64,000 nucleotides of DNA from Novilysobacter antarcticus (GTDB lineage: Bacteria > Pseudomonadota > Gammaproteobacteria > Xanthomonadales > Xanthomonadaceae): contig NZ_JAIEUJ010000002.1 in NCBI RefSeq assembly GCF_019802285.1, positions 496,001 to 560,000 of the forward strand, read 5' to 3'. The position numbers and the translations under genes are program-made. A model generated the notes under the pieces. The model saw only the letters and a list, made by a program, of their open reading frames with translations. It searched no databases and was not told the DNA's origin. Positions 1 to 64,000 of the stretch are shown in pieces; positions within the stretch are counted from its first letter, which is position 1, and every line of letters starts with the position of its first letter.

Positions 1-2114
1 GGCGTGGCGCGCGCTGCGCCGCGCGGGTCCAGCCACAGGCTGCGCTCGTCGTCATCGTCCTGCTCCTCCCGCGGCGGCGGGGGATACAGATCACGCGGTG
101 TGTGCGGATAGACCAGGCCCTTCACCAGCAGCGCCAACGCATGTTCGGCGGCGGTCTGGTCCAGGCCGGAGCTGGCCAGGCACTCGGCGATGCGCGGCTC
201 CAATGCCAGCAGGTGATCGGCCAGTTCGGCGCCGCGGCCCTCGGCGGCGAGGCGGTCCGCGGCAACCAGGGCGTCGCCGAGGGACACCGCGTCGACCAGA
301 CGCTCGCGATCGTCGCCGTCGCGCAACCAGGTCTGGACCAGGTGATGGCGCCAGGACCCGCGCAGGAACTCGGCGATGGCCGGACTCAGCGGCGGTGCCG
401 AAAGGCGCCTGGCGAGCACGGTATCTGCCTGCTCGCGGGCGTGGTTCAGCCGTTCGCGTCCGTTGGTTGCCTTCGCTGCACGCTCTTCCTGCAGCTCGAT
501 CCGGCGGCGCTGCTGCTGCAGCAGGGCGTCCAGCTCGCGGTGCGCGGTCTCGAAGATCACCAGATCCTCGGTGTATTCGGCGACCACGCGCTGGGAGATG
601 GAAGTCGCCCGGTCCAGCAATTCGCGCTCCTGCGGGGTGTTGCCGGCGTTGCCCGCCACGGCCTCGGTGATGGCATCGAAGAGGCGCCGTGCCGGGTGGG
701 TCGGGCTGACAAACAGCTGCTGGTCGGTCAGCGCGACCTTGACGTAAGGCAGCACGAGACGCGCGTACATCCGTCGTGCGCGGTCCTGCAGTTGCTGGCT
801 GGCGAACAGCGCGTCGAACAACAGGCCGACCAGGTCGATCGCGTCCTCGTCCTCGGCGCTGAAACTGATTTGTTCCGGATCCAGGCCGAGACGGCGCGAA
901 CCGGTATTGAGCTGCTCGCGGATCGCGCCCGCCAAGCTGCCGGAGCCGGCCAGGGCGCGGGCGAACACGTCCGCCGGCTCGGCTTGCATGAGTGATGCAA
1001 CGTTGACGAGCTCATCCAGGCGCAATTGCCGTCGACCTCCGGACTCCGTCGGCGAGGCACCTTGCATGGGGGCGGAAGCTGCTCCGCGACGGCCTTCGCG
1101 CCAGGCGTGCAACATGCTGCGCAGCTCGCTCAGCTCCGCCGGCGTCGGGTTTTCGGCGCCAGACGATCCCGCCCCGCCGCCGCCCCAACCGCCCTGACCT
1201 GGAACCGATCCACCGTGACCATGTCCATGCCCGGCGTGCCCCGGCGCACCCGTTCCGCCAATGGAAGCCCCGCCCTGACCCGAACCGTAATGCTCCGCGC
1301 CAGCGCCCCAGCCGCCCGCGCCTGCCTCGTTGCCACCTGACGGCGTCGGCCCAGCCCCACGGCCTGCACCCACCGATTGGACGGCGTTCGCGGATGAACC
1401 TGCTGCCGCGGGAGCATCGGGGGCGGCTGGCAGCCCATATCCGCCACGCGCAAGTACCGTATTGGCGGCGTCGTAGAGTTCGCCGAGGACACTCTCCAGC
1501 GCCCTGGCGTAATGCTCGAACAGCAGCGTCCGGAGCAGTTCCGGGATCTGCTCGTCTTCAAAGGTGTCAACAAAGGCCATCGCCAGCCGGGTCGGGCCCA
1601 GCGGATTCATGGATGGCTCCGCGCCCAGCGCGCCGGCGAGGATATCCAGCCGCGCACCCATCATGTCCAGGCTCGCGCTGTGGCGATGATCCAGACTGGC
1701 GGCCAAGGCCTGCCCCGCCAGATGGAAGTCGATCTGGCCCTCGTCGATCAGCCCAAGTGGTACATCCACGCTGTCACGGGCGTGCAGCAGGCGGAAATCG
1801 TCAAACCCCTGCGCAATGCGCTGCCGAAAGCGCATTACGTGCGCGGCGTGGTGTTGGCGCAGTACCCACAGTGCGGATTGGCTCTGATAGACCAGCTGCG
1901 GTAAGTGCGTGCCATCGCCGCCCACCGCGATCGCGCCCAGGGCCACATCGATCGCGGGATAGAATTCGCCCGGCAAACCCGCCAGCCGCTCCAGCACCAG
2001 GCGCTTGATCTCTTCAAGCACCCGTGTGGGATCCACCGGAGTTGAATGGAAGCCGCGAACGGATGGGATAGACACGTGTGCTCCAGAGCCGGGGTGACGC
2101 AGAGTGCCGTCCAT
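1..2114 (-). CDS. DUF1631 family protein (C-terminus cut by window edge)
   Basis: A reading frame stays open from about 2114 to the window edge, giving about 704 residues. The helical, charged sequence matches the DUF1631 family as I know it: it has the V-L-P-Y-V-K-V-A-L-T-D-Q-Q-L-F block near residues 450-465 and an I-T-E-A-V-A-G-N-A-G-N block just after. The family has no established enzymatic role and is sometimes mislabelled thymidine phosphorylase. The start is uncertain: ATG at 2114 has a short AGG four bases upstream, while GTG at 2075 has GGAG at good spacing. Residues about 245-325 form a low-complexity Gly/His-rich linker between two helical parts. The gene is divergent from the nitroreductase at 2182. 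The C-terminal end is outside the window. Confidence 0.8.
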   Translation of the reverse strand, partial: MDGTLRHPGSGAHVSIPSVRGFHSTPVDPTRVLEEIKRLVLERLAGLPGEFYPAIDVALGAIAVGGDGTHLPQLVYQSQSALWVLRQHHAAHVMRFRQRIAQGFDDFRLLHARDSVDVPLGLIDEGQIDFHLAGQALAASLDHRHSASLDMMGARLDILAGALGAEPSMNPLGPTRLAMAFVDTFEDEQIPELLRTLLFEHYARALESVLGELYDAANTVLARGGYGLPAAPDAPAAAGSSANAVQSVGAGRGAGPTPSGGNEAGAGGWGAGAEHYGSGQGGASIGGTGAPGHAGHGHGHGGSVPGQGGWGGGGAGSSGAENPTPAELSELRSMLHAWREGRRGAASAPMQGASPTESGGRRQLRLDELVNVASLMQAEPADVFARALAGSGSLAGAIREQLNTGSRRLGLDPEQISFSAEDEDAIDLVGLLFDALFASQQLQDRARRMYARLVLPYVKVALTDQQLFVSPTHPARRLFDAITEAVAGNAGNTPQERELLDRATSISQRVVAEYTEDLVIFETAHRELDALLQQQRRRIELQEERAAKATNGRERLNHAREQADTVLARRLSAPPLSPAIAEFLRGSWRHHLVQTWLRDGDDRERLVDAVSLGDALVAADRLAAEGRGAELADHLLALEPRIAECLASSGLDQTAAEHALALLVKGLVYPHTPRDLYPPPPREEQDDDDERSLWLDPRGAARAT

Positions 2115-2181
2115 AAACCTGTATAGGAGCATAGTGGCAATATGGGTCAGGTTTTCCCGCCCAATGTTTGAACTGTGACTT

Positions 2182-2802
2182 ATGACCCCCAAACCTGATG
2201 TACCGCAGCAACTTGCGGCGCCCGGTCACGCGCTGGACGCCGCCCTGGCCCACCTCGATACCCGGCGCTCGGTGCCTTTCATGCGCCTGCAGGAACCCGC
2301 ACCGGACTCGGCGACACTGCTGCGGCTGCTGGCCAGCGCGACGAGGGTACCCGACCACGGCATCCGCGAACCTTTCCGTTTCGTGACCTTGCGGGGCGAT
2401 GCGCGCCGGGTGTTCGGCGAGCGTCTGGCGGCGCGCCACCGCGAGGCCGATGCCGACGCCAGCGAAAGCGTCATCGCCAAGGACCTTGACCGCTACCTGC
2501 ATGCGCCGTTGATCGTGGTGCTGGTGGCACAGCTCGGCCCGGACCCGAAGATTCCTGAGCAGGAGCGCCTTCTCAGCGCCGGTTGCACCGGTTTTGCACT
2601 GCTCCAGGCGGCCCAGGCCGCTGGGTTCGGTGGCTGCTGGCTGACCGGCTGGGCGGCCTACGACCGCGGGGTCGCTTCCATGCTCGGCCTGGAGGCCCAC
2701 GAGCACGTCATCGGCTTCATCCATCTGGGCACCCCGTCACAGGACATTCCGGGGCGTCGTCGCCCGGACCCGGCGACGTTGCTGTCCGAGTGGACGCCTT
2801 GA
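2182..2802 (+). CDS. Nitroreductase family protein (YdjA-like)
   Basis: A 206-residue protein of the small FMN-dependent nitroreductase type. It has an N-terminal S-V-P-F-M-R basic stretch, the A-T-R-V-P-D-H-G segment typical of YdjA-like enzymes (residues about 53-60), and a C-terminal G-F-G-G-C-W-L-T-G block that in the family helps bind flavin. The likely reaction is NAD(P)H-dependent two-electron reduction of nitroaromatics or quinones in the cytoplasm; the true substrate is unknown. Its stop codon overlaps the start of the exonuclease gene, so the two are probably co-transcribed. The divergent DUF1631 gene starts about 70 bases upstream. Confidence 0.82.
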   Translation: MTPKPDVPQQLAAPGHALDAALAHLDTRRSVPFMRLQEPAPDSATLLRLLASATRVPDHGIREPFRFVTLRGDARRVFGERLAARHREADADASESVIAKDLDRYLHAPLIVVLVAQLGPDPKIPEQERLLSAGCTGFALLQAAQAAGFGGCWLTGWAAYDRGVASMLGLEAHEHVIGFIHLGTPSQDIPGRRRPDPATLLSEWTP

Positions 2803-3740
2803 ACCAATCCGTCCCGGCGACGCCACCCGCGTCGACGCCGACCCTCTACCTGGTCGATGCCAGCCTGTACGTGTTCCGCGCCTGGCACTCGATGCCCGAT
2901 GATTTCCGCGGTGCGGACGGCTCGCCGACCAATGCCGTACACGGATTTGCCCGTTTCCTGCTGGAACTGCTCGATCGTGCACGACCGCAGCACATCGCGG
3001 TGGCGTTTGATGAGGCGCTCGACTCGTGCTTCCGCAATACGATCTACCCGGCCTACAAGGCCAACCGCGAACCGGCTCCGGAAGCCCTGAAACAGCAATT
3101 CGTGCACTGCCGCGAACTGTGCGCCGCGCTGGGACTGAGCGTGCTCTCGCATCGCGAGTACGAGGCGGACGACCTGATCGGCAGTGCCTGCATGAGCGCC
3201 CGCGCGCACCGGTTCCGCTCGGTCATCGTCTCGGCCGACAAGGACCTCTCGCAGTTGCTGGGCGATCACGACGAGCAGTGGGACTTCGCCCGCGGCCAGC
3301 GCTGGGGTGCGAGCGGCGTGCCTGCCCGGCATGGCGTCGAGGCTGCCCAGATGGCCGATTACCTGGCGCTGACCGGCGATGCGGTCGACAACATTCCCGG
3401 GGTGCCGGGCATCGGTGCAAAGACCGCGGCCGCCCTGCTGGCCCATTTCGGCAGCCTGGACGCGCTGCTGGATCGCATCGACGAGGTGCCCTATCTGCGC
3501 CTGCGCGGCGCGGCGTCCTGTGCGGCCCGATTGCGCGAGCATCGCGACCTTGCGCTGCTGTGCCGCCAACTTTCCACGGTGGCCTGCGACGTGGCCCTGG
3601 ACGATGCCGACAGCCACTTTGTGCGCCGGTCCGCCGAGCCGGGCCGCCTGCACGCGCTGTGCGAGCGCGTCCGGTTCGGTCCGATGACCCGGCGCCGGCT
3701 GTATGGCGTGGCAGGCCTGGAGTTCAATCCCGGCGCGTGA
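2799..3740 (+). CDS. 5'-3' exonuclease, Pol I N-terminal-domain type (flap/ExoIX-like)
   Basis: About 313 residues resembling the stand-alone 5'-nuclease domain of DNA polymerase I. Visible features are L-Y-L-V-D-A-S (first metal Asp), an N-A-V-H-G-F-A-R segment, Y-K-A-N-R, the acidic E-Y-E-A-D-D-L-I-G block, V-S-A-D-K-D-L-S-Q-L, and the helix-hairpin-helix part G-D-A-V-D-N-I-P-G-V-P-G-I-G-A-K-T. The predicted role is removal of 5' flaps or RNA primers. I chose TTG at 2799, which overlaps the upstream TGA and has GAG eight bases before it; GTG at 2790 is an alternative three codons longer. An in-frame extension back to 2583 exists but only shadows the nitroreductase gene. Confidence 0.85.
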   Translation: MNQSVPATPPASTPTLYLVDASLYVFRAWHSMPDDFRGADGSPTNAVHGFARFLLELLDRARPQHIAVAFDEALDSCFRNTIYPAYKANREPAPEALKQQFVHCRELCAALGLSVLSHREYEADDLIGSACMSARAHRFRSVIVSADKDLSQLLGDHDEQWDFARGQRWGASGVPARHGVEAAQMADYLALTGDAVDNIPGVPGIGAKTAAALLAHFGSLDALLDRIDEVPYLRLRGAASCAARLREHRDLALLCRQLSTVACDVALDDADSHFVRRSAEPGRLHALCERVRFGPMTRRRLYGVAGLEFNPGA

Positions 3741-3773
3741 ACAAGGCCGCCGAGAAGGTTTAGCATCGGGCCC

Positions 3774-4328
3774 ATGGACGATCACGAAAAACCCGTTGAA
3801 ACAATCTACGACGGCAAGTGGCTGCGGATGTTGCGCCGCGGCCGCTGGGAATACGTCGAGCGGACCCACGGCAAGGGCATGGCGGTGATCATCATCGCCG
3901 TGACCCCGGCCGACGAGGTTTTGTTCGTGGAGCAGTTCCGGGTGCCACTGGGTGCGCGCACCATCGAGATGCCGGCCGGTCTGGTCGGCGATGACGACAC
4001 ATCCGACACGCTGGTCGCCGCAGCGCATCGCGAGCTGATCGAGGAAACCGGATGGGAGCCCCGCAGGCTTGAGGTGCTGCTGGTCGGCCCGACTTCGTCG
4101 GGAATGAGCAACGAGCGCATCGCCTATGTGCGCGCCCGCGACCTGGTCAAGGTCGGCGAAGGCGGCGGCGTGGGCAATGAGGACATCACCGTCCACCACG
4201 TACCGCGTGAGCGCGCGCCTGCCTGGCTGATGCAGAAGCAGCGCGAAGGGTTCGAGCTGGACCTGAAGCTGTGGGGCGGACTGTGGATGATCGACCGCGA
4301 CCCGGACGGATCGCCCGTCGCGCCCTGA
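3774..4328 (+). CDS. Nudix hydrolase (ADP-ribose pyrophosphatase-like)
   Basis: A 184-residue Nudix protein. The box G-x5-D-x7-R-E-L-I-E-E-T-G-W is complete except that the first conserved Glu is Asp. In this family the R-E-x2-E-E core binds the metals, so activity is probably kept. The P-A-G-L-V-G lead-in is typical of ADP-sugar pyrophosphatases, so hydrolysis of ADP-ribose or another nucleotide sugar is likely, but substrate cannot be fixed from sequence. It follows the exonuclease by 33 bases and probably shares its transcript. It converges on the iminopeptidase gene with only 37 bases between stops, where I see no clear terminator. Confidence 0.85.
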   Translation: MDDHEKPVETIYDGKWLRMLRRGRWEYVERTHGKGMAVIIIAVTPADEVLFVEQFRVPLGARTIEMPAGLVGDDDTSDTLVAAAHRELIEETGWEPRRLEVLLVGPTSSGMSNERIAYVRARDLVKVGEGGGVGNEDITVHHVPRERAPAWLMQKQREGFELDLKLWGGLWMIDRDPDGSPVAP

Positions 4329-4365
4329 CGGTCAGTGACCGCCGGACGCGGCAGGCACAGCGGCC

Positions 4366-5382
<1,017 letters not shown>

Positions 5383-6207
5383 TCATTCAGCGACTCGACC
5401 CACGCTCACCCGGTCGCGCTGCTCCAGATCCACCACGGTTTCCACCTCGCCCAGGCCCGCCTCGACCATCAGGGCACGCACCGCACTGCCTTGGTCCAGC
5501 CCGTGCTCCAGCAGCAGCCAGCCACCGGCCACCAGCAGCTCCGGTGCGCCGTCGACGATGCTGCGAATGTCATCCAGACCGTCGGCACCCGCGGCCAGCG
5601 CACTGCGCGGCTCGAAGCGCAAATCGCCCTGGGCCAGATGCGCGTCCTCCTCGGCGATGTAGGGCGGATTGCTGAGAATCATGTCGAAACGGTCGCCCGC
5701 CAGTGGCTTCAGCCAGTCACCGTGGCGGAACTCCACGTTTTCCAGACCCAGCGTCCGGGCGTTGCCGGCTGCCACGTCCAGCGCGCTTTCGCTGGCATCG
5801 GTGGCGATCACCCGGGCCAGCGGACGCTCCATCGCCACGGCGAGCGCGACCGCGCCACTGCCCGTGCCCAGATCAACCACCCGCAGTGCTTTCTCCTGCG
5901 GCAGGCGGTCCAGCGCCTGCTCCACCAGCAGCTCGGTTTCCGCACGCGGGATCAGCGTCGCCGGGGTTACCCGCAGGTCGAAGCGCCAGAAACCCCGCTG
6001 GCCGGTCAGGTAAGCGATCGGCTCGCCGGCACGCCGGCGCTCGAGCAGCAAGCTGAAACGCTGCACTGCGACCTGGTCGAGGTCCTCGTCGCCATGCGCG
6101 TACAGCCACGTGCGCGAGCGGCCAAGCGTGTGGGCCAGCAGCAACTCCGCATCGCCCGGCTGCGTGCCGCGGCGCGCCTCGCGCAGGATTGAATCGATTC
6201 GCGCCAT
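5383..6207 (-). CDS. prmC: Peptide chain release factor N(5)-glutamine methyltransferase
   Basis: A 274-residue SAM-dependent methyltransferase (E. coli PrmC is 277). It has an N-terminal helical substrate-binding domain, the SAM motif V-D-L-G-T-G-S-G-A (residues 111-119), and the hallmark N-P-P-Y at 180-183 that binds the target glutamine. It methylates the Gln of the GGQ loop in RF1 and RF2. The start ATG at 6207 gives the canonical M-A-R-I-D beginning; the frame is open for 26 more codons upstream, but that part has no family similarity. It is usually next to prfA, which is not seen here. It is divergent from ahpC across about 310 bases. Confidence 0.93.
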
Positions 6208-6408
6208 ATGCCCTACCGAGCGTTGGGAAGCCGCGAGCGCCTGATCCGCCCCCCGCCCGTGGATGACCATGATAAGGCAGCCCACTTCGCCGCCATCAGG
6301 ATGCTACAGGGCCGGTCATCGAGGGTTGATAAGCGTCACCCGAGCCGCGATGTCATAAGGATCGCCGTCACCAGGCGATGTTTGTTCGCTCAATCCACCG
6401 CTCGACCG

Positions 6409-6445
6409 ATAGGGCTTGACTATTGAATAAATCACATCAATCGAT
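6409..6445 (+). promoter_or_regulatory. OxyR-type operator upstream of ahpC
   Basis: The region between prmC and ahpC (6208-6520) holds a 37-base match to the OxyR tetramer pattern ATAG-N7-CTAT-N7-ATAG-N7-CTAT. The quarters are ATAG (6409-6412), CTAT (6420-6423), ATCA (6431-6434) and CGAT (6442-6445), all with exact 7-base spacers. The first two are perfect, the third matches 2 of 4 and the fourth 3 of 4. A possible -10, TAAGAT, lies at 6454-6459, which would put the -35 region inside the operator, as is usual for OxyR-activated promoters. The ahpC ribosome site AAGAGGA is at 6507-6513. Nothing else recognisable lies in this gap. Confidence 0.75.
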
Positions 6446-6520
6446 TTGATTAATAAGATAGGCGGCACTAAGCTTTGAGTCGTAGCTTCTTCTCCCCATC
6501 CACTGCAAGAGGATCCAGCG

Positions 6521-7084
6521 ATGTCCCTGATCAATACCGAAGTCAAACCGTTCAAGGCCCAGGCGTTCAAGAACGGCGAATTCAAGGAAATCACCGAGGC
6601 CGACCTGAAGGGCAAGTGGTCGGTGTTCTTCTTCTACCCGGCCAACTTCACCTTCGTCTGCCCGACCGAGCTGGAAGACCTGGCCGACAAGTACGAGGAG
6701 TTCCAGAAGCTCGGCGTCGAGATCTACAGCGTCTCCACCGACACCCACTTCTCGCACAAGGCGTGGCACGACACGTCCGACTCGATCAAGAAGATCAAGT
6801 ACACGATGGTCGGCGACCCGACCGGCGCGATCACCCGCAACTTCGAGGTGATGATCGAGGAAGCCGGCTTGGCCGACCGCGGCACCTTCGTGATCGACAC
6901 CGAGGGCAAGATCCAGATCGTCGAGATCAACGCCGGTGGCATCGGCCGTGACGCCAGCGAGCTGCTGCGCAAGGTCAAGGCCGCCCAGTACGTCGCCGCG
7001 CACCCCAACGAGGTCTGCCCGGCCAAGTGGAAGGAAGGCGAGAAGACCCTTGCGCCTTCGCTGGACCTGGTTGGCAAGATCTAA
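6521..7084 (+). CDS. ahpC: Alkyl hydroperoxide reductase subunit C (2-Cys peroxiredoxin)
   Basis: A 187-residue typical 2-Cys peroxiredoxin, the same length as E. coli AhpC. The peroxidatic Cys47 is in F-V-C-P-T-E and the resolving Cys166 in E-V-C-P-A-K-W. It reduces hydrogen peroxide, organic peroxides and peroxynitrite in the cytoplasm and is re-reduced by AhpF, encoded downstream. A strong ribosome site, AAGAGGA, sits seven bases before the ATG. The OxyR-type operator about 80-110 bases upstream implies peroxide induction. A long intergenic region with hairpins separates it from ahpF, so ahpC may often be transcribed alone. Confidence 0.97.
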
Positions 7085-7095
7085 GCCGTTGTTAC

Positions 7096-7212
7096 GGCGA
7101 CGTTGCAACGTCGCCACCGAGTCAGCCCGGGCGCTGTGCGCGCCCGGGTGCACCATGGGGGTCCCGGGTGCACGCCACCCGGGGTCTCTGAAGCGATCGG
7201 TTCTCCCGATCG
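7096..7212 (+). terminator. Cluster of hairpins after ahpC (attenuator or 3'-end stabiliser)
   Basis: The 327-base ahpC-ahpF gap (7085-7411) has no convincing gene but holds several perfect inverted repeats. They are an 8-bp stem with TGCA loop (7096-7115), a 9-bp stem CCCGGGCGC/GCGCCCGGG with 5-base loop (7126-7148), a 7-bp stem CCGGGTG/CACCCGG (7164-7182), and a 7-bp stem CGATCGG/CCGATCG (7194-7212). None is followed by a clear T run, so they are not classic intrinsic terminators. They could partly terminate transcription or protect the ahpC mRNA end, giving more AhpC than AhpF. Confidence 0.55.
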
Positions 7213-7298
7213 TCCACCTCACTCGCCACCGTGGCGGGTGTGCGTTCTGCGTCCCAGTGGTTGCTTGCACAAGCGGCCTGGGCTGAGCCGGATGCTGG

Positions 7299-7322
7299 TT
7301 TTACGGATATTTTTACGGATAT
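7299..7322 (+). repeat. 12-base tandem duplication before ahpF
   Basis: The unit TTTTACGGATAT occurs twice in direct succession, about 90 bases before the ahpF ATG. It is AT-rich against a GC-rich background, so it could be a promoter element or a protein-binding site for ahpF. Function is unknown; only the duplication itself is certain. Confidence 0.7.
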
Positions 7323-7411
7323 TCACCGCCCCCCCCGGCCCCTCCCCCGGCCCAGGCCGCTCCTGCAAGCATCTCCACGCCTTCCCCCCAAATTTCACTG
7401 GAGCCGTTGCC

Positions 7412-9025
7412 ATGCTCGATGACAGCCTCAAGACCCAGTTGCAGTCCTACCTTGAAAACGTGACCCAGCCGATCGAGTTGGTTGCTTGTCTGGACGACGG
7501 CGCCAAATCGCAGGAGCTCCACGCCCTGCTGACCGAGATCGCCGCGATGTCCGACAAGATCACGCTGCGCCGCGATGATGACTCGCAGTCGCGCAAGCCG
7601 TCGTTCGCGATCAACCGCGTGGGCACCGATATCGGGATTTCCTTCGCGGCCATTCCGATGGGCCATGAGTTCACCTCCCTGGTGCTGGCCCTGCTTCAGG
7701 TCGGCGGCCACCCCGGCAAGATCAGCGACGAGCTGGCCACGCAGGTCCGCGAGCTGGAGGGCGAATTCAATTTCGAGACCTTCATGTCGCTGTCCTGCCA
7801 GAGCTGCCCGGACACGGTTCAGGCGCTGAACCTGATGAGCGTGCTGAACCCCGCCATCCGCCACGTTGCCATTGATGGCGCGCTGTTCCAGGACGAGGTG
7901 GAAACCCGCGAGATCATGTCGGTGCCGACCGTCCTGCTCAACGGCGAGGCCTTCGATACGGGTCGGATGACGGTTGAGCAGATCGTTGCCCGGCTCGACA
8001 CCGGTGCGGAGAAGCGCATGGCCGAGGAGATCAAGACCAAGGCGCCCTTCGAGGTGCTGGTGATCGGCGGCGGCCCGGCCGGGGCGGCTTCGGCCATCTA
8101 CGCGGCACGCAAGGGCATCCGTACCGGTGTGGTGGCCGAGCGCTTCGGCGGCCAGGTGCTGGACACGATGTCGATCGAGAACTTCATCTCCGTGCCGCAC
8201 ACCGAGGGCCCCAAGTTCGCGGTGGCCATGGAGCAGCACGTTCGCGAATACGACGTGGACATCATGAACCTGCAGCAGGCGACCAAGCTGGTTCCGGCGA
8301 GCGAGCCCGGCGGTCTGGTTGAGGTGCAACTGGCCAATGGCGCGTCGCTCAAGTCGCGCAGCGTGGTCCTCGCCACCGGCGCGCGCTGGCGCCAGATGGG
8401 TGTGCCCGGCGAGGAGGAATACCGCAACAAGGGCGTGGCGTACTGCCCGCATTGCGACGGTCCGCTGTACAAGGGCAAGGACGTGGCGGTGATCGGCGGC
8501 GGCAACTCGGGCGTCGAGGCCGCGATCGACCTGGCCGGCGTCGTCAACCACGTCACCCTGATCGAGTTCGACAGCCAGCTGCGTGCCGACGAGGTGCTCC
8601 AGCGCAAACTGCGCAGCCTGCCCAACGTCACCATCATCGTCAGTGCCCAGAGCACCGAAGTGCTGGGTGATGGCAAGAAGGTCACCGGACTGGTCTACAA
8701 GGATCGCGAGGGCGGCGATATCCACCGCGTGGCATTGGACGGCATCTTCGTCCAGATCGGCCTGTTGCCCAATACCGAATGGTTGAAGGGCGACCTGGAC
8801 CTGTCACCGCGCGGCGAGATCATCATCGATGACCGGGGCGCGACCTCGATGCCGGGCGTGTTTGCCGCCGGCGATGCCACCACCGTCGCCTACAAGCAGA
8901 TCGTGATCGCCATGGGCGCCGGCTCGACCGCAGCGCTGAGCGCGTTCGACTACCTGATCCGCACGCCGGTACCGGCCGATGCCGCAGCAGCCCTGGCTGC
9001 GGCCGCGGACACCGCCGCGGCCTGA
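7412..9025 (+). CDS. ahpF: Alkyl hydroperoxide reductase subunit F
   Basis: A 537-residue flavoprotein that recycles AhpC using NADH. The N-terminal double thioredoxin-like domain carries Cys129 and Cys132 (S-C-Q-S-C-P), and the thioredoxin-reductase-like domain carries Cys345 and Cys348 (Y-C-P-H-C-D). All four positions equal those of E. coli AhpF. The FAD site is V-I-G-G-G-P-A-G (near 214) and the NADH site V-I-G-G-G-N-S-G (near 360). I chose ATG at 7412 because GGAG precedes it and the family start M-L-D-x-x-L fits; the frame runs open to 7103 through hairpin DNA that is unlikely to be coding. oxyR follows 57 bases downstream, so ahpF-oxyR may be one transcript. Confidence 0.96.
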
Positions 9026-9082
9026 CGGCCGACCGTTGCCGCCGCGCCCATCGGCCGGCGGCAGCGGACCTGGAATCCCTCG

Positions 9083-9997
9083 ATGAACCTTCGCGACCTC
9101 AAGTACCTTGTCGCCCTGGCCGAGCACCGCCACTTCGGCCGGGCGGCCGCGGCCAGCTTCGTCAGCCAGCCGACCCTGTCCACGCAGATCCGCAAACTGG
9201 AAGAGGAGCTCGGGGTGACGCTGGTGGAGCGCGCGCCGCGCAAGGTGATGCTGACCCCGGTCGGACGCGACATCGTCGAGCGCGCTCGGCGGGTGCTGGC
9301 TGACGTCGACCAGATGGCCGAGATCGCACGGCGCAGTCAGGACCCCGATGCCGGCTCGATCCGGCTGGGCATGTTCCCTACGCTGGGGCCCTACCTGCTG
9401 CCACACGTGCTGCCGGGGCTGAGGGAGAAGTTCCCCCGCCTGGAGATGCTGCTGGTGGAGGAGAAGACCGACGCCCTGCTGGAGCGCCTGCGCGAAGGCC
9501 GGCTGGACGCGGCGCTACTGGCGCTGCCGATCCACGATGACCAGCTGCACATCGAGACCCTGTTTGAGGAATCTTTTCTGCTCGCCGTGCCGCGGCAACA
9601 TCGCCTGGCGGAACGCACATCGCTGGCCATGGACGACCTCGACCAGGTTCCGCTGCTGCTGCTGGAGGAAGGCCATTGCCTTCGCGACCAGGCGCTCGAC
9701 GTGTGCCGGCTGGCCGGCGCGGGCGAGCGCGACGGTTTCCGCGCGACCAGCCTGGAAACCCTGCGGCAGATGGTCGCCGCCGGTGTCGGATTGACCCTCT
9801 TGCCCGCGCTGTCGGTGCAGCCACCGGTGCCGCCGTCGCCGGACATCGCGCTGTTGCCGTTCGTGGGCGAGTCGCCGCACCGCACGATTGCGATGGTCTG
9901 GCGCAAGAGCTCGGCGATGGCATCGTTGCTGGAGCGCATTGCCAGCCAGCTGCGTGAGCTGCCACCAAGCCTGCTGCAGGCGCCGGCGGAGTTCTAG
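9083..9997 (+). CDS. oxyR: Hydrogen-peroxide-inducible transcriptional regulator OxyR
   Basis: A 304-residue LysR-type regulator. The N-terminal winged helix-turn-helix spans residues 1-60 (F-G-R-A-A-A-A-S-F-V-S-Q-P-T-L-S). The two redox cysteines fall exactly at 199 and 208 (G-H-C-L-R-D-Q-A-L-D-V-C), as in E. coli OxyR, which form the disulfide that switches the protein on. It probably controls the operator before ahpC and perhaps its own synthesis. In Xanthomonas an ahpF-oxyR arrangement has been described, which fits this order. It converges with the DUF2007 gene, with 28 bases between stops. Confidence 0.96.
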   Translation: MNLRDLKYLVALAEHRHFGRAAAASFVSQPTLSTQIRKLEEELGVTLVERAPRKVMLTPVGRDIVERARRVLADVDQMAEIARRSQDPDAGSIRLGMFPTLGPYLLPHVLPGLREKFPRLEMLLVEEKTDALLERLREGRLDAALLALPIHDDQLHIETLFEESFLLAVPRQHRLAERTSLAMDDLDQVPLLLLEEGHCLRDQALDVCRLAGAGERDGFRATSLETLRQMVAAGVGLTLLPALSVQPPVPPSPDIALLPFVGESPHRTIAMVWRKSSAMASLLERIASQLRELPPSLLQAPAEF

Positions 9998-10025
9998 AAG
10001 CCCGGATCACTGGGCGGGAACACAG

Positions 10026-10295
10026 TCATACCGCCGGGGCGGTCCCACCAAGCCAGCCGTCCTGATCGTCCTCCAGCGCGACCGGATTGCCGAGTCCCAG
10101 CGCCTCGACCACGTCCCGCGCCTGCGTCCACGCCGCCTCGGGCACGCACACTTGCACCAGGCCGAACATCGGCAACTCGCCCATGCCCCCCAGCAGGGCC
10201 TCGCCCTTGACGAATACCGGGATGTCGGCCGCTTCCAGCGCATGGCGCACCAGGTGGGCATCGATGATCCCGGCGGCTTCATAGACCACTCGCAT
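10026..10295 (-). CDS. DUF2007 family small protein
   Basis: An 89-residue protein with the DUF2007 pattern: a short N-terminal strand followed by A-x-L-x-x-H-A-L-E-A-A-D-I-P-V-F-V-K-G-E. The family is called putative signal-transducing or PII-like, but no function is proven. The start M-R-V-V-Y-E-A-A at 10295 is the family start; the frame is open 30 codons further upstream without similarity. It is convergent with oxyR and divergent from glnS, with 130 bases to glnS that hold no obvious feature beyond possible promoters. Confidence 0.8.
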   Translation of the reverse strand: MRVVYEAAGIIDAHLVRHALEAADIPVFVKGEALLGGMGELPMFGLVQVCVPEAAWTQARDVVEALGLGNPVALEDDQDGWLGGTAPAV

Positions 10296-10425
10296 TATCG
10301 GCGTGCTCCGGGGCGGGAAGAAAGATGGCTTTGCATCCATCCACCATACGCGGCCGCGTGTGAGGTGCCAGCAGATCAGCGACACCGGCTAGACTGGTTG
10401 CTTCCCAACGCCGATCCTGCGCCGC

Positions 10426-12180
<1,755 letters not shown>

Positions 12181-12230
12181 CCGATTCACGGCTGCAGCAC
12201 CCTGCGCAGCCTTCCAAGGAGACCCAGCCA

Positions 12231-12806
12231 ATGCTGTACGCCCAGGTGCACCTGACCTTGCCCGCGTGGATCCACGAGGGCATCGACACCACTGCCCCCT
12301 ATCCGGGGGACGAGGCGAAGGTGGCCCTGGCAATCGAGCTGTCGGCACGCAACATTGAAGCGCGCAGCGGCGGCCCGTTCGGCGCGGCGGTGTTCGGCCC
12401 GGATGACCGCATCATCTCCGTCGGCGTCAACCGGGTAATCCCGCAAACCTGCTCGCTGGCCCATGCCGAGACCATGGCCTACATGCTGGCCCAGCAACGC
12501 ACCCAGCGCAGCCGCCTGAACGAGATCGAACCCGGCGTCAGCGCCGGACCTGTGACCCTGGCGACGTCCGCCCAGCCGTGTTGCCAATGCTATGGCGCGA
12601 CCATCTGGGCGGGCGTGGACCGGCTGCTGATCGGTGCCCGCAGTGAAGACGTGGAAGCGTTTACCGAGTTCGACGAAGGTCCGTTGCCGGACGACTGGAC
12701 TGGCGAATTGGCCAAGCGCGGGATTGACGTCGTGCGCGACCTGCACCGCGACGCGGCGTGTGCAGTACTGAAGGACTATGCGCGATCCGGCGGGGCGGGC
12801 TACTGA
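12231..12806 (+). CDS. Nucleoside deaminase (cytidine/deoxycytidylate deaminase superfamily)
   Basis: A 191-residue zinc deaminase. The zinc and proton-shuttle motif H-A-E lies near residue 80 and the P-C-C-Q-C motif near residue 121, together supplying His and two Cys ligands. This arrangement resembles bacterial guanine deaminase and tRNA/nucleoside deaminases, but the substrate is not clear. About 30 N-terminal residues precede the usual core. The ATG at 12231 is chosen for its AAGGAG ribosome site; a GTG overlapping the glnS stop at 12177 is in frame but has no such site. It sits between glnS and rlmM and ends two bases before the rlmM start. Confidence 0.8.
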   Translation: MLYAQVHLTLPAWIHEGIDTTAPYPGDEAKVALAIELSARNIEARSGGPFGAAVFGPDDRIISVGVNRVIPQTCSLAHAETMAYMLAQQRTQRSRLNEIEPGVSAGPVTLATSAQPCCQCYGATIWAGVDRLLIGARSEDVEAFTEFDEGPLPDDWTGELAKRGIDVVRDLHRDAACAVLKDYARSGGAGY

Positions 12807-12808
12807 CG

Positions 12809-13882
12809 ATGACCGATGCCCTGTTTTGCTGGTGCCGCGCCGGCTTTGAACCCGAACTGGCGGCCGAACTCACCGAACGCGCCGCCCTGGCAGGCCACCC
12901 GGGCTATGCGCGCGCCGAACGCGGCAACGGCTACGTCGAATTCATCGCCTCCGAAGCGCGTGCGCTGGCGACGGCGTTGCCGCTGGAGCGGATCGTATTC
13001 GCCCGCCAGAAGCTGCTGCGACTGGCCGACCTGCCCGGCTTGAACCCGAGCGACCGCATTACCCCCATCATGCAGGCGCTGGATGCGCTGCACGAGCAGG
13101 GCGAAGTGGCTCCGGGCATGTTCGGTGAGCTGTGGGTGGAGCACCCCGATTCCGACGACGGCAAGACCCTGGCCGGACTGGCCCGCAGCTTCGGCAACGC
13201 GCTGCGGCCCAACCTGCGCAAGGGCGGCTGGTTGAGCGCGAAGGACGACCCGCGCAGGCCGCGGCTGCATGTCGCCTTCCTCGGCGGGCATCACGTCGTG
13301 TTGGCCACCAGCGATCCGCGCGACAGCTCACCCTGGCCGCTGGGCATTCCGCGCCTGCGCATGCACGCCGAGGCGCCAAGCCGTTCCGCGCTGAAACTCG
13401 AGGAAGCGTTCATGACCCTGCTGGACGAGCGCGAACGCGGAATCCTGCTGCGCGACAACATGCAGGCGGCCGATCTGGGCGCCGCGCCCGGGGGCTGGAG
13501 CTGGGTGCTGATGCGCCACGGCATGCTGGTCACCGCAGTGGACAACGGCCCGATGCGTGAGCAGCTGCTCGACAGCGGGCGGGTGGAGCACGTCAGGGCG
13601 GACGGCTTCCAGTGGCAACCGCGGCGTCCGGTCGACTGGATGGTCTGCGACATGGTCGAGCAGCCGCGCAAGGTCGCCGACCGTATGGCGACCTGGTTTC
13701 GTGAGGGCTGGTGCAAACAGGCGGTGTTCAACCTGAAGCTGCCGATGAAGAAGCGCTGGGAGGAAACGCGCATCTGCCTGGAGGCCTTCGAGCTGCAGAC
13801 TCACCGGCCGATGACCATCCGCGCGCGCCAGCTGTACCACGACCGCGAGGAAATCACGGTGCTGGCGATGCCATCGCGCTGA
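12809..13882 (+). CDS. rlmM: 23S rRNA (cytidine-2498 2'-O) methyltransferase RlmM
   Basis: A 357-residue protein close to E. coli RlmM (366). An N-terminal THUMP-like RNA-binding part (residues 1-180) is followed by a Rossmann methyltransferase domain with D-L-G-A-A-P-G-G-W-S-W (near 218). The family's catalytic K-D-K-x type residues fall in this domain, including the late N-L-K-L-P-M-K-K-R-W segment. It methylates C2498 of 23S rRNA using SAM. The start M-T-D-A-L-F-C-W-C at 12809 is the family start; earlier in-frame codons belong to the deaminase gene. Confidence 0.93.
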   Translation: MTDALFCWCRAGFEPELAAELTERAALAGHPGYARAERGNGYVEFIASEARALATALPLERIVFARQKLLRLADLPGLNPSDRITPIMQALDALHEQGEVAPGMFGELWVEHPDSDDGKTLAGLARSFGNALRPNLRKGGWLSAKDDPRRPRLHVAFLGGHHVVLATSDPRDSSPWPLGIPRLRMHAEAPSRSALKLEEAFMTLLDERERGILLRDNMQAADLGAAPGGWSWVLMRHGMLVTAVDNGPMREQLLDSGRVEHVRADGFQWQPRRPVDWMVCDMVEQPRKVADRMATWFREGWCKQAVFNLKLPMKKRWEETRICLEAFELQTHRPMTIRARQLYHDREEITVLAMPSR

Positions 13883-13997
13883 CGAGCGGTACCACCCGTC
13901 GCTGGGTTGGTTCAGGGAAGCCGGCTGTTTATTGACGTCGGATTAACCGGCGTCGCCGCACGCTTTCCGCCTTACCCGCAGACTGTGAGGTGGCACC

Positions 13998-14750
13998 ATG
14001 AAGATGCAAGCGACCCTGCTCGGCTTGGCGCTCGTGGCGGCACTGGGCGCCTTCGCCACCGCCACCGCAGATGCGCAGGATGCCAGGCTTGACCCCCAAT
14101 CCAAGGTCGACGCTGCCAATGCAGCGGAACAGGCGGTCGACGACGCACACGCAGCCAAGGAGGCGGCTGAGGTTGCGCGCGACGCCGCGCGCGAAGCCAG
14201 GTTCATGGAAGCCGGCGCACTCACCGCGGAAGGCGCGGCGATTGCCGCCGATGCAGCCTCGGTCGCCGACCAGTCGGCCATCGAGGCGCGCCAGACGTCC
14301 AACGCGGCCGGCAACGCTGCGAACGAGGCGTTGGGAGCCAAGACCGCCGCGGAGCTCGGCAACCAGCCCGATCGTGCAGTCGCCGAGGCACGTGATGCGG
14401 CGACCACGGCCGAGCTCGCAGGCAACCTCTCTGCCGATGCGGCCGCCAATGCGTCCGCTGCCGTCGCCGCGGCCGAGGATGCCGCAGCCATGTCTGCGGC
14501 GCCGCCGGAATCGGAGGTCCTTGTGGTTACCGAAGTCGTCAAACCGGAGGTGACCATCGTCTCCAAGCACCCCGATTCAATCGTGGGTGACTACCACGTC
14601 GACTTTGCTGCCCTCGACACGAACAAGGATGGCGTGATCGACACCAGCGAAGCCTCGACCAACCCGACCCTGACCGCGGAGTACAAGGCGGTCGATGCCA
14701 ACCACGACGGCAAGCTCAGCAAAACCGAGCTGGAAGGCTGGACTCAGTGA
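13998..14750 (+). CDS. Exported Ala-rich protein with two EF-hand loops
   Basis: A 250-residue protein of unknown function. An N-terminal signal peptide (about residues 1-26, ending near A-D-A-Q) is followed by an Ala-rich, charged, probably helical stretch (30-170). The C-terminal part has two good EF-hand calcium loops: D-T-N-K-D-G-V-I-D at 207 and D-A-N-H-D-G-K-L-S at 233. It is therefore likely an exported calcium-binding protein with a long helical stalk. GAGGTG seven bases upstream supports the ATG. The 115-base gap after rlmM holds an AT-richer patch that could be its promoter. It converges on the ubiI-like gene with 28 bases between. Confidence 0.75.
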   Translation: MKMQATLLGLALVAALGAFATATADAQDARLDPQSKVDAANAAEQAVDDAHAAKEAAEVARDAAREARFMEAGALTAEGAAIAADAASVADQSAIEARQTSNAAGNAANEALGAKTAAELGNQPDRAVAEARDAATTAELAGNLSADAAANASAAVAAAEDAAAMSAAPPESEVLVVTEVVKPEVTIVSKHPDSIVGDYHVDFAALDTNKDGVIDTSEASTNPTLTAEYKAVDANHDGKLSKTELEGWTQ

Positions 14751-14778
14751 CGACTCTGGCGCACCGCTCCCGGGAAAC

Positions 14779-15993
14779 TTAGAGCCCGGCCGCGTGACGC
14801 CACAGGGCACGGGTCATCGATGGCGTCCGACCCGCCAGCCCCAGCAAGTGGCCGCGCATCAGGGTCGGCACCACCGCATCATTGGAAAACACCCGGTTGA
14901 TCGCCTCGAACGCGTAGGCCGATACGGCAGCATCGCTCCGGCGCTGGCGGTTCCAGCGCTTCAACCGGTGCGATGCGCCGACATCGTCATCCCGTCGCGC
15001 GCCATCGCGTGGGCCGGATTGCGATAGGGTCGCGAGCAATGCATTGATGTCGCGCAGCCCCAGATTGACCCCCTGCCCCGCCAAGGGGTGGACGGCGTGG
15101 GCAGCATCGCCAACCAGGACCATGCGGCCGCTGAGCTGGGTCGCCGCCAGCTGCCGGCGCAACGGAAACGCGGCCCTGCGCGATACGCCGGTCAGTTCGC
15201 CCAGTGGCCCGTCGAATGCGCGCGCCAATTCGGCCAGGAACGCATCGTCATCGACCGCCAACAGGCGTTCGGCGTCCTTGTCCGGCAAGCTCCAGACAAT
15301 CGAACTGCGTGGGCTTCCGTCATCCGCATCGGCAAATGGCAGGAACGCCAACGGACCGCCGGGGAGAAAGCGCTGCCAGCAGGTGGATTGGTGCGATCGG
15401 CTGTGGCGGATGAAGCCGACCAGGCCGCGCTGGCCATACTCGTGGCGTGGGGCGTCGATTCCGGCCATCTGCCGCAGAGGGGAGTCGGCGCCGTCGGCCG
15501 CCACCACCAGCCGGGCGCGCAACCGCTCTCCCGATGCCAGCGTCAGGACCTCACTGCGTCCGTCTTCGCTGACCTCCCGCGCGATGAGTTTGTCGGGGCA
15601 ATGCAGCTCCACCCCGGCGCCCAGCGCGGCCTTCCAGAGCCGATCGATCAACAGCCCGTTCTCGACGATCCAGCCCAGCTCGCGCCGACCCAGACGGTCC
15701 GCGTCGAAAACGAGCTCGCCGCCGCCCGCCGCATCCCACACCCGCATGTTTCGATACGGCTGGGCCCGGGCACTGAGGATCGCCTCCCATACCCCCAGCC
15801 GTTCCAGCAGGGCGATGTTGTCAGGGGCAACGGCGAACACGCGCAGATCCGGCACGTCGTGGCGCCACGACGACGGCTCGCGGCCCTCGACCAGCGCGAC
15901 CTGCAAACCCTGCCGCGCAAGGCCAAGCGCCGCCGCGGTACCCACTACCCCGGCGCCTACTACCACCGCATCCAGTACGCCTCGCCGGCTCAT
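14779..15993 (-). CDS. UbiH/UbiF/UbiI-family FAD hydroxylase (ubiquinone pathway)
   Basis: A 404-residue FAD monooxygenase of the Coq6/UbiH family. The dinucleotide fold V-V-V-G-A-G-V-V-G (about residues 10-18), a mid-protein A-D-G-A-D-S motif, and the C-terminal V-G-D-A-A-H-A-V-H-P-L-A-G-Q-G-V-N-L-G-L-R-D FAD motif are visible. The H-A-V-H-P form suggests UbiI/UbiF/VisC rather than UbiH, so it probably hydroxylates C5 or C6 of the ubiquinone ring; exact position is not decidable here. The start M-S-R-R-G-V at 15993 overlaps the ubiH stop by four bases (ATGA), so the pair is translationally coupled. Confidence 0.82.
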   Translation of the reverse strand: MSRRGVLDAVVVGAGVVGTAAALGLARQGLQVALVEGREPSSWRHDVPDLRVFAVAPDNIALLERLGVWEAILSARAQPYRNMRVWDAAGGGELVFDADRLGRRELGWIVENGLLIDRLWKAALGAGVELHCPDKLIAREVSEDGRSEVLTLASGERLRARLVVAADGADSPLRQMAGIDAPRHEYGQRGLVGFIRHSRSHQSTCWQRFLPGGPLAFLPFADADDGSPRSSIVWSLPDKDAERLLAVDDDAFLAELARAFDGPLGELTGVSRRAAFPLRRQLAATQLSGRMVLVGDAAHAVHPLAGQGVNLGLRDINALLATLSQSGPRDGARRDDDVGASHRLKRWNRQRRSDAAVSAYAFEAINRVFSNDAVVPTLMRGHLLGLAGRTPSMTRALWRHAAGL

Positions 15994-17318
15994 GGCCGCA
16001 TCCCTTCCGGACGGCACAGGGCAGGCACATTGGCCCGGTAGCCCAGTGCTCCAGCCACCACCTCGGCCTGCAACGACGGCACGCGGTCAATCGCCAGGAG
16101 GCCGATACTCCGAAGCGGCCGCAGCAGCTCGGCGGGGTTGGCGGTCAAACGCGCCAGCCCGTCCGAGAACGCCAACGTTCGGCGCCGGTCGTCCGCGCGC
16201 GCGGTGACATACGCGGACAGCAGATCCGCGTCACCGCAATCGACGTGGGCAGATCCGTCGCCGGAGGCACTGATCTTTTCGGCAAGGGTCAACGCATCGC
16301 GCAGGCCAAGGTTGAAGCCCTGCGCGCCCAGCGGATGGATGGTCTGGGCGGCGTTCCCGACCAGCACGGCGCGCTCGGCGACCAGTCGATCGGCCAGCAC
16401 GCGCACCAGCGGGTAGGCCACCCGCGGACCGCAGGACAGGAACCGGCCTGCGCGCCACCCGAACGCCTCTTGGACACGCCGCAGAAAGCCGGCTTCATCC
16501 AGCGCTGCGACGGCCTCGGCCTCTTCACGCGCAACGGCGTGGACAAGCCCGTAATGGCGGTCGCCGCGGGGCAGCAATGCGGTTGGACCGTCATCGCCCA
16601 GGCGCTCGAAGGCAGTGCCATCGGGAGCGCGATCGGTTCGCAGCCGGGTGACAAAAAGCGTTTGCCGGTAGTCGTGCTCGTTGGTGCCGATGCCCAGTGC
16701 GGCACGCACCGCACTTCGGGTGCCGTCGGCGCCAACGACCAGGCGAGCCAACACGGTTCGCTCACCGTCCGCGTCGGCCAGCTTCACGGCCCGGCAGTCG
16801 GAGTTTGGCGTGTCGGCGAATCCCAGAAACCGCGCCGGGCGGTACCGGTGTAGCCGCTCCAGGTCGGCCAGCCGTTTCTCCAGCGCATCTCCGAAGTCCC
16901 GCGCGACCACCACCCGGCCGAATTCGCTGCGACCGTGGTCGCCCGCTTTCAACACGCTGCGGCCGAAGTCGCCCCGACGACTGACATGGATCCGCTTGAT
17001 TGCTCCGCCCGGCGAGGCAAGCTTCTGCATCACGCGCAGCGCGGTCAGGGCGTTCACGGTCGCCTCGGCAAAGCTGAGGTTGCGCTGGTCGAACACGCTG
17101 GCATCGGACGGACCGGGAGCTACCGCTTCCACCAGCCCGACATTGAGCCCCAGCGGCTCCAGGGCGATGGCCAGGCTGGACCCCACCAGCCCGCCGCCGA
17201 TGATCAGCACGTCATGGATGACCGGCTCGGAGGACGTCGCCACAGCGACGTCGCCGGAACTATCCGCAGCGTCGCCGGGAAGGGGTGCGGATTCGAGGGA
17301 TCGGGACGATGCGGCCAT
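15990..17318 (-). CDS. ubiH: 2-octaprenyl-6-methoxyphenyl hydroxylase (ubiquinone biosynthesis)
   Basis: A 442-residue FAD monooxygenase. After a low-complexity N-terminal tail of about 35 residues come the FAD fold I-I-G-G-G-L-V-G, A-D-G-T-R-S-A-V-R, and L-V-G-N-A-A-Q-T-I-H-P-L-G-A-Q-G. The N-A-A-Q-T variant is the signature that separates UbiH from UbiI/UbiF. It catalyses a ring hydroxylation in aerobic ubiquinone synthesis, at the membrane. The tail may mean the true start lies slightly further in. The gene starts the two-gene ubi run and is divergent from the DUF6580 gene at 17360. Confidence 0.88.
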   Translation of the reverse strand: MAASSRSLESAPLPGDAADSSGDVAVATSSEPVIHDVLIIGGGLVGSSLAIALEPLGLNVGLVEAVAPGPSDASVFDQRNLSFAEATVNALTALRVMQKLASPGGAIKRIHVSRRGDFGRSVLKAGDHGRSEFGRVVVARDFGDALEKRLADLERLHRYRPARFLGFADTPNSDCRAVKLADADGERTVLARLVVGADGTRSAVRAALGIGTNEHDYRQTLFVTRLRTDRAPDGTAFERLGDDGPTALLPRGDRHYGLVHAVAREEAEAVAALDEAGFLRRVQEAFGWRAGRFLSCGPRVAYPLVRVLADRLVAERAVLVGNAAQTIHPLGAQGFNLGLRDALTLAEKISASGDGSAHVDCGDADLLSAYVTARADDRRRTLAFSDGLARLTANPAELLRPLRSIGLLAIDRVPSLQAEVVAGALGYRANVPALCRPEGMRP

Positions 17319-17359
17319 TGCGCTATGCTAACGGCTCCGTCGTTCCACACCCAGTCACG

Positions 17360-17935
17360 ATGAAAAATTCCGCTTCCCGCTCCCTGCTGACCGCCGGCCC
17401 GCTGGTGCTCGTTGCACTGATCGTGCTCGCCGCGCTGACCCGGGTACTGCCACACCCGCCGAACTTCTCACCGATCACCGCGATCGCACTCTTCGGTGGC
17501 GCGTATTTCGCCAACCGCAGTTGGGCGTTGCTGATGCCCTTGATCGGGCTGTTCGTCTCAGATCTGGTGCTCGCAGGCGTCAACGGCGGCCTCTACGCCA
17601 GCTGGTTCAGCGGCATCGGCATCTGGATCGTCTACGGCTGCATCGTGCTGACAACGGTGATGGGTTTCGGCATGCGCGGAAAGGTCAGCAGCGGCTCGGT
17701 CCTGGGCTACTCGCTGGCAGGGTCGGTCCTGTTCTTCCTGGTCACCAACTTCAGCGTGTTCGCCTTCGATGCGATGTACCCGAAGACCGCGGCTGGATTG
17801 GCCGCCGCGTACGTCGCCGGCATTCCGTTTTTCAAGTGGAGCGTGCTGGGAACGCTGTTCTACTCAGCGGTCCTGTTTGGCGGCTTTGAGCTGCTGCGCT
17901 CGCGCGTGCCTTCCCTGCGCCCGCAAACGGTCTGA
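17360..17935 (+). CDS. DUF6580 family membrane protein (possible cobalamin-related S-component)
   Basis: A 191-residue integral membrane protein with about five hydrophobic segments and the early motif N-F-S-P-I-T-A-I-A-L-F-G-G, typical of the DUF6580 group, which resembles substrate-binding S-components of ECF transporters. It ends nine bases before a cobalamin adenosyltransferase gene, so a role in corrinoid uptake is a reasonable inference but not shown. The ATG at 17360 is chosen because residues before it lack similarity and run into the ubiH promoter region. Confidence 0.7.
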   Translation: MKNSASRSLLTAGPLVLVALIVLAALTRVLPHPPNFSPITAIALFGGAYFANRSWALLMPLIGLFVSDLVLAGVNGGLYASWFSGIGIWIVYGCIVLTTVMGFGMRGKVSSGSVLGYSLAGSVLFFLVTNFSVFAFDAMYPKTAAGLAAAYVAGIPFFKWSVLGTLFYSAVLFGGFELLRSRVPSLRPQTV

Positions 17936-17944
17936 GCCGGCGCC

Positions 17945-18499
17945 ATGGGCAACCGCCTTTCCCGGATCTACACGCGTACCGGTGACGATGGCAGTACCGG
18001 CCTGGGTGACGGCAGCCGCACCGACAAGGATTCGGCCCGGGTCAACGCCTACGGCACGATTGACGAGGCCAATTCGACCATCGGCCTTTTGCTTGCGGTG
18101 GAGCTTCCCGACGCCATCCGCGACCTGTTGATCTCGATCCAGCACCAGCTCTTCGATCTGGGTGGGGAGCTGTGCATCCCCGGCCATGCGGCGATCACCG
18201 CCGCCGATGTGGACCGGCTCGAGCACCATCTGGACGCGTTCAACGAGGATCTGCCGCCGCTGAAGGAGTTCATCCTCCCCGGTGGTGGCGAGGCCGGCGC
18301 ACGTTGCCATATCGCGCGCACCGTGGTCCGGCGCGCCGAGCGCGAGGCGGTCACCCTTGCGCGTCAGGAAGTCGTCCGCCCCGAAGCGATCCGCTACCTG
18401 AACCGACTGTCGGACCTGCTTTTCGTCTTGGCGCGAGTGCTTGCCCGCAGCAGCGGCCACGGCGAAGTGGTCTGGAATCACGAGCGCCGGAAAGGCTGA
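17945..18499 (+). CDS. Cob(I)alamin adenosyltransferase, PduO type
   Basis: A 184-residue trimeric-type adenosyltransferase. The N-terminal ATP-binding Y-T-R-T-G-D-D-G-S-T-G-L (residues 9-20) and the C-terminal R-L-S-D-L-L-F-V-L-A-R helix are the two family signatures. It transfers adenosyl from ATP to cob(I)alamin, making coenzyme B12, needed by enzymes such as methylmalonyl-CoA mutase or class II ribonucleotide reductase. It lies directly after the DUF6580 membrane gene and five bases before the HDAC-like gene, suggesting one transcript. No cobalamin riboswitch is visible upstream. Confidence 0.93.
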   Translation: MGNRLSRIYTRTGDDGSTGLGDGSRTDKDSARVNAYGTIDEANSTIGLLLAVELPDAIRDLLISIQHQLFDLGGELCIPGHAAITAADVDRLEHHLDAFNEDLPPLKEFILPGGGEAGARCHIARTVVRRAEREAVTLARQEVVRPEAIRYLNRLSDLLFVLARVLARSSGHGEVVWNHERRKG

Positions 18500-18504
18500 T
18501 CGAC

Positions 18505-19449
18505 GTGAGCACAAGCGCACCGCTGTTGCGCCTGTACACCCACCCAGCCTGTCTGGAGCATCGCCCCGGTCCCGGCAATCCCGAGAGCCCCGCCCGCCTT
18601 GAGGCGGTGGTGGAAGCGATTTCCGCGCGGTGGCCCGATCAGCGTTGGGAACACCCGCGTGCCGCGACCCGCGCTGAGCTGATGCGCGTGCATCGAGCCG
18701 ACCTGGTCGCTTTGATACTCGACAGCCGGTTCGACGATGCCGACGACACGCTCCACATCGACGCCGAGACGGTCCTCAGCGCCGGTTCCGCGGAAGCGGC
18801 GCTGCATGCCGCCGGCGCCGGTATCCACGCAGTGGATGCGGTGCTTGGCGGTCAGGTCCGGCGTGTGTTCTGTGCGGTTCGTCCGCCGGGACACCACGCG
18901 ACGGCTTCGGAGGCGATGGGTTTCTGCCTGTTCAACAACCTTGCCGTGGCCGCTGCCCACGCCATTGACATGCACGGCCTGACCCGGGTCGCCATCATCG
19001 ACTTCGACGTCCATCACGGCAACGGCACCGAGGCGATCTTCGCCTCCGATGCGCGCGTGCTTTATCTGTCCACCCACCAATCGCCGTTGTTCCCCGGAAC
19101 CGGGGCGGCCAGCGATGTCGGCATAGGCAACGTGATCAACCGTCCCATGGCGCCGCACACGGGCAGTGGGGCGTTTCGCGGGCTCTGGTCGGGCGACCTG
19201 CTACCCGCACTCAACGCGTTCCGGCCACAGATCCTGCTGCTGTCGGCGGGGTTTGATGGCCACCGGCGCGATCCGATGGCCGACCTGCAGCTGGATGCCG
19301 ACGATTTCGGCTGGCTGACCGGCGAGCTCGGCGCGATCGCGGACCGCCACGCCAGCGGACGCATCGTCTCCATGCTGGAAGGTGGTTACGACCTGAACGC
19401 CCTGCGGGAGTCGGCCATCGCCCATGTTGAAGCACTGCTGCGGAGCTGA
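18505..19449 (+). CDS. Histone deacetylase family protein (class II type)
   Basis: A 314-residue arginase-fold deacetylase. The motifs R-P-P-G-H-H-A (near 130), D-F-D-V-H-H-G-N-G-T (near 168, zinc ligands Asp and His) and A-G-F-D-G-H-R-R-D-P (near 250) mark the active class II HDAC/acetylpolyamine amidohydrolase group. Bacterial members remove acetyl groups from polyamines, lysine or other small amines; the target here is unknown. The start is GTG at 18505; open frame before it overlaps the adenosyltransferase. The gene ends just before lptD. Confidence 0.88.
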   Translation: MSTSAPLLRLYTHPACLEHRPGPGNPESPARLEAVVEAISARWPDQRWEHPRAATRAELMRVHRADLVALILDSRFDDADDTLHIDAETVLSAGSAEAALHAAGAGIHAVDAVLGGQVRRVFCAVRPPGHHATASEAMGFCLFNNLAVAAAHAIDMHGLTRVAIIDFDVHHGNGTEAIFASDARVLYLSTHQSPLFPGTGAASDVGIGNVINRPMAPHTGSGAFRGLWSGDLLPALNAFRPQILLLSAGFDGHRRDPMADLQLDADDFGWLTGELGAIADRHASGRIVSMLEGGYDLNALRESAIAHVEALLRS

Positions 19450-19558
19450 CGGCGGCTCGAACATGAACGGTGCGCCGTCGCCCGCCTGCAACGCGTCGTT
19501 GCCGCGCTCCGGTCGATGCGGCAAGCTAGCGGCCGTTCCATGCCTATCGGATCGCCGC

Positions 19559-21919
19559 GTGCGCAATCGCTTCCCCCTCCTCCGTTTATCGATGTGCATC
19601 GCCTTGGCGCTCCCGGCTTTCTCCGCGCGGGCGTCGGAGGACTGGAGCCTGTGTCCGCTGGAAGACGCGGTGCCCGCGTTCGACGATGCCCCGCAACCCA
19701 CCGGGATGGACGGTGATCGCGTCGACCAGCCCACCGACATCTCCGGTGACGCGCTCAACGCCAGCGAGACCGACAACACCGTCTTTCAAGGCAACGTCGC
19801 GCTGCGCCGCGGTGACCAGTTCCTGGGGACGGACAGGCTCAGCTACCGCAGCGATGACGGCACCTATGTGGCCGACGGCAGCGTCCGCTACCAGGATTCG
19901 GGCATGCGCATCGTCGCCGAACGCGCCCATGGCGACCAGGATGCCGACACGCACACCATCGAAGACCTGCGCTACCAGTTGATCGAGCAGCGCGGCAATG
20001 GCGGCGCGGAACGCATCGATATCCAGGGTGACAATGGCTCGCTGGTGGGCTCGACCTACTCCACCTGCCCGCCTTCGCAGCGCAGCTGGGAATTGCAGGC
20101 CAAGCGGATCGACTTCGATACCGAGGAAGGTACCGGCGTCGCACGCAATGCGGTGGTCCGGGTCGGCCGGGTGCCGATCCTCTATGTGCCGTGGCTGATG
20201 TTCCCGATCGATGACCGCCGCCGGACCGGGCTCCTCTACCCGGCGGTGAAGCTGTCGGGACGCAACGGCTTCGATTGGCGCCAGCCGATCTACCTGAACC
20301 TCGCACCGAACTACGACGCCACCCTCAACCCACGCTGGATGAGCAAGCGCGGCGTCCAGCTGGGCGGCGAATTCCGCTGGCTGTACAAGGGGGGCAGCGG
20401 CGAATTGTCGGGCGATTGGATGCCCAAGGATCGCCTGCCGGAAAACCAGCCGTATCGTTACCTGCAGGACTCATTCGGAAATCCGATTCCTGGCGCCACC
20501 CTGCCCGTAGATAATCGAGGCCAGTTCCAATTTCACGGACAACACAGCCTTGGCGGCGGCTGGCGCGCCCAGGCCAACCTCGGTTGGGTCAGCGACACCC
20601 ATTATCTCGAAGACTTCAGCAATACCCTTTACGGTCTGTCCACTTGGCAGATCGTCAGTACCTTGGGGATCTACGGCATCGGTCGACACTGGGATGCCGG
20701 TCTGATGGCGGATAACGCGCAGCTGGCCGACTACACCCTAAGCGAGGCCAACTTGACGTACGACCGCCTTCCGCGAGCTTTCCTCAATTGGTCTCAGCCC
20801 GTTGGAAACTGGTTCGAAGTAGGCATTAACGCCGAGGCCGTGCGCTTTCGTCACAAGGTCAGGGATGAAGGCAGTCGAATCGACCTGAAACCCTATGTGA
20901 GCATGCCGCTGGAGGGTTCCAGCTGGTATGCAACGCCGAAGATCGCGTGGCGCCACACCACCTACGACCTCGACGACGCGTTGGCTGCAGCCAACGGCGG
21001 CGACGCAACTCCGAGCCGCAGCCTGCCGATCGCCTCGCTCGACGCCGGTATGTTCTTCGACCGCAAGGTCAGCTTTGGCAGGGATACCTACACGCAGACG
21101 CTGGAACCGCGGATCTACTACCTCAACGTGCCCTATCGCGACCAGAACGGCCTGCCGCGATTTGACACCAACCCGATGACGTTCAGCTGGGGCCAGTTGT
21201 TCCGCGACAACCGCTACACCGGGCCGGACCGGCAGATCGACGCCAACCAGTTGACCACCGCGATCACCACCCGTTTCATCAACGATGCCAATGGCCGCGA
21301 GCGCCTCTCTGCCAGCCTCGGCCAGATCCAGTATTTCGACGACAGCCGCGTGGTCGTGCCCGGCGAGACCGCGGTCGAGCAAGGCAAGTCGGCTTGGGTG
21401 GCTGATGTGGGGATCTCACCCACCAAGCGCTGGAGCATCAACATGGCGTACCAGTGGGATCCCAAGTACCGCCGCCAGGATCTCGCCAGTATCCGCACGC
21501 GCTACCTGATCGGCGACAAGGGCGTGGTCAACCTGGGCTACCGCTACCGCCGCGACCTCACCGAGCAGGCGGATTTCTCGTTCCTGTACCCGATCAACCA
21601 GAACTGGAGCGTGGTCGGCCGCTACTACTACGCGATCGACGACCGCAAACTGCTGGAATCCATCGCCGGCGTGCAGTGGGAAAGCTGCTGCATGGCGGTG
21701 CGCTTCATTGCCCGCCGCTACGTGCGCGAGCGCAATGGCGCCCTGGACGACTCGTTGCGGGTGGAGTTCGAACTCAAGGGCCTGGGCTCGGCGGGCCAGA
21801 AAACGGAGTCGATTTTGAGCCGTGCTATCCTCGGCTACGATCGTGATGATCTCTATCTTGTGCCGCCTTCCTCTCTGGAAGACGACGATTTCGACCACTC
21901 CCTCGATCAAATTCCATGA
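19559..21919 (+). CDS. lptD: LPS-assembly outer membrane protein LptD
   Basis: About 786 residues. A signal peptide (residues 1-23, ending near F-S-A-R-A-S) precedes the periplasmic OstA-type beta-jellyroll (about 50-180, with G-x-V-x-L-R-R-G-D-Q and the later paired E-D-L-R-Y segment), then the C-terminal beta-barrel. The Cys pair W-E-S-C-C in the barrel and the Cys residues in S-L-C-P and S-T-C-P-P match the disulfide cysteines required in E. coli LptD. It inserts LPS into the outer leaflet with LptE. I prefer GTG at 19559, which starts directly with a signal peptide; ATG at 19424 would add 45 unlike residues and overlap the HDAC gene. It overlaps surA by four bases. Confidence 0.93.
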   Translation: MRNRFPLLRLSMCIALALPAFSARASEDWSLCPLEDAVPAFDDAPQPTGMDGDRVDQPTDISGDALNASETDNTVFQGNVALRRGDQFLGTDRLSYRSDDGTYVADGSVRYQDSGMRIVAERAHGDQDADTHTIEDLRYQLIEQRGNGGAERIDIQGDNGSLVGSTYSTCPPSQRSWELQAKRIDFDTEEGTGVARNAVVRVGRVPILYVPWLMFPIDDRRRTGLLYPAVKLSGRNGFDWRQPIYLNLAPNYDATLNPRWMSKRGVQLGGEFRWLYKGGSGELSGDWMPKDRLPENQPYRYLQDSFGNPIPGATLPVDNRGQFQFHGQHSLGGGWRAQANLGWVSDTHYLEDFSNTLYGLSTWQIVSTLGIYGIGRHWDAGLMADNAQLADYTLSEANLTYDRLPRAFLNWSQPVGNWFEVGINAEAVRFRHKVRDEGSRIDLKPYVSMPLEGSSWYATPKIAWRHTTYDLDDALAAANGGDATPSRSLPIASLDAGMFFDRKVSFGRDTYTQTLEPRIYYLNVPYRDQNGLPRFDTNPMTFSWGQLFRDNRYTGPDRQIDANQLTTAITTRFINDANGRERLSASLGQIQYFDDSRVVVPGETAVEQGKSAWVADVGISPTKRWSINMAYQWDPKYRRQDLASIRTRYLIGDKGVVNLGYRYRRDLTEQADFSFLYPINQNWSVVGRYYYAIDDRKLLESIAGVQWESCCMAVRFIARRYVRERNGALDDSLRVEFELKGLGSAGQKTESILSRAILGYDRDDLYLVPPSSLEDDDFDHSLDQIP

Positions 21920-23262
21920 AGAAATTACTCGCGTCTTTCCTTGCCGGCGCGCTCCTGCTTGCGCCCGCGTTTGCGCAGGTTGCTCCCATCGACGGCATCG
22001 CGGTGGTGGTTGACGAGGACGTCATACTGCAAAGCGAGCTGGACCGGGCCGTGGCCAACATCCGCGCCCAGTACGCCGGGCGCACCGAGCAGCTGCCGCC
22101 GCCGGAAGTGCTGGAGCGTCAGGTGGCCGAGCGGCTCGTGCTGCTGAAGCTGCAGATCGCCCGTGCAAACAGCACCGGGGTGAAAGTCACCAGCCAGGAA
22201 GTCGACCAGACCATCAACGCCATTGCGGCGCAGAACCAGGTGAATGTCGATCAGCTCGCTGCGCAACTCGCGCGCGACGGGACCTCCTTACCGCAGTTCC
22301 GTGACTCCATCCGCGACGAGCTGCTGGTGCAGCGCCTGCGCCAGCGTCTGGCCCAGTCGCAGATTTCGGTCAGCGATGCCGAAGTGGATGCCGCGCTGGC
22401 GGCCCAGCAGGGCTCGGGCATGCAGTACCACCTCGCCCACATCCTGGTGGCCGTGCCCGAGGGCGCCACCCCGGAGCAGATCGCGACGGCCCAGTCCAAG
22501 ATCGAAGGCGTGCAGGGGTTGATCCGGCGCGGCGAGATGGACTTCGCGGCTGCCGCGGTGCGTTACTCGGACAGTCCCAACGCCCTGGAAGGCGGCGATC
22601 TGGGCTGGCGCAGCAGCGACGAGATCCCATCCGCGTTCGCCGACCTGGTGCGCAATATGAGTCCGGGCCAGGTCACCGAGCCGATCCGCGGTCCGAGCGG
22701 TTTCCAGATGCTGCAGGTGGTTGAGAGCCGCGATGCGTCGCAGGCCGCTCCGACCCTGGTCACCCAGTACCAGGCCAGCCACATCCTGATCCGCGTCGAC
22801 GAGAACACCGGCGCGGCGGAGGCGAAAGCCAAGGCCGACACCCTGCATGCCCGTCTGGTGGGCGGTGCGGATTTTGCCGCGCTCGCCCGCGAAGAGTCGC
22901 AGGACCCCAGCTCTCAGGCCCGCGGCGGTGATCTGGGCTGGTTTGCCCGCGACCAGTTCGGCCCCGACTTCGGCGCCGAAGTGGCCAAGCTCGACGACGG
23001 CGCCATCTCCGCTCCGTTCCGCACCCAGGCGGGTTGGCACATCGTCAAGCGCGCCGGGTCGCGCCAGAGCGACGTCGGCGACACGTCCCAGCGTGACCAG
23101 GTCCGCGAGACGATCGGCCGGCGCAAGCTGGAAGACGAATGGAACCGGTTCCTGCGCGAAATGCGCGGCGAGGCCTTCGTGGACTTCCGCAACGTCGCCG
23201 GTCCGGGCGATGCGGACGGCGACACCGGCGAAACCGTCCCGACCGACGCCAGCGGCAGCTGA
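21916..23262 (+). CDS. surA: Periplasmic chaperone / peptidyl-prolyl isomerase SurA
   Basis: A 448-residue periplasmic protein. A signal peptide (1-20, ending A-F-A-Q) is followed by the SurA N-terminal chaperone region (25-165) and two parvulin PPIase domains: one starting Y-H-L-A-H-I-L-V near 174 and one starting A-S-H-I-L-I-R near 290. It escorts outer-membrane proteins to the BAM complex. The ATG overlaps the lptD stop (ATGA), the same pairing as in E. coli and suited to joint outer-membrane biogenesis. An acidic tail follows the second PPIase domain. Confidence 0.95.
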   Translation: MKKLLASFLAGALLLAPAFAQVAPIDGIAVVVDEDVILQSELDRAVANIRAQYAGRTEQLPPPEVLERQVAERLVLLKLQIARANSTGVKVTSQEVDQTINAIAAQNQVNVDQLAAQLARDGTSLPQFRDSIRDELLVQRLRQRLAQSQISVSDAEVDAALAAQQGSGMQYHLAHILVAVPEGATPEQIATAQSKIEGVQGLIRRGEMDFAAAAVRYSDSPNALEGGDLGWRSSDEIPSAFADLVRNMSPGQVTEPIRGPSGFQMLQVVESRDASQAAPTLVTQYQASHILIRVDENTGAAEAKAKADTLHARLVGGADFAALAREESQDPSSQARGGDLGWFARDQFGPDFGAEVAKLDDGAISAPFRTQAGWHIVKRAGSRQSDVGDTSQRDQVRETIGRRKLEDEWNRFLREMRGEAFVDFRNVAGPGDADGDTGETVPTDASGS

Positions 23263-24249
23263 TTGAACCGGCTCCGGCTCGCGCTGGTTCCGGGCGAACC
23301 GGCCGGCGTCGGTCCGGAGCTTTGCGTGCGGCTGGTGCAATCAGCACGCGACCACCGTCTGACCGCCTTCGGCGATCCCGAAGCGCTGCAGGATGCGGCC
23401 CGCGTGCTCGATCTTCCGTTGCACCTCGTCGCCCCTGATGACGACCACGGCCGCGCCGGCGAGCTCGCCGTGCATGCCATTCCCAATGCGGTCCGCGTCG
23501 CCTTCGGCCAGCCCGATCGCGCCAATGCGCCGGCGGTCATCGACGCGCTGGAGACCGCCGCGCAGGGCTGTCTGCGAGGCGATTTCCAAGGTCTGGTGAC
23601 TGGCCCGGTGCACAAGGCGGTGATCAACCAGGGCGGTATTCCCTATACGGGCACTACCGAGCTGCTGGCCAAGCAGGCGCGATGCAGCGTGGTGATGATG
23701 CTGGCCAATGAGACGATGCGGGTCGCGCTGGCCACCACCCACCTGCCGCTGCGCGAGGTTCCGGACGCGATAACGCCAGCCTCGCTGGTCGCGACCTTGC
23801 GCACGGTGCATGCGGCACTGCGAACCGACTTCGGCATCCAACACCCGCGCATCGCCGTGCTGGGCCTGAATCCACATGCCGGTGAAGCAGGTCATCTTGG
23901 TCTCGAGGAAATCGAGGTCATCGAACCGGTGCTCGCCGGACTGCGCAGCGAGGGCATGACGCTGGAAGGCCCCCTGCCGGCGGACACCGCGTTCCTGCCC
24001 GCCCGGCTCCAGGGCTTCGACGCACTGCTGGCGATGTACCACGACCAGGGTTTGCCGGTATTGAAGTTCAGCGGCTTCGAGCAGGCGGTCAATATCACCC
24101 TGGGGCTGCCGTACCCGCGCGTGGCCGTCGACCACGGCACCGCCCTGGACCTGGCGGGCAAAGGCACCGCGGACCCGTCCAGCCTGATCGCCGCGATGGC
24201 CACCTGTGCACGCATGGCGCGCGCCCGCAGCGCCATAATGGCGCGATGA
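23263..24249 (+). CDS. pdxA: 4-hydroxythreonine-4-phosphate dehydrogenase
   Basis: A 328-residue enzyme of pyridoxal phosphate synthesis (E. coli 329). It starts with TTG immediately after the surA stop, and the first residues L-V-P-G-E-P-A-G-V-G-P-E are the family beginning, so the rare start is well supported. Metal-binding His residues sit in the T-T-H-L-P, N-P-H-A-G-E and Y-H-D-Q-G motifs. It oxidises 4-phosphohydroxy-L-threonine with NAD. It overlaps rsmA by four bases. Confidence 0.95.
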   Translation: MNRLRLALVPGEPAGVGPELCVRLVQSARDHRLTAFGDPEALQDAARVLDLPLHLVAPDDDHGRAGELAVHAIPNAVRVAFGQPDRANAPAVIDALETAAQGCLRGDFQGLVTGPVHKAVINQGGIPYTGTTELLAKQARCSVVMMLANETMRVALATTHLPLREVPDAITPASLVATLRTVHAALRTDFGIQHPRIAVLGLNPHAGEAGHLGLEEIEVIEPVLAGLRSEGMTLEGPLPADTAFLPARLQGFDALLAMYHDQGLPVLKFSGFEQAVNITLGLPYPRVAVDHGTALDLAGKGTADPSSLIAAMATCARMARARSAIMAR

Positions 24250-25118
24250 GTTCCCACAAAAGTACTGCCCGCCCGTTGGGCTCTGCCTTCTCGATTCCGG
24301 CCAAGAAGCACCTCGGCCAGAACTTCCTCCACGACCGCTCGGTCATCGACAAGATCGTGCAGGCGGTAAACCCCAAACCGGGCGACCGCCTGGTCGAAAT
24401 CGGACCGGGCCAGGGCGCTCTGACTTTTCCGCTGCTTGACCGCCACGGCCAGCTGACCGTCATCGAGTTCGATCGCGACCTGGTCGGCCCGCTGACGGAG
24501 ATGGCCAGGCAGCACGGTCGACTCGATGTCATCCATCGCGACGTGCTTCAGGTCGACTTCACCGCGTTGGCGGCCAGCGGCGCGTCCAGCGGCAATCCTG
24601 ACGCCCCAGCCACGAGCGTGGACGCTCGGATCCGCCTGGTCGGCAACCTGCCCTACAACCTGTCCTCACCCATCCTGTTCCACGCGCTGGACCATGCAGC
24701 CGCGATCCGTGACATGGTCTTCATGCTGCAAAAGGAAGTGGTTGACCGAATGGCCGCCGGGCCTGGAAGCAAGGTCTACGGCCGGCTCAGCGTGATGTTG
24801 CAGGCCTATTGCACGGTCAGCCCGCTGTTCGTGGTGCCGCCGGGGGCCTTCCATCCCGTACCCAAGGTGGACTCGGCCGTGGTGCGCCTGGTGCCCCGGC
24901 CTGCCACGGAAGTCGCGGTGGTCGATCGCGCGCTGTTCGCCAACGTGGTGCGTGACGCCTTCGGTCAGCGCCGCAAGACCCTGCGCAACGCGCTGTCTCG
25001 CATCTGCGACCCGGCGGCGATGGAGTCGGCGGGCATCTCCCCGCAGGCACGCGCCGAGCAGATTCCGGTGGCGGATTTCGTCCGCCTGGCCAACTCGCTG
25101 GCCGATCCTGCCGGCTGA
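24246..25118 (+). CDS. rsmA: 16S rRNA dimethyladenosine transferase
   Basis: A 290-residue KsgA/RsmA methyltransferase that dimethylates A1518 and A1519 of 16S rRNA during small-subunit maturation. SAM motif I is E-I-G-P-G-Q-G-A-L-T (near 47), preceded by the family start K-K-H-L-G-Q-N-F-L; the catalytic N-L-P-Y-N is near residue 137. A short insert of about 12 residues (A-A-S-G-A-S-S-G-N-P-D-A) lies between motif III and N-L-P-Y. The ATG overlaps the pdxA stop. Confidence 0.96.
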   Translation: MSSHKSTARPLGSAFSIPAKKHLGQNFLHDRSVIDKIVQAVNPKPGDRLVEIGPGQGALTFPLLDRHGQLTVIEFDRDLVGPLTEMARQHGRLDVIHRDVLQVDFTALAASGASSGNPDAPATSVDARIRLVGNLPYNLSSPILFHALDHAAAIRDMVFMLQKEVVDRMAAGPGSKVYGRLSVMLQAYCTVSPLFVVPPGAFHPVPKVDSAVVRLVPRPATEVAVVDRALFANVVRDAFGQRRKTLRNALSRICDPAAMESAGISPQARAEQIPVADFVRLANSLADPAG

Positions 25119-25181
25119 ACCTGGCGGTGAACGCGCCGCATCCGCTCCCTTAAGCCGCGGCCAGCCTCTACACTGTCAGAC

Positions 25182-25565
25182 ATGAAACACCGTACCGGCC
25201 CCGCCTTCACCATCGATGTGACCACGCGCTACCTGGATGAGCAGTCCGAGCCTGCGAACGGCCATTTCCTGTTCGCCTATACGATCCGGATCGGCAACGC
25301 CGGTGATGAATCGGCCCAGCTCGTCTCGCGCCGCTGGATAATCACCGACGCCAACGGAAAGGTCGATCGGGTCGAAGGCGAAGGCGTGGTGGGTGAACAG
25401 CCGTGGCTGCACCCCGGCGAGGGCTTCGAGTACACCTCCGGGGCGATGCTGGACACCGACCTGGGCACGATGGAAGGCAGCTACACGATGGTCACCGAAG
25501 ATGGCACCCGCTTCGAAGTGCCGATCCCCCCGTTTACCCTGACCGTGCCGCGCACCCTTCACTGA
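25182..25565 (+). CDS. apaG: ApaG protein (Co2+/Mg2+ efflux-associated)
   Basis: A 127-residue protein of the standard ApaG length, a small beta-sandwich. The family core is present: Y-T-I-R-I-G-N, V-S-R-R-W-I-I-T-D and V-V-G-E-Q-P-W-L, then F-E-Y-T-S-G. The function is unclear; mutants in other bacteria affect cobalt resistance and Mg efflux. It sits in its conserved place between rsmA and apaH, 13 bases before apaH. Confidence 0.94.
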   Translation: MKHRTGPAFTIDVTTRYLDEQSEPANGHFLFAYTIRIGNAGDESAQLVSRRWIITDANGKVDRVEGEGVVGEQPWLHPGEGFEYTSGAMLDTDLGTMEGSYTMVTEDGTRFEVPIPPFTLTVPRTLH

Positions 25566-25578
25566 TGGCGGTTCCGGA

Positions 25579-26466
25579 ATGAGTGTTTGGGCAATTGGCG
25601 ACCTGCAGGGCTGTTACGATGAACTGCAGCGCCTGCTCGAGCGCATCGCCTTCGATCCGGCCAGCGATCGCCTGTGGTTCTGCGGCGACCTGGTGAATCG
25701 CGGCGGGAAATCGCTGGAAACGCTGCGCCTGGTCCATTCCCTGCGCGCCAACTCCAGCGTCGTGCTGGGTAACCACGACCTGTCCCTGCTCGCAATCGGC
25801 GAACGCCGCGAAGAAGACCAGCGCAAAGTCAACGCCGACCTGCAGCGGGTGGTGTTCGCGCCCGATCGCGACGAGCTGCTGACGTGGTTGCGGATGCAGG
25901 AGATGGTCCACGTCGACCGCGAACTGGGCTGGATGATGGTCCACGCCGGTCTCGCACCGAAATGGACCACGCAACTGGCGGAAAAGCACGGCCGCGAGGT
26001 CGAGGCCGCCCTGCGTGGCGACCAGTACAGGCAGCTGCTCAGGCACATGTACGGCGACGGTCCGGGGTGGAACCCGCGCTTGGGCGGCATCGACCGCCAC
26101 CGCGCGATCATCAACCTGCTCACCCGCATGCGCTACTGCTCACCCAAGGGCAGGATCGCCTACGAGGAGAAGGGCGTGCCCGGTACTCAGCCGCCCGGCT
26201 TGTACCCCTGGTATGAGGTTCCCGGCCGCGTCGAGCGCGACCTCAAGATCGTCTGCGGGCACTGGTCGGCGCTGGACCTGTTCATCGGCCATGGCGTCCA
26301 TGCGATCGACACCGGCGCCGTCTGGGGCGGCAAGCTGACCGCCCTGCAGCTGGACACCGAGGAGTTGCGGGTCGTGCAGGTGGCCGGACGCGACAAGCCC
26401 GCGCCGCCGCCCCGGCCCCGTCATCGCTCACGTCCGAGCCGGCCGGCGCAGGCAGCGCAGAAGTAA
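25579..26466 (+). CDS. apaH: Diadenosine tetraphosphatase (symmetrical)
   Basis: A 295-residue metallophosphoesterase (E. coli ApaH 280). Metal-binding motifs G-D-L-Q-G-C (7-12), G-D-L-V-N-R-G (near 36), G-N-H-D (near 63) and V-H-A-G-L (near 122) are all present. It cleaves Ap4A and decaps Np4-capped RNA. A basic, Pro-rich tail of about 20 residues ends the protein. It is the last gene of the lptD operon and converges with folA; the 50 bases between hold no strong terminator that I can see. Confidence 0.94.
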   Translation: MSVWAIGDLQGCYDELQRLLERIAFDPASDRLWFCGDLVNRGGKSLETLRLVHSLRANSSVVLGNHDLSLLAIGERREEDQRKVNADLQRVVFAPDRDELLTWLRMQEMVHVDRELGWMMVHAGLAPKWTTQLAEKHGREVEAALRGDQYRQLLRHMYGDGPGWNPRLGGIDRHRAIINLLTRMRYCSPKGRIAYEEKGVPGTQPPGLYPWYEVPGRVERDLKIVCGHWSALDLFIGHGVHAIDTGAVWGGKLTALQLDTEELRVVQVAGRDKPAPPPRPRHRSRPSRPAQAAQK

Positions 26467-26517
26467 GCCGGGCGGCGATCGCACGTCCCCGCTTCGGTCC
26501 GCCGCGATATCTTCGTG

Positions 26518-27021
26518 TCAGCGCTTGCGGTCGTATTCGACGAATTCAAACCCGAACCGGTGACGCTCATCGGCCGGATGAGACTCACGCGAGCAAATCG
26601 TCCAGTTGCTGGGGTCGAACTTCGGGAAGAACGCATCCGCGCCTTCCACTGCGGTGTCCACGTGGGTCAGCTGCAGGCGCGTCGCGATCGGCAGGCACAG
26701 GGCATAAACCTCGCCGCCGCCGATCACGCACAGCTGATCCGACTGGCCGCTTCGCGCGGCGGCGAGTGCCTCATCCACGCTGCCCACCGCCTCCATTTTC
26801 TGGAACGGCACCCGGCCGCTGCGGGTCAATACCAGGTTGCGCCGCCCCGGCAGCGCCCTGCCCAGGGACTCGGCGGTTTTACGGCCCATCAACAGGGTTT
26901 TGCCGAGCGTCAGCGCCTTGAAACGTTTCAGATCGTCCGGCAGTCGCCACGGCAGATCATTGTCGCGCCCGATCGCGCCGTTGCGGTCCAGCGCGGTGAT
27001 CAGCACCACCGTCGGATTCAC
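26518..27021 (-). CDS. folA: Dihydrofolate reductase
   Basis: A 167-residue DHFR. Typical features are [16 protein letters not shown] near residues 16-31 with the catalytic Asp in the P-D-D-L helix, M-G-R-K-T for NADPH binding, and I-G-G-G-E-V-Y near 100. It regenerates tetrahydrofolate, which thymidylate synthase uses up; thyA lies directly upstream and overlaps by four bases. Convergence with apaH at this point is also seen in E. coli. Confidence 0.96.
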
Positions 27022-27812
27022 ACCGCCACCGGCGCCTTGATGGCGGGCAGCGGATCGTAGTCCTCGATGGTGATGTCATCGATGGTGAAGTCGAATATGC
27101 CGGCGACCGTGGGGTTGAGCGTCAGCCGCGGCAGCGCGCGCGGCTCACGCGACAGTTGTTCGCGCGCCTGCTGGAAATGGTTGGAGTAGAGGTGCGCATC
27201 GCCGAGGGTGTAGACGAAGTCGCCAACTTCCAGCCCGCACACCTGCGCGACCATGTGGGTCAGCAGCGCGTAGCTGGCGATGTTGAAGGGCACGCCCAGG
27301 AAGATGTCGCCGCTGCGCTGGTAGAGCTGGCAGCTGAGCCGACCGTTGACCACGTAGAACTGAAACAGCGTGTGGCAGGGCATCAACGCCATCTGCGGCA
27401 ACTCGGCGACGTTCCACGCCGACACGATCAGGCGCCGCGAATCCGGATTGCGCTGGATTTCATCGATCACCCACTGGATCTGGTCGACCTCGACGCCATC
27501 GGCTCCCGCCCAGCGCCGCCATTGCTTGCCGTACACGGGCCCGAGCTCACCGGCCTCATCGGCCCACTCGTCCCAGATGCGGACCCGGTTCTCGCGCAGG
27601 TAGGCGATATTGGTATCGCCCTGCAGGAACCACAGAAGCTCATGGATGATCGAGCGCAGGTGCAGTTTCTTGGTCGTGACCAGCGGAAACCCGCGGGCAA
27701 GATCAAAGCGCATCTGCCAGCCGAAGACGCTGCGAGTGCCGGTACCCGTGCGGTCGGACTTTTCATCGCCGTGCTCGAGCACATGCCGCATCAAATCCAG
27801 GTACTGACGCAT
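27018..27812 (-). CDS. thyA: Thymidylate synthase
   Basis: A 264-residue protein, exactly the length of E. coli ThyA. The catalytic cysteine is in M-P-C-H-T-L-F-Q-F, and the folate/dUMP-binding segments [10 protein letters not shown] and the C-terminal P-A-I-K-A-P-V-A-V are present. It makes dTMP from dUMP with methylenetetrahydrofolate. The gene starts one base after the lgt stop and its stop overlaps the folA start, so lgt-thyA-folA is one operon. Confidence 0.97.
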
Positions 27813-27813
27813 C

Positions 27814-28683
27814 TCAGGCTCCCGAGGCGGCCGGCTGGACCGTTGGCGAACGCCGGGAGAGCCAAAGGCCGAACAGGCCCAGCACGATCAGCGGCAGACT
27901 CAGTACCTGGCCCATCGTCAGCCAGCCAAACGCCAGGTAGCCCAGTTGCACGTCCGGCACGCGCACGAACTCGACCAGAAAGCGGAAGCTGCCGTACAGG
28001 AGCAGAAACAGCCCGGATACCGCGTAGCGCGGCCGCGGCTTGCGCGAGAACCACCACACCAGACAGAACGTGACCAGCCCCTCGAGGAGCGCCTGATAGA
28101 GCTGGGACGGGTGCCTGGCGAACCGGTCCAGTGCCCCGCTGGCGAATTGCGCTTGCAACTGCTCTGCGCTCCAGCCGGCGAATTCCGGCGCGCGCGGAAA
28201 CACCACGCCACAGTCCGCGCCGGTGGGCTTGCCCCACAACTCGCCGCCGATGTAATTGCCCAGCCGGCCCAGGCCCAAGCCGGCCGGCACCAGCGGCACG
28301 ACAAAGTCGGCCACATCGAAGAAATGCTGGTTCTGCTTGCGCGACCACCAGAGCCCCGCGGCCGCGACGCCGAGCAGACCGCCGTGGAAACTCATGCCGC
28401 CTTCCCATATCCGCAGCAGCATCAGCGGATCCTTCACCAGATCGGCAAACCCGTAGAACAACACGTAGCCGATGCGACCGCCCAGGACGACGCCCAGCAT
28501 TCCGTAAAACAACAGGTCGCCAAACGCCTGCTCGGTCACTCCCGGCAGGCGTCCGGCGCGGATCCGCCGTACTCCCAGCCACCATGCAATGGCAAAGCCC
28601 AGCAGGTACATCACGCCATACCAGTGGATATGGAGCGGCCCCAGGCTGAGGGCAATCGGGTCGATTTGATGCAGGATGATCAT
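27814..28683 (-). CDS. lgt: Prolipoprotein diacylglyceryl transferase
   Basis: A 289-residue inner-membrane enzyme with about seven hydrophobic segments. Family signatures visible are [17 protein letters not shown], the [10 protein letters not shown] segment with the essential His, [13 protein letters not shown], and R-H-P-S-Q-L-Y-Q-A. It adds diacylglycerol to the lipobox cysteine of lipoproteins, such as the LemA and PBP1b-neighbour lipoproteins encoded in this window. It heads the lgt-thyA-folA run. Confidence 0.96.
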
Positions 28684-28746
28684 GTGGCACTGATGTCCGG
28701 TGGAAATGGGCTGTCGCCCGCCTATTGTCGCCGCTGGCAGCGGTAT

Positions 28747-29235
28747 TTACAGGCGATGGGGCTCATTGGGCAGCTCGTTTTCGCCGCGCTGCCCCGGAAT
28801 CGAGGGGAAGGCGCCAGCCATCAGGGTCGAAATTGCTTCGATTCCCCGGGTGATGGCGGCCTCCGGATCGCCCGCCTGCAGGTGCTGTTCAATCACCCGG
28901 CATGCTTCGCGCCACTGGGCGGGCTCAACCCTGCCGTCAAATCCGCGATCGGCAATCAGCTCGATGCGGTGCTCCGCCAGCAGCAAGTAGAGGAGCACGC
29001 CGTTATTGTTTTTTGTGTCCCACACACCCAACTGCGCGAACAGCTCGCGCGCGCGGTCACGCGCACTCGCGCCCGCAAGAACCGCACGCAAGCGCAGAGC
29101 CGGCTCGACCGCAAAGCACAGCTCACCACTGTGCCGCTGCTCGCCTGCCGCGATCGCCGCGGCAATGCGCTGCATGAGCGAGTCGGGAAACCAGCGCCGA
29201 CTGGAGGGTGGGAACAGGTGCCGTAACCAACGCAT
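28747..29235 (-). CDS. TPM-domain protein (YgcG/DUF470-like)
   Basis: A 162-residue protein with a TPM (TLP18.3/Psb32/MOLO) fold: I-A-A-A-I-A-A-G-E-Q-R-H-S-G-E-L near residue 25, V-W-D-T-K-N-N-N-G-V-L-L-Y near 75, and an I-A-D-R-G-F segment. No transmembrane segment is clear. The start M-R-W-L-R-H-L-F at 29235 is preferred; the frame extends to 29289 over the neighbouring TPM gene's stop. With the adjacent larger TPM protein and LemA it forms a conserved trio of unknown membrane-related function. Confidence 0.75.
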   Translation of the reverse strand: MRWLRHLFPPSSRRWFPDSLMQRIAAAIAAGEQRHSGELCFAVEPALRLRAVLAGASARDRARELFAQLGVWDTKNNNGVLLYLLLAEHRIELIADRGFDGRVEPAQWREACRVIEQHLQAGDPEAAITRGIEAISTLMAGAFPSIPGQRGENELPNEPHRL

Positions 29236-29266
29236 CAGCCAAGCCCTGTGTTCTGGAATGAATGCA

Positions 29267-30193
29267 TCACCAGCTGCCCGAGGCGCCACCGCCTCCGCTC
29301 ATGCCGCCACCGCCGCTCCATCCACCACCTCCGCCCATGCCGCCACCACCCCACCCACCGCCGCCACCGCCCCAGCCGCCCCCACCCAAGCCACCGAATC
29401 CGCCCCGGCGGGCGAAGCCACCACCGCCGGAACCGGCGAGAGCGAGCACCAGCCCCATCACGGCGCCGATGCCGCCGATCACCAGCAACGAGGACAGCAG
29501 CCATGCGACGCCGCCTGCTGCGGCCGCTCCGGCCACGCCGCGTATGGGCTTGGGCGCACGGCCGAACATTCCCGCCACGACCCGCGCCACGATGAAGGCG
29601 GCCATCAGCGCAAACAGCCAGTTCCCGTCTCCCGTCTCCGGACGGTTGTCGGCCATCGGTGCCGGCAGGGGTTCGCCGTCGATCAGGTTGGCCAGTGCAG
29701 CAGTCGCCTCGACGATGCCGCCGGCATAGTCGTCGCGCCGGAAGTGCGGCACCAGGTATTCCTGGATCACGCGGCTCGCGGTGGCATCCGGGATCGCTCC
29801 CTCCAGGCCATAACCCACTTCGATCCGCGCCCGGCGGTCGTCCTTGGCCACGATCAGCAACACACCGTCGTCAACCTTGCCGCGGCCCAGCTGCCACTCG
29901 TCGTACACGCGAGTGGCGTACTGGGCGATGTCCTCCGGCGAGGTCGTGGGCACAACCAGCACCTGCAGCTGGCTGCCCTTGCGATCACGCAGAGCCACCG
30001 CCTGTGCTTCCAGTTGCTGCCTTGTCCCCGCGTCGATGGTTCCGGTGGTATCGACCACTGGCGAGTCCAGCGTCGGAATTGGTGCGAACGACTGCGCGTG
30101 CAGCACCCCAGCCGCGAAAAACAGCGCCAGCAGACACGCCCACCACGGCAGCGAGCGAAAATATCGTCGCCCAGCCGCGCCTGCACATCGCAT
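29267..30193 (-). CDS. Exported TPM-domain membrane protein with Gly-rich tail (YgcG-like)
   Basis: About 309 residues. A signal sequence (L-P-W-W-A-C-L-L-A-L-F-F-A-A-G, ending near L-H-A-Q) is followed by a TPM domain (about 35-175, with V-V-D-T-T-G-T-I and K-V-D-D-G-V-L-L-I-V-A-K-D-D-R), two hydrophobic segments (about 190-260), and a tail made largely of Gly, Ser and Trp. This layout is typical of YgcG proteins found beside lemA. It likely sits in the inner membrane with the TPM domain in the periplasm. The start M-R-C-A-G at 30193 is chosen for the signal sequence; further open frame upstream has no similarity. Confidence 0.82.
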   Translation of the reverse strand: MRCAGAAGRRYFRSLPWWACLLALFFAAGVLHAQSFAPIPTLDSPVVDTTGTIDAGTRQQLEAQAVALRDRKGSQLQVLVVPTTSPEDIAQYATRVYDEWQLGRGKVDDGVLLIVAKDDRRARIEVGYGLEGAIPDATASRVIQEYLVPHFRRDDYAGGIVEATAALANLIDGEPLPAPMADNRPETGDGNWLFALMAAFIVARVVAGMFGRAPKPIRGVAGAAAAGGVAWLLSSLLVIGGIGAVMGLVLALAGSGGGGFARRGGFGGLGGGGWGGGGGGWGGGGMGGGGGWSGGGGMSGGGGASGSW

Positions 30194-30319
30194 GCCGCCG
30201 CGCGCTTCCAACGGCCCGGTATCCGCTATGCCGCCCGCCTCAACGCGATCGCTTGGCGCAGCGCGATTCATGCAAGCGGCGCGCAATGCGGCAGCTGAGA
30301 AAGAAGGAAGAAGGCGCTA

Positions 30320-30922
30320 TCAGCCATTGGCTGGCGCGGGAGCCGGCGCGGGCTGGCCGAAGTCGACCTGCGGCGGACGCTGGATTTCCTGCACGTTCTC
30401 GACCGTGAAGTTCGGCTTTGGCTTGTAGCCGAACACCTTCGCCGTCAGGTTGGTCGGAAACTGGCGGATGAACGTGTTGTAGTCCTGCACCGTCTGGATG
30501 TAACGCTGACGCTCGACGGTGATCCGGTTCTCGGTGCCTTCCAGCTGCGCCTGCAGCTGCAGGAAGCTCTGGTCCGCTTTCAGGTCGGGGTAGTTCTCGC
30601 TGACCATCAACAGTCGGCCGATGGCACTTTGCAACTGGCCCTGGGCCTGCTGGAACTGCTCCAGCGAAGCCGGGTCGTCGGCATCGACGTTGATGCTGCC
30701 CACCCGGGCGCGCGCCTCGGTGACCTGGGTCAGCACCTGCTGTTCGTGGCTGGCATAGCCCTTCACCGTCGCAACCAGGTTGGGCACGAGGTCGGCGCGT
30801 CGCTGGTAGACGTTCAGCACCTGCGACCACGCGGCAACCACCGCTTCGTCCTTCTGCTGGATGGTGTTGTAACCGCAACCACTGAGCAACGTCGCCAGCA
30901 AGAGCAGAAGCAGGATGCGCAT
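30320..30922 (-). CDS. lemA: LemA family lipoprotein
   Basis: A 200-residue protein with an N-terminal lipoprotein signal (L-L-S-G-C, Cys near 16) followed by the LemA helical core: Y-N-x-I-Q-Q-K-D-E, R-A-D-L-V-P-N-L-V and the R-Y-I-Q-T-V-Q-D-Y-N block. A short Pro/Ala tail ends it. The function of LemA is unknown; it is regularly encoded with TPM proteins, as here. It is the first gene of the lemA-TPM-TPM run on this strand. Confidence 0.9.
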   Translation of the reverse strand: MRILLLLLLATLLSGCGYNTIQQKDEAVVAAWSQVLNVYQRRADLVPNLVATVKGYASHEQQVLTQVTEARARVGSINVDADDPASLEQFQQAQGQLQSAIGRLLMVSENYPDLKADQSFLQLQAQLEGTENRITVERQRYIQTVQDYNTFIRQFPTNLTAKVFGYKPKPNFTVENVQEIQRPPQVDFGQPAPAPAPANG

Positions 30923-31041
30923 GAGAGTACTCCGTTCAGGTCATTACCGGCATTGCACCACCGGCTCGAGGCTGGGGCAATGGACGGGATGTGAAGCAGC
31001 GGCATTGCGATGGCGCGCGCATGAGTTGCGCAGTGCGTGCA

Positions 31042-31776
31042 CTACTCGCCGAGCTCGCGCAAGACGGCCCGCCGCTTCGCCCACAGGTTGAGCCCTTCCA
31101 CCAGCGCCGAGAAGCCCATCGAGCCGTAGATGTAACCCTTGGGGATGTGGATGCCGAGGCCGTCCAGCAGCAGGTAGGCGCCGATCAGGACGATGAAGGC
31201 CAGCGCCAGCATCTTCACCGTGGGGTTGCGATCAATGAAGCGGCCCAGCGGGGTCGCCGCGAACAGCATCACCACCACGGCCAGCAGGATCGCAGCGACC
31301 ATGATCCAGGTGTGGTTCGCCATGCCCACCGCGGCGATCACCGAGTCCAGCGAGAACACGATATCGATCACTGCGATCTGCGCCATGACCATGCCAAACG
31401 TCGCCACCGGCTTGGCCGGCAAGCCATCGGACTCCCCCCCGCCAACGATGGAGTCACGGATCTCCATCGTGCCCTTCACCAGCAGGAATATGCCGCCCAC
31501 GATCAGCACCAGGTCGCGAACCGAGATGCCTTCACCGAACAGCTCGAACAGCGGTGTCTTCAGTCCCGCCAGCCAGGCCAACGCCAACAGGAGCAGGACG
31601 CGGCTCACGCACGCCACCGCGATTCCCAGCTTGCGCGCCTTCTCCCGGATCTCCACCGGCAGGCGGCTCACGGCGATCGAAATGAAGACGAGGTTGTCGA
31701 TGCCCAGCACGATCTCGATCGCGCTCAGGGTCATCAGGGTGATCCAGACGTGCGGATCCAGCAGCATTTCAATCAC
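31042..31776 (-). CDS. TerC family integral membrane protein
   Basis: A 244-residue membrane protein with about seven hydrophobic segments and the two TerC signatures: E-I-V-L-G-I-D-N-L-V-F near 20 and D-I-V-F-S-L-D-S-V-I near 137, with conserved acidic residues inside the membrane. Related proteins (Alx, TerC, YoaE) act in manganese export or tellurium resistance; manganese is the most likely substrate. I looked for a yybP-ykoY manganese riboswitch in the 80 bases before it and did not see one. Confidence 0.87.
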   Translation of the reverse strand: MIEMLLDPHVWITLMTLSAIEIVLGIDNLVFISIAVSRLPVEIREKARKLGIAVACVSRVLLLLALAWLAGLKTPLFELFGEGISVRDLVLIVGGIFLLVKGTMEIRDSIVGGGESDGLPAKPVATFGMVMAQIAVIDIVFSLDSVIAAVGMANHTWIMVAAILLAVVVMLFAATPLGRFIDRNPTVKMLALAFIVLIGAYLLLDGLGIHIPKGYIYGSMGFSALVEGLNLWAKRRAVLRELGE

Positions 31777-31857
31777 GGGAATTTCCTAGGTTCAGCAGGG
31801 AACGTGGCGCAAGGGTAATAACTGAGGGTACCCACCGAACTATCAACCCCCGAATGG

Positions 31858-32250
31858 TCAGCCCTCGCTGGCAAAAAGCCGCGGCAACAGGATCAGCGAC
31901 CAGGTCATCAGCGCGTTCATCAGCAACACGAACACGGCGGCAGAGCCCATGTCCTTGGCCCGGCCGATCAGCTCATGGTGCTGGTTGCCAAAGCGCTCGA
32001 TCACCGCTTCGATGGCGGAGTTCAGCAGCTCGGCCGCCAGGACCAGCAGAATCGAGCCGACCAGCAGGACCCTTTCGATCCCACTGGCGCCGAGCCAGAG
32101 GGCAATCGGTGCCAGCAGCAGGAATGCGCAGGCTTCCAGGCGGAACGAAGACTCGTGCAGCCAGGCCGCTTTCAGCCCCTGGATCGACCACTGGCCAGCT
32201 TTGAGGACGCCGCGCGGTCCCCGTGGGACATGGCCGTACCGGTCAGCCAC
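31858..32250 (-). CDS. dgkA: Diacylglycerol kinase (prokaryotic type)
   Basis: A 130-residue membrane enzyme with three hydrophobic helices and the active-site block A-E-L-L-N-S-A-I-E-A-V-I-E-R (near 72-85). It phosphorylates diacylglycerol left over from membrane-derived glucan synthesis. The length fits the family (about 122). The 177 bases upstream, to the isoaspartyl peptidase stop, show no gene or clear signal. Confidence 0.93.
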   Translation of the reverse strand: MADRYGHVPRGPRGVLKAGQWSIQGLKAAWLHESSFRLEACAFLLLAPIALWLGASGIERVLLVGSILLVLAAELLNSAIEAVIERFGNQHHELIGRAKDMGSAAVFVLLMNALMTWSLILLPRLFASEG

Positions 32251-32427
32251 CTTCAGCGCACCACGTGGACGACAAGGAGGTCAACGGGAAAGCATCGCCA
32301 AAGCGTGAACATCGAGCTCATCATCCGAACCGGGACGCGGCCGTGACCGCAGCAAGCGCAGAATTTTGCCATATCCACCCTTCCCGCGCCTGTCGGACCG
32401 CAGCGGCCCTGCGTTGGCGACGGCACG

Positions 32428-33453
32428 CTAGTCCTCGAATATCGCCACGCCGCGGCTGCCGTCGGGCCTGATCCAGCCGCGGTACATCGTCCCGCTGTTG
32501 AAAGGCATGGCGATGTTGCCGTCACGATCCAGGGCAATCGCGCCGCCGTCGCCGCCAGCGGCAGGAACAATCGTGTTGACCACTTCTTCGGCGGCGTCCC
32601 GCAGCGAATCCCCGCGGTAGGCCACGCGCGCACAGATATCGTGGGCCACGGCATTGCGGATGTAGAACTCGCCCCAGCCGGTACCCGACACGCCGCAGCG
32701 GTCATCGGCCCAGGTGCCCGCACCAATGATCGGCGCATCACCGACCCGGCCCCACTTCTTGTTGGTCATGCCGCCGGTGCTGGTCGCCGCGGCGATGTGG
32801 CCGTGCTGGTCCAGTGCGACCGCGCCCACGGTGCCGAAGTACCGGCCCGGCTCACCCGCCGTGTCCGCCCGTGCCTGCGCCTTGCTCTGCGCCGCTTCAA
32901 GCTGCCGCCGGCGCTTGTCCGTATCAAACCACTGATTGGGAACGCGCTCGATCTCGGGCCGTGTATCGGCAAATGCCTCCGCGCCACCGCCTGCGAGCAT
33001 CACGTGCGGGGAATGCTCCATCACCGCGCGAGCGAGCGCGATCGGACTGCGCACGGTGGTGACTCCGGCCACGGCACCGGCGCGGCGCGTGTGGCCTGCA
33101 ATGATCGACGCGTCCAGTTCGTGTCCACCTTCGGCGTTGAACACCGCACCCTTGCCGGCATTGAATCGCGGCGATTCCTCCAGCACCTGGACGGCGGCTT
33201 CCACCGCGTCCAGCGCGGTTCCGCCGCTGGAGAGGATCGCGTTGCCTGCATCCAGGGCAGCGTCCAGATCCGCGCGCGCGGCGTTCTCGTCCTCCATGCT
33301 CAAGGCGTCGCGGGCCACGTAACCCGCCCCGCCGTGGATCACCAGTGCGGTGATCGGAGTGGCCGGAGTGGGGCTCATTGACCGCTGCTGTGCTTGCGTC
33401 GCCGGCGCAGTGAGTCCCAACACCAAAGCTGGCACCACCAGGTAGCTTCGCAT
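32428..33453 (-). CDS. Isoaspartyl peptidase / plant-type L-asparaginase (Ntn hydrolase), exported
   Basis: About 341 residues. A signal peptide (residues 1-22, V-L-G-L-T-A-P-A-T-Q-A-Q) precedes an Ntn-hydrolase asparaginase. The self-cleavage and catalytic Thr is in F-G-T-V-G-A-V-A, followed by T-S-T-G-G-M-T-N-K-K-W-G-R-V-G-D, the substrate-binding block of the IaaA family. It removes isoaspartyl residues from peptides and may hydrolyse asparagine. ATG 33453 is chosen because GGAGGT precedes it and it opens directly into the signal peptide; an earlier in-frame start at 33498 is weaker. It lies just after the macB-like gene. Confidence 0.9.
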   Translation of the reverse strand: MRSYLVVPALVLGLTAPATQAQQRSMSPTPATPITALVIHGGAGYVARDALSMEDENAARADLDAALDAGNAILSSGGTALDAVEAAVQVLEESPRFNAGKGAVFNAEGGHELDASIIAGHTRRAGAVAGVTTVRSPIALARAVMEHSPHVMLAGGGAEAFADTRPEIERVPNQWFDTDKRRRQLEAAQSKAQARADTAGEPGRYFGTVGAVALDQHGHIAAATSTGGMTNKKWGRVGDAPIIGAGTWADDRCGVSGTGWGEFYIRNAVAHDICARVAYRGDSLRDAAEEVVNTIVPAAGGDGGAIALDRDGNIAMPFNSGTMYRGWIRPDGSRGVAIFED

Positions 33454-33502
33454 CGCGTGACCTCCGCTAAAGAGAGCGATGAGGATAGCGCGGGCCATCG
33501 CC

Positions 33503-34738
33503 CTACTGTTGCCGCAGGGCCTCGATCGGGTCCAGCAGGGAGGCTTTACGCGCCGGGTAGTAGCCGAAAAACAACCCCGTCGCGATGGAGAACCCGGCCG
33601 CCAACACGATCACCTGCGCGTTGAGCGCCACCGGCAGCGAACCGAAACGGCCGACCAGAAGCGCGCCGACAATTCCGATCGCGATCCCCAAGGCACCGCC
33701 GATCAGCGAGATCAGCATCGCCTCGGCGAGGAACTGGGAGCGGATATCCGACGGTCCGGCGCCGACCGCCATGCGCAGGCCAATCTCACGGATCCGCTCG
33801 GTTACCGACACCAGCATGATGTTCATGATCCCGATGCCGCCGACGATGAGCGAGATGGTCGCTACAGCCGCCAGCAGCAGTGACATCAGGCGCGTGGTCT
33901 GGCTGCGCGCCTCCACGATCTCGGCGATGTTGCGGACGCGGAAGTCATCATCCGCGCCGGGCTGCAGTTTGTGCCGCTGGCGCAGCAGCGATTCGATCTG
34001 CTCCTGCGCCCAGGCCAGGTCATCCGCGCGCGCGACGCCGACCGCGATCTGTTGCACCGCACCCGGCGGCAGGCCCATCGATCCCATGAGGCGCCGCCGA
34101 CCGGTTTCCAGCGGCACCAGCATCACGTCGTCCTGGTCCTGACCGAAGCCGCCCTGCCCCTTGGGCGCCAGTACGCCAACAACGGTGAAGGGAACCCGTC
34201 CGACCCGCACGCTCTGCCCCACCGGGTCCTCGTCACCGAACAGGGAGCGGCGCACGGTCTCGCCAAGGATCACCGGCTTGCTGCCACCGCCGTACTCGCG
34301 CGCGTCGAACACCTCGCCCAGTGCCATCGTCCAGCTTTCCAGGGCGAAATAATCGGGCTGCACGCCGTACCAGCTGGTGGCCCAGTTGTTCTCGGCAAAC
34401 ACGACCTGGGTGCTGCCCCGCAGCGTGCCGGCGACATACTGCACCTCGGGCACCTCCTCGCGAATCGCGTCCACATCACCGGTAGTGAGGGTGTAGGCGC
34501 TGCCGGCACTGATCCGAACCCCACCGGCGCCACGTCCGGAGTTGGAGCTGATATCGAGCCGATTGGAGCCCAACCCCGACACCAGCTTGTCGATCTCGGC
34601 CTGGGTGCCCTGACCCACGGACACCATGACGATCACCGCGGCGATTCCAATGATCACGCCCAGCGAAGTCAGGGCACTGCGCAACCAGTTGCCGCGCAGG
34701 GCGAATATCGCGGTCCGCAGAACCTCGCTGAAGTTCAT
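33503..34738 (-). CDS. MacB-like ABC transporter permease
   Basis: A 411-residue membrane protein with the MacB permease layout: an N-terminal transmembrane helix (about 20-42), a large periplasmic MacB_PCD domain (about 50-270), and three C-terminal helices in the FtsX domain (about 285-400, with G-G-I-G-I-M-N-I-M-L-V-S-V-T-E-R). It lacks its own ATPase domain, which is encoded separately and overlaps by four bases. It should pair with the adaptor and ATPase upstream to export macrolides, peptides or lipoproteins. Substrate is unknown. Confidence 0.9.
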   Translation of the reverse strand: MNFSEVLRTAIFALRGNWLRSALTSLGVIIGIAAVIVMVSVGQGTQAEIDKLVSGLGSNRLDISSNSGRGAGGVRISAGSAYTLTTGDVDAIREEVPEVQYVAGTLRGSTQVVFAENNWATSWYGVQPDYFALESWTMALGEVFDAREYGGGSKPVILGETVRRSLFGDEDPVGQSVRVGRVPFTVVGVLAPKGQGGFGQDQDDVMLVPLETGRRRLMGSMGLPPGAVQQIAVGVARADDLAWAQEQIESLLRQRHKLQPGADDDFRVRNIAEIVEARSQTTRLMSLLLAAVATISLIVGGIGIMNIMLVSVTERIREIGLRMAVGAGPSDIRSQFLAEAMLISLIGGALGIAIGIVGALLVGRFGSLPVALNAQVIVLAAGFSIATGLFFGYYPARKASLLDPIEALRQQ

Positions 34739-35433
34739 GCCGGCGCCCCCTGCTCGTGCAGTTCACCGTCATGCATGACGAAGGTGCGGTCCGCGTGCGC
34801 GGCAACCTCGGGATCGTGGGTGATCAGGATCACCGTGTGGTCGTCATCGCGAAGCTGCTTGAACAGCGCCAGGATCTCCTCGCCGGTCTTGCTGTCCAGG
34901 GCGCCGGTGGGCTCGTCGGCGAGCAGGATCGGCGGCCGGTTGATCAGGGCGCGGGCGATCGCCACGCGCTGCTGCTGGCCTCCGGAGAGTTCGCTGGGCC
35001 GGTGCTGCTCGCGACTGCCCAACCCGACCGCAGCGAGCGCCTCATGGGCGCGTTGCGCGCGCTCGGCGGCCGGCACGTTGGCGTAGCCCATCGGCATGGC
35101 GACGTTTTCCAACGCACTCATGCGGGGCAGCAGGTTGAAGCCCTGGAAGACGAAACCGATCTTGTCACGGCGCAGGATGGCGCGCTCTTCGGCATCCAGG
35201 GTGGCGACGTCCACGCCATCGCAGTGGTAGGTACCCGTGCTCGGACTGTCCAGGCAGCCCAGCAGGTTCATCAGGGTCGACTTTCCGGAGCCGGACGGGC
35301 CCATGATGGCGACGAATTCGCCGCGCTCGATCCGCAGATCGACGTCGCGAAGCGCGACCACCTCGGCTTGGGTGCCCGGCGAGTAGACCTTGCCCAGTCC
35401 GCGGGTCTGGATCACCGAGACGGGAGCGCTCAT
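34735..35433 (-). CDS. ABC transporter ATP-binding protein (MacB/LolD type)
   Basis: A 232-residue ABC ATPase. Walker A is G-P-S-G-S-G-K-S-T, the signature L-S-G-G-Q-Q-Q-R-V-A-I-A-R is near 148, Walker B is I-L-L-A-D-E-P-T-G-A-L-D, and the switch His is in I-L-I-T-H-D. It powers the adjacent permease. The ATG at 35433 overlaps the adaptor stop and its own stop overlaps the permease start, so adaptor, ATPase and permease are translationally coupled. Open frame upstream to 35613 shadows the adaptor gene. Confidence 0.93.
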   Translation of the reverse strand: MSAPVSVIQTRGLGKVYSPGTQAEVVALRDVDLRIERGEFVAIMGPSGSGKSTLMNLLGCLDSPSTGTYHCDGVDVATLDAEERAILRRDKIGFVFQGFNLLPRMSALENVAMPMGYANVPAAERAQRAHEALAAVGLGSREQHRPSELSGGQQQRVAIARALINRPPILLADEPTGALDSKTGEEILALFKQLRDDDHTVILITHDPEVAAHADRTFVMHDGELHEQGAPA

Positions 35434-36941
35434 CGTGCCGGGCGCCCGCTGCCGATGATCACCTGATCGCCCTCGGTGATCTCCCCCGACACCTCGGTCC
35501 AGCTGCCGTCGCTGACGCCGATGCGGACCATGATCGGTTTCGGCTTGCCAGCCACCAGCAGGTACAGGGGAGCGCGCCGGGCTGCGAGGAGGGAGGCCAG
35601 CTCGCCATCCCAACGGGCCTTTTTCTCATCCGGGAGGGTCTCGCGGAAGGCGGCGAACTGCTGGTTGAAGCGCTCCTGCATGCGTTGGCGCATCGCCCCG
35701 CTGTTGCCGGCGCCGGCAACAGCTGAGCCGCGACGGGGGCCCATCATCGCCGACCCTGCCGCGGGTGCGGGGGCCGCCGCCGGTACGCGGGCGGCAGCGC
35801 GCTCGCGCATGCTGCCCAGCGCCTCATCGAACGCCGCCTGCTGGTTGGCGTCCAGCTCCAGCGCCGCGGCAATCCGCGGCAACTCCTCGGTCGGACTCGT
35901 CCGTGCGGCCCCAGTCGCGACCGGCGCATCACCTTCGGCAGGCTTGTAGCGCAGCGCCGCGTTGGGCACCCGCAGCACGTCGTCGCGCCGGCTCACCTCG
36001 ATCTCCGCGTTTGCGGTCATTCCCGGCAGCAGGATCTGGTCGGGGTTGTCGACCGCCACCACGACAGGATAGGTGATCACGTTGTTGGTATTGGTGGCCG
36101 AAAGCCGCACCTGCTGGACGCTGCCGCGGAACTGGCGATCAGGAAATGCGTCCACCCCGAACGACACCCCCTGGCCGGTCTTGACCTGGCCGATGTCGGC
36201 CTCGTCGATGGCCAGCACGATCTCCATCTTCGAGAGGTCCTCGGCGATCTGGAACAGCACCGGCGCCTGCAGGCTGGCAGCCACCGTCTGACCGGGCTCG
36301 ACGGTGCGGGTCAGCACCACGCCGTCCACCGGCGAACGGATCTCGGTGCGCTCCAGATTGAGCTGCGAGGTGCGGGTGGACGCGCGCTGCTGGGCGATCT
36401 GTGCCTGCGCCGAATTGACCTGGGCTCGCGCCTGGTCGCGCGCGGCCCGCGCCAGATCGATATCGCTGGTCGCCACCAGCTGGCGTTCGCCCAGTTCGGA
36501 CTTGCGGCGGAAATCGGCCTCGGCGTTGATCGCCGCCGCGCGGGCGGTCGCCAGGCTGGCCTGCGCCGCCTGCACTGCGGCATTACCCTGCGCGATCTGG
36601 GCATCGAAGGTGCTTGGATCGATCCGGGCAATGACCTGCCCCTCGCTCACCGTGTCGTTGAAATCGGCGAGGACCTCGGTGACCAGCCCTGAGATCTGGC
36701 TGCCAACATCGACCGTGGAGATCGCGCCCAAGGTTCCTGTGGCAGAGATGCTCACCCGGATGTCGCCGCGCTCGGCGGTGGCCGTGCGGTAGCCCCCCTC
36801 CCCCGCTGCGACTCCCCGCTGCTGCCAGAGATACACGCCTGCCGCCGCGACAGCAAGCACCACAACCCCAAGCAGCAGTCGCCCCCGCCACTTCGGGGAG
36901 CGGCGCGGGGCAGGCGTCTTGTTGGTGGTGGCAGTCATCAT
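35430..36941 (-). CDS. MacA-like periplasmic adaptor (membrane fusion) protein with extra insert
   Basis: About 503 residues, against about 370 for E. coli MacA. A membrane anchor (L-L-L-G-V-V-V-L-A-V-A-A-A-G-V) lies near residues 22-40. Then come a split lipoyl/barrel-sandwich domain with a long coiled-coil hairpin (about 95-185) and a beta-barrel. The C-terminal part carries about 110 extra residues with L-E-L-D-A-N-Q-Q-A-A-F and M-Q-E-R-F-N-Q-Q-F segments separated by an Ala/Pro linker; this looks like a Spy/CpxP-type LTxxQ helix pair. It bridges the inner-membrane transporter to an outer-membrane channel. No TolC-type gene is nearby. Start is uncertain: M-M-T-A at 36941 or M-N-P-F at 36971. 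Confidence 0.87.
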   Translation of the reverse strand: MMTATTNKTPAPRRSPKWRGRLLLGVVVLAVAAAGVYLWQQRGVAAGEGGYRTATAERGDIRVSISATGTLGAISTVDVGSQISGLVTEVLADFNDTVSEGQVIARIDPSTFDAQIAQGNAAVQAAQASLATARAAAINAEADFRRKSELGERQLVATSDIDLARAARDQARAQVNSAQAQIAQQRASTRTSQLNLERTEIRSPVDGVVLTRTVEPGQTVAASLQAPVLFQIAEDLSKMEIVLAIDEADIGQVKTGQGVSFGVDAFPDRQFRGSVQQVRLSATNTNNVITYPVVVAVDNPDQILLPGMTANAEIEVSRRDDVLRVPNAALRYKPAEGDAPVATGAARTSPTEELPRIAAALELDANQQAAFDEALGSMRERAAARVPAAAPAPAAGSAMMGPRRGSAVAGAGNSGAMRQRMQERFNQQFAAFRETLPDEKKARWDGELASLLAARRAPLYLLVAGKPKPIMVRIGVSDGSWTEVSGEITEGDQVIIGSGRPAR

Positions 36942-37017
36942 TGGCGTCGTCAATCCGGGGAATGGGTTCATCAACGCGCCAGCGAGTAATCGGTTGACCG
37001 GAGGGGCGACGCGTTTG

Positions 37018-38335
37018 TCAGCGCACCAGGCGGATCGTCGCCGTGGTGCCCTTGCCTGGCTGGCTGCGCAGGCTGACTGGCCAACCCACGCGGGCGCCGA
37101 GCCGGTGTGTGATTGCCAGACCCATGCCCTTGCGGTCCTCATGCGCGATGTCGGCACGATAGAACGGCATGAACGCCTTCGCCAAGGTTTCCGAGTCCAT
37201 GCCGATGCCGCTGTCCCGCACCTCGATTTCGTCGGCCGTCATACGCACCTGGATGCGGCCCAGGTCGGTGAAGTGCGCCGCGTTGCTCAACAGATTGCCG
37301 ACCATGACGGCGAGTACTTGCGGAGATCCGACCACGGCAGGTGCGCCTTCATCGATCAACTCGATCGACACCGGTTTGTCGGCCAGTAGTGGCTGCATAC
37401 GCTCCACTTGATCGCGTACCACCTCACCCACGTCGAATTCCCGGTCCTGCGGGCCGACATCGGCTTCGCGGGCCAGGATCAGGAATGCGTCGATCACCGC
37501 CTCCATGTCGCGACCCGCACGCTGCACGCGCGCCAGCGAGCGACTGGTGGCGGGCAAGGTGTTCGGATCGGCCAGCATCATGTCGGTGGCCATCCGGATC
37601 ACGGTCAGCGGAGTGCGCAACTCGTGGCTGGCGTCACGGGTGAAGTCGCGCTCGCGCTGCACGAACTCGGCAACGCGGTCCGTCAGACCCACCAACGCCT
37701 CGGCGAGCTGCTGCACCTCCACCCCGGCATCGCGCGGCAGGCTGCCGGCCTTGATGGCAGTAACGTCCGATTCGCGCGGATCCCAGCGCGAGACCACTCC
37801 GGCCAACCAGCTGACCGGCGCGACCAGACGTTTGGACGTCCGATAGGTCAGCCATGTCACCAGATACGTGGCCAGCAGCGACAACAGCAGCGACACCAGA
37901 CCGGTCAGGCCAATCGCCCGGTCGATGTGGCCGGACTCGAAGCTGAGGTAGAACGTGTCCGGCCCCCGCGTCTCCACCAGCACGACCTCATCCATAGAGC
38001 GCTCACGCCGAACGCGATCGGGCCGTGGCGCGGCCGGGGGGGGTGACACGATGGCGCCCGACAGACAGCCCCCGCATGTACTCCGGCAACGCCCGGTGGC
38101 CCTCCCCGGCCGGCACGATGTAGCCGGTGAGCGTCGCGGTTTTCGGCAACGGGTAAGAAGGATCGACCGCGCGACCGGCCCAGAAGGTGGCCGCCTCGGC
38201 ATCCAGGCGCTCACTGATGACGCTGTCGCGCACGATCAGACCCGTCACCAGCACGCCACCGGTGATCACGACGCTGGCGAGCGCCGCCTGCATGATGAAC
38301 GCCAGCTTGATCCGCCGCGGCAGTCCGGGACTCAT
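37018..38335 (-). pseudogene. Sensor histidine kinase of the efflux operon, split by a one-base frameshift
   Basis: Two overlapping frames together make one kinase. The N-terminal part starts M-S-P-G-L-P-R-R at 38335, has a transmembrane helix (about residues 10-34) and a periplasmic domain, and runs to a stop at 38003. The rest lies in another frame: second transmembrane helix (A-I-G-L-T-G-L-V-S-L-L-L), HAMP-like linker, H-box R-D-A-S-H-E-L-R-T-P, N-box N-L-L-S-N-A-A, G-boxes D-S-G-I-G-M and G-M-G-L-A-I, ending at 37018. The frames cross inside a run of eight G on the + strand at 38036-38043. Removing one base gives a continuous 438-residue kinase (R-H-R-V-T-P-P-A-A-P-R). It may be a sequencing error, a recent mutation or a phase-variable tract. 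It partners the response regulator 16 bases upstream. Confidence 0.82.
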
Positions 38336-38351
38336 TGACGCAACCGCAGAA

Positions 38352-39062
38352 TCATTCCTGCGGCTGCGAGATGTCCGCCACGCGGTAGCCGGCCGATTGC
38401 ACGGTATGCAGCAACTGCTTGTCGAACGGCTTGTCGATCGTTTTGCGCAGGTTGTAGAGATGACTGCGCAGGGTGTCGGAATCGGGCAGGCCGTTGCCCC
38501 AGATTTCGCGTTCGATCTCCTGACGGCTGACCACCCGTGGCGACTCACGCATCAGGATGGTGAGCAGGCGCAGGCCAATGGGCGAGAGCTGCAGCTCACT
38601 GCCCCCGCGGGTGACCCGCAGACTGGCCGGATCCAGCACGAGGTCGGCCACCTTGAGCACCTCGCCGCCCACCTGGCGGCGCTCACGCCGGATCAGTGCG
38701 CGAAGACGCGCCTCCAACTCCTGGATGGCGAAAGGCTTGGTCAGGTAGTCATCGGCTCCCGCCGACAAGCCGGTGAGCTTCTCGTCGAGCGTGTCGCGGG
38801 AGGTCAGCATCAGCACCGGGGTGGACTTCCGCGCTTCCTCACGCAACCGCTTGCACACTTCCAGGCCGTCCAGGCGCGGCAGCATCAGGTCCAGCACGAT
38901 CACGTCGTAGCTGTTCTCCGCAGCGAGGCGATAGCCATCAAGCCCGTCGGCCGCGAAGTCCACCTCGAAACCCTTGCTCTCAAGGTATTCGCCGACCATC
39001 TCGGAAATATTGCGGTTGTCTTCAATGATGAGGACCAAGCCGCCATCTTGCGTGTTTTGCAT
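38352..39062 (-). CDS. OmpR-family response regulator
   Basis: A 236-residue regulator. The receiver domain has the acidic pair I-I-E-D-N, the phosphoacceptor Asp in I-V-L-D-L-M-L-P (near 57), the T-S-R segment and K-P-F near 108. The C-terminal part (about 130-232) is the winged-helix trans_reg_C domain, ending with the R-S-H-L-Y-N-L-R-K-T-I recognition helix. It is the first gene of the regulator-kinase-adaptor-ATPase-permease run and probably controls that operon; the signal is unknown. No clear promoter was identified in the 95 bases before it. Confidence 0.93.
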   Translation of the reverse strand: MQNTQDGGLVLIIEDNRNISEMVGEYLESKGFEVDFAADGLDGYRLAAENSYDVIVLDLMLPRLDGLEVCKRLREEARKSTPVLMLTSRDTLDEKLTGLSAGADDYLTKPFAIQELEARLRALIRRERRQVGGEVLKVADLVLDPASLRVTRGGSELQLSPIGLRLLTILMRESPRVVSRQEIEREIWGNGLPDSDTLRSHLYNLRKTIDKPFDKQLLHTVQSAGYRVADISQPQE

Positions 39063-39157
39063 CTATGTCCCCTTGGCTTCAGTTTTGTGAAGGCTGACGC
39101 CATTCGGGTCTACGCGGCGTGAAGACACGGCAGATCAGCGTCTCGGCATCCCGTGGA

Positions 39158-39658
39158 CTATCGGCCTTCGCCCCCACCGCCTCGTTCGTTGGCTTTGGCT
39201 TGAGCCCAATACGCTTCTTGTTGCTGCAGGGACGCGTCTTCCAGCGCTTGGCCGTCGGATTTGGCCAGCGCTTCCATGAGGCGGTAGCGGCGCTCGAATT
39301 TAGCGTTTGCCCGGAGCATTGCACGCTCGGTATCGACGTTCGCGTGCCTTGCCAGATTGGCAGCAACGAACAGCAGGTCGCCGATCTCGTCCTCGATCCG
39401 GTCCCGCGCTGCCGTATCGTCGGGATCGTGCGCCAAGGCCTCGAACTCGGCCAGGACCTCGTCGACTTCCTCGTTCAGCTTGGTGACCACCGCTGCCGGA
39501 TCGGGCCAATCGAAACCTCGCTCCGCAGCGCGCGACTGGAGCACTCGCGCCCGCTCCCACACACTCAGGTCATCGTCAATCCCATCCAACCCGGACTCGC
39601 CCACTGTTGCCGCACCACGTCGGTTGCCCCCGATCACGCAGCGCCCCAGTCCCGCCAC
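39158..39658 (-). CDS. mazG: MazG-family NTP pyrophosphohydrolase, C-terminal domain only
   Basis: Up to 166 residues aligning to the second half of E. coli MazG (263 residues). Matches begin in the linker (S-G-L-D-G-I against S-A-L-D-D-I) and continue through R-G-F-D-W, the metal motif N-E-E-V-D-E-V, D-E-I-G-D-L-L-F, N-L-A-R-H and N-A-K-F-E-R-R. The first MazG domain is missing: upstream sequence is the end of cysQ in another frame. The retained C-terminal domain is the catalytic one in E. coli (house-cleaning of NTPs, possible ppGpp effects), so activity may remain. Start is GTG at 39658 (overlapping cysQ by 25 bases) or GTG at 39604. Confidence 0.82.
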   Translation of the reverse strand: MAGLGRCVIGGNRRGAATVGESGLDGIDDDLSVWERARVLQSRAAERGFDWPDPAAVVTKLNEEVDEVLAEFEALAHDPDDTAARDRIEDEIGDLLFVAANLARHANVDTERAMLRANAKFERRYRLMEALAKSDGQALEDASLQQQEAYWAQAKANERGGGGEGR

Positions 39659-40431
39659 GGCAGCGCGGTATCACCGAGGGCCACGAATCCGCCGTTGAGA
39701 AGGCTCGTGCGCTGGTTGTAGCGGAACGGGCGCCCTTGCGGGTCATACAGACCGCCGCCGGCGCCTTCAAGCACAGCCTGGCCGGCTGCCGTGTCCCATT
39801 CGCTGGTCGGTCCAAAACGCGGGTACACGTCCAGTTCGCCCTCGGCAAGAAGGCAGAACTTCAGCGAGGAACCCATACCCAGGGGCTGCGTGTGACCCAT
39901 GCGTGCGATGAAGTCCGTGCTGCGTTGATCGTGGTGGGAGCGGCTGGCCGCAACCCGTAGTGGCGCGGTAGCCGGTGCGCGCACGTGGATGGCTCGCTCC
40001 CGGCCGGCGCGCTCGCGGCGGAATGCACCCACTCCGGCACCTCCGTGCCACAGCACCCCGGTTACCGGCGCCTGGATCACGCCCCATGTCGCGATGCCGC
40101 TTTCGATCAGGGCGATATTGACCGTGAACTCGCCGTTGCGTTTGATGAACTCGCGCGTGCCGTCCAGCGGATCGACCAGCCACAAGCGCGACCACTGGCA
40201 GCGCTCGGCAATCTCGAGTTCCGAGGACTCCTCCGACAGCACCGGGATGGCAGGCGTCAGACGCGCCAGGCCGTCGACGATGCAGCGGTGCGCGGCCAGA
40301 TCCGCAGCGGTTACAGGCGACCGGTCGTCCTTATGCACGATGTCGAACGCGTCCTCATACACCGTCAGTATTTCCGCGGCAGCCTGATGGGCAATGCGGA
40401 TCACGCCTTCGCGCAGGGCCGGTTCGATCAT
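39634..40431 (-). CDS. cysQ: 3'(2'),5'-bisphosphate nucleotidase
   Basis: About 265 residues of the inositol-monophosphatase superfamily. The metal-binding motifs P-V-T-A-A-D (near 41), S-E-E-S-S-E (near 67) and the W-L-V-D-P-L-D-G-T-R-E-F signature (near 85-96) are intact, as is the late W-D-T-A-A-G-Q block. It hydrolyses PAP to AMP, clearing a by-product of sulfate assimilation. The start M-I-E-P-A-L at 40431 is preferred. It lies between nudE and mazG, 42 bases after nudE, a pairing seen in other gammaproteobacteria. Confidence 0.92.
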   Translation of the reverse strand: MIEPALREGVIRIAHQAAAEILTVYEDAFDIVHKDDRSPVTAADLAAHRCIVDGLARLTPAIPVLSEESSELEIAERCQWSRLWLVDPLDGTREFIKRNGEFTVNIALIESGIATWGVIQAPVTGVLWHGGAGVGAFRRERAGRERAIHVRAPATAPLRVAASRSHHDQRSTDFIARMGHTQPLGMGSSLKFCLLAEGELDVYPRFGPTSEWDTAAGQAVLEGAGGGLYDPQGRPFRYNQRTSLLNGGFVALGDTALPWRDWGAA

Positions 40432-40473
40432 GCCGTCGGTCGCACGGCGCACAGGGACACAGGTGCGTGCGGG

Positions 40474-41022
40474 TCAGCCATGCATGCGCAACCATTCACG
40501 TACGATGAACAACGCCGCCAGGCTCCGGCCTTCGGAAAAGTCCTCGCGCAGGATCAACTCGTGCAGCGCGTCCAGGCGCCACGGCACCACTTCCAGCGGT
40601 TCAGGCTCATCGCCCGGCAGCCGCTCCTCGTACAGGTCGCGGGCGAGGATCACGTGGGCGGAGTGACTCATATAGGACGGAGCCAGGGTCAGCTCGCGCA
40701 GGTCGAGCAGGGAGTGTGCGCCATAGCCTGCTTCCTCCTTCAGCTCACGATTGCCCGCCTCCACGGGCGACTCCCCCGCATCAATGCGGCCCTTGACCAG
40801 ACCCAACTCGTGGCGATGGACGCCCGCGGCATATTCGCGCACCAGCAGGACGGTCTCTGCATCCAGCATCGGCACCACCACCACCGCGCCGTGCCCGCGC
40901 CCGTGCATGCGCTGGAACCTGCGCCGCTCACCGTTGCTGAACTCCAGGTCGAGGTCTTCGACCCGGTATGGCCCCACATCGCTCTCGACGATGCGGTGGA
41001 TGATGGGCAGCTTGCGCGTCAT
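40474..41022 (-). CDS. nudE: ADP compounds hydrolase NudE
   Basis: A 182-residue Nudix hydrolase. The box is perfect: G-R-I-D-A-G-E-S-P-V-E-A-G then N-R-E-L-K-E-E-A-G-Y. The following L-A-P-S-Y-M-S-H block near residue 120 is characteristic of NudE, which cleaves Ap3A, ADP-ribose and NADH. The ATG at 41022 has AAGGGG upstream; open frame beyond it crosses the promoter region shared with rsmE. The 160 bases to rsmE hold no gene I can support. Confidence 0.9.
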   Translation of the reverse strand: MTRKLPIIHRIVESDVGPYRVEDLDLEFSNGERRRFQRMHGRGHGAVVVVPMLDAETVLLVREYAAGVHRHELGLVKGRIDAGESPVEAGNRELKEEAGYGAHSLLDLRELTLAPSYMSHSAHVILARDLYEERLPGDEPEPLEVVPWRLDALHELILREDFSEGRSLAALFIVREWLRMHG

Positions 41023-41182
41023 CGAGGCCACCCCTTGAACGGGGCAGGACCGCGCGGAACGGCGATAATGGAAGGATGATGAATAACGATCACGATCCGA
41101 TGATGCTAGCAGAGGCAGACGGCTCGCCCCTCGCCCGAGGCGTCCCCGACTGCGTGCAACGCGCCGGCGTTGCGGTTCTGGC

Positions 41183-41977
41183 ATGCGCCTGACCCGGGTC
41201 CATGTGGATCTGCCGCTGGCGGCGGGCGCCGAGCTGGCCCTTCCTGAAGGTCCGGCGGCCCACCTCGCCAGAGTGTTGCGTTTGGCGGTCGGCGATCACT
41301 GCGTGCTGTTCAACGGCGACGGCCAGGACTACCCGGCTATGGTGACTGCGGCGGCGAAGCGCGAGCTGCGTGTGCGGCTGGAGGCACCGGTTGCGGTGGA
41401 GATGGAATCGCCGCTCCGCATCGTCCTGCTGCAGGGGATTGCGCGCGGCGAGAAGATGGACCTGATCCTGCAGAAGGCCACCGAGCTGGGCGTTGCGGAC
41501 GTCCGGCCACTGGTCTCCCAGCGAAGCGAGGTGAAGCTCGACGCGGCGCGTGCGGCGCGCCGACTCGCTCACTGGCGGGGGGTCGTCGTCGCTGCCTGCG
41601 AACAATGCGGCCGCGCGCGTGTGCCTGCGGTGTCGGCCCCGATGCCGCTGACAACGGTGCTGACCCAACTCGATCCGGTCGCTCCAGATGCCTCATCACC
41701 GGGTGTGCAGAACGCCCGCCGATCTGGAGCGCCTCCGCTGCGACTGCTGCTCGACCCGGAAGGGGATATGGCGCTCCATTCCCTGCCGATACCCTCCACC
41801 CAGGCCGAGGTCTTTCTTGCGGTAGGCCCAGAGGGCGGCTGGTCGCCGGAGGACCGCGGACACCTGCATGCCGCCGGTTTCAGGGGCCTGCGCCTGGGTC
41901 CGCGGATCCTGCGCACGGAGACTGCGGGGCTGGCGGCAATCGCTGCGTTGCAAGCGGGCTTCGGCGACCTGAGATGA
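41183..41977 (+). CDS. rsmE: 16S rRNA (uracil-1498 N3) methyltransferase
   Basis: A 264-residue SPOUT methyltransferase (E. coli RsmE 243). It has an N-terminal PUA-like domain (H-L-A-R-V-L-R-L near 28) and the knot domain with the signatures Q-K-A-T-E-L-G-V near 97 and the SAM loop V-G-P-E-G-G-W-S near 215, then L-G-x-R-I-L-R-T-E-T-A. About 20 extra residues lie before the final strand pair (P-D-A-S-S-P-G-V-Q-N-A-R-R-S-G). It methylates U1498 in the decoding region. It converges with the chpC-like gene. Confidence 0.94.
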   Translation: MRLTRVHVDLPLAAGAELALPEGPAAHLARVLRLAVGDHCVLFNGDGQDYPAMVTAAAKRELRVRLEAPVAVEMESPLRIVLLQGIARGEKMDLILQKATELGVADVRPLVSQRSEVKLDAARAARRLAHWRGVVVAACEQCGRARVPAVSAPMPLTTVLTQLDPVAPDASSPGVQNARRSGAPPLRLLLDPEGDMALHSLPIPSTQAEVFLAVGPEGGWSPEDRGHLHAAGFRGLRLGPRILRTETAGLAAIAALQAGFGDLR

Positions 41978-42003
41978 CAAACACTCGCGCCGACCCTGTC
42001 AGG

Positions 42004-42525
42004 TCACGCTGCGGCGGATAGTGTCTCGACGATCAGCGTCTCGACCGACACCAGGTCCGGCACGTAGGCGTCGTCCTCATTCAGGCGCACCGCGGCGAGC
42101 ACCATCGAGGGCAGCTCGCCGGGGTCGCCCGTCGTTTCCAGAGTCGCCCGCGACACGGTCACCAACCGGGGAAACCCCTGGCTGAGGATCGCGAAATACG
42201 GCGCCTTCGTATCACCGGCCAGTGCCTTCAGCACCAAGACCTTGCTGTTCATGGTGCCTTGTTCGTCGGCGATCCCGGCGAGCCGGGCGAAGCCGATCAA
42301 GGGGACCTGCCAGCCACGCCAGCGGGTCAGGCCGAGCAGCCAGTCCGGCGCCCCGGCCACCGATTCAGGCGGCGCAAACGACATCACCTCGGCCACCGTG
42401 GCGTTGGGTAACAACAGACGTGCGCCCGCGACCTGGATAAGCACGCCGCGGATGTCCTGCCCGGGGCCGTCCGCCGGCGCAGACCCGTTGCGGTCGTGAA
42501 GTGCTGTTGCGGAATCATTCGACAT
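42004..42525 (-). CDS. CheW-like coupling protein of the Pil-Chp system (ChpC-like)
   Basis: A 173-residue single CheW domain: V-L-I-Q-V-A-G-A-R-L-L-L-P near 28, W-L-L-G-L-T-R-W-R-G near 62 and I-L-S-Q-G-F-P-R near 112. CheW domains couple receptors to the kinase. It is the last gene of the cluster, nine bases after the CheB-like gene, matching the position of ChpC in Pseudomonas aeruginosa. It may link extra receptors to ChpA. Confidence 0.83.
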   Translation of the reverse strand: MSNDSATALHDRNGSAPADGPGQDIRGVLIQVAGARLLLPNATVAEVMSFAPPESVAGAPDWLLGLTRWRGWQVPLIGFARLAGIADEQGTMNSKVLVLKALAGDTKAPYFAILSQGFPRLVTVSRATLETTGDPGELPSMVLAAVRLNEDDAYVPDLVSVETLIVETLSAAA

Positions 42526-42534
42526 CGTTCTTCC

Positions 42535-44028
42535 TCAGTCAGGCCAGCGTTCGGCCAGTCGCTGCGCCAATTCCGCGGGGGTCGCGGTTTCACCACCGCG
42601 CGAGGCCAAGGATGCGGATGCGGTGGCGTCGTAGCAGCCATCGGCGGACTGACCGGCGACCAGCGCGCCCGCCCAGCCAAGCCGCAGGCTTGCATCCACC
42701 ACCGACGGGTCGGTGCCACTGAGCAACAGCACTGCACTGTCACTGGCCGGCAACGCGGCGACCAGCTCGCTACCAGCGTGAAAGCGGATTCCGGCATCGC
42801 TGACATCGATGCCCAGACCATCGGCCAGGATGTAGACCGTGCCGGCCATCGCGTACTGGTCGGCTTCGGCAAGCCGCACCGGCAGCTCGGTGGCGCGCTG
42901 CATCTGCGCCACGAGCCGGTCATGACGCCCACCGTCCAGGCGCTGCTGGATCAGGATCGGGCGCGGGAACTCCGCCGGCAATGCCGCGACGAGTTGTCGA
43001 ACCGCATCCGGACCACCAAGACCGGCGAGCACAAGGACCGCGCCACGCGCAGTCTCGGGCTCCTTTTTGGGTGAGTCGTCCACCAGGCTCAAGCCGGCGA
43101 TTCGCTCCTCAAGCTCGTCGATATCACGGGCGAAACGCGCGTCGGCACCCGCCGACTCACTGGCCGCCAGCGGGGTGGAGCCGTCGTCCAGGCTAAGCAC
43201 GCCAAAGCGCCCTGATGAGCCGGGGTCCTGTTCGAACGCCGTGCCATCCACGGGCGTCTGCGCGATGGTGGACATGTCCGGCTCGTAGCCGGCTTCCAGC
43301 GGCGGAACCGCCGGATCGGGCTCTGCTGCGGATGAGGGCTGCCCACCGGTGCCCGCGGCCAAAGTGACCTCGACGTCAGCCGGATCCTCGTACTCGACCA
43401 TCGGATCCAGGCTCAGGCTCAGATCCAGTCCGTCGGCGACGTCGCCTGGCGCGAAGGCAGGAACCTGGGCCGACTCGTCCTCCGCGGTTTCCGCGAACAC
43501 GGGATCAAACGGATTGATCGTGTCCACGGCCTCGGAGGCGACCGTCTCAATGGGCTGGGATGGCGAGGCCGACCAGGCGTCCGCTTGAACCTCGGCGCTG
43601 CCCGGTTCGGCGGCAACCCCGACGGGACGCGGCGGGCTCGACGTCTCTGGTGCTTCCTGCTCGGTTCCGGGCGGTAGCACGTCGCCATGGCGCTGCATCT
43701 TGGCCACCAGATGCCGCTGCCAGCGCGCCATGTCCCAGCCCTCGCGCGCCACGGCCAGGCTGGCCTCCTCGTAGATAACCTCCAGTTCGGGGTTCGCCAG
43801 CATCTCGTCGAACGCTTCCAGCGCGTCCTCGGTCTGCGGGTCCAGCGCCACCAGCACGACTTTCGCGCCGCTCGCCATGACGTCGGCCGGATCGATGTCC
43901 TGCGGGTCCGACTCCAGCGCACATTGCGCGCCTGCCGCGTCGATCACCTCGCGCAGCCGAGCGCGTGCCGCACCCTCGCGCGCCAGCAGGGCGACCTTCA
44001 AGGGATCACTGCGCATGGCGGTTTTCAA
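42535..44028 (-). CDS. ChpB-like protein with apparently inactive CheB methylesterase domain
   Basis: A 497-residue protein in the ChpB position. Residues about 8-110 resemble a receiver domain but I see no convincing phosphoacceptor Asp. Residues about 115-310 are acidic, low in complexity and probably disordered. The C-terminal domain (about 330-495) follows the CheB fold order: [10 protein letters not shown], then [14 protein letters not shown], then [10 protein letters not shown]. In CheB these places read G-A-S-T-G-G-P and V-Q-H-M; here the nucleophile Ser and the catalytic His are not found. It is therefore probably a scaffold rather than an esterase. It overlaps the chpA end by 23 bases. 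Confidence 0.75.
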
Positions 44029-47000
44029 GGGCGAGAAGCTCGTAGACGTTGCGCATCAATTCGGGTTCCTGATACGGCTTGCCGAGGTAGCGATCCACCC
44101 CGATCTCCATCGCACGCTGGCGATGCTTGTCCCCGGTCCGCGAAGTGATCATCACGATCGGAACGTCGCGCAGACGTGGTTCGCCCTTCATCCGGGTCGC
44201 TAGCTCATAGCCGTCCATGCGTGGCATTTCGATGTCGAGCAGCATCAGGTCCGGAACCATGTCCGCCATCCGCTCCCACGCATCCAGTCCATCGCGTGCG
44301 GTGACGACCTCGAAGTTGTGCCGCTCCAAAATCCGGCCCGTGACCTTGCGCATGGTCACCGAATCATCGACCACCATGACAAGCGGAACCGGACGCGACT
44401 CGATCGCGGCGACGGGCGCAATCGCCGCGGACAACGGCATCGACACCATGCGCCGCACCAGCGGAGCCACGTCGAGGATCACCACGACCCGGCCATCACC
44501 CATGATGGTCGCGCCGAAGATACCCGGCATCGATGCCACCTGCGGGCCGACCGGCTTGACCACGATCTCACGGTTGCCGATGACCTGATCAACCGTCACC
44601 GCGGCGTGCAGGTCTCCGGAGCGGATCAGCAGCACGGGCATCTGCAGCTGGCCTTCGGCCTTCGCCGGAGCCTGGCCGACCAGCTGACCAAGGTCGTACA
44701 CCGTGTACTCGTCACCACCGTAGCGGTAGCTGGCCTCGCGGGGCTGGCCGTGCTCGTCGACCAGTTCCTCCCGGGCGATGCGGCCGACACCGCGGACCGA
44801 GGCAATCGGCACGGCAAAGGTGGTCTCGCCGATCTTGACGAACACCGCCTGGGTGACTGCCAGCGTCTGCGGCAGCCGCAGCACGAACGTGGTGCCCTGG
44901 CCCGGGCGGGACTGGATGTCCAACGAGCCGCCGAGTTGGCGAACCTCGCTTGCGACCACGTCCATGCCCACGCCGCGTCCGGCCAGGCGACTGACCGAAT
45001 CGGCCGTGGAGAAGCCCGCCTGGAGGATCAGCGAGTGCAGCGCGAAATCGCTCAACACCGCGTCGGCCGCGATCAGGCCGCGCTCCCCGGCGCGGCGACG
45101 GATCGCCGCACTGTCGAGTCCGCGACCGTCGTCGCTGACCTCGAGTACCACTTCGGAGCCTTCACGCCGGATGGCGATTCGGACCGTACCTTCCTCGGGC
45201 TTGCCTGCGTTGCGTCGCTGCTCGGGCGTCTCCACGCCGTGCGCGATGGCGTTGCGGAGCATGTGCTCCAACGGCGCCGTCATGCGCTCGAGCACGTTGC
45301 GGTCCAACTCGCCCTGCGCGCCATCGAGTTTCAACGCGACCTGCTTGTCCAACTCGCCGGAGGCCTGGCGGATGACCCGACGCAGGCGCGGCAACAGGCC
45401 ATCGAACGGCACCATGCGGGTTCGCATGAGGCCTTCCTGGAGGTCGGAACTGACCCGCGACTGCTGCAGCAGCAAGGTCTCGTACTGGCGGGTCAGATCG
45501 TCCAGGGTGACCTGCAGGCTACTCTGGTCGGCGGCTGATTCGGACAGGCCGCGCGAGAGCTGTTGCAGGTTGGAGAAGCGGTCCAGTTCCAGCGGATCGA
45601 AGGTCTGCTCGGCGTCCTCACCTTCGCGCTGATAACGCGCGACGATCTGGGCTTCGGTCTCCATCTCCAGACGGCGCAACTGGTCACGCATGCGCTCGTT
45701 GGTGGCCGCCATTTCCCCGATCGCGCCGCGGAATGCACCCAGCTGTTGCTCCAAGCGCGCGCGATAGATCGCGACTTCACCGGCGTAGTTGACCAGCCGG
45801 TCGAGAAGGTCTGCACGGATGCGCACCTGTTCCTGCGGCGCGCGGATGCCGATCTCGTCGTCGTCATCCTGCTGCTCGACGATCGGCGCGGAAAGCGGGC
45901 CGAGGTCGATGGTTTTGTGGATCACCTGCGCAACCGGGACCGCGCTGTCGACGTCGTCGGGGGCGTCCTCGGATACCGACGTCTCCGGCAACTCGGGCGA
46001 GTCGGTTTCCTCCGACGGCGCCGGGTCTGCCACCTCGCTGGTCACCGGGGAATCCTGTATCCATTCGGCAGCGACAGGCGCCACTGCTTCGGACCCCAGC
46101 TTTCCAAGCGCCTCCACCGAGGACTCGACGGGTTCTGGAAGCGTCGCTTCGCCGCTGGCGCGCGCTTCAAACTCGTTGATCAGCGCAGCCGGCATCGCGA
46201 TCGCGCGGCGATCACCGACACGCGTCAGCATGGCGTGCAGGCGGTCGAATCCACGTTCAAGCAACGGCACGCCGTCGCTGCCGAGCTCCGACGTCTGTCC
46301 GACCACCGCTTCCAGCAGCGACTCCATGACGTGGCCGAGTTCGCCGACTTCCATGATCCCGCACATGCGGGCGCCGCCCTTGAGTGTATGCAGGTCGCGC
46401 TGCAGACCTACCAGGAGTTCGTCGTCGCCGGGGCTCTCGCGGAGCTGGGCCAGCAGCGAGTCGGAGTGGTCCAGCAGGTCGCTGCCCTCCTCCACGAAGA
46501 TGTCGATCAGCTCCGGGTCCAGGTCGCTCAGATCGAGCGGCTCATCGGGATCCTCGACCGTCGCGAACGCGGCGGACGCAGCTGCAACGATCGGCTCTGC
46601 GCTTGCGAGAACTTCCGCCAGCCCGTGATCCGAATCGGCCTCGGCCGGCGACTCGGAGGCCGATGCGATTTCCGGCATTGGCTGCGGTGCAGACGACTCT
46701 GCGTCGGCGCTGGGTTCGTCTGCTTCCGCAACCTCGGCACCGGAGCCTTGGGCGTGGTCTTGGAGCGCAGTCCGCTCAGCCTCGTACTGCGCCTCAAGGC
46801 GTGCATATTCGGCGGCGTCTTCGGCTTCGATCCGCTCAGCTTCGAGCCGCTCAGCTTCGATGCGCTCGGCTTCGAGCCGCTCGGCTTCGATCCGCTCGGC
46901 CTCGATCCGCTCAGCTTCGATTCGCTCGGCCTCGACCCGCTCAGCCTCGACCCGCTCAGCTTCGATCCGCTCAGCTTCGACCCGCTCAGCTTCGACCCGC

Positions 47001-50000
47001 TCAGCTTCGATCCGCTCAGCTTCGATCCGCTCGGCTTCGATCCGCTCGGCTTCGATCCGCTCGGCTTCGATCCGCTCGGCTTCGATCCGCTCGGCCTCGA
47101 TCCGCTCGGCCTCGATCCGCTCGGCCTCGATCCGCTCAGCTTCGATCCGCTCAGCTTCGATCCGCTCAGCCTCAATGCGCTCAGCCTCGAGCCGTTCGGC
47201 TTCGATCCGCTCGGCCTCGACCCGCTCAGCTTCGACTTGCTCAGCCTCGATCCGCTCCGCTTCGAGCCGCTCGGCCTCATTCCGCTCGGCCTCGACCCGC
47301 TCTGCGGCCGTCTCTTCCACAGTGGCTTCCGCACCTTCCTCTTCCGGCGCGACGTACGGAGTGAGGTTGACCACGGAGGGGCCAACAGTCGGCTTGCCGG
47401 GCAGCGGCACTTCCGGATCGGCCACGTGCTGCGTGCGGACATCCGGAAGACTGTCGCGCAGTGCCACCAGCTGCTCGGCAACCCCGGCAAATGCCGGAAT
47501 CCGCGGATGGCTGGACTGCAGGGCCGTCAAGGTTTGCTCGACCGCCGCACAGACCGCCGCGATGCCGGCAACGCCCTCGGCACTGGCGGGTTCTCCGGCG
47601 GCCAGCAAGCGGCGTACGTACGCTTCGGCGGGGGTGGTGATGTCGGTGATTACCGGCACTTCGGTCATCGCGAAGGCGCCGTTGAGCGTGTGGATGGCGC
47701 GTTGCAGGCGATCGTCCGCGGGCTGCGGCATCAGGCGAGCCTCGTTCAGCCACTGATGCATGGTCTCCAGATGGCCGGCAACCTCGCTGCCCAGGATCTC
47801 CAGCAGCACGGCGTCGACCGATGCCGGAATACCCTGCTCCAGCCCCACCTCTGCGTCCACGGCCGCCGGCTCCGAAGCGATGTCATCAGCCGCAGGTTCG
47901 GCAACTTCGGGCACAACCGCTTCTTCTGCGGGCGCGGTATAGAACGCTTCCTGGCCTTCGGCGATCCGGTCGGCGACCGCTTCCAGACCCGCAAGGTCGG
48001 CGGTAACGGTACCGGTGCCCGCCAGCGCCGCGTGCAATTGCGGCAGGGCAGCGTGCGCGTGCTCTACCAGCGCCACCACGGCGGGACTGGCCAATCGGGT
48101 TCCGCCGAGCACGCCGTTGAGCATGCTCTCGACTTTCCAGCTGAATTCACCCAGGGTCCTGGCGCCGACCAGTCGGCCGCTGCCTTTAAGCGTGTGGAAC
48201 ACGCGGCGGATGCCGCGCAGCTGCTCCATGTTTTCCGGGGCGTGGCGCCACTGCTCGAGCATCCTGCCGAGATTGGTGATTTCCTCGTCGAGTTCTTCCA
48301 GGAAGACTTCACGGATTTCGTCGTCGATGTCGTCGCTTTGCGCGAAACCGTCGGTGCCGTCCAGCGCTGCGACAGTGGTCACCGCTTCGCTGTGCGCGTC
48401 AGACGACGGGATGGAGGATGCCTCCGCGGCCTCCTGCGAAAGAACCTCATCTGCGCTTCCGGAAACCGGCGGTGAGATCGATGCCGAGGCCTCCAACGGG
48501 ACCTCGCTCCGGCGCGGCGCATCCATCTGGCGCGCCTTGGCGGCCCACTGGTCGAGAGCGGCGGCAGCATTCTCTTCGTCTTCCTCCGACACCGGCGAGG
48601 ACGGCTGCTCCATCTCGGCCTGCTCGCCGGGCACGGGCCAATAGCCCAGTGCCTCCAGGCTGTAGCGCGCGATTTCAAGGATGCGATCGCGGTTGGGGCG
48701 CTGCTCGCGCAGCGCCTCCAGGTAGTACTCGACGCTGGCGAGGGCGTCAGCCAGGGTGTCGAGCTGCTTGCCGTGCGGAACCCGATTGCGGCCGATCAGC
48801 TCGACTTCGATGTAGCGTTTAACCCCGTGCAGGTAATCCGCCGGCAGGTGGAGATCGAGGATGCGCAGTGCGCCGCAGACCTCATCGAGCAGGCGCGGGA
48901 TTTCCACCAGTTCGGCGTGATCCCAGTTGGTTTCAACGAAGGCGACGAAGGATTGGCGGGCGTCACCGAAGTTGCCGATCGCCTCGCGCACCACCACTTC
49001 AAGCACCTTGCGCGACTCGCTCTCGAGCAGGTCCTTGTCGGCGCGCTCATCCGACAGGCCCAGGCGTGCAACCTGGTCGTCCAGCGAGGTCTCCACGTAC
49101 AACAACGCGCCGGCCACATCCAGCAAGGCCGATTCGTCGGCGGCGCGGTTGCCGGCGACGATCTCGTGCATCGCGTCGCGCTGCTGCATCACCACGCCGC
49201 GCGCGACGCCCAGTCCCATCATTCCCAGGGTGTCGCTGACCCGACCGAGGGCATCGACCTGCGGGCGCAGGTCCTCGACTCCCGTCTGGCCAGTGCGCAG
49301 GTGGAGGTCGAGGGCATCCTTGACCCGCAGCAGGTCTTCCTTGATCGCCGCCGACACGGTGTCCAGCAACGCCCGGTTGCGGCCGCTCAGGCTGCCGCGG
49401 GCGTGATCCAGCTCCGATTCCGACGGCAGCTGGCTGTCCAGTTCGAAGGTCTTGCGCAGGCTGTCCAGAGCCGGATGCCCGCCGTCGCTGTGGGCCACGT
49501 GATAGAGCAATTGGCGCGTCGGCTCGGCGTTGGGCTCGATGCCGGGAACGGTGAAATCATCACGCATCAATTGGCGCGCTTCGCGCTCAACCCCGCCGAA
49601 TGCTTGGCGCAGGGCGCGGGTCGCGGGCAAGGCACCGTCGCGCAGCGCGCCGGCCACCGAGGAGGCCACCCACAGCATCCGCCGCAGCGGCTCCACCGAG
49701 ACTTCCGCCAACAGGCCATCCACCACTTCCGCCAGTCGGGCCGGATCGGCAGGCTCGCCGCCCTCCGGCCACTGCGCCATTGCCTCGCGCAAGCCCGTCA
49801 GGTTGGCGCTCAGCGGCTGCACACCGGTGCGGATGGTCGGAGATTCCTCGACGACCGGCGCCGGCAGGTCGCCGGGCAGCGGGCGGTCGAGGTTGGGCGC
49901 GAACAGGACGCTTTCGTTCAAACCCGCCTCGCCGCGCGTGGCGCGAAGCTCGTTGAGCAGCGGCAGCAGGACGATGGGAATGTCGCGGTGCCCACCCTGC

Positions 50001-50326
50001 AGGCGCTCCAGGTAGTCGGGCAGCTGGACGGCACCGCGCATCAGGATCGTGCACGCGACGTCGCGGTTGGCGATCTCGCCGTGCAGCAATCCCAGAGCGA
50101 GCCGCTCCATTTCCTCGGCGACCATCGCCGGCGCGTACAGCTCCACCATGCGCAAGGTGCCGTGCACCTGGTGCAGGTGACTGGCACACACGCGCATCGC
50201 CTCGCCATCATCGGGCGATTCGGCGTAGGCCTCGATCTGCTCGCGCGCCTGGCGCAGGGTCTCGTCCAGCTCCGGCTTGATCCAGCCCAGCGTGGTGGTG
50301 TCGATTGCATCGCGCATCACCGTCAT
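44006..50326 (-). CDS. chpA: Pil-Chp chemosensory hybrid histidine kinase (ChpA/PilL)
   Basis: About 2106 residues, the central kinase of twitching-motility signalling. Several histidine phosphotransfer domains are visible: H-Q-V-H-G-T (near 52), H-T-L-K-G-S-G-R (711), H-T-L-N-G-A-F (879) and H-T-L-K-G-G-A-R (1313), plus Hpt-like repeats that lack His (G-A-L-L-Y-V-E-T and D-E-V-C-G-A-L). The CheA core follows: dimerisation and ATPase ([19 protein letters not shown]), a CheW-like domain, and a receiver (V-V-D-D-S near 1985, phosphoacceptor Asp about 2031 in L-L-D-I-E-M-P). Between Hpt domains (1009-1169) lies an array of the pentapeptide E-A-E-R-I. M-T-V-M-R-D at 50326 is the likely start; earlier ATG codons exist to 50353. 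No pilK lies between pilJ and this gene. Confidence 0.93.
46820..47302 (-). repeat. 15-base tandem repeat array inside chpA (about 32 copies)
   Basis: The coding-strand unit is GAGGCCGAGCGGATC and close variants, encoding E-A-E-R-I with I sometimes V, L or N. About 32 units run without interruption for 483 bases. The central copies are nearly identical in DNA, while the edges vary, a pattern of copying and slippage. The peptide should form a long charged single alpha-helix linking two phosphotransfer regions. Because the unit is a multiple of three, copy-number changes keep the reading frame. The repeat also keeps other frames open, making large false ORFs. Confidence 0.95.
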
Positions 50327-50417
50327 GGCGCGATGCTCCATTGCGCTGCGCACTTACGCAGCGGGTGCAGGCGTCGGCCGGCGGTCATGCTGTTCATCCT
50401 TCGATCCAATGCGGGGC

Positions 50418-52439
50418 TCAGGCAGGAAGCGTGAAGTCGGCGACCGAACGACGCAGGTCGGAGGCCATCTGCGCAAGGTTGCCAATCGACTGCGCGGTCT
50501 GGTTGGCACCCTGCGTGGTCTGCGAGGTGATCTGCTGGATCGTGTTCATGGTCTGGGTGATGTTGGCCGCCGCACCGGACTGCTGCTGCGACGCCAGCGA
50601 GATGCCCTGGATGAGTCCGGACAGGTCGGAGGAGACCTTCTCGATCTCGCCCAGCGCGGTGCCGGCGTCCTCGGCCAGGCGCGCACCGGCGACCACCTCG
50701 GTCGTGGTCTGCTCCATCGAGCTGACCGCCTCGTTGGTATCGGCCTGAATGGCCTGCACCAGCGACTCGATCCGCTTGGTCGCGTTGGACGAGCGTTCCG
50801 CCAGCCGCTGCACTTCGTCGGCCACCACCGCGAACCCGCGGCCGGCCTCACCGGCGGATGCCGCCTGGATCGCCGCGTTGAGTGCCAGGATGTTGGTCTG
50901 CTCGGAGATGTCGTTGATCAGTTCAACGATCGAGCCGATTTCCTGCGAGCTCTCGCCCAGCCGCTTGATGCGCTTGGACGTTTCCTGGATCTGGTCGCGG
51001 ATCGAGTCCATGCCCTGGATGGTCTGGCGGACCACGCCCGCGCCGGCGGTCGCGATCTGCACCGAGCGCTGCGCCACGTCGGCGGACTCGGCGGAGTTGC
51101 GTGAGACCTGGTCGATGCTGGTCGCGATCTCGCTGATGCGGCTGGAGGCGGAAGTGATCTCCTGCGCCTGGTGCTCGGCGGCCTCGGCCAGGTGCATGGC
51201 GGTGGCCTGCGTTTCCTGTGCGCTGGACGCGACCTGCACCGAGGTGTCGGTAATCGTCTGCACCAGGGTGCGCAGCTGCTCGATGGCGAAGTTGATGGAG
51301 TCGGCAATCGCGCCGGTCATGTCCTCGGTCACCGTCGCCTTAACCGTCAGGTCGCCTTCCGCCAGCGAGCCCATTTCATCCAGCAGGCGCATGATCGCCT
51401 CCTGGTTGCGGTCGTTGAGTTCCTTGGTGGTGGTGTACCGGTCGCGCTGCGCTTTGCTCAGCGAGAACAGCAGACCAACGATCGCGGCCAGGGCGAATGC
51501 ACCGGCAATGATGGACACCCACAGGTTGCCCAGCAGGCTGGGGTCCTTCAAGGTGCCGAGCGCGTTGAACGCGTTGAACAGCGACTCGCTGTCGGCCAGC
51601 AGCTTGTCGGAGCCTGTCGTGATCGCGTCAGCCGCCGCCTGGGCCGCAAACAGGTCCTGGGAGGTCGCCAAAATCGCGTCCAGGTCGGTCTTCATGGTTT
51701 TCCACAGCGCTTCGGCCTGGGCCAGCGCAGCTACCGCGCCCGCGTTCGCCAGCGGGGTGATACCGGTCGCCTCGTCGCCGTTGCGCAGGCCGGCCAACAC
51801 GTTGCCGAACACCGCCGCGTCACGCGCCAGACCTTCGCCCGCCGCTTCCGCGTTGCGCCCGCCGGCGCGGATCTCGGTCACGCGGCGGGCCATGGTGCCC
51901 GACAGCACCACCTGGCGCAGCGCGTAATAGACCTGCGAAGACGGCGAGCCGCTGGCAGACATCGCCCGCACCAGCTCATCCAGGCGCGCCTGCAGGTCGG
52001 GGACCTGCTGCTCGAAGCTGTTGGCGTTGGTCGCCAGGCCCAGTACCGCCTTCTCGCTGGCGATCAGTTGCTCGGCGCTCTTGTCCAGCGGCGCCCAGGT
52101 CTTGGTGACGGTCGCGATGGGACCCGACACTCCGGGGGTGTCGCCGAAGGTGGCGTTGAGCTCGTCAATGTCGGAAACCACCTCGCCCTTGGTGGTCTTG
52201 AATGCGGCGTAGGCGGCCTCATCACCGCTGACCGCCTCGCGTCCCTGCACCGCCAGACGCTGCGAGGCCACCTGCAGGCTGCTGGCCGACGATCCGGCGC
52301 CACTGAGCAAGCTGGCCTTGTAGGTGGCGTAGCCCACGTTGAGCGCAAGGACGAGTACGGAAATGCCCAGCACCACGAGCCAGGTGTTGGAGCCAACGGT
52401 ACGGCCCTTGCCGGCGACGGAATTCATCTCAGTGCTCAT
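50418..52439 (-). CDS. pilJ: Type IV pilus methyl-accepting chemotaxis protein PilJ
   Basis: About 673 residues. Two transmembrane helices (about 20-40, [14 protein letters not shown], and about 290-315, [14 protein letters not shown]) flank a periplasmic PilJ-type sensory domain. A HAMP region and the MCP signalling coiled coil follow, with the hairpin tip [15 protein letters not shown] near 530. It senses pilus or surface contact and signals through PilI to ChpA. The ATG at 52439 has GAGGT upstream and overlaps the pilI end by 11 bases; M-N-S-V at 52427 is an alternative. Confidence 0.94.
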
Positions 52440-53064
52440 GATCGACCTCAATTTCGGTGCTGGCGTGGTTTTCGGTAGCGGACTGCTCGACCCGTGGGGT
52501 ATCGAGCGCTGCGTGTCGGAACTCGGGGGTGCGTGCCAGCCGGTCCAGGCTGAAAACGCCCCAGGTGTGCTCGCCCAGACGGTAGGCCCGGTCGATGAAG
52601 TACGAATAGCGACCCTCACCCAGACCCGACGCGCGGACGGCCTCGGGGTCGAGCTGTGACTCGTTGAAACTGCGCTGGCCGAACAACTCGTCGATCAGGA
52701 CCGCCACGTCACCGCCGGGCTGGCGGACCAGCAGCATCCGCTGGCCTTCGTGGAGGACCGTCCGCTCGCCTTCCAGGAAATGCTTGAGGTCGACCACGGG
52801 CAGCAGGTTTCCGCGCACATTGGCCAGGCCCAGCAGCCAGGGCTGGGCACCGGGCACAGGCGTGGCCTGCGGCAACGGCAGGATTTCCAGCACTTCGTCG
52901 AAGCTCGACGCCAGACGACGCGAGCCCACGCGGTAGCCCACCCCGCGCCACATCCCGGGAGCATCCAGCTGCTCGGGCAGGCCGGCGACGTGGTCCAGGC
53001 TGCGACGCTCGTAGTCGTGAAGGATGGCGAACGGGTCAACCCGCTCGATGCCCGATGGACTCAC
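52429..53064 (-). CDS. pilI: CheW-like coupling protein PilI
   Basis: A 211-residue protein (P. aeruginosa PilI about 178) with one CheW domain: V-G-Y-R-V-G-S-R-R near 42, [18 protein letters not shown] near 76 and a V-L-I-D-E-L-F-G segment near 121. It couples PilJ to ChpA. A charged tail of about 30 residues is extra. Its ATG overlaps the pilH stop by four bases. Confidence 0.9.
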
Positions 53065-53426
53065 GGGCCGAGCAACTCGTTGATGCGCGCAACCAGTTCG
53101 TCCTCGCGCGGCGGTTTGACGATGTAGTCGCGAGCGCCCTGGCGAAGGCCCCAGGCCTTGTCGGTCTCCATCCCCTTGGTGCTGACGATCAGCACGGGAA
53201 TGGTGCTGGTCTTCTCGTCACGCGACAGCGCGCGGGTCGCCTGGAAACCGTTCATGCCGGGCAGGATCACGTCCATCAACACCAGGTCGGGCTGCTCGCG
53301 GCGGCAGATCTCGATGCCGTCCTCCGCATTCCCCGACACCAGTACGTCGTGTCCGTTGCGCTCCAGCAATTGGGTCAGGACCGCCGTATCCGTCGGCGAA
53401 TCCTCGATCAGCAGAATGCGTGCCAT
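53061..53426 (-). CDS. pilH: Twitching motility response regulator PilH
   Basis: A 121-residue single-domain receiver. The acidic pair is I-E-D-S near 7, the phosphoacceptor Asp is in L-V-L-M-D-V-I-L-P near 52, and the conserved Lys is in V-K-P-P near 104. In Pseudomonas PilH is thought to act with retraction or as a phosphate sink for ChpA. It lies 18 bases after pilG and overlaps pilI. Confidence 0.92.
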   Translation of the reverse strand: MARILLIEDSPTDTAVLTQLLERNGHDVLVSGNAEDGIEICRREQPDLVLMDVILPGMNGFQATRALSRDEKTSTIPVLIVSTKGMETDKAWGLRQGARDYIVKPPREDELVARINELLGP

Positions 53427-53444
53427 ATATGCCCTACCCCCCGG

Positions 53445-53843
53445 TCAGGCGTTGACGTGTGTTCGTATGGCGTCGAGGAGTTCCCCGCGCGTGAATGGTT
53501 TGGTCAGGTACTGCTCGGAGCCGACGATGCGGCCCCGCGCCTTGTCGAACAGGCCGTCCTTGGAGGACAGCATGATCACCGGGGTGCTTTTGAACACCTG
53601 GTTGTTCTTGATCAACGCGCAGGTTTGATAGCCATCCAGGCGCGGCATCATGATGTCGACAAAGATGATCTGTGGCTTCTGGTCCGCGATCTTGGCCAGT
53701 GCCTCGAAGCCGTCGGTGGCGGTCACCACTTCGCAGCCTTCGCGCTTGAGCAATGTTTCAGCGGTTCGCCGGATGGTCTTGGAGTCATCGATCACCATGA
53801 CTCGCAACCCATCGAGGCGGCCGCTGCGGACCTCGTCTTGCAT
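53445..53843 (-). CDS. pilG: Twitching motility response regulator PilG
   Basis: A 132-residue receiver without an output domain. M-V-I-D-D-S-K-T-I-R near 16, the phosphoacceptor in I-I-F-V-D-I-M-M-P near 62, and T-K-P-F near 113 are clear. PilG takes phosphate from ChpA and promotes pilus extension and cAMP synthesis in Pseudomonas. The ATG is preceded by GGGA at six bases. It heads the cluster and has a good sigma-70 promoter about 60-90 bases upstream. Confidence 0.93.
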   Translation of the reverse strand: MQDEVRSGRLDGLRVMVIDDSKTIRRTAETLLKREGCEVVTATDGFEALAKIADQKPQIIFVDIMMPRLDGYQTCALIKNNQVFKSTPVIMLSSKDGLFDKARGRIVGSEQYLTKPFTRGELLDAIRTHVNA

Positions 53844-53905
53844 GTTCCCTTTTCCCCAGTATTGCGGAGCGCGCGCGAATTCCCCGTCGCGCCAGCTAGG
53901 GTCCC

Positions 53906-53934
53906 TTTATTCCAAGCCGTACGCAAGGTGTCAA
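53906..53934 (-). promoter_or_regulatory. Sigma-70 promoter for the pilG operon
   Basis: On the minus strand, a perfect -35 TTGACA (53934-53929) is followed after exactly 17 bases by AATAAA (53911-53906), a 4-of-6 match to the -10. Transcription would start near 53899, leaving a leader of about 55 bases before the pilG ATG. The 193-base region shared with gshB (53844-54036) holds no gene; I see no equally good promoter for gshB. Confidence 0.7.
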
Positions 53935-54036
53935 GTGCGTTTCCGGGATCGATCCCTTGCTGAATGCGCGCGGTCCGGACGCTGGCCGGCAGCCTGCCTG
54001 CTACCATCCACGCGATCCCTGCCAAGGCCACCTGCC

Positions 54037-54990
54037 ATGCCGCTTGATATCGTCGTCGTGATGGATCCGATCGAATCCATCACGATCGCCAAGGACTCTA
54101 CATTCGCCATGCTGCTGGAGGCGCAGCGTCGCTCGCACAGGCTCTGGTACGTGATGCCAGGACGCCTCGGACTCCGCGACGGAAAGGCGGTCGCATCGAT
54201 GGCGCCATTAACCGTTCGCGACGATCCGGACGGATGGTTCGATCTGGGCTCCACATCACAGATTGACCTGGGTCGCGGCCACGTCGTGCTGATGCGGCGC
54301 GACCCGCCGGTCGACAACGACTACATCCATGACACGCAGATCCTCAGCCTGGCCCAGCTTGCCGGCGCGATTGTGATCAACGATCCGCAGGGCCTGCGTG
54401 ATTACAACGAGAAGCTCGCCGCCCTGCTGTTCCCGCACTGCTGCCCGCCGACGGTGGTGAGCCGGGATGCTGCGGTTCTGAAGGCCTTCGTCGCCGAACA
54501 TGGGGAAGCGGTGCTCAAGCCCTTGGACGGGATGGGCGGCCGCTCGATTTTCCGCGTGACCCACGGCGATTCCAACACCAATGTCATCCTGGAAACGCTG
54601 GTCGGCGAAGGCAGCTTGGCGATGGCGCAGCGCTACCTGCCGGAGATCAGCGAGGGCGACAAACGCATCCTTCTGGTCGATGGCGAGGTGGTGGATTACA
54701 CCCTGGCGCGCATTCCTCAGGGCGATGAGTTCCGCGGCAATCTTGCCGCAGGCGGGCGTGGGGAAGGACGCCCGTTGAGCGATCGCGACCGCTGGATCGC
54801 CGCGCAGGTGGGGCCCGAGATGAAGCGGCGCGGCATGCTCTTCGTCGGCCTGGATGTGATCGGCGATTACCTCACCGAAGTCAACGTCACCAGCCCGACC
54901 TGCATCCGTGAGCTGGATGCCCAGTTCGGCCTGAATATCTCCGCGGGCCTGTTTGACGCCATCGAAGCGCGGGCTGCCGCCTCGGCATGA
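54037..54990 (+). CDS. gshB: Glutathione synthetase
   Basis: A 317-residue ATP-grasp enzyme (E. coli 316). It starts M-P-L-D-I-V-V-V-M-D-P-I, the family beginning, so the longer open frame back to 53650 is discarded. ATP-grasp elements visible are V-L-K-P-L-D-G-M-G-G (near 160) and the N-V-T-S-P-T block near 287 with metal ligands. It joins gamma-glutamylcysteine and glycine. It is divergent from pilG and overlaps the TonB gene by four bases, the same order as in Pseudomonas aeruginosa. Confidence 0.95.
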   Translation: MPLDIVVVMDPIESITIAKDSTFAMLLEAQRRSHRLWYVMPGRLGLRDGKAVASMAPLTVRDDPDGWFDLGSTSQIDLGRGHVVLMRRDPPVDNDYIHDTQILSLAQLAGAIVINDPQGLRDYNEKLAALLFPHCCPPTVVSRDAAVLKAFVAEHGEAVLKPLDGMGGRSIFRVTHGDSNTNVILETLVGEGSLAMAQRYLPEISEGDKRILLVDGEVVDYTLARIPQGDEFRGNLAAGGRGEGRPLSDRDRWIAAQVGPEMKRRGMLFVGLDVIGDYLTEVNVTSPTCIRELDAQFGLNISAGLFDAIEARAAASA

Positions 54991-55862
54991 GCGTGGCCGC
55001 GGCATCCATGACCGGCACGGACGAGCGCCACCGTCTGGGCGCGACAATGGTGTTGTCGTTGATCCTGCATGCGGTGCTTCTGCTTGGCGTGGGTTTCAGC
55101 ATGGAACTCGCCGCCCCGGTGGTGCCAACGCTGGACGTCATACTCACCCGTACCACCAGCGCCCTCACTCCCAAGCAGGCCGACTTTCTCGCCCAGGCCA
55201 ACAATGACGGCGGCGGGGAAAGCGAGCGCGCGGTGCGCCCGCGGGACAACCAGTCCGGGCCGTTGCCGCAGGATGCCGACGGCCAGGCCCCACGGGAACT
55301 TCGCGCGCAGTCGCCGACACAGCAGCCACCGCCGCAGGCGCGGATTATCGCCAGCACCCGTGGCGAGGATACGGTTGCCAGCGCACAGGAGACCCCGGAG
55401 CCGGCCGAGCGCGCACTGCCGCCGGGACAGGAGAAAATCGACCGCGACATGGCGATGGCCCGGCTGGCCGCGGAGATCCACCTGCGGTCGGAGCGCTATG
55501 CCAAGCGGCCCAAGCGCAAGTTCGTGTCCGCCAGCACGACGGAATACGCGTGGGCGGGGTATCTGCGCGAGTGGGTCGACCGGGTCGAGCGGGTCGGCAA
55601 CCTCAACTACCCTGATGAAGCGCGGCGGCGTCGCCTCGCGGGCCAGGTCGTGATCAGCATTGCGATCCGACGCGATGGCAGTGTGGAGAACTCCCAGATC
55701 GTGCTGAGCAGCGGGATTCCGCTGCTGGATGCCTCGGCGCTGCGGATCGCCCGGCTCGCCGAGCCCTACCCGCCGCTGCCGCAGACCGACGACAACCCGG
55801 ACATCCTGCATGTGACGCGCACCTGGGCCTTCCTCGCCGGCGGGGAGCTGGTGGATCGCTGA
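54987..55862 (+). CDS. Energy transducer TonB (TonB3-like)
   Basis: A 291-residue protein. One N-terminal membrane helix (about 18-38, M-V-L-S-L-I-L-H-A-V-L-L-L-G-V) carries the His typical of TonB. A periplasmic linker follows without the usual long Pro-Lys repeats but with the A-D-F-L-A-Q-A-N-N-D-G-G-G block I recall from P. aeruginosa TonB3. The C-terminal TonB domain spans about 200-285 (L-N-Y-P-D-E-A-R-R). TonB3 is needed for twitching in Pseudomonas and is also encoded beside gshB and pilG, so a pilus-linked role is likely. It converges with tsaB; the 98 bases between show no clear terminator. Confidence 0.87.
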   Translation: MSVAAASMTGTDERHRLGATMVLSLILHAVLLLGVGFSMELAAPVVPTLDVILTRTTSALTPKQADFLAQANNDGGGESERAVRPRDNQSGPLPQDADGQAPRELRAQSPTQQPPPQARIIASTRGEDTVASAQETPEPAERALPPGQEKIDRDMAMARLAAEIHLRSERYAKRPKRKFVSASTTEYAWAGYLREWVDRVERVGNLNYPDEARRRRLAGQVVISIAIRRDGSVENSQIVLSSGIPLLDASALRIARLAEPYPPLPQTDDNPDILHVTRTWAFLAGGELVDR

Positions 55863-55960
55863 GCAGCGGTTGTGGCCTGCCGCGCCTCACGCCGGCTCGA
55901 CGGAACAGACTCGCCAGCCGCACAGCGGGCGCGGGCGACGTCGCGCCGGGGCGCTCGCAC

Positions 55961-56689
55961 TCAGTTCCGCTCTTTTTGCGCGCGCAGCGCTTTCTGCTCG
56001 GCGATCGTCAGCGCAACCTGGTTGCGCAGGTAGGCCGGTTCGACCCTTTCGGGCGCAGACGCCTCGCCGCGCAGCGACATCTTTGCCGCCAGCCTCGCAA
56101 CATCTCCGGCGCGTGGCAGGGCTTCGGCATCGACCCGCGCCAGCTGTGCCGCCAGGTGCTCACGCAGCGCGCCGGCGGCGGCGGCGAAGCCGGTACCGGC
56201 AGCCAGCCAGCCCGCGTCCCTGTCGGGCAGCACGACAGCATCGGGTGTCAGCACGGCCTCACGGCCGATCAGGGTTGCATCACCGTCGTGCACGCGAAAC
56301 GCCCCCACGTAAACCTCACCCATGCGCGCATCGATGGACGCCAGCACGCGCTGCTCCTGCTGCGCGTCATCGCCCGCCGGCACGGCGGCGAGCGCCAGCG
56401 CCGCGAGCGTCGACACCGCGAAGATCGGCCGGTCCAGGGCCAGGGTGATGCCCTGCCCGATCGCGATCGCCAGCCGCACCCCGGTGAATGCCCCTGGGCC
56501 CCGCCCCACGGCGATGGCGTCCAGTTGTGCGCGGGCGATACCCGCCTCGGCCAACATCGCATCCGCCCATGGCAGCGCGAGCTCGGCATGGCGACGCGGC
56601 GCGATCTCAAAACGCTCATGCACCTCGCCGTCGATCCACACCGCGACCGAGCACGCTTCGGTGGCCAGTTCAAACGCCAGCAATTTCAC
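55961..56689 (-). CDS. tsaB: tRNA threonylcarbamoyladenosine biosynthesis protein TsaB
   Basis: A 242-residue protein of the Kae1/TsaD-like ASKHA fold without the metal-binding His pair of TsaD. Signatures are A-F-E-L-A-T-E-A-C-S-V-A near 5, G-R-G-P-G-A-F-T-G-V-R near 62-72 and P-A-Y-L-R-N near the end. TsaB with TsaD and TsaE makes the t6A37 base in tRNAs. The start is GTG overlapping the helicase stop (GTGA), giving coupled translation. Adjacency to a YoaA-type helicase is also found in E. coli. Confidence 0.92.
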   Translation of the reverse strand: MKLLAFELATEACSVAVWIDGEVHERFEIAPRRHAELALPWADAMLAEAGIARAQLDAIAVGRGPGAFTGVRLAIAIGQGITLALDRPIFAVSTLAALALAAVPAGDDAQQEQRVLASIDARMGEVYVGAFRVHDGDATLIGREAVLTPDAVVLPDRDAGWLAAGTGFAAAAGALREHLAAQLARVDAEALPRAGDVARLAAKMSLRGEASAPERVEPAYLRNQVALTIAEQKALRAQKERN

Positions 56690-58815
56690 AGCAGCACCCC
56701 TGTCTCTCGCGCCGCAGCCGGCTCTGTCCCAGCTTCGCCAAGCTGGCTGTCGCGGAAAAACGCCTGCACATCGGCGATGTGCCGCGTGCGCGGCAATGGC
56801 GGCAGGGAATCGAGAAACACCTTGCCGTAGCTTTTCGCCACCAGTCGCGGGTCACACAGGACCAGTACACCGCGATCGGTTTCGCTGCGGATCAGGCGCC
56901 CGGCACCCTGCTTGAGCGCGATCACCGCCTGCGGCAATTGCTCGTCGCGGAACGGGTTGCCGCCGGCGCGGCGGATCGCCTCCAGCCGGGCCTCGAACAC
57001 CGGATCATCCGGCGCGCCGAAGGGCAGCTTGTCGATGACCACCACGCTGAGCGTATCCCCGGCGACATCAACGCCCTCGCGGAAGCTGGCCGCACCGAGC
57101 AACACGCCGTTGCCGGAGGCACGGAAGCGCTCCAGCAAAGTGGAACGCGGCGCTTCGCCCTGGACGAACAGCGGCCATGGCCCGTCGCGCAGGAGCCCCG
57201 CCACCTCGCGCAGCGCACGATGCGAGGCAAACAGCACGAAGGCACGCCCGCCGGAGGCTTCCAGCACGGGCCGTATCGCCGACACTATGGATTCGGTGTA
57301 GTGCCGGGCCGACGGTTCAGGCAAGCCCGGCGGCAGGTAGCACAGCGCCTGCTGCGCCCAGTCGAAGGGGCTGGGAGCGAGAAGCGTTGTCGGTTCGCGC
57401 AGGCCGAGCTTGATGGCGTAATGCTCGAAGCGTCCGCCGATCGCCAGCGTCGCGGAGGTGAAAACCCACGCCGCATGCGAGCGTGCGCGGTGCTGGGCCA
57501 GCGGACCAGCCACGTCCAGCGGCGTCCGGCTGAGGCGGAAGCCGCGTGCGGTCAGCTCGTACCACAGCACGCTGGGAGCATTATCGGCAGTCAACGGGGC
57601 CCGGTCGTCGGCATCGGCAGGAACGACACCGTCCTCGCCTTGATTCGCGGGCGGCCCTGGGTTCGCCTCCTCGAAGGGGTCGCTGTCCGCATCCGGCACG
57701 GGGTGCGGATCGCTCGCCGCATCGGTCCCGTCGCGCCAGCGCAACAGCCGCATCTCGAACTCGCGCGCGCGCGCCGTGCAGCTGTCAAAACCCGGTGCGG
57801 CTTCACGCAACGGCAGCAGCGCCGCGTGCAAAGCGCGCAGCGACTCCAGCAAGGCATCGAGACCGGCCTCGGCGACCGGATCTTCGGCGGCACGAAGGCG
57901 GGTACCGCGCACCGGCAAATCATCCATGGCCGCACGCAGGCCGCGGACCGCCTGTTCCAGCGCACGCGCCGGCTCCTGCAGCACCGCCAAGGCAGCGGGA
58001 ACCTGCTTGCATTCGGCCAATGCGTCACGGGCCAGCTCGACCAGCGGGCGTGCACTGAGCGCGTCACCGAAAAACTGGGCGGCCAGCTCGGGCAACTGGT
58101 GGGCCTCATCGACTACGAACGCCTGGGCGCCGGGCAGGATCTCGCCGAAGCCCTCCTGTTTCAGCGCCAGATCAGCCAGCAGCAAGTGGTGGTTGACCAC
58201 CACCAGATCCGCCGCCTGCGCACGCTGGCGCGCCTGGACGACGAAGCATTCGGAGAAAAACGGGCACTCGCTGCCCAGGCAGTTGTCGGCGGTCGAGGTG
58301 ACCTGCGGCACCAGCGGGGAGTCATCGGGCAGGGTTTCCAGCTCGGCCAGATCGCCCATCCGGGTCCGCCCGGCCCAGGCGACGATGCGCTGGAACTGCG
58401 CGGCGGTCTCACGGTTCGCGAACCGGCCTTCGCCCTTGGCCAGCTCCAGCCGGTAATGGCACAGGTAGTTGGAGCGCCCTTTCAGCAGCGCGGTTTTCAG
58501 ACCGATCCCCAGCGCCTCGCGCACGCGCGGCAGATCCCGGTGATAGAGCTGGTCCTGCAGCGCGCGCGTGCCGGTGGAGACGATGGTCTTCTGCCCCGAC
58601 AGGATTGCCGGCACCAGGTAGGCGAAGGTCTTGCCGGTGCCGGTGCCCGCCTCCGCCAACAGCACGCCACGGGTGTCGAACGCGTGCGCAATCGCGGTGG
58701 CGAGGTCCTGTTGCGCCTCACGCGGGACGAATGCGGGGATGTTGCCGGCCAGGTCTCCACCTTCGCTGAGCGCGGCGCGGGCGGCCTGGGCCAGGCGGCT
58801 GGAGGCGACGCTCAT
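56686..58815 (-). CDS. yoaA: DinG/YoaA-type ATP-dependent DNA helicase (XPD-like, Fe-S)
   Basis: A 709-residue superfamily 2 helicase. Walker A is A-E-A-G-T-G-T-G-K-T (54-63) and the DEAH box is at 236-239. Four cysteines that fit the Fe-S cluster of XPD-like helicases are Cys119, Cys179, Cys184 and Cys190. The C-terminal half has the S-F-R-E-G-V-D and Q-G-A-G-R-L-I-R-S motifs (V and VI). YoaA acts with the HolC clamp-loader subunit in replication repair. The start M-S-V-A-S-S at 58815 lies one base after the lipoprotein stop; open frame upstream to 59199 shadows that gene. Confidence 0.92.
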   Translation of the reverse strand: MSVASSRLAQAARAALSEGGDLAGNIPAFVPREAQQDLATAIAHAFDTRGVLLAEAGTGTGKTFAYLVPAILSGQKTIVSTGTRALQDQLYHRDLPRVREALGIGLKTALLKGRSNYLCHYRLELAKGEGRFANRETAAQFQRIVAWAGRTRMGDLAELETLPDDSPLVPQVTSTADNCLGSECPFFSECFVVQARQRAQAADLVVVNHHLLLADLALKQEGFGEILPGAQAFVVDEAHQLPELAAQFFGDALSARPLVELARDALAECKQVPAALAVLQEPARALEQAVRGLRAAMDDLPVRGTRLRAAEDPVAEAGLDALLESLRALHAALLPLREAAPGFDSCTARAREFEMRLLRWRDGTDAASDPHPVPDADSDPFEEANPGPPANQGEDGVVPADADDRAPLTADNAPSVLWYELTARGFRLSRTPLDVAGPLAQHRARSHAAWVFTSATLAIGGRFEHYAIKLGLREPTTLLAPSPFDWAQQALCYLPPGLPEPSARHYTESIVSAIRPVLEASGGRAFVLFASHRALREVAGLLRDGPWPLFVQGEAPRSTLLERFRASGNGVLLGAASFREGVDVAGDTLSVVVIDKLPFGAPDDPVFEARLEAIRRAGGNPFRDEQLPQAVIALKQGAGRLIRSETDRGVLVLCDPRLVAKSYGKVFLDSLPPLPRTRHIADVQAFFRDSQLGEAGTEPAAARETGVLL

Positions 58816-58816
58816 T

Positions 58817-59338
58817 TCAATACCTTGGCGGTGCGGCAACGGTGCATGCATCCAGGCTGGCCTTGGCAGTGGCCAGCGCATCGCCATCGGCGCCGCGCGC
58901 CTGGAGGACCTGGACCACGGTTTCCCAGTGGCGCCGGCAATGCGGGCCTGCCTGGGCGCCTGCGGCGGCGGCGCGACGTGCCATTCGCTCCGCGGTGGCC
59001 AGGTCACGCTGCAGGATCGCGTTCTCGGCACGGGACTGCAGCAGTTCGGCGTCGTCGGGGTGGGATTCCAGCGCGCGGTCCAGCTGCTGACCCGTTTCCA
59101 GCAAGCGTTCCGGCGCGCGCACGTCACCGAGATCCTCCTTGACGCCGGCGATCCGGCCGTCCGTGAGTGGACGCACCACCAGTTCACGGCTGTCGGCAAC
59201 GCCGGCCTGGTCGATGGCAGCCATCATCGCCGCCGGATCGAAGGCTGCGGCGACCGGAAGCGGGTCGGGCGGCGCCGAAGCGCACGCGGACAGCATCAAC
59301 ACGAGCGCCATCGCGGCGGCTGATCCAGAACGGGTCAT
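58817..59338 (-). CDS. TPR-like lipoprotein next to mrcB (LpoP candidate)
   Basis: A 173-residue lipoprotein. The signal M-A-L-V-L-M-L-S-A-C gives a lipobox with Cys19. Residues about 80-150 look like a TPR pair (L-D-R-A-L-E-S-H-P-D-D-A-E-L-L and the following A-T-A-E-R-M-A-R-R). Its ATG overlaps the mrcB stop by four bases. In P. aeruginosa the TPR lipoprotein LpoP, encoded beside the PBP1b gene, activates that synthase, so this is a good LpoP candidate. Sequence similarity to LpoP itself could not be tested. Confidence 0.75.
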   Translation of the reverse strand: MTRSGSAAAMALVLMLSACASAPPDPLPVAAAFDPAAMMAAIDQAGVADSRELVVRPLTDGRIAGVKEDLGDVRAPERLLETGQQLDRALESHPDDAELLQSRAENAILQRDLATAERMARRAAAAGAQAGPHCRRHWETVVQVLQARGADGDALATAKASLDACTVAAPPRY

Positions 59339-61767
59339 GGGGATTCCTGTGGCTGCGCACTGGTGTTTTGCGAGTCGTTGCGTCGGTCACGACCGAAGCC
59401 GAACCACTCCCGCCATCCACCGCGGTTACCCGATTCGTCATCGGGAGCTGGCGCTCCAACCGGGAGTTCCGGTTCTGGCGGCCGGCAGGGCATGTACGCG
59501 GGCGCGTAACCATCTGCGAAGGCGAAGCGGGTGGCGCCGGGGCAACTGGCATCGCTCACATTGCTGCCGCTGACCCACTGCCAGTCGATGCCTTCATCGC
59601 CCACTTTGAGCGGCGCACTGGGCAGGAGCTTGAACAAGTTGGACCACACCCGCATGCCGCCGGTGGCACCAAACAAGCCTGTGGCCTCGTTCTGGTCGTT
59701 GCCGACCCAGACCACTGCGAGGTGATCGCCGGTGTAGCCGGCGAACCAGCTGTCGCGGCCGTCGTTGCTGGTGCCCGTCTTGCCCGCGGCATTGAGGTGG
59801 CCCAGGCCGTCCGCCACCAGTTGCCGACCGGTGCCAGCGGTGATCGCCTTCTGCAATGCGATGGTGACCAGCCGGGCGAAGACCATGTCCCCTTCCTGGG
59901 CGGCGTCGGGACGATCGTCATAGCGGTTGAGCGCCTTCCCTTCGGTGTCCAGTACGCCGCGTACCGAGTGCAAGGGCTGGATCTCGCCGCCCGACGCCAG
60001 GAACTGGTAGAGCTGGGCCATCGCGTAAGGGCTCTGGTCAAGGGAGCCAAGGATCAATGCCGGATTCGGCTCGGCGGTAATGCCGGCAAGCGTGTGCACC
60101 AGTTCGGCGATGCGTGCCGGAGCGACCTGCATGCCGACGCGGACGGTCGCCTGGTTGTAGGAACGCGCAAGCGCATCGATCAGGCGCACGGTGCCGTGGC
60201 TGCGGCCATCCGAGTTGCCCGGAGTCCAACGCTTCCCGTTGCCCAGGGTCACGGTGACCGGTGAGTCGTCGACCCAGCTGGCCAGCGACCATTGCTGCGG
60301 ACTGGCCAGGGCCAGCAGATAGACAAACGGCTTGATCAACGAACCGACCGGACGCTGGGCTTCGATCGCCCGGTTGAAGCCGGGCTGTGCGGGGGTACCG
60401 CTGCCAACCACCGCAATCACGTCGCCGTGCTCGACATCCGTCACTACCACGCCGGCCTGCAACGCCGGTCGATTCTTCGCCTCCAGGCCTTTCAGGGTCT
60501 TGATCACCGCACCTTCGGCGTACGCCTGCGCGGACGGCGCCATCGCGGTCATCACGCTCAGGCCTGCGCCGGCAAGCGACTCGGAGGAATAGTCACGGGC
60601 GAGCTGGCGCCTGACCAGATCGACGTAGGCGGGGAACCGGTTGGCCGAGGTGCGGCCTGGATCGGTGCTGATCCCCAGCGGCGCCTCGCGGGCGCGCTCG
60701 TGTTCGGCGGCATCGATCAGGGTTGATTCCAGCATCTTGTCGAGGACGAAATTGCGCCGCTCGGTCGCCCGCTCCGGGTTGCGCCGCGGGTCGTAGTACG
60801 ACGGTCCGCGCACGATCCCGATCAGCAGCGCGATCTGCTCGGTATTGAGGTCGGCCAGGTCGCGGCCAAACCAGAACTCCGACGCGGCTGCCATGCCGTG
60901 GATGGCCTGGGCGCCGCGCTGCCCCATGTAGACCTGGTTGAAGTAGGCCTCCAGGATCAACCGCTTGTCGTAGCGCGCCTCCATCAGCAGCGCGTAGATG
61001 ATCTCGTTGAACTTGCGGGCATAGGTCTGTTCGCGGCCGATGCCGAGCAGGCCGCTCCGGGCCAACTGCTGGGTGAGCGTGCTCGCGCCCTGGCGCGCTT
61101 CACCCGAGCGCATGTTGATCCACGCGGCGCGAATGATGCCTGACAGGTCGATGCCGTGGTGGCTGGCGAAGTCGCGATCCTCCACCGCCTGCAGGCCGGT
61201 GACCAGCAACTCGGGCACCTCGTCCAACTGCACCAGCCGGCGCTCTTCCTGCTTCTGCCCGTACAGCGTGGCAATGCGGGCGGGATCCAGACGCAGCCGG
61301 GGCGGCGCGTCCTTGCCGCCGGTGGCCTCCAGCTTCGCCACCCGTCCGCGGCCCAGGGTGAGCTGGGCCATCCGCGGGGCGACCGGCCCGTCGACGTCGT
61401 TGAAGCCGCGACTGGAAATTTTCCACTCCGCGTCATCCCGCAAGTAGGTGCCCGGGCGCACGCCATCGCCGGCGTGATAGCCCGAGGCGCGGAGTTCGAC
61501 TTCCAGCGTGTCGGCATCCATCGCCACGCCCGGGGCCAGTTCCAGCGGGCGGCCATACACGCGGGTCGGCAATTGCCAGCGCAACTGGTCAAAGCGCTGC
61601 CCGACCTCGTGATTGAGGTAGAGCGAATAGGGAATCAGGAAGCCCAGGCCAAGGCCAATGGTGGCCAGGACCGCCGTCGACAGCAGGCGCGGCCAGCGCG
61701 GCCCGGGCAAATCACCCTGTTCAACATCGTCTTCGTCGTAATCGATTCGGGCCACGGCATGGGACAA
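59335..61767 (-). CDS. mrcB: Penicillin-binding protein 1B (bifunctional peptidoglycan synthase)
   Basis: An 810-residue inner-membrane class A PBP. A short cytoplasmic tail, one transmembrane helix (about 28-52) and a UB2H-like region come first. The glycosyltransferase domain has V-E-D-R-D-F (catalytic Glu) and G-A-S-T-L-T-Q-Q-L. The transpeptidase domain has S-L-I-K (active Ser), S-Y-N and K-T-G-T. The C-terminal tail of about 60 residues is Pro/Gly/acid-rich. The start is TTG at 61767, with GTG at 61755 also possible. It heads the mrcB-lipoprotein-helicase-tsaB run, in which all junctions overlap or nearly touch. Confidence 0.95.
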   Translation of the reverse strand: MSHAVARIDYDEDDVEQGDLPGPRWPRLLSTAVLATIGLGLGFLIPYSLYLNHEVGQRFDQLRWQLPTRVYGRPLELAPGVAMDADTLEVELRASGYHAGDGVRPGTYLRDDAEWKISSRGFNDVDGPVAPRMAQLTLGRGRVAKLEATGGKDAPPRLRLDPARIATLYGQKQEERRLVQLDEVPELLVTGLQAVEDRDFASHHGIDLSGIIRAAWINMRSGEARQGASTLTQQLARSGLLGIGREQTYARKFNEIIYALLMEARYDKRLILEAYFNQVYMGQRGAQAIHGMAAASEFWFGRDLADLNTEQIALLIGIVRGPSYYDPRRNPERATERRNFVLDKMLESTLIDAAEHERAREAPLGISTDPGRTSANRFPAYVDLVRRQLARDYSSESLAGAGLSVMTAMAPSAQAYAEGAVIKTLKGLEAKNRPALQAGVVVTDVEHGDVIAVVGSGTPAQPGFNRAIEAQRPVGSLIKPFVYLLALASPQQWSLASWVDDSPVTVTLGNGKRWTPGNSDGRSHGTVRLIDALARSYNQATVRVGMQVAPARIAELVHTLAGITAEPNPALILGSLDQSPYAMAQLYQFLASGGEIQPLHSVRGVLDTEGKALNRYDDRPDAAQEGDMVFARLVTIALQKAITAGTGRQLVADGLGHLNAAGKTGTSNDGRDSWFAGYTGDHLAVVWVGNDQNEATGLFGATGGMRVWSNLFKLLPSAPLKVGDEGIDWQWVSGSNVSDASCPGATRFAFADGYAPAYMPCRPPEPELPVGAPAPDDESGNRGGWREWFGFGRDRRNDSQNTSAQPQESP

Positions 61768-61910
61768 TGACAGGGCTGCGCCCTCACAAACCCGAGTCTA
61801 ACGCAGCCGCAGCAGGCGACCCTGCGGGTCGGCATTGGCCGATTTGATGCAGGTTCAGCGCCCAGCCGGACGATGGGTGCCGGGTGGATCCTCACAAACG
61901 GAGTTGCAAG

Positions 61911-64000
61911 ATGCCGATATCGCGGGCCGAACTGCGGTTCCTGTTCGACCGTGCCAGCGGCCTGCTCCAGCGCGGCCTGACGAGCCTGCGCACGCGGGGC
62001 GTGCGGGCATCCGTCCGCCGGGCGATCACGCAGCTAAAACCCGTAGCGCAGGCGCAAATGGCTTCCTTGTACCTGCCCGAAGCGTCCGGCGCGGCACCCA
62101 CGCGTGTCCCGTCGAGCGCCGACCCTCGCGCGAGCATCATCATCCCGGTCTTCAACCAGCTCGAGCACACCCTGGGATGCCTGCGCGCGTTGGCGGCCCA
62201 TCCGCCGCGCGCGGCGATAGAGATCATCGTTGTCGACGACGGCAGCAGCGACGGCAGCGGGACTGTTTTGCCGGCGATCGAGGGACTGCGCTACCACAGG
62301 CGCGCGGACAACCAAGGCTTCATCGCTGCCTGCAATGACGGCGCGTCGCTTGCCAGGGGCGAGTTCGTCGTATTTCTCAACAACGACACCATTCCGCAGC
62401 CCGGGTGGCTCGACCGGCTGCTGGATACCTTCGGTCGATTTCCCGACACCGGCCTGGCCGGCGCTCAGCTCGTCTATCCCGATGGCCGCCTGCAGGAAGC
62501 CGGAGGCATCGTGTTCGCCGATGGCAGTGGCTGGAACTACGGACGCTTTGAGGCCCCGGATGCGCCCCGGCACGCCTTTGTGCGCGAAGCGGACTATTGC
62601 TCCGGCGCTGCGATCGCCATCCGTCGTTCACTGTTCGCAGAACTGGGCGGTTTCGACTCACGCTACTCGCCGGCCTACTTCGAAGACACGGACCTGGCAT
62701 TTGCAGTGCGCGCTGCTGGCCTGAAAGTCCGCTACCAGCCGGCAGCGCGAGTCGTCCACCTGGAGGGCGCCACCGCGGGGACTGATGTGCGCCACGGCCC
62801 GAAGGCGTACCAGATACGCAACCAGGAGACGTTTGCGGACAAGTGGCAGGCGGCACTGACGGCGCAGCCCGCGCCCGGCACCGATGCCGATCGCGCGGCG
62901 CTCTACCGCGGCAAGCAGAATGTTCTGGTCATCGATGCCTTCAGCCCGCGTCCGGACCGCGACTCGGCGTCGCTGCGGCTGCTCAACCTGATGCTGATGC
63001 TGCGCGAAGAAGGGGCGCATGTCGTATTCCTCCCCGCCGACCGCGGCCACGCCGGCGACTACACCCGCGAGATGCAGCAGCTGGGAATCGAAGTCTGGTA
63101 CGCCCCGTTCGCGCAGCCGCTGCCCACATGGCTGCGCAAGCACGGGCCGCGCTTTGACAGCGTGCTGGTATGCCGCCATTACGTGATGCGCGAGGTGCTG
63201 CCCCTGCTGCGCCGGCATGCACCGCAGGCGCGGGTGATCCTGGACACGGTCGATCTGCACTACCTGCGCGAGCAGCGCGGTGCGGAACTGGCCAAGGACC
63301 CGGCACGGGCCCGTGCGGCGTTGCGCACCCGGCGCAGCGAGCTGGACGTAATCGCCCGCAGCGATGCCACCTTCGTGGTCAGCGAGGTCGAGCGTGACCT
63401 GTTGGCCCGGGAGTTGCCCGACAGCCGCGTCGAGGTGCTGTCCAACCTGCACCGGATGGGCGGCGAAGGCTTGCCGTATGAGCAGCGCCGCGACGTGATG
63501 TTTGTCGGTGGTTTCCGCCACCCGCCCAACGTCGATGCGGCTTGCTGGTTCGTCGAGAAAGTGTGGCCGTTGCTGCGCGCGCAGGAGCCGGCGCTGCAAT
63601 TCCATTGCATCGGCGGCGATGTACCGCCCGAGGTCCAGGCGTTGTCAGCGCAGCCGGGGGTGATCGTGCACGGCCATGTGCCGGACCTGACACCGTTGCT
63701 GGCGGGGGTGCGCTTGACGGTTGCCCCCCTGCGCTACGGCGCCGGAGTCAAGGGCAAGGTGAACCAGCCCATGGCCCATGGCCAGCCGGTGGTCGCGACC
63801 GCCTGCGCGATCGAGGGGATGCACCTGCGACACGGCGAGGACGTGCTGGTGGCCGACGATGCCGCGGGGTTCGCCGCCGCGGTACTTCGTGTCTACCGCG
63901 AGCCGGACCTGTGGCATCAGCTGGCCCGCAACGGGCGGGAGAATATCCAGCGCCATTTCTCGCTGGATGCCGGACGCGCGGTGGTCCGGCGGGTACTGCT
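61911..64000 (+). CDS. Two-domain glycosyltransferase (GT2 + GT4), C-terminus cut by window edge
   Basis: At least 696 residues, open to the window edge. The first domain (about 75-320) is a GT2 enzyme: I-I-I-P-V-F-N, V-V-D-D-G-S-S-D-G, the D-x-D-like F-L-N-N-D-T and the Y-F-E-D-T-D-L-A-F acceptor-site motif. The second (about 340 onward) is GT4-like: D-T-V-D-L-H-Y, F-V-G-G-F-R-H-P-P-N-V-D and the donor-site L-R-Y-G-A-G-V-K-G-K-V. Such fusions build surface polysaccharides by adding two sugars. ATG at 61911 has GGAG eight bases upstream. The 143 bases to mrcB contain CCTCACAAAC twice but no clear promoter. Confidence 0.88.
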   Translation, partial: MPISRAELRFLFDRASGLLQRGLTSLRTRGVRASVRRAITQLKPVAQAQMASLYLPEASGAAPTRVPSSADPRASIIIPVFNQLEHTLGCLRALAAHPPRAAIEIIVVDDGSSDGSGTVLPAIEGLRYHRRADNQGFIAACNDGASLARGEFVVFLNNDTIPQPGWLDRLLDTFGRFPDTGLAGAQLVYPDGRLQEAGGIVFADGSGWNYGRFEAPDAPRHAFVREADYCSGAAIAIRRSLFAELGGFDSRYSPAYFEDTDLAFAVRAAGLKVRYQPAARVVHLEGATAGTDVRHGPKAYQIRNQETFADKWQAALTAQPAPGTDADRAALYRGKQNVLVIDAFSPRPDRDSASLRLLNLMLMLREEGAHVVFLPADRGHAGDYTREMQQLGIEVWYAPFAQPLPTWLRKHGPRFDSVLVCRHYVMREVLPLLRRHAPQARVILDTVDLHYLREQRGAELAKDPARARAALRTRRSELDVIARSDATFVVSEVERDLLARELPDSRVEVLSNLHRMGGEGLPYEQRRDVMFVGGFRHPPNVDAACWFVEKVWPLLRAQEPALQFHCIGGDVPPEVQALSAQPGVIVHGHVPDLTPLLAGVRLTVAPLRYGAGVKGKVNQPMAHGQPVVATACAIEGMHLRHGEDVLVADDAAGFAAAVLRVYREPDLWHQLARNGRENIQRHFSLDAGRAVVRRVL

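Follow-up and report, generated by a model that had tools for sequence, protein, structure and literature searches.

A 15-bp tandem array in chpA of Novilysobacter antarcticus encodes a predicted helical linker that resembles a permissive tether

The chpA locus and its tandem array

The window, a 64,000-nucleotide stretch of Novilysobacter antarcticus DNA, carries chpA, the gene of a sensor kinase that directs twitching, and its neighbours on the reverse strand (Table 1). Pfam searches placed several Hpt domains and the dimerisation, ATPase, CheW and receiver domains on one chain, and on the window ORFs they identified a receptor, two CheW, two receivers and CheB as gene neighbours. The chemoreceptor ORF overlaps the next gene, and its start may therefore be set too far upstream. 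Hpt3, a weak match to the Hpt2 segment, was modelled by AlphaFold2 as a helix bundle (construct 3-123).

Table 1 Coordinates of chpA, its domains and linker features, and the neighbouring genes in the window
Feature	Position	Strand	ChpA residues	Basis
CheW-like gene (presumably the chpC position)	42004..42525	-		PF01584
CheB-type methylesterase gene (presumably the chpB position)	42535..44028	-		PF01339
chpA, Pil-Chp CheA-type kinase, 2115 aa, GTG start	44006..50353	-		ORF; Pfam Hpt x4, H-kinase_dim, HATPase_c, CheW, Response_reg
Receiver domain of ChpA	44048..44380	-	1992-2102	PF00072
CheW-like domain of ChpA	44453..44851	-	1835-1967	PF01584
HATPase_c	44864..45274	-	1694-1830	PF02518
H-kinase_dim	45665..45832	-	1508-1563	PF02895
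Hpt4 ([10 protein letters not shown]), adjoins kinase core	46217..46513	-	1281-1379	Pfam PF01627
Predicted disordered joint	46613..46759	-	about 1199-1247	AlphaFold2 pLDDT <50, construct 354-379 and 381-402
Predicted single helix (about 27 nm), array and conserved patch	46754..47305	-	1017-1200	AlphaFold2, construct 172-355
Conserved patch, window form EYARLEAQY	46784..46810	-	1182-1190	regex/HMM
15-bp tandem array, 31.9 copies, EAERI pentads	46824..47302	-	1016-1177	Tandem Repeats Finder score 622
Predicted disordered joint	47306..47428	-	976-1016	AlphaFold2 pLDDT <50, construct 131-171
Hpt3 (IHTLNGAF)	47450..47812	-	about 848-968	presumed identity with the other of the fragment's two PF01627 stretches
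Hpt2	48044..48319	-	679-770	Pfam PF01627 E 5.6e-21, better of 2 stretches in fragment
Hpt1	49997..50284	-	24-119	Pfam PF01627 E 1.3e-07
Chemoreceptor gene (presumably the pilJ position)	50418..52619	-		PF00015
CheW-like gene (presumably the pilI position)	52429..53064	-		PF01584
Receiver gene (presumably the pilH position)	53061..53426	-		PF00072
Receiver gene (presumably the pilG position)	53445..53843	-		PF00072

About 32 copies of a 15-base unit had been proposed to lie between phosphotransfer domains, and Tandem Repeats Finder located such an array in frame between Hpt3 and Hpt4, with 87% matches and zero indels; the runner-up of the 7 rows for the window scored 118. The lag-15 self-identity of the linker DNA (0.644) exceeded that of all 1000 codon shuffles (mean 0.345, sd 0.016, maximum 0.400), so the array is not a product of chance. 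The unit reads E-A-E-R-(I/V/L), and the 183 residues of the helix region contain 69 Glu and 33 Arg with a net charge of -37; the two residues do not strictly alternate as had been proposed. The near-identity claimed for the central copies held roughly, with at most four identical units in a row and a longest exact repeat of 62 bp, and unit-to-unit identity barely fell with distance (0.882 at lag 1, 0.861 at lag 8 and 0.818 at lag 20). Given the shortness of this exact repeat, and the arrays also present in single-contig relatives (G002, G003 and G006), an assembly artefact is unlikely for the window. Exact repeats of at least 100 bp were found in 11 of 113 linkers, three of which held at least 150 bp (up to 497 bp, in L030), and the lengths of these 11 are therefore unsure. 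The array length of chpA is thus a fragile quantity in draft assemblies.

Linker types across relatives

The 113 complete ChpA linkers comprised 69 Arg-containing pentad arrays, 15 other charged linkers, 6 Arg-free pentad arrays and 23 acidic coils. Acidic coils occupied the same linker in Pseudoxanthomonas and Chiayiivirga, and in sister families none of the 30 linkers had an EAER array, the majority being acidic coils. The types within the family, together with the coils in sister families, suggest that the ancestral linker was probably an acidic, repeat-prone coil. Other chpA genes have expanded unrelated repeats at the same linker, and the units at this place comprise EAERx, EAAAA, EAIEA, VEAEA, AETE, VELTEP, ATAEE and EA. 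Among the 113 linkers scanned, the best repeat period was a multiple of 3 bp in all 108 that had an array, in keeping with the expectation that the frame is kept while length changes. Coil linkers were longer (median 433 aa) than Arg-pentad linkers (320 aa), and reach could be under some selection after all.

Predicted structure of the linker

AlphaFold2, run on the window linker as a single chain with 26 aligned sequences, predicted one long helix through the array, as the original prediction had proposed, and not disorder. Ten-residue pLDDT means began at 63 and 83, stood at 87-96 over construct 191-340 and dropped to 77 and 46 at the C-terminal end (341-350 and 351-360), all obtained from a repeat-array alignment that could be out of register. 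AlphaFold2 may over-predict helices in charged low-complexity sequence. It does not make every such linker a helix, since the linker of Pseudoxanthomonas helianthi at the same place was predicted to be disordered (ten-residue means 29-40, construct 151-440). On either side of the window helix the model has a low-confidence stretch, one of about 41 and the other of about 49 residues, and both are probably disordered as well.

The hydrophobic residues of the array formed no seam, with a coherence of 0.06 versus 0.64 for a leucine-zipper control, and at most 0.064 was reached across 90-110 degrees per residue. The heptad coiled coil, already judged not to fit a period of five, was rejected together with the hendecad and pentadecad forms (0.05, 0.04 and 0.03 at 102.9, 98.2 and 96 degrees). 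Because a helix was predicted and its hydrophobic residues lack a seam, a single charged helix is likely. Opposite-charge pairs at i+3/i+4 were more frequent than in shuffles in the window linker (z 4.5) and, at z >2, in 83 of 84 charged linkers, in which like-charge pairs were depleted (median z -4.3). Each E-A-E-R-I unit offers one E-to-R contact (i+3) and one R-to-E contact (i+4), and so differs from the most stable single-alpha-helix (SAH) design, blocks of four and four charges, given in the available part of PMC5378345. The Glu excess (net -37) would weaken the helix if it were free. By sequence, the array gave one weak match only in the PDB, collagen VI alpha 3 (E 9.3e-05), which we regard as low complexity.

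Length variation between species

Copy number was not uniform among relatives: linker length was equal in none of the 27 close pairs, which share species and were defined by a cut-off of 0.07 of our own choosing. The median difference was 42.5 aa in the 22 charged-type pairs and 35 aa in the 5 coil pairs; for the two linkers that flank this one the corresponding figure was 0-3 aa. The genome collections hold one genome per species in this group, so this variation is between species.

The original prediction held that array length fixes the spacing of the phosphotransfer domains, so that slippage would tune twitching output. The predicted helix and the differing lengths would suit such a ruler, and the available part of PMC3477136 provides a precedent in tolA, where repeat number alters stress tolerance and contraction occurs at a frequency of 6.9e-5. 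A rigid spacing is nevertheless hard to reconcile with predicted disordered joints at both ends of the rod, or with relatives that have coils at the same place, one of them the P. helianthi linker. Even within the closest group, made up of the window and three relatives, linkers differed by 14-66 aa across six pairs (longest pentad runs of 33, 24, 34 and 26 units), and arrays with at least 10 pentads ranged from 11 to 65 units. The ruler is thus quite improbable, and we found no evidence in support of length tuning of twitching, although the linker is striking as a spacer. The 65 consecutive pentads of L030 would form a rod far longer than that of the window if helical.

Two other forms of constancy were considered. 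Only 7 of the 27 pairs had linker lengths that differed by a multiple of 5, the non-array parts varying too, which does not fit a conserved helical phase. A constant physical span was likewise unsupported: rough estimates based on scaling constants put the window helix at 27 nm and coils with 281-560 aa at 15-23 nm.

Selection on the unit residues

The residues of the unit are under purifying selection. The pN/pS ratio was below 1 in 54 of the 55 arrays with at least 10 pentads (median 0.22), pN being lowered by the requirement that a block agree with the consensus at 3 or more of its 5 residues; among 40 arrays defined from DNA alone, codon position 3 varied most in 37. Weaker constraint was seen in two Arg-free arrays, L152 (1.23) and L136 (0.59).

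These data bear on neutral repeat drift, by which a linker tolerating anything acidic and soluble would gather repeats through slippage and the helix would be functionless. The unrelated units at the same place, the coil linkers about as variable in length, the lack of any equal-length pair and the two weakly constrained Arg-free arrays are what drift would produce. It does not account for the constraint in nearly all arrays or for the enrichment of opposite-charge pairs, and we regard it as unlikely.

Strong residue constraint could also reflect a binding function and not a bare tether.

A conserved patch in charged linkers

A patch with the consensus EYARLEAEY was detected in 46 of 84 charged linkers (41 by regex, 5 more by HMM), and the regex matched none of 5650 shuffles. 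Its 41 regex copies had 38 distinct DNA spellings, and 84 of the 116 Tyr in the linkers bearing them were located inside it. The pattern Y-x2-L-x3-Y falls on one face, and the 22-residue segment around the window patch had a coherence of 0.93, equalled by 0.16% of 5000 shuffles.

All these would be expected of a docking arm, in which the rod presents the patch to a partner or for chain pairing in the ChpA dimer and the pentads merely carry it outward. The patch was, however, missing from 38 of 84 charged linkers (regex and HMM) and from all 29 other linkers (regex), 22 charged linkers lack Tyr entirely, and a sequence search with the patch returned zero PDB chains at E 1; the patch could instead be the seed of pentad growth. 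It is ruled out as a universal element, and docking as the purpose of the rod appears very improbable. A broader version, in which a self-built helical rod replaced the disordered tether in one branch of the family, bears EYARLEAEY as a fixed amphipathic docking patch and, through a reach set in each species, decides the partner or pole structure of the kinase, seems to us quite doubtful.

A probable permissive tether within ChpA

We favour, with a probability of about 60%, a reading in which the array forms one charged alpha-helix and gives ChpA a long, permissive tether whose unit residues are selected and whose copy number is not. The linker looks like such a tether and not like a calibrated ruler. 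The rod would hold Hpt4, the kinase-proximal P1 equivalent, away from the N-terminal Hpt1-3 module, and the predicted disordered joints at its ends would leave both sides mobile. On the Lysobacter/Luteimonas/Thermomonas side of the family, the coil tether may have become a helix through in-frame gain and loss of the 15-bp unit, with selection presumably preserving the residues (Glu, Ala, Glu, Arg and a small hydrophobic) and not their number.

One place in one enzyme offers a natural series that starts with acidic coil, passes through Arg-free pentads and reaches charged arrays as long as 65 units. Because this series sits among conserved neighbouring domains, it makes a general question testable: whether signalling depends on how stiff and how long a linker is within a multi-domain kinase.

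Comparison with known systems

Pseudomonas aeruginosa ChpA and the P1-P2 linkers of CheA are among the closest known systems. Like that ChpA, the window protein is a multi-Hpt CheA with a receiver domain, and the available part of PMC10542144 describes long linkers around Hpt and P2 in CheA. By Pfam the window protein has 4 Hpt domains; the accessible portions of PMC10542144 and PMC12632253 give P. aeruginosa ChpA eight or nine and describe no helical array. Among the literature matches listed, no title or abstract opening dealt with repeat arrays or a lone helix in ChpA, which is not proof of absence.

SAH (ER/K) domains share with this linker a long Glu/Arg-rich stretch between two domains, i+3/i+4 opposite-charge enrichment and no coiled-coil seam. 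The 183 residues here compare with about 200 in the longest myosin SAH (PMC5378345, in part). The window array differs in being a strict pentad from 15-bp tandem duplication, with a Glu excess and a predicted helicity, and in lying in a chemosensory kinase.

The protein TolA spans the periplasm, and the tolA repeat unit is 15 bp, encoding an Ala-rich, helical stretch. Escherichia coli tolA has, as described in the available part of PMC3477136, an in-frame tandem repeat tract of variable copy number. The ChpA unit is similarly in frame (15 bp, no indels) and its copy number differs among species, but the protein is a chemosensory-type kinase and the variation here is known between species. Near-perfect EAERL arrays also occur in a TonB_2-domain protein from another family of the class (L190). 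Of the known systems, SAH domains and the repeat tract of tolA come closest to the array as precedents.

A tandem pentapeptide array in the ChpA linker

We found a single strong tandem array in the window, with a 15-bp unit, 31.9 copies, 87% matches and no indels by TRF, which lies in frame in the gene of the Pil-Chp kinase ChpA, so that the array of the original prediction, some 32 EAERI copies between phosphotransfer domains, is a real feature. The neighbourhood of chpA contained CheW, CheB, a chemoreceptor, CheW and two receivers, which is how a pilG-pilH-pilI-pilJ-chpA-chpB-chpC cluster is expected to be ordered. The open reading frame antisense to the array is probably incidental, arising because the repeat unit is stop-free in that frame.

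Features of the array, its gene and other parts of the window
Feature	Window position	Strand	ChpA residues	Basis or remark
chpA ORF, 2115 aa	50353-44006	minus
Hpt1			24-119	Pfam
Hpt2			679-770	Pfam
Hpt3				Second Hpt stretch, same fragment as Hpt2; placed by sequence and model
Array	46824-47302	minus	1016-1177	TRF
Predicted helix			1017-1200	AlphaFold2
Patch, EYARLEAQY	46784-46810	minus	1182-1190	Adjoins array, within predicted helix
Hpt4			1281-1379	Pfam
H-kinase_dim, HATPase_c, CheW, receiver			C-terminal of Hpt4, in that order	Pfam
Antisense ORF, 970 aa	45563-48475	plus		Across array
Three overlapping GC-rich tandem repeats	29284-29396			Periods 18, 21 and 36 bp

Repeat types and lengths across the family

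The source organism is a Lysobacter relative, and the closest kinase core, at 96% identity, was that of G002, a genome of the same genus; among the best 80 of 313 relatives, a set that may omit very close records to the window's genome, Lysobacter concretionis came first. The input comprised 151 loci, namely the window, these 80, and 70 further loci (10 from nine genomes of the genus and 60 genomes out of 149 searched). A ChpA match was present in 148 of the 149 family genomes searched, the exception being G042, which is 99% complete; in G107 the kinase match was divided over two open frames (contig 1, 108367-109843) by a frameshift or a sequencing error. We retained 113 distinct Hpt3-Hpt4 linkers after dropping 18 partial loci, 15 duplicates, three loci with N in the linker, one with the wrong domain order, and L126, an N-terminal half at a contig end in which no gene carried Hpt4 and the kinase core. 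Contig breaks or N runs occurred in or at the array in several loci, namely L009/L125 and L126 (G004), L124 and L064, so array lengths from draft assemblies need care.

The best array had a period divisible by 3 bp in all 108 linkers with any TRF array (five of the 113 were without one) and by 15 bp in 83 of the 113, a few of these being short matches, such as L025 and L166 at 1.9 copies. Under class thresholds of our own choice, the linkers comprised 69 Arg-containing pentad arrays, 15 charged linkers that lacked a strong pentad, 23 acidic coils, and six Arg-free pentad arrays, including EAAAA in Arenimonas, EAIEA in L136 and VEAEA in L152. The four coils among the best 80 of 313 relatives came from Pseudoxanthomonas helianthi, two Chiayiivirga and one Aquimonas, and different units, of 12 residues in L134 and AETE in L157, were found at the same linker. 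On the kinase-core FastTree tree these linker states required 18 changes, compared with a shuffled mean of 40.5.

The 113 Hpt3-Hpt4 linkers were 121-569 aa long (median 332), the medians of the adjoining linkers being 58 and 40 aa, and their coefficient of variation was lower (0.29 against 0.47 and 0.51); family-wide, this linker is therefore longer but relatively no more variable than its neighbours. The greater variability of this linker is seen instead when close relatives are compared. Equal Hpt3-Hpt4 length was found in none of 27 non-independent gene pairs at most 0.07 apart on the tree. The median difference was 42.5 aa for charged or pentad pairs (n=22) and 35 aa for acidic-coil pairs (n=5); the flanking linkers of the same pairs gave medians of 1 and 3 aa and of 0 and 0 aa, respectively. 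Linker lengths in the window and the three relatives nearest to it were 281, 307, 321 and 255 aa. Acidic coils (n=23, median 433 aa) were longer than Arg-pentad linkers (n=69, median 320 aa).

Selection on the units and a conserved patch

Between units, pN/pS, which is biased downward because only units matching three of five residues were retained, was below 1 in 54 of the 55 linkers (of 113) with at least 10 consecutive pentads (median 0.22; window 0.20; sole exception L152, 1.23). Codon position 3 was the most variable in 37 of 40 arrays defined from DNA alone. Variation in window units 2-32 (n=31) fell mainly on base 3 of the first Glu codon and of the Ala codon and on base 1 of the hydrophobic (I/V/L) codon, and the Glu, Ala, Glu and Arg residues were altered in one unit only (Arg to Gln).

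The EYARLEAEY-type patch beside the array is kept across genera, while the adjoining arrays vary freely. The pattern E-[YF]-x-[RQ]-L-[ED]-x-[EQ]-[YH] was found in 41 of 84 charged linkers, and in none of six Arg-free pentad arrays, 23 coils or 5650 shuffles. An HMM added five charged linkers, as well as one coil that we did not count because it scored 0.3, and matched no shuffled linker (five per linker); 38 charged linkers were without the patch by both searches, and 22 lacked any Tyr. The 41 copies had 38 DNA spellings, some letters being fixed by the pattern itself. The patch or a variant of it was present in each of the eight members of the genus whose linker was complete (the window, L011, L119-L122, L127 and L128). 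Its hydrophobic residues face one side. The patch could serve as a docking site or as a short dimer clasp, or could have seeded the array.

Predicted structure and role

AlphaFold2 on residues 846-1395, with 26 sequences, predicted one helix, in agreement with the stiff single helix proposed originally. Its ten-residue pLDDT means were 87-96 at construct positions 191-340 and lower toward both ends, falling from 87 to 77 at the patch, and stretches below 50 flanked it on each side. The acidic linker of L076 was predicted to be disordered, an inexact control with a thinner alignment of eight sequences. Hydrophobic coherence analysis gave no hydrophobic face in the array, and opposite-charge pairs were in excess; together with the model, this makes a predicted single alpha-helix the most fitting description of the array. 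The further step, that helix length is a ruler between phosphotransfer domains, is not supported by the predicted joints at both ends, the coil linkers in relatives and the loosely held length; tuning of twitching, like docking by the patch, is a possibility. The best account of the role of the array would be a permissive, partly stiff tether within ChpA.

Similar arrays elsewhere

With the array as query, six of 274 genomes of the class matched at 1e-10, E-values being soft for such sequence; two lay within the family (the window's own genome and G018). Matches outside the family were a TonB_2-domain protein with a long near-perfect EAERL array (L190 in G202, another family), which is unrelated to ChpA yet has this pentad; an AAA ATPase (L192); an ORF resembling an efflux transporter by eye alone (L193); and L194.

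We also searched 61 genomes of the order, 57 of which had a match, and examined 30 linkers from ten other families, none of which carried an EAER array. Their lengths were 69-403 aa, with boundaries less sure because weak Hpt matches were used. The linker was an ATAEE pentad array, with a period of five and other chemistry, in L221 (G473), had a short Ala/Glu/Arg-rich stretch in L206, and had EA, VE, ETEA or VELTEP runs in some others. The varied repeats in the family and its sister families indicate that this linker is repeat-prone in the order, and that the charged array represents one branch's form of it.
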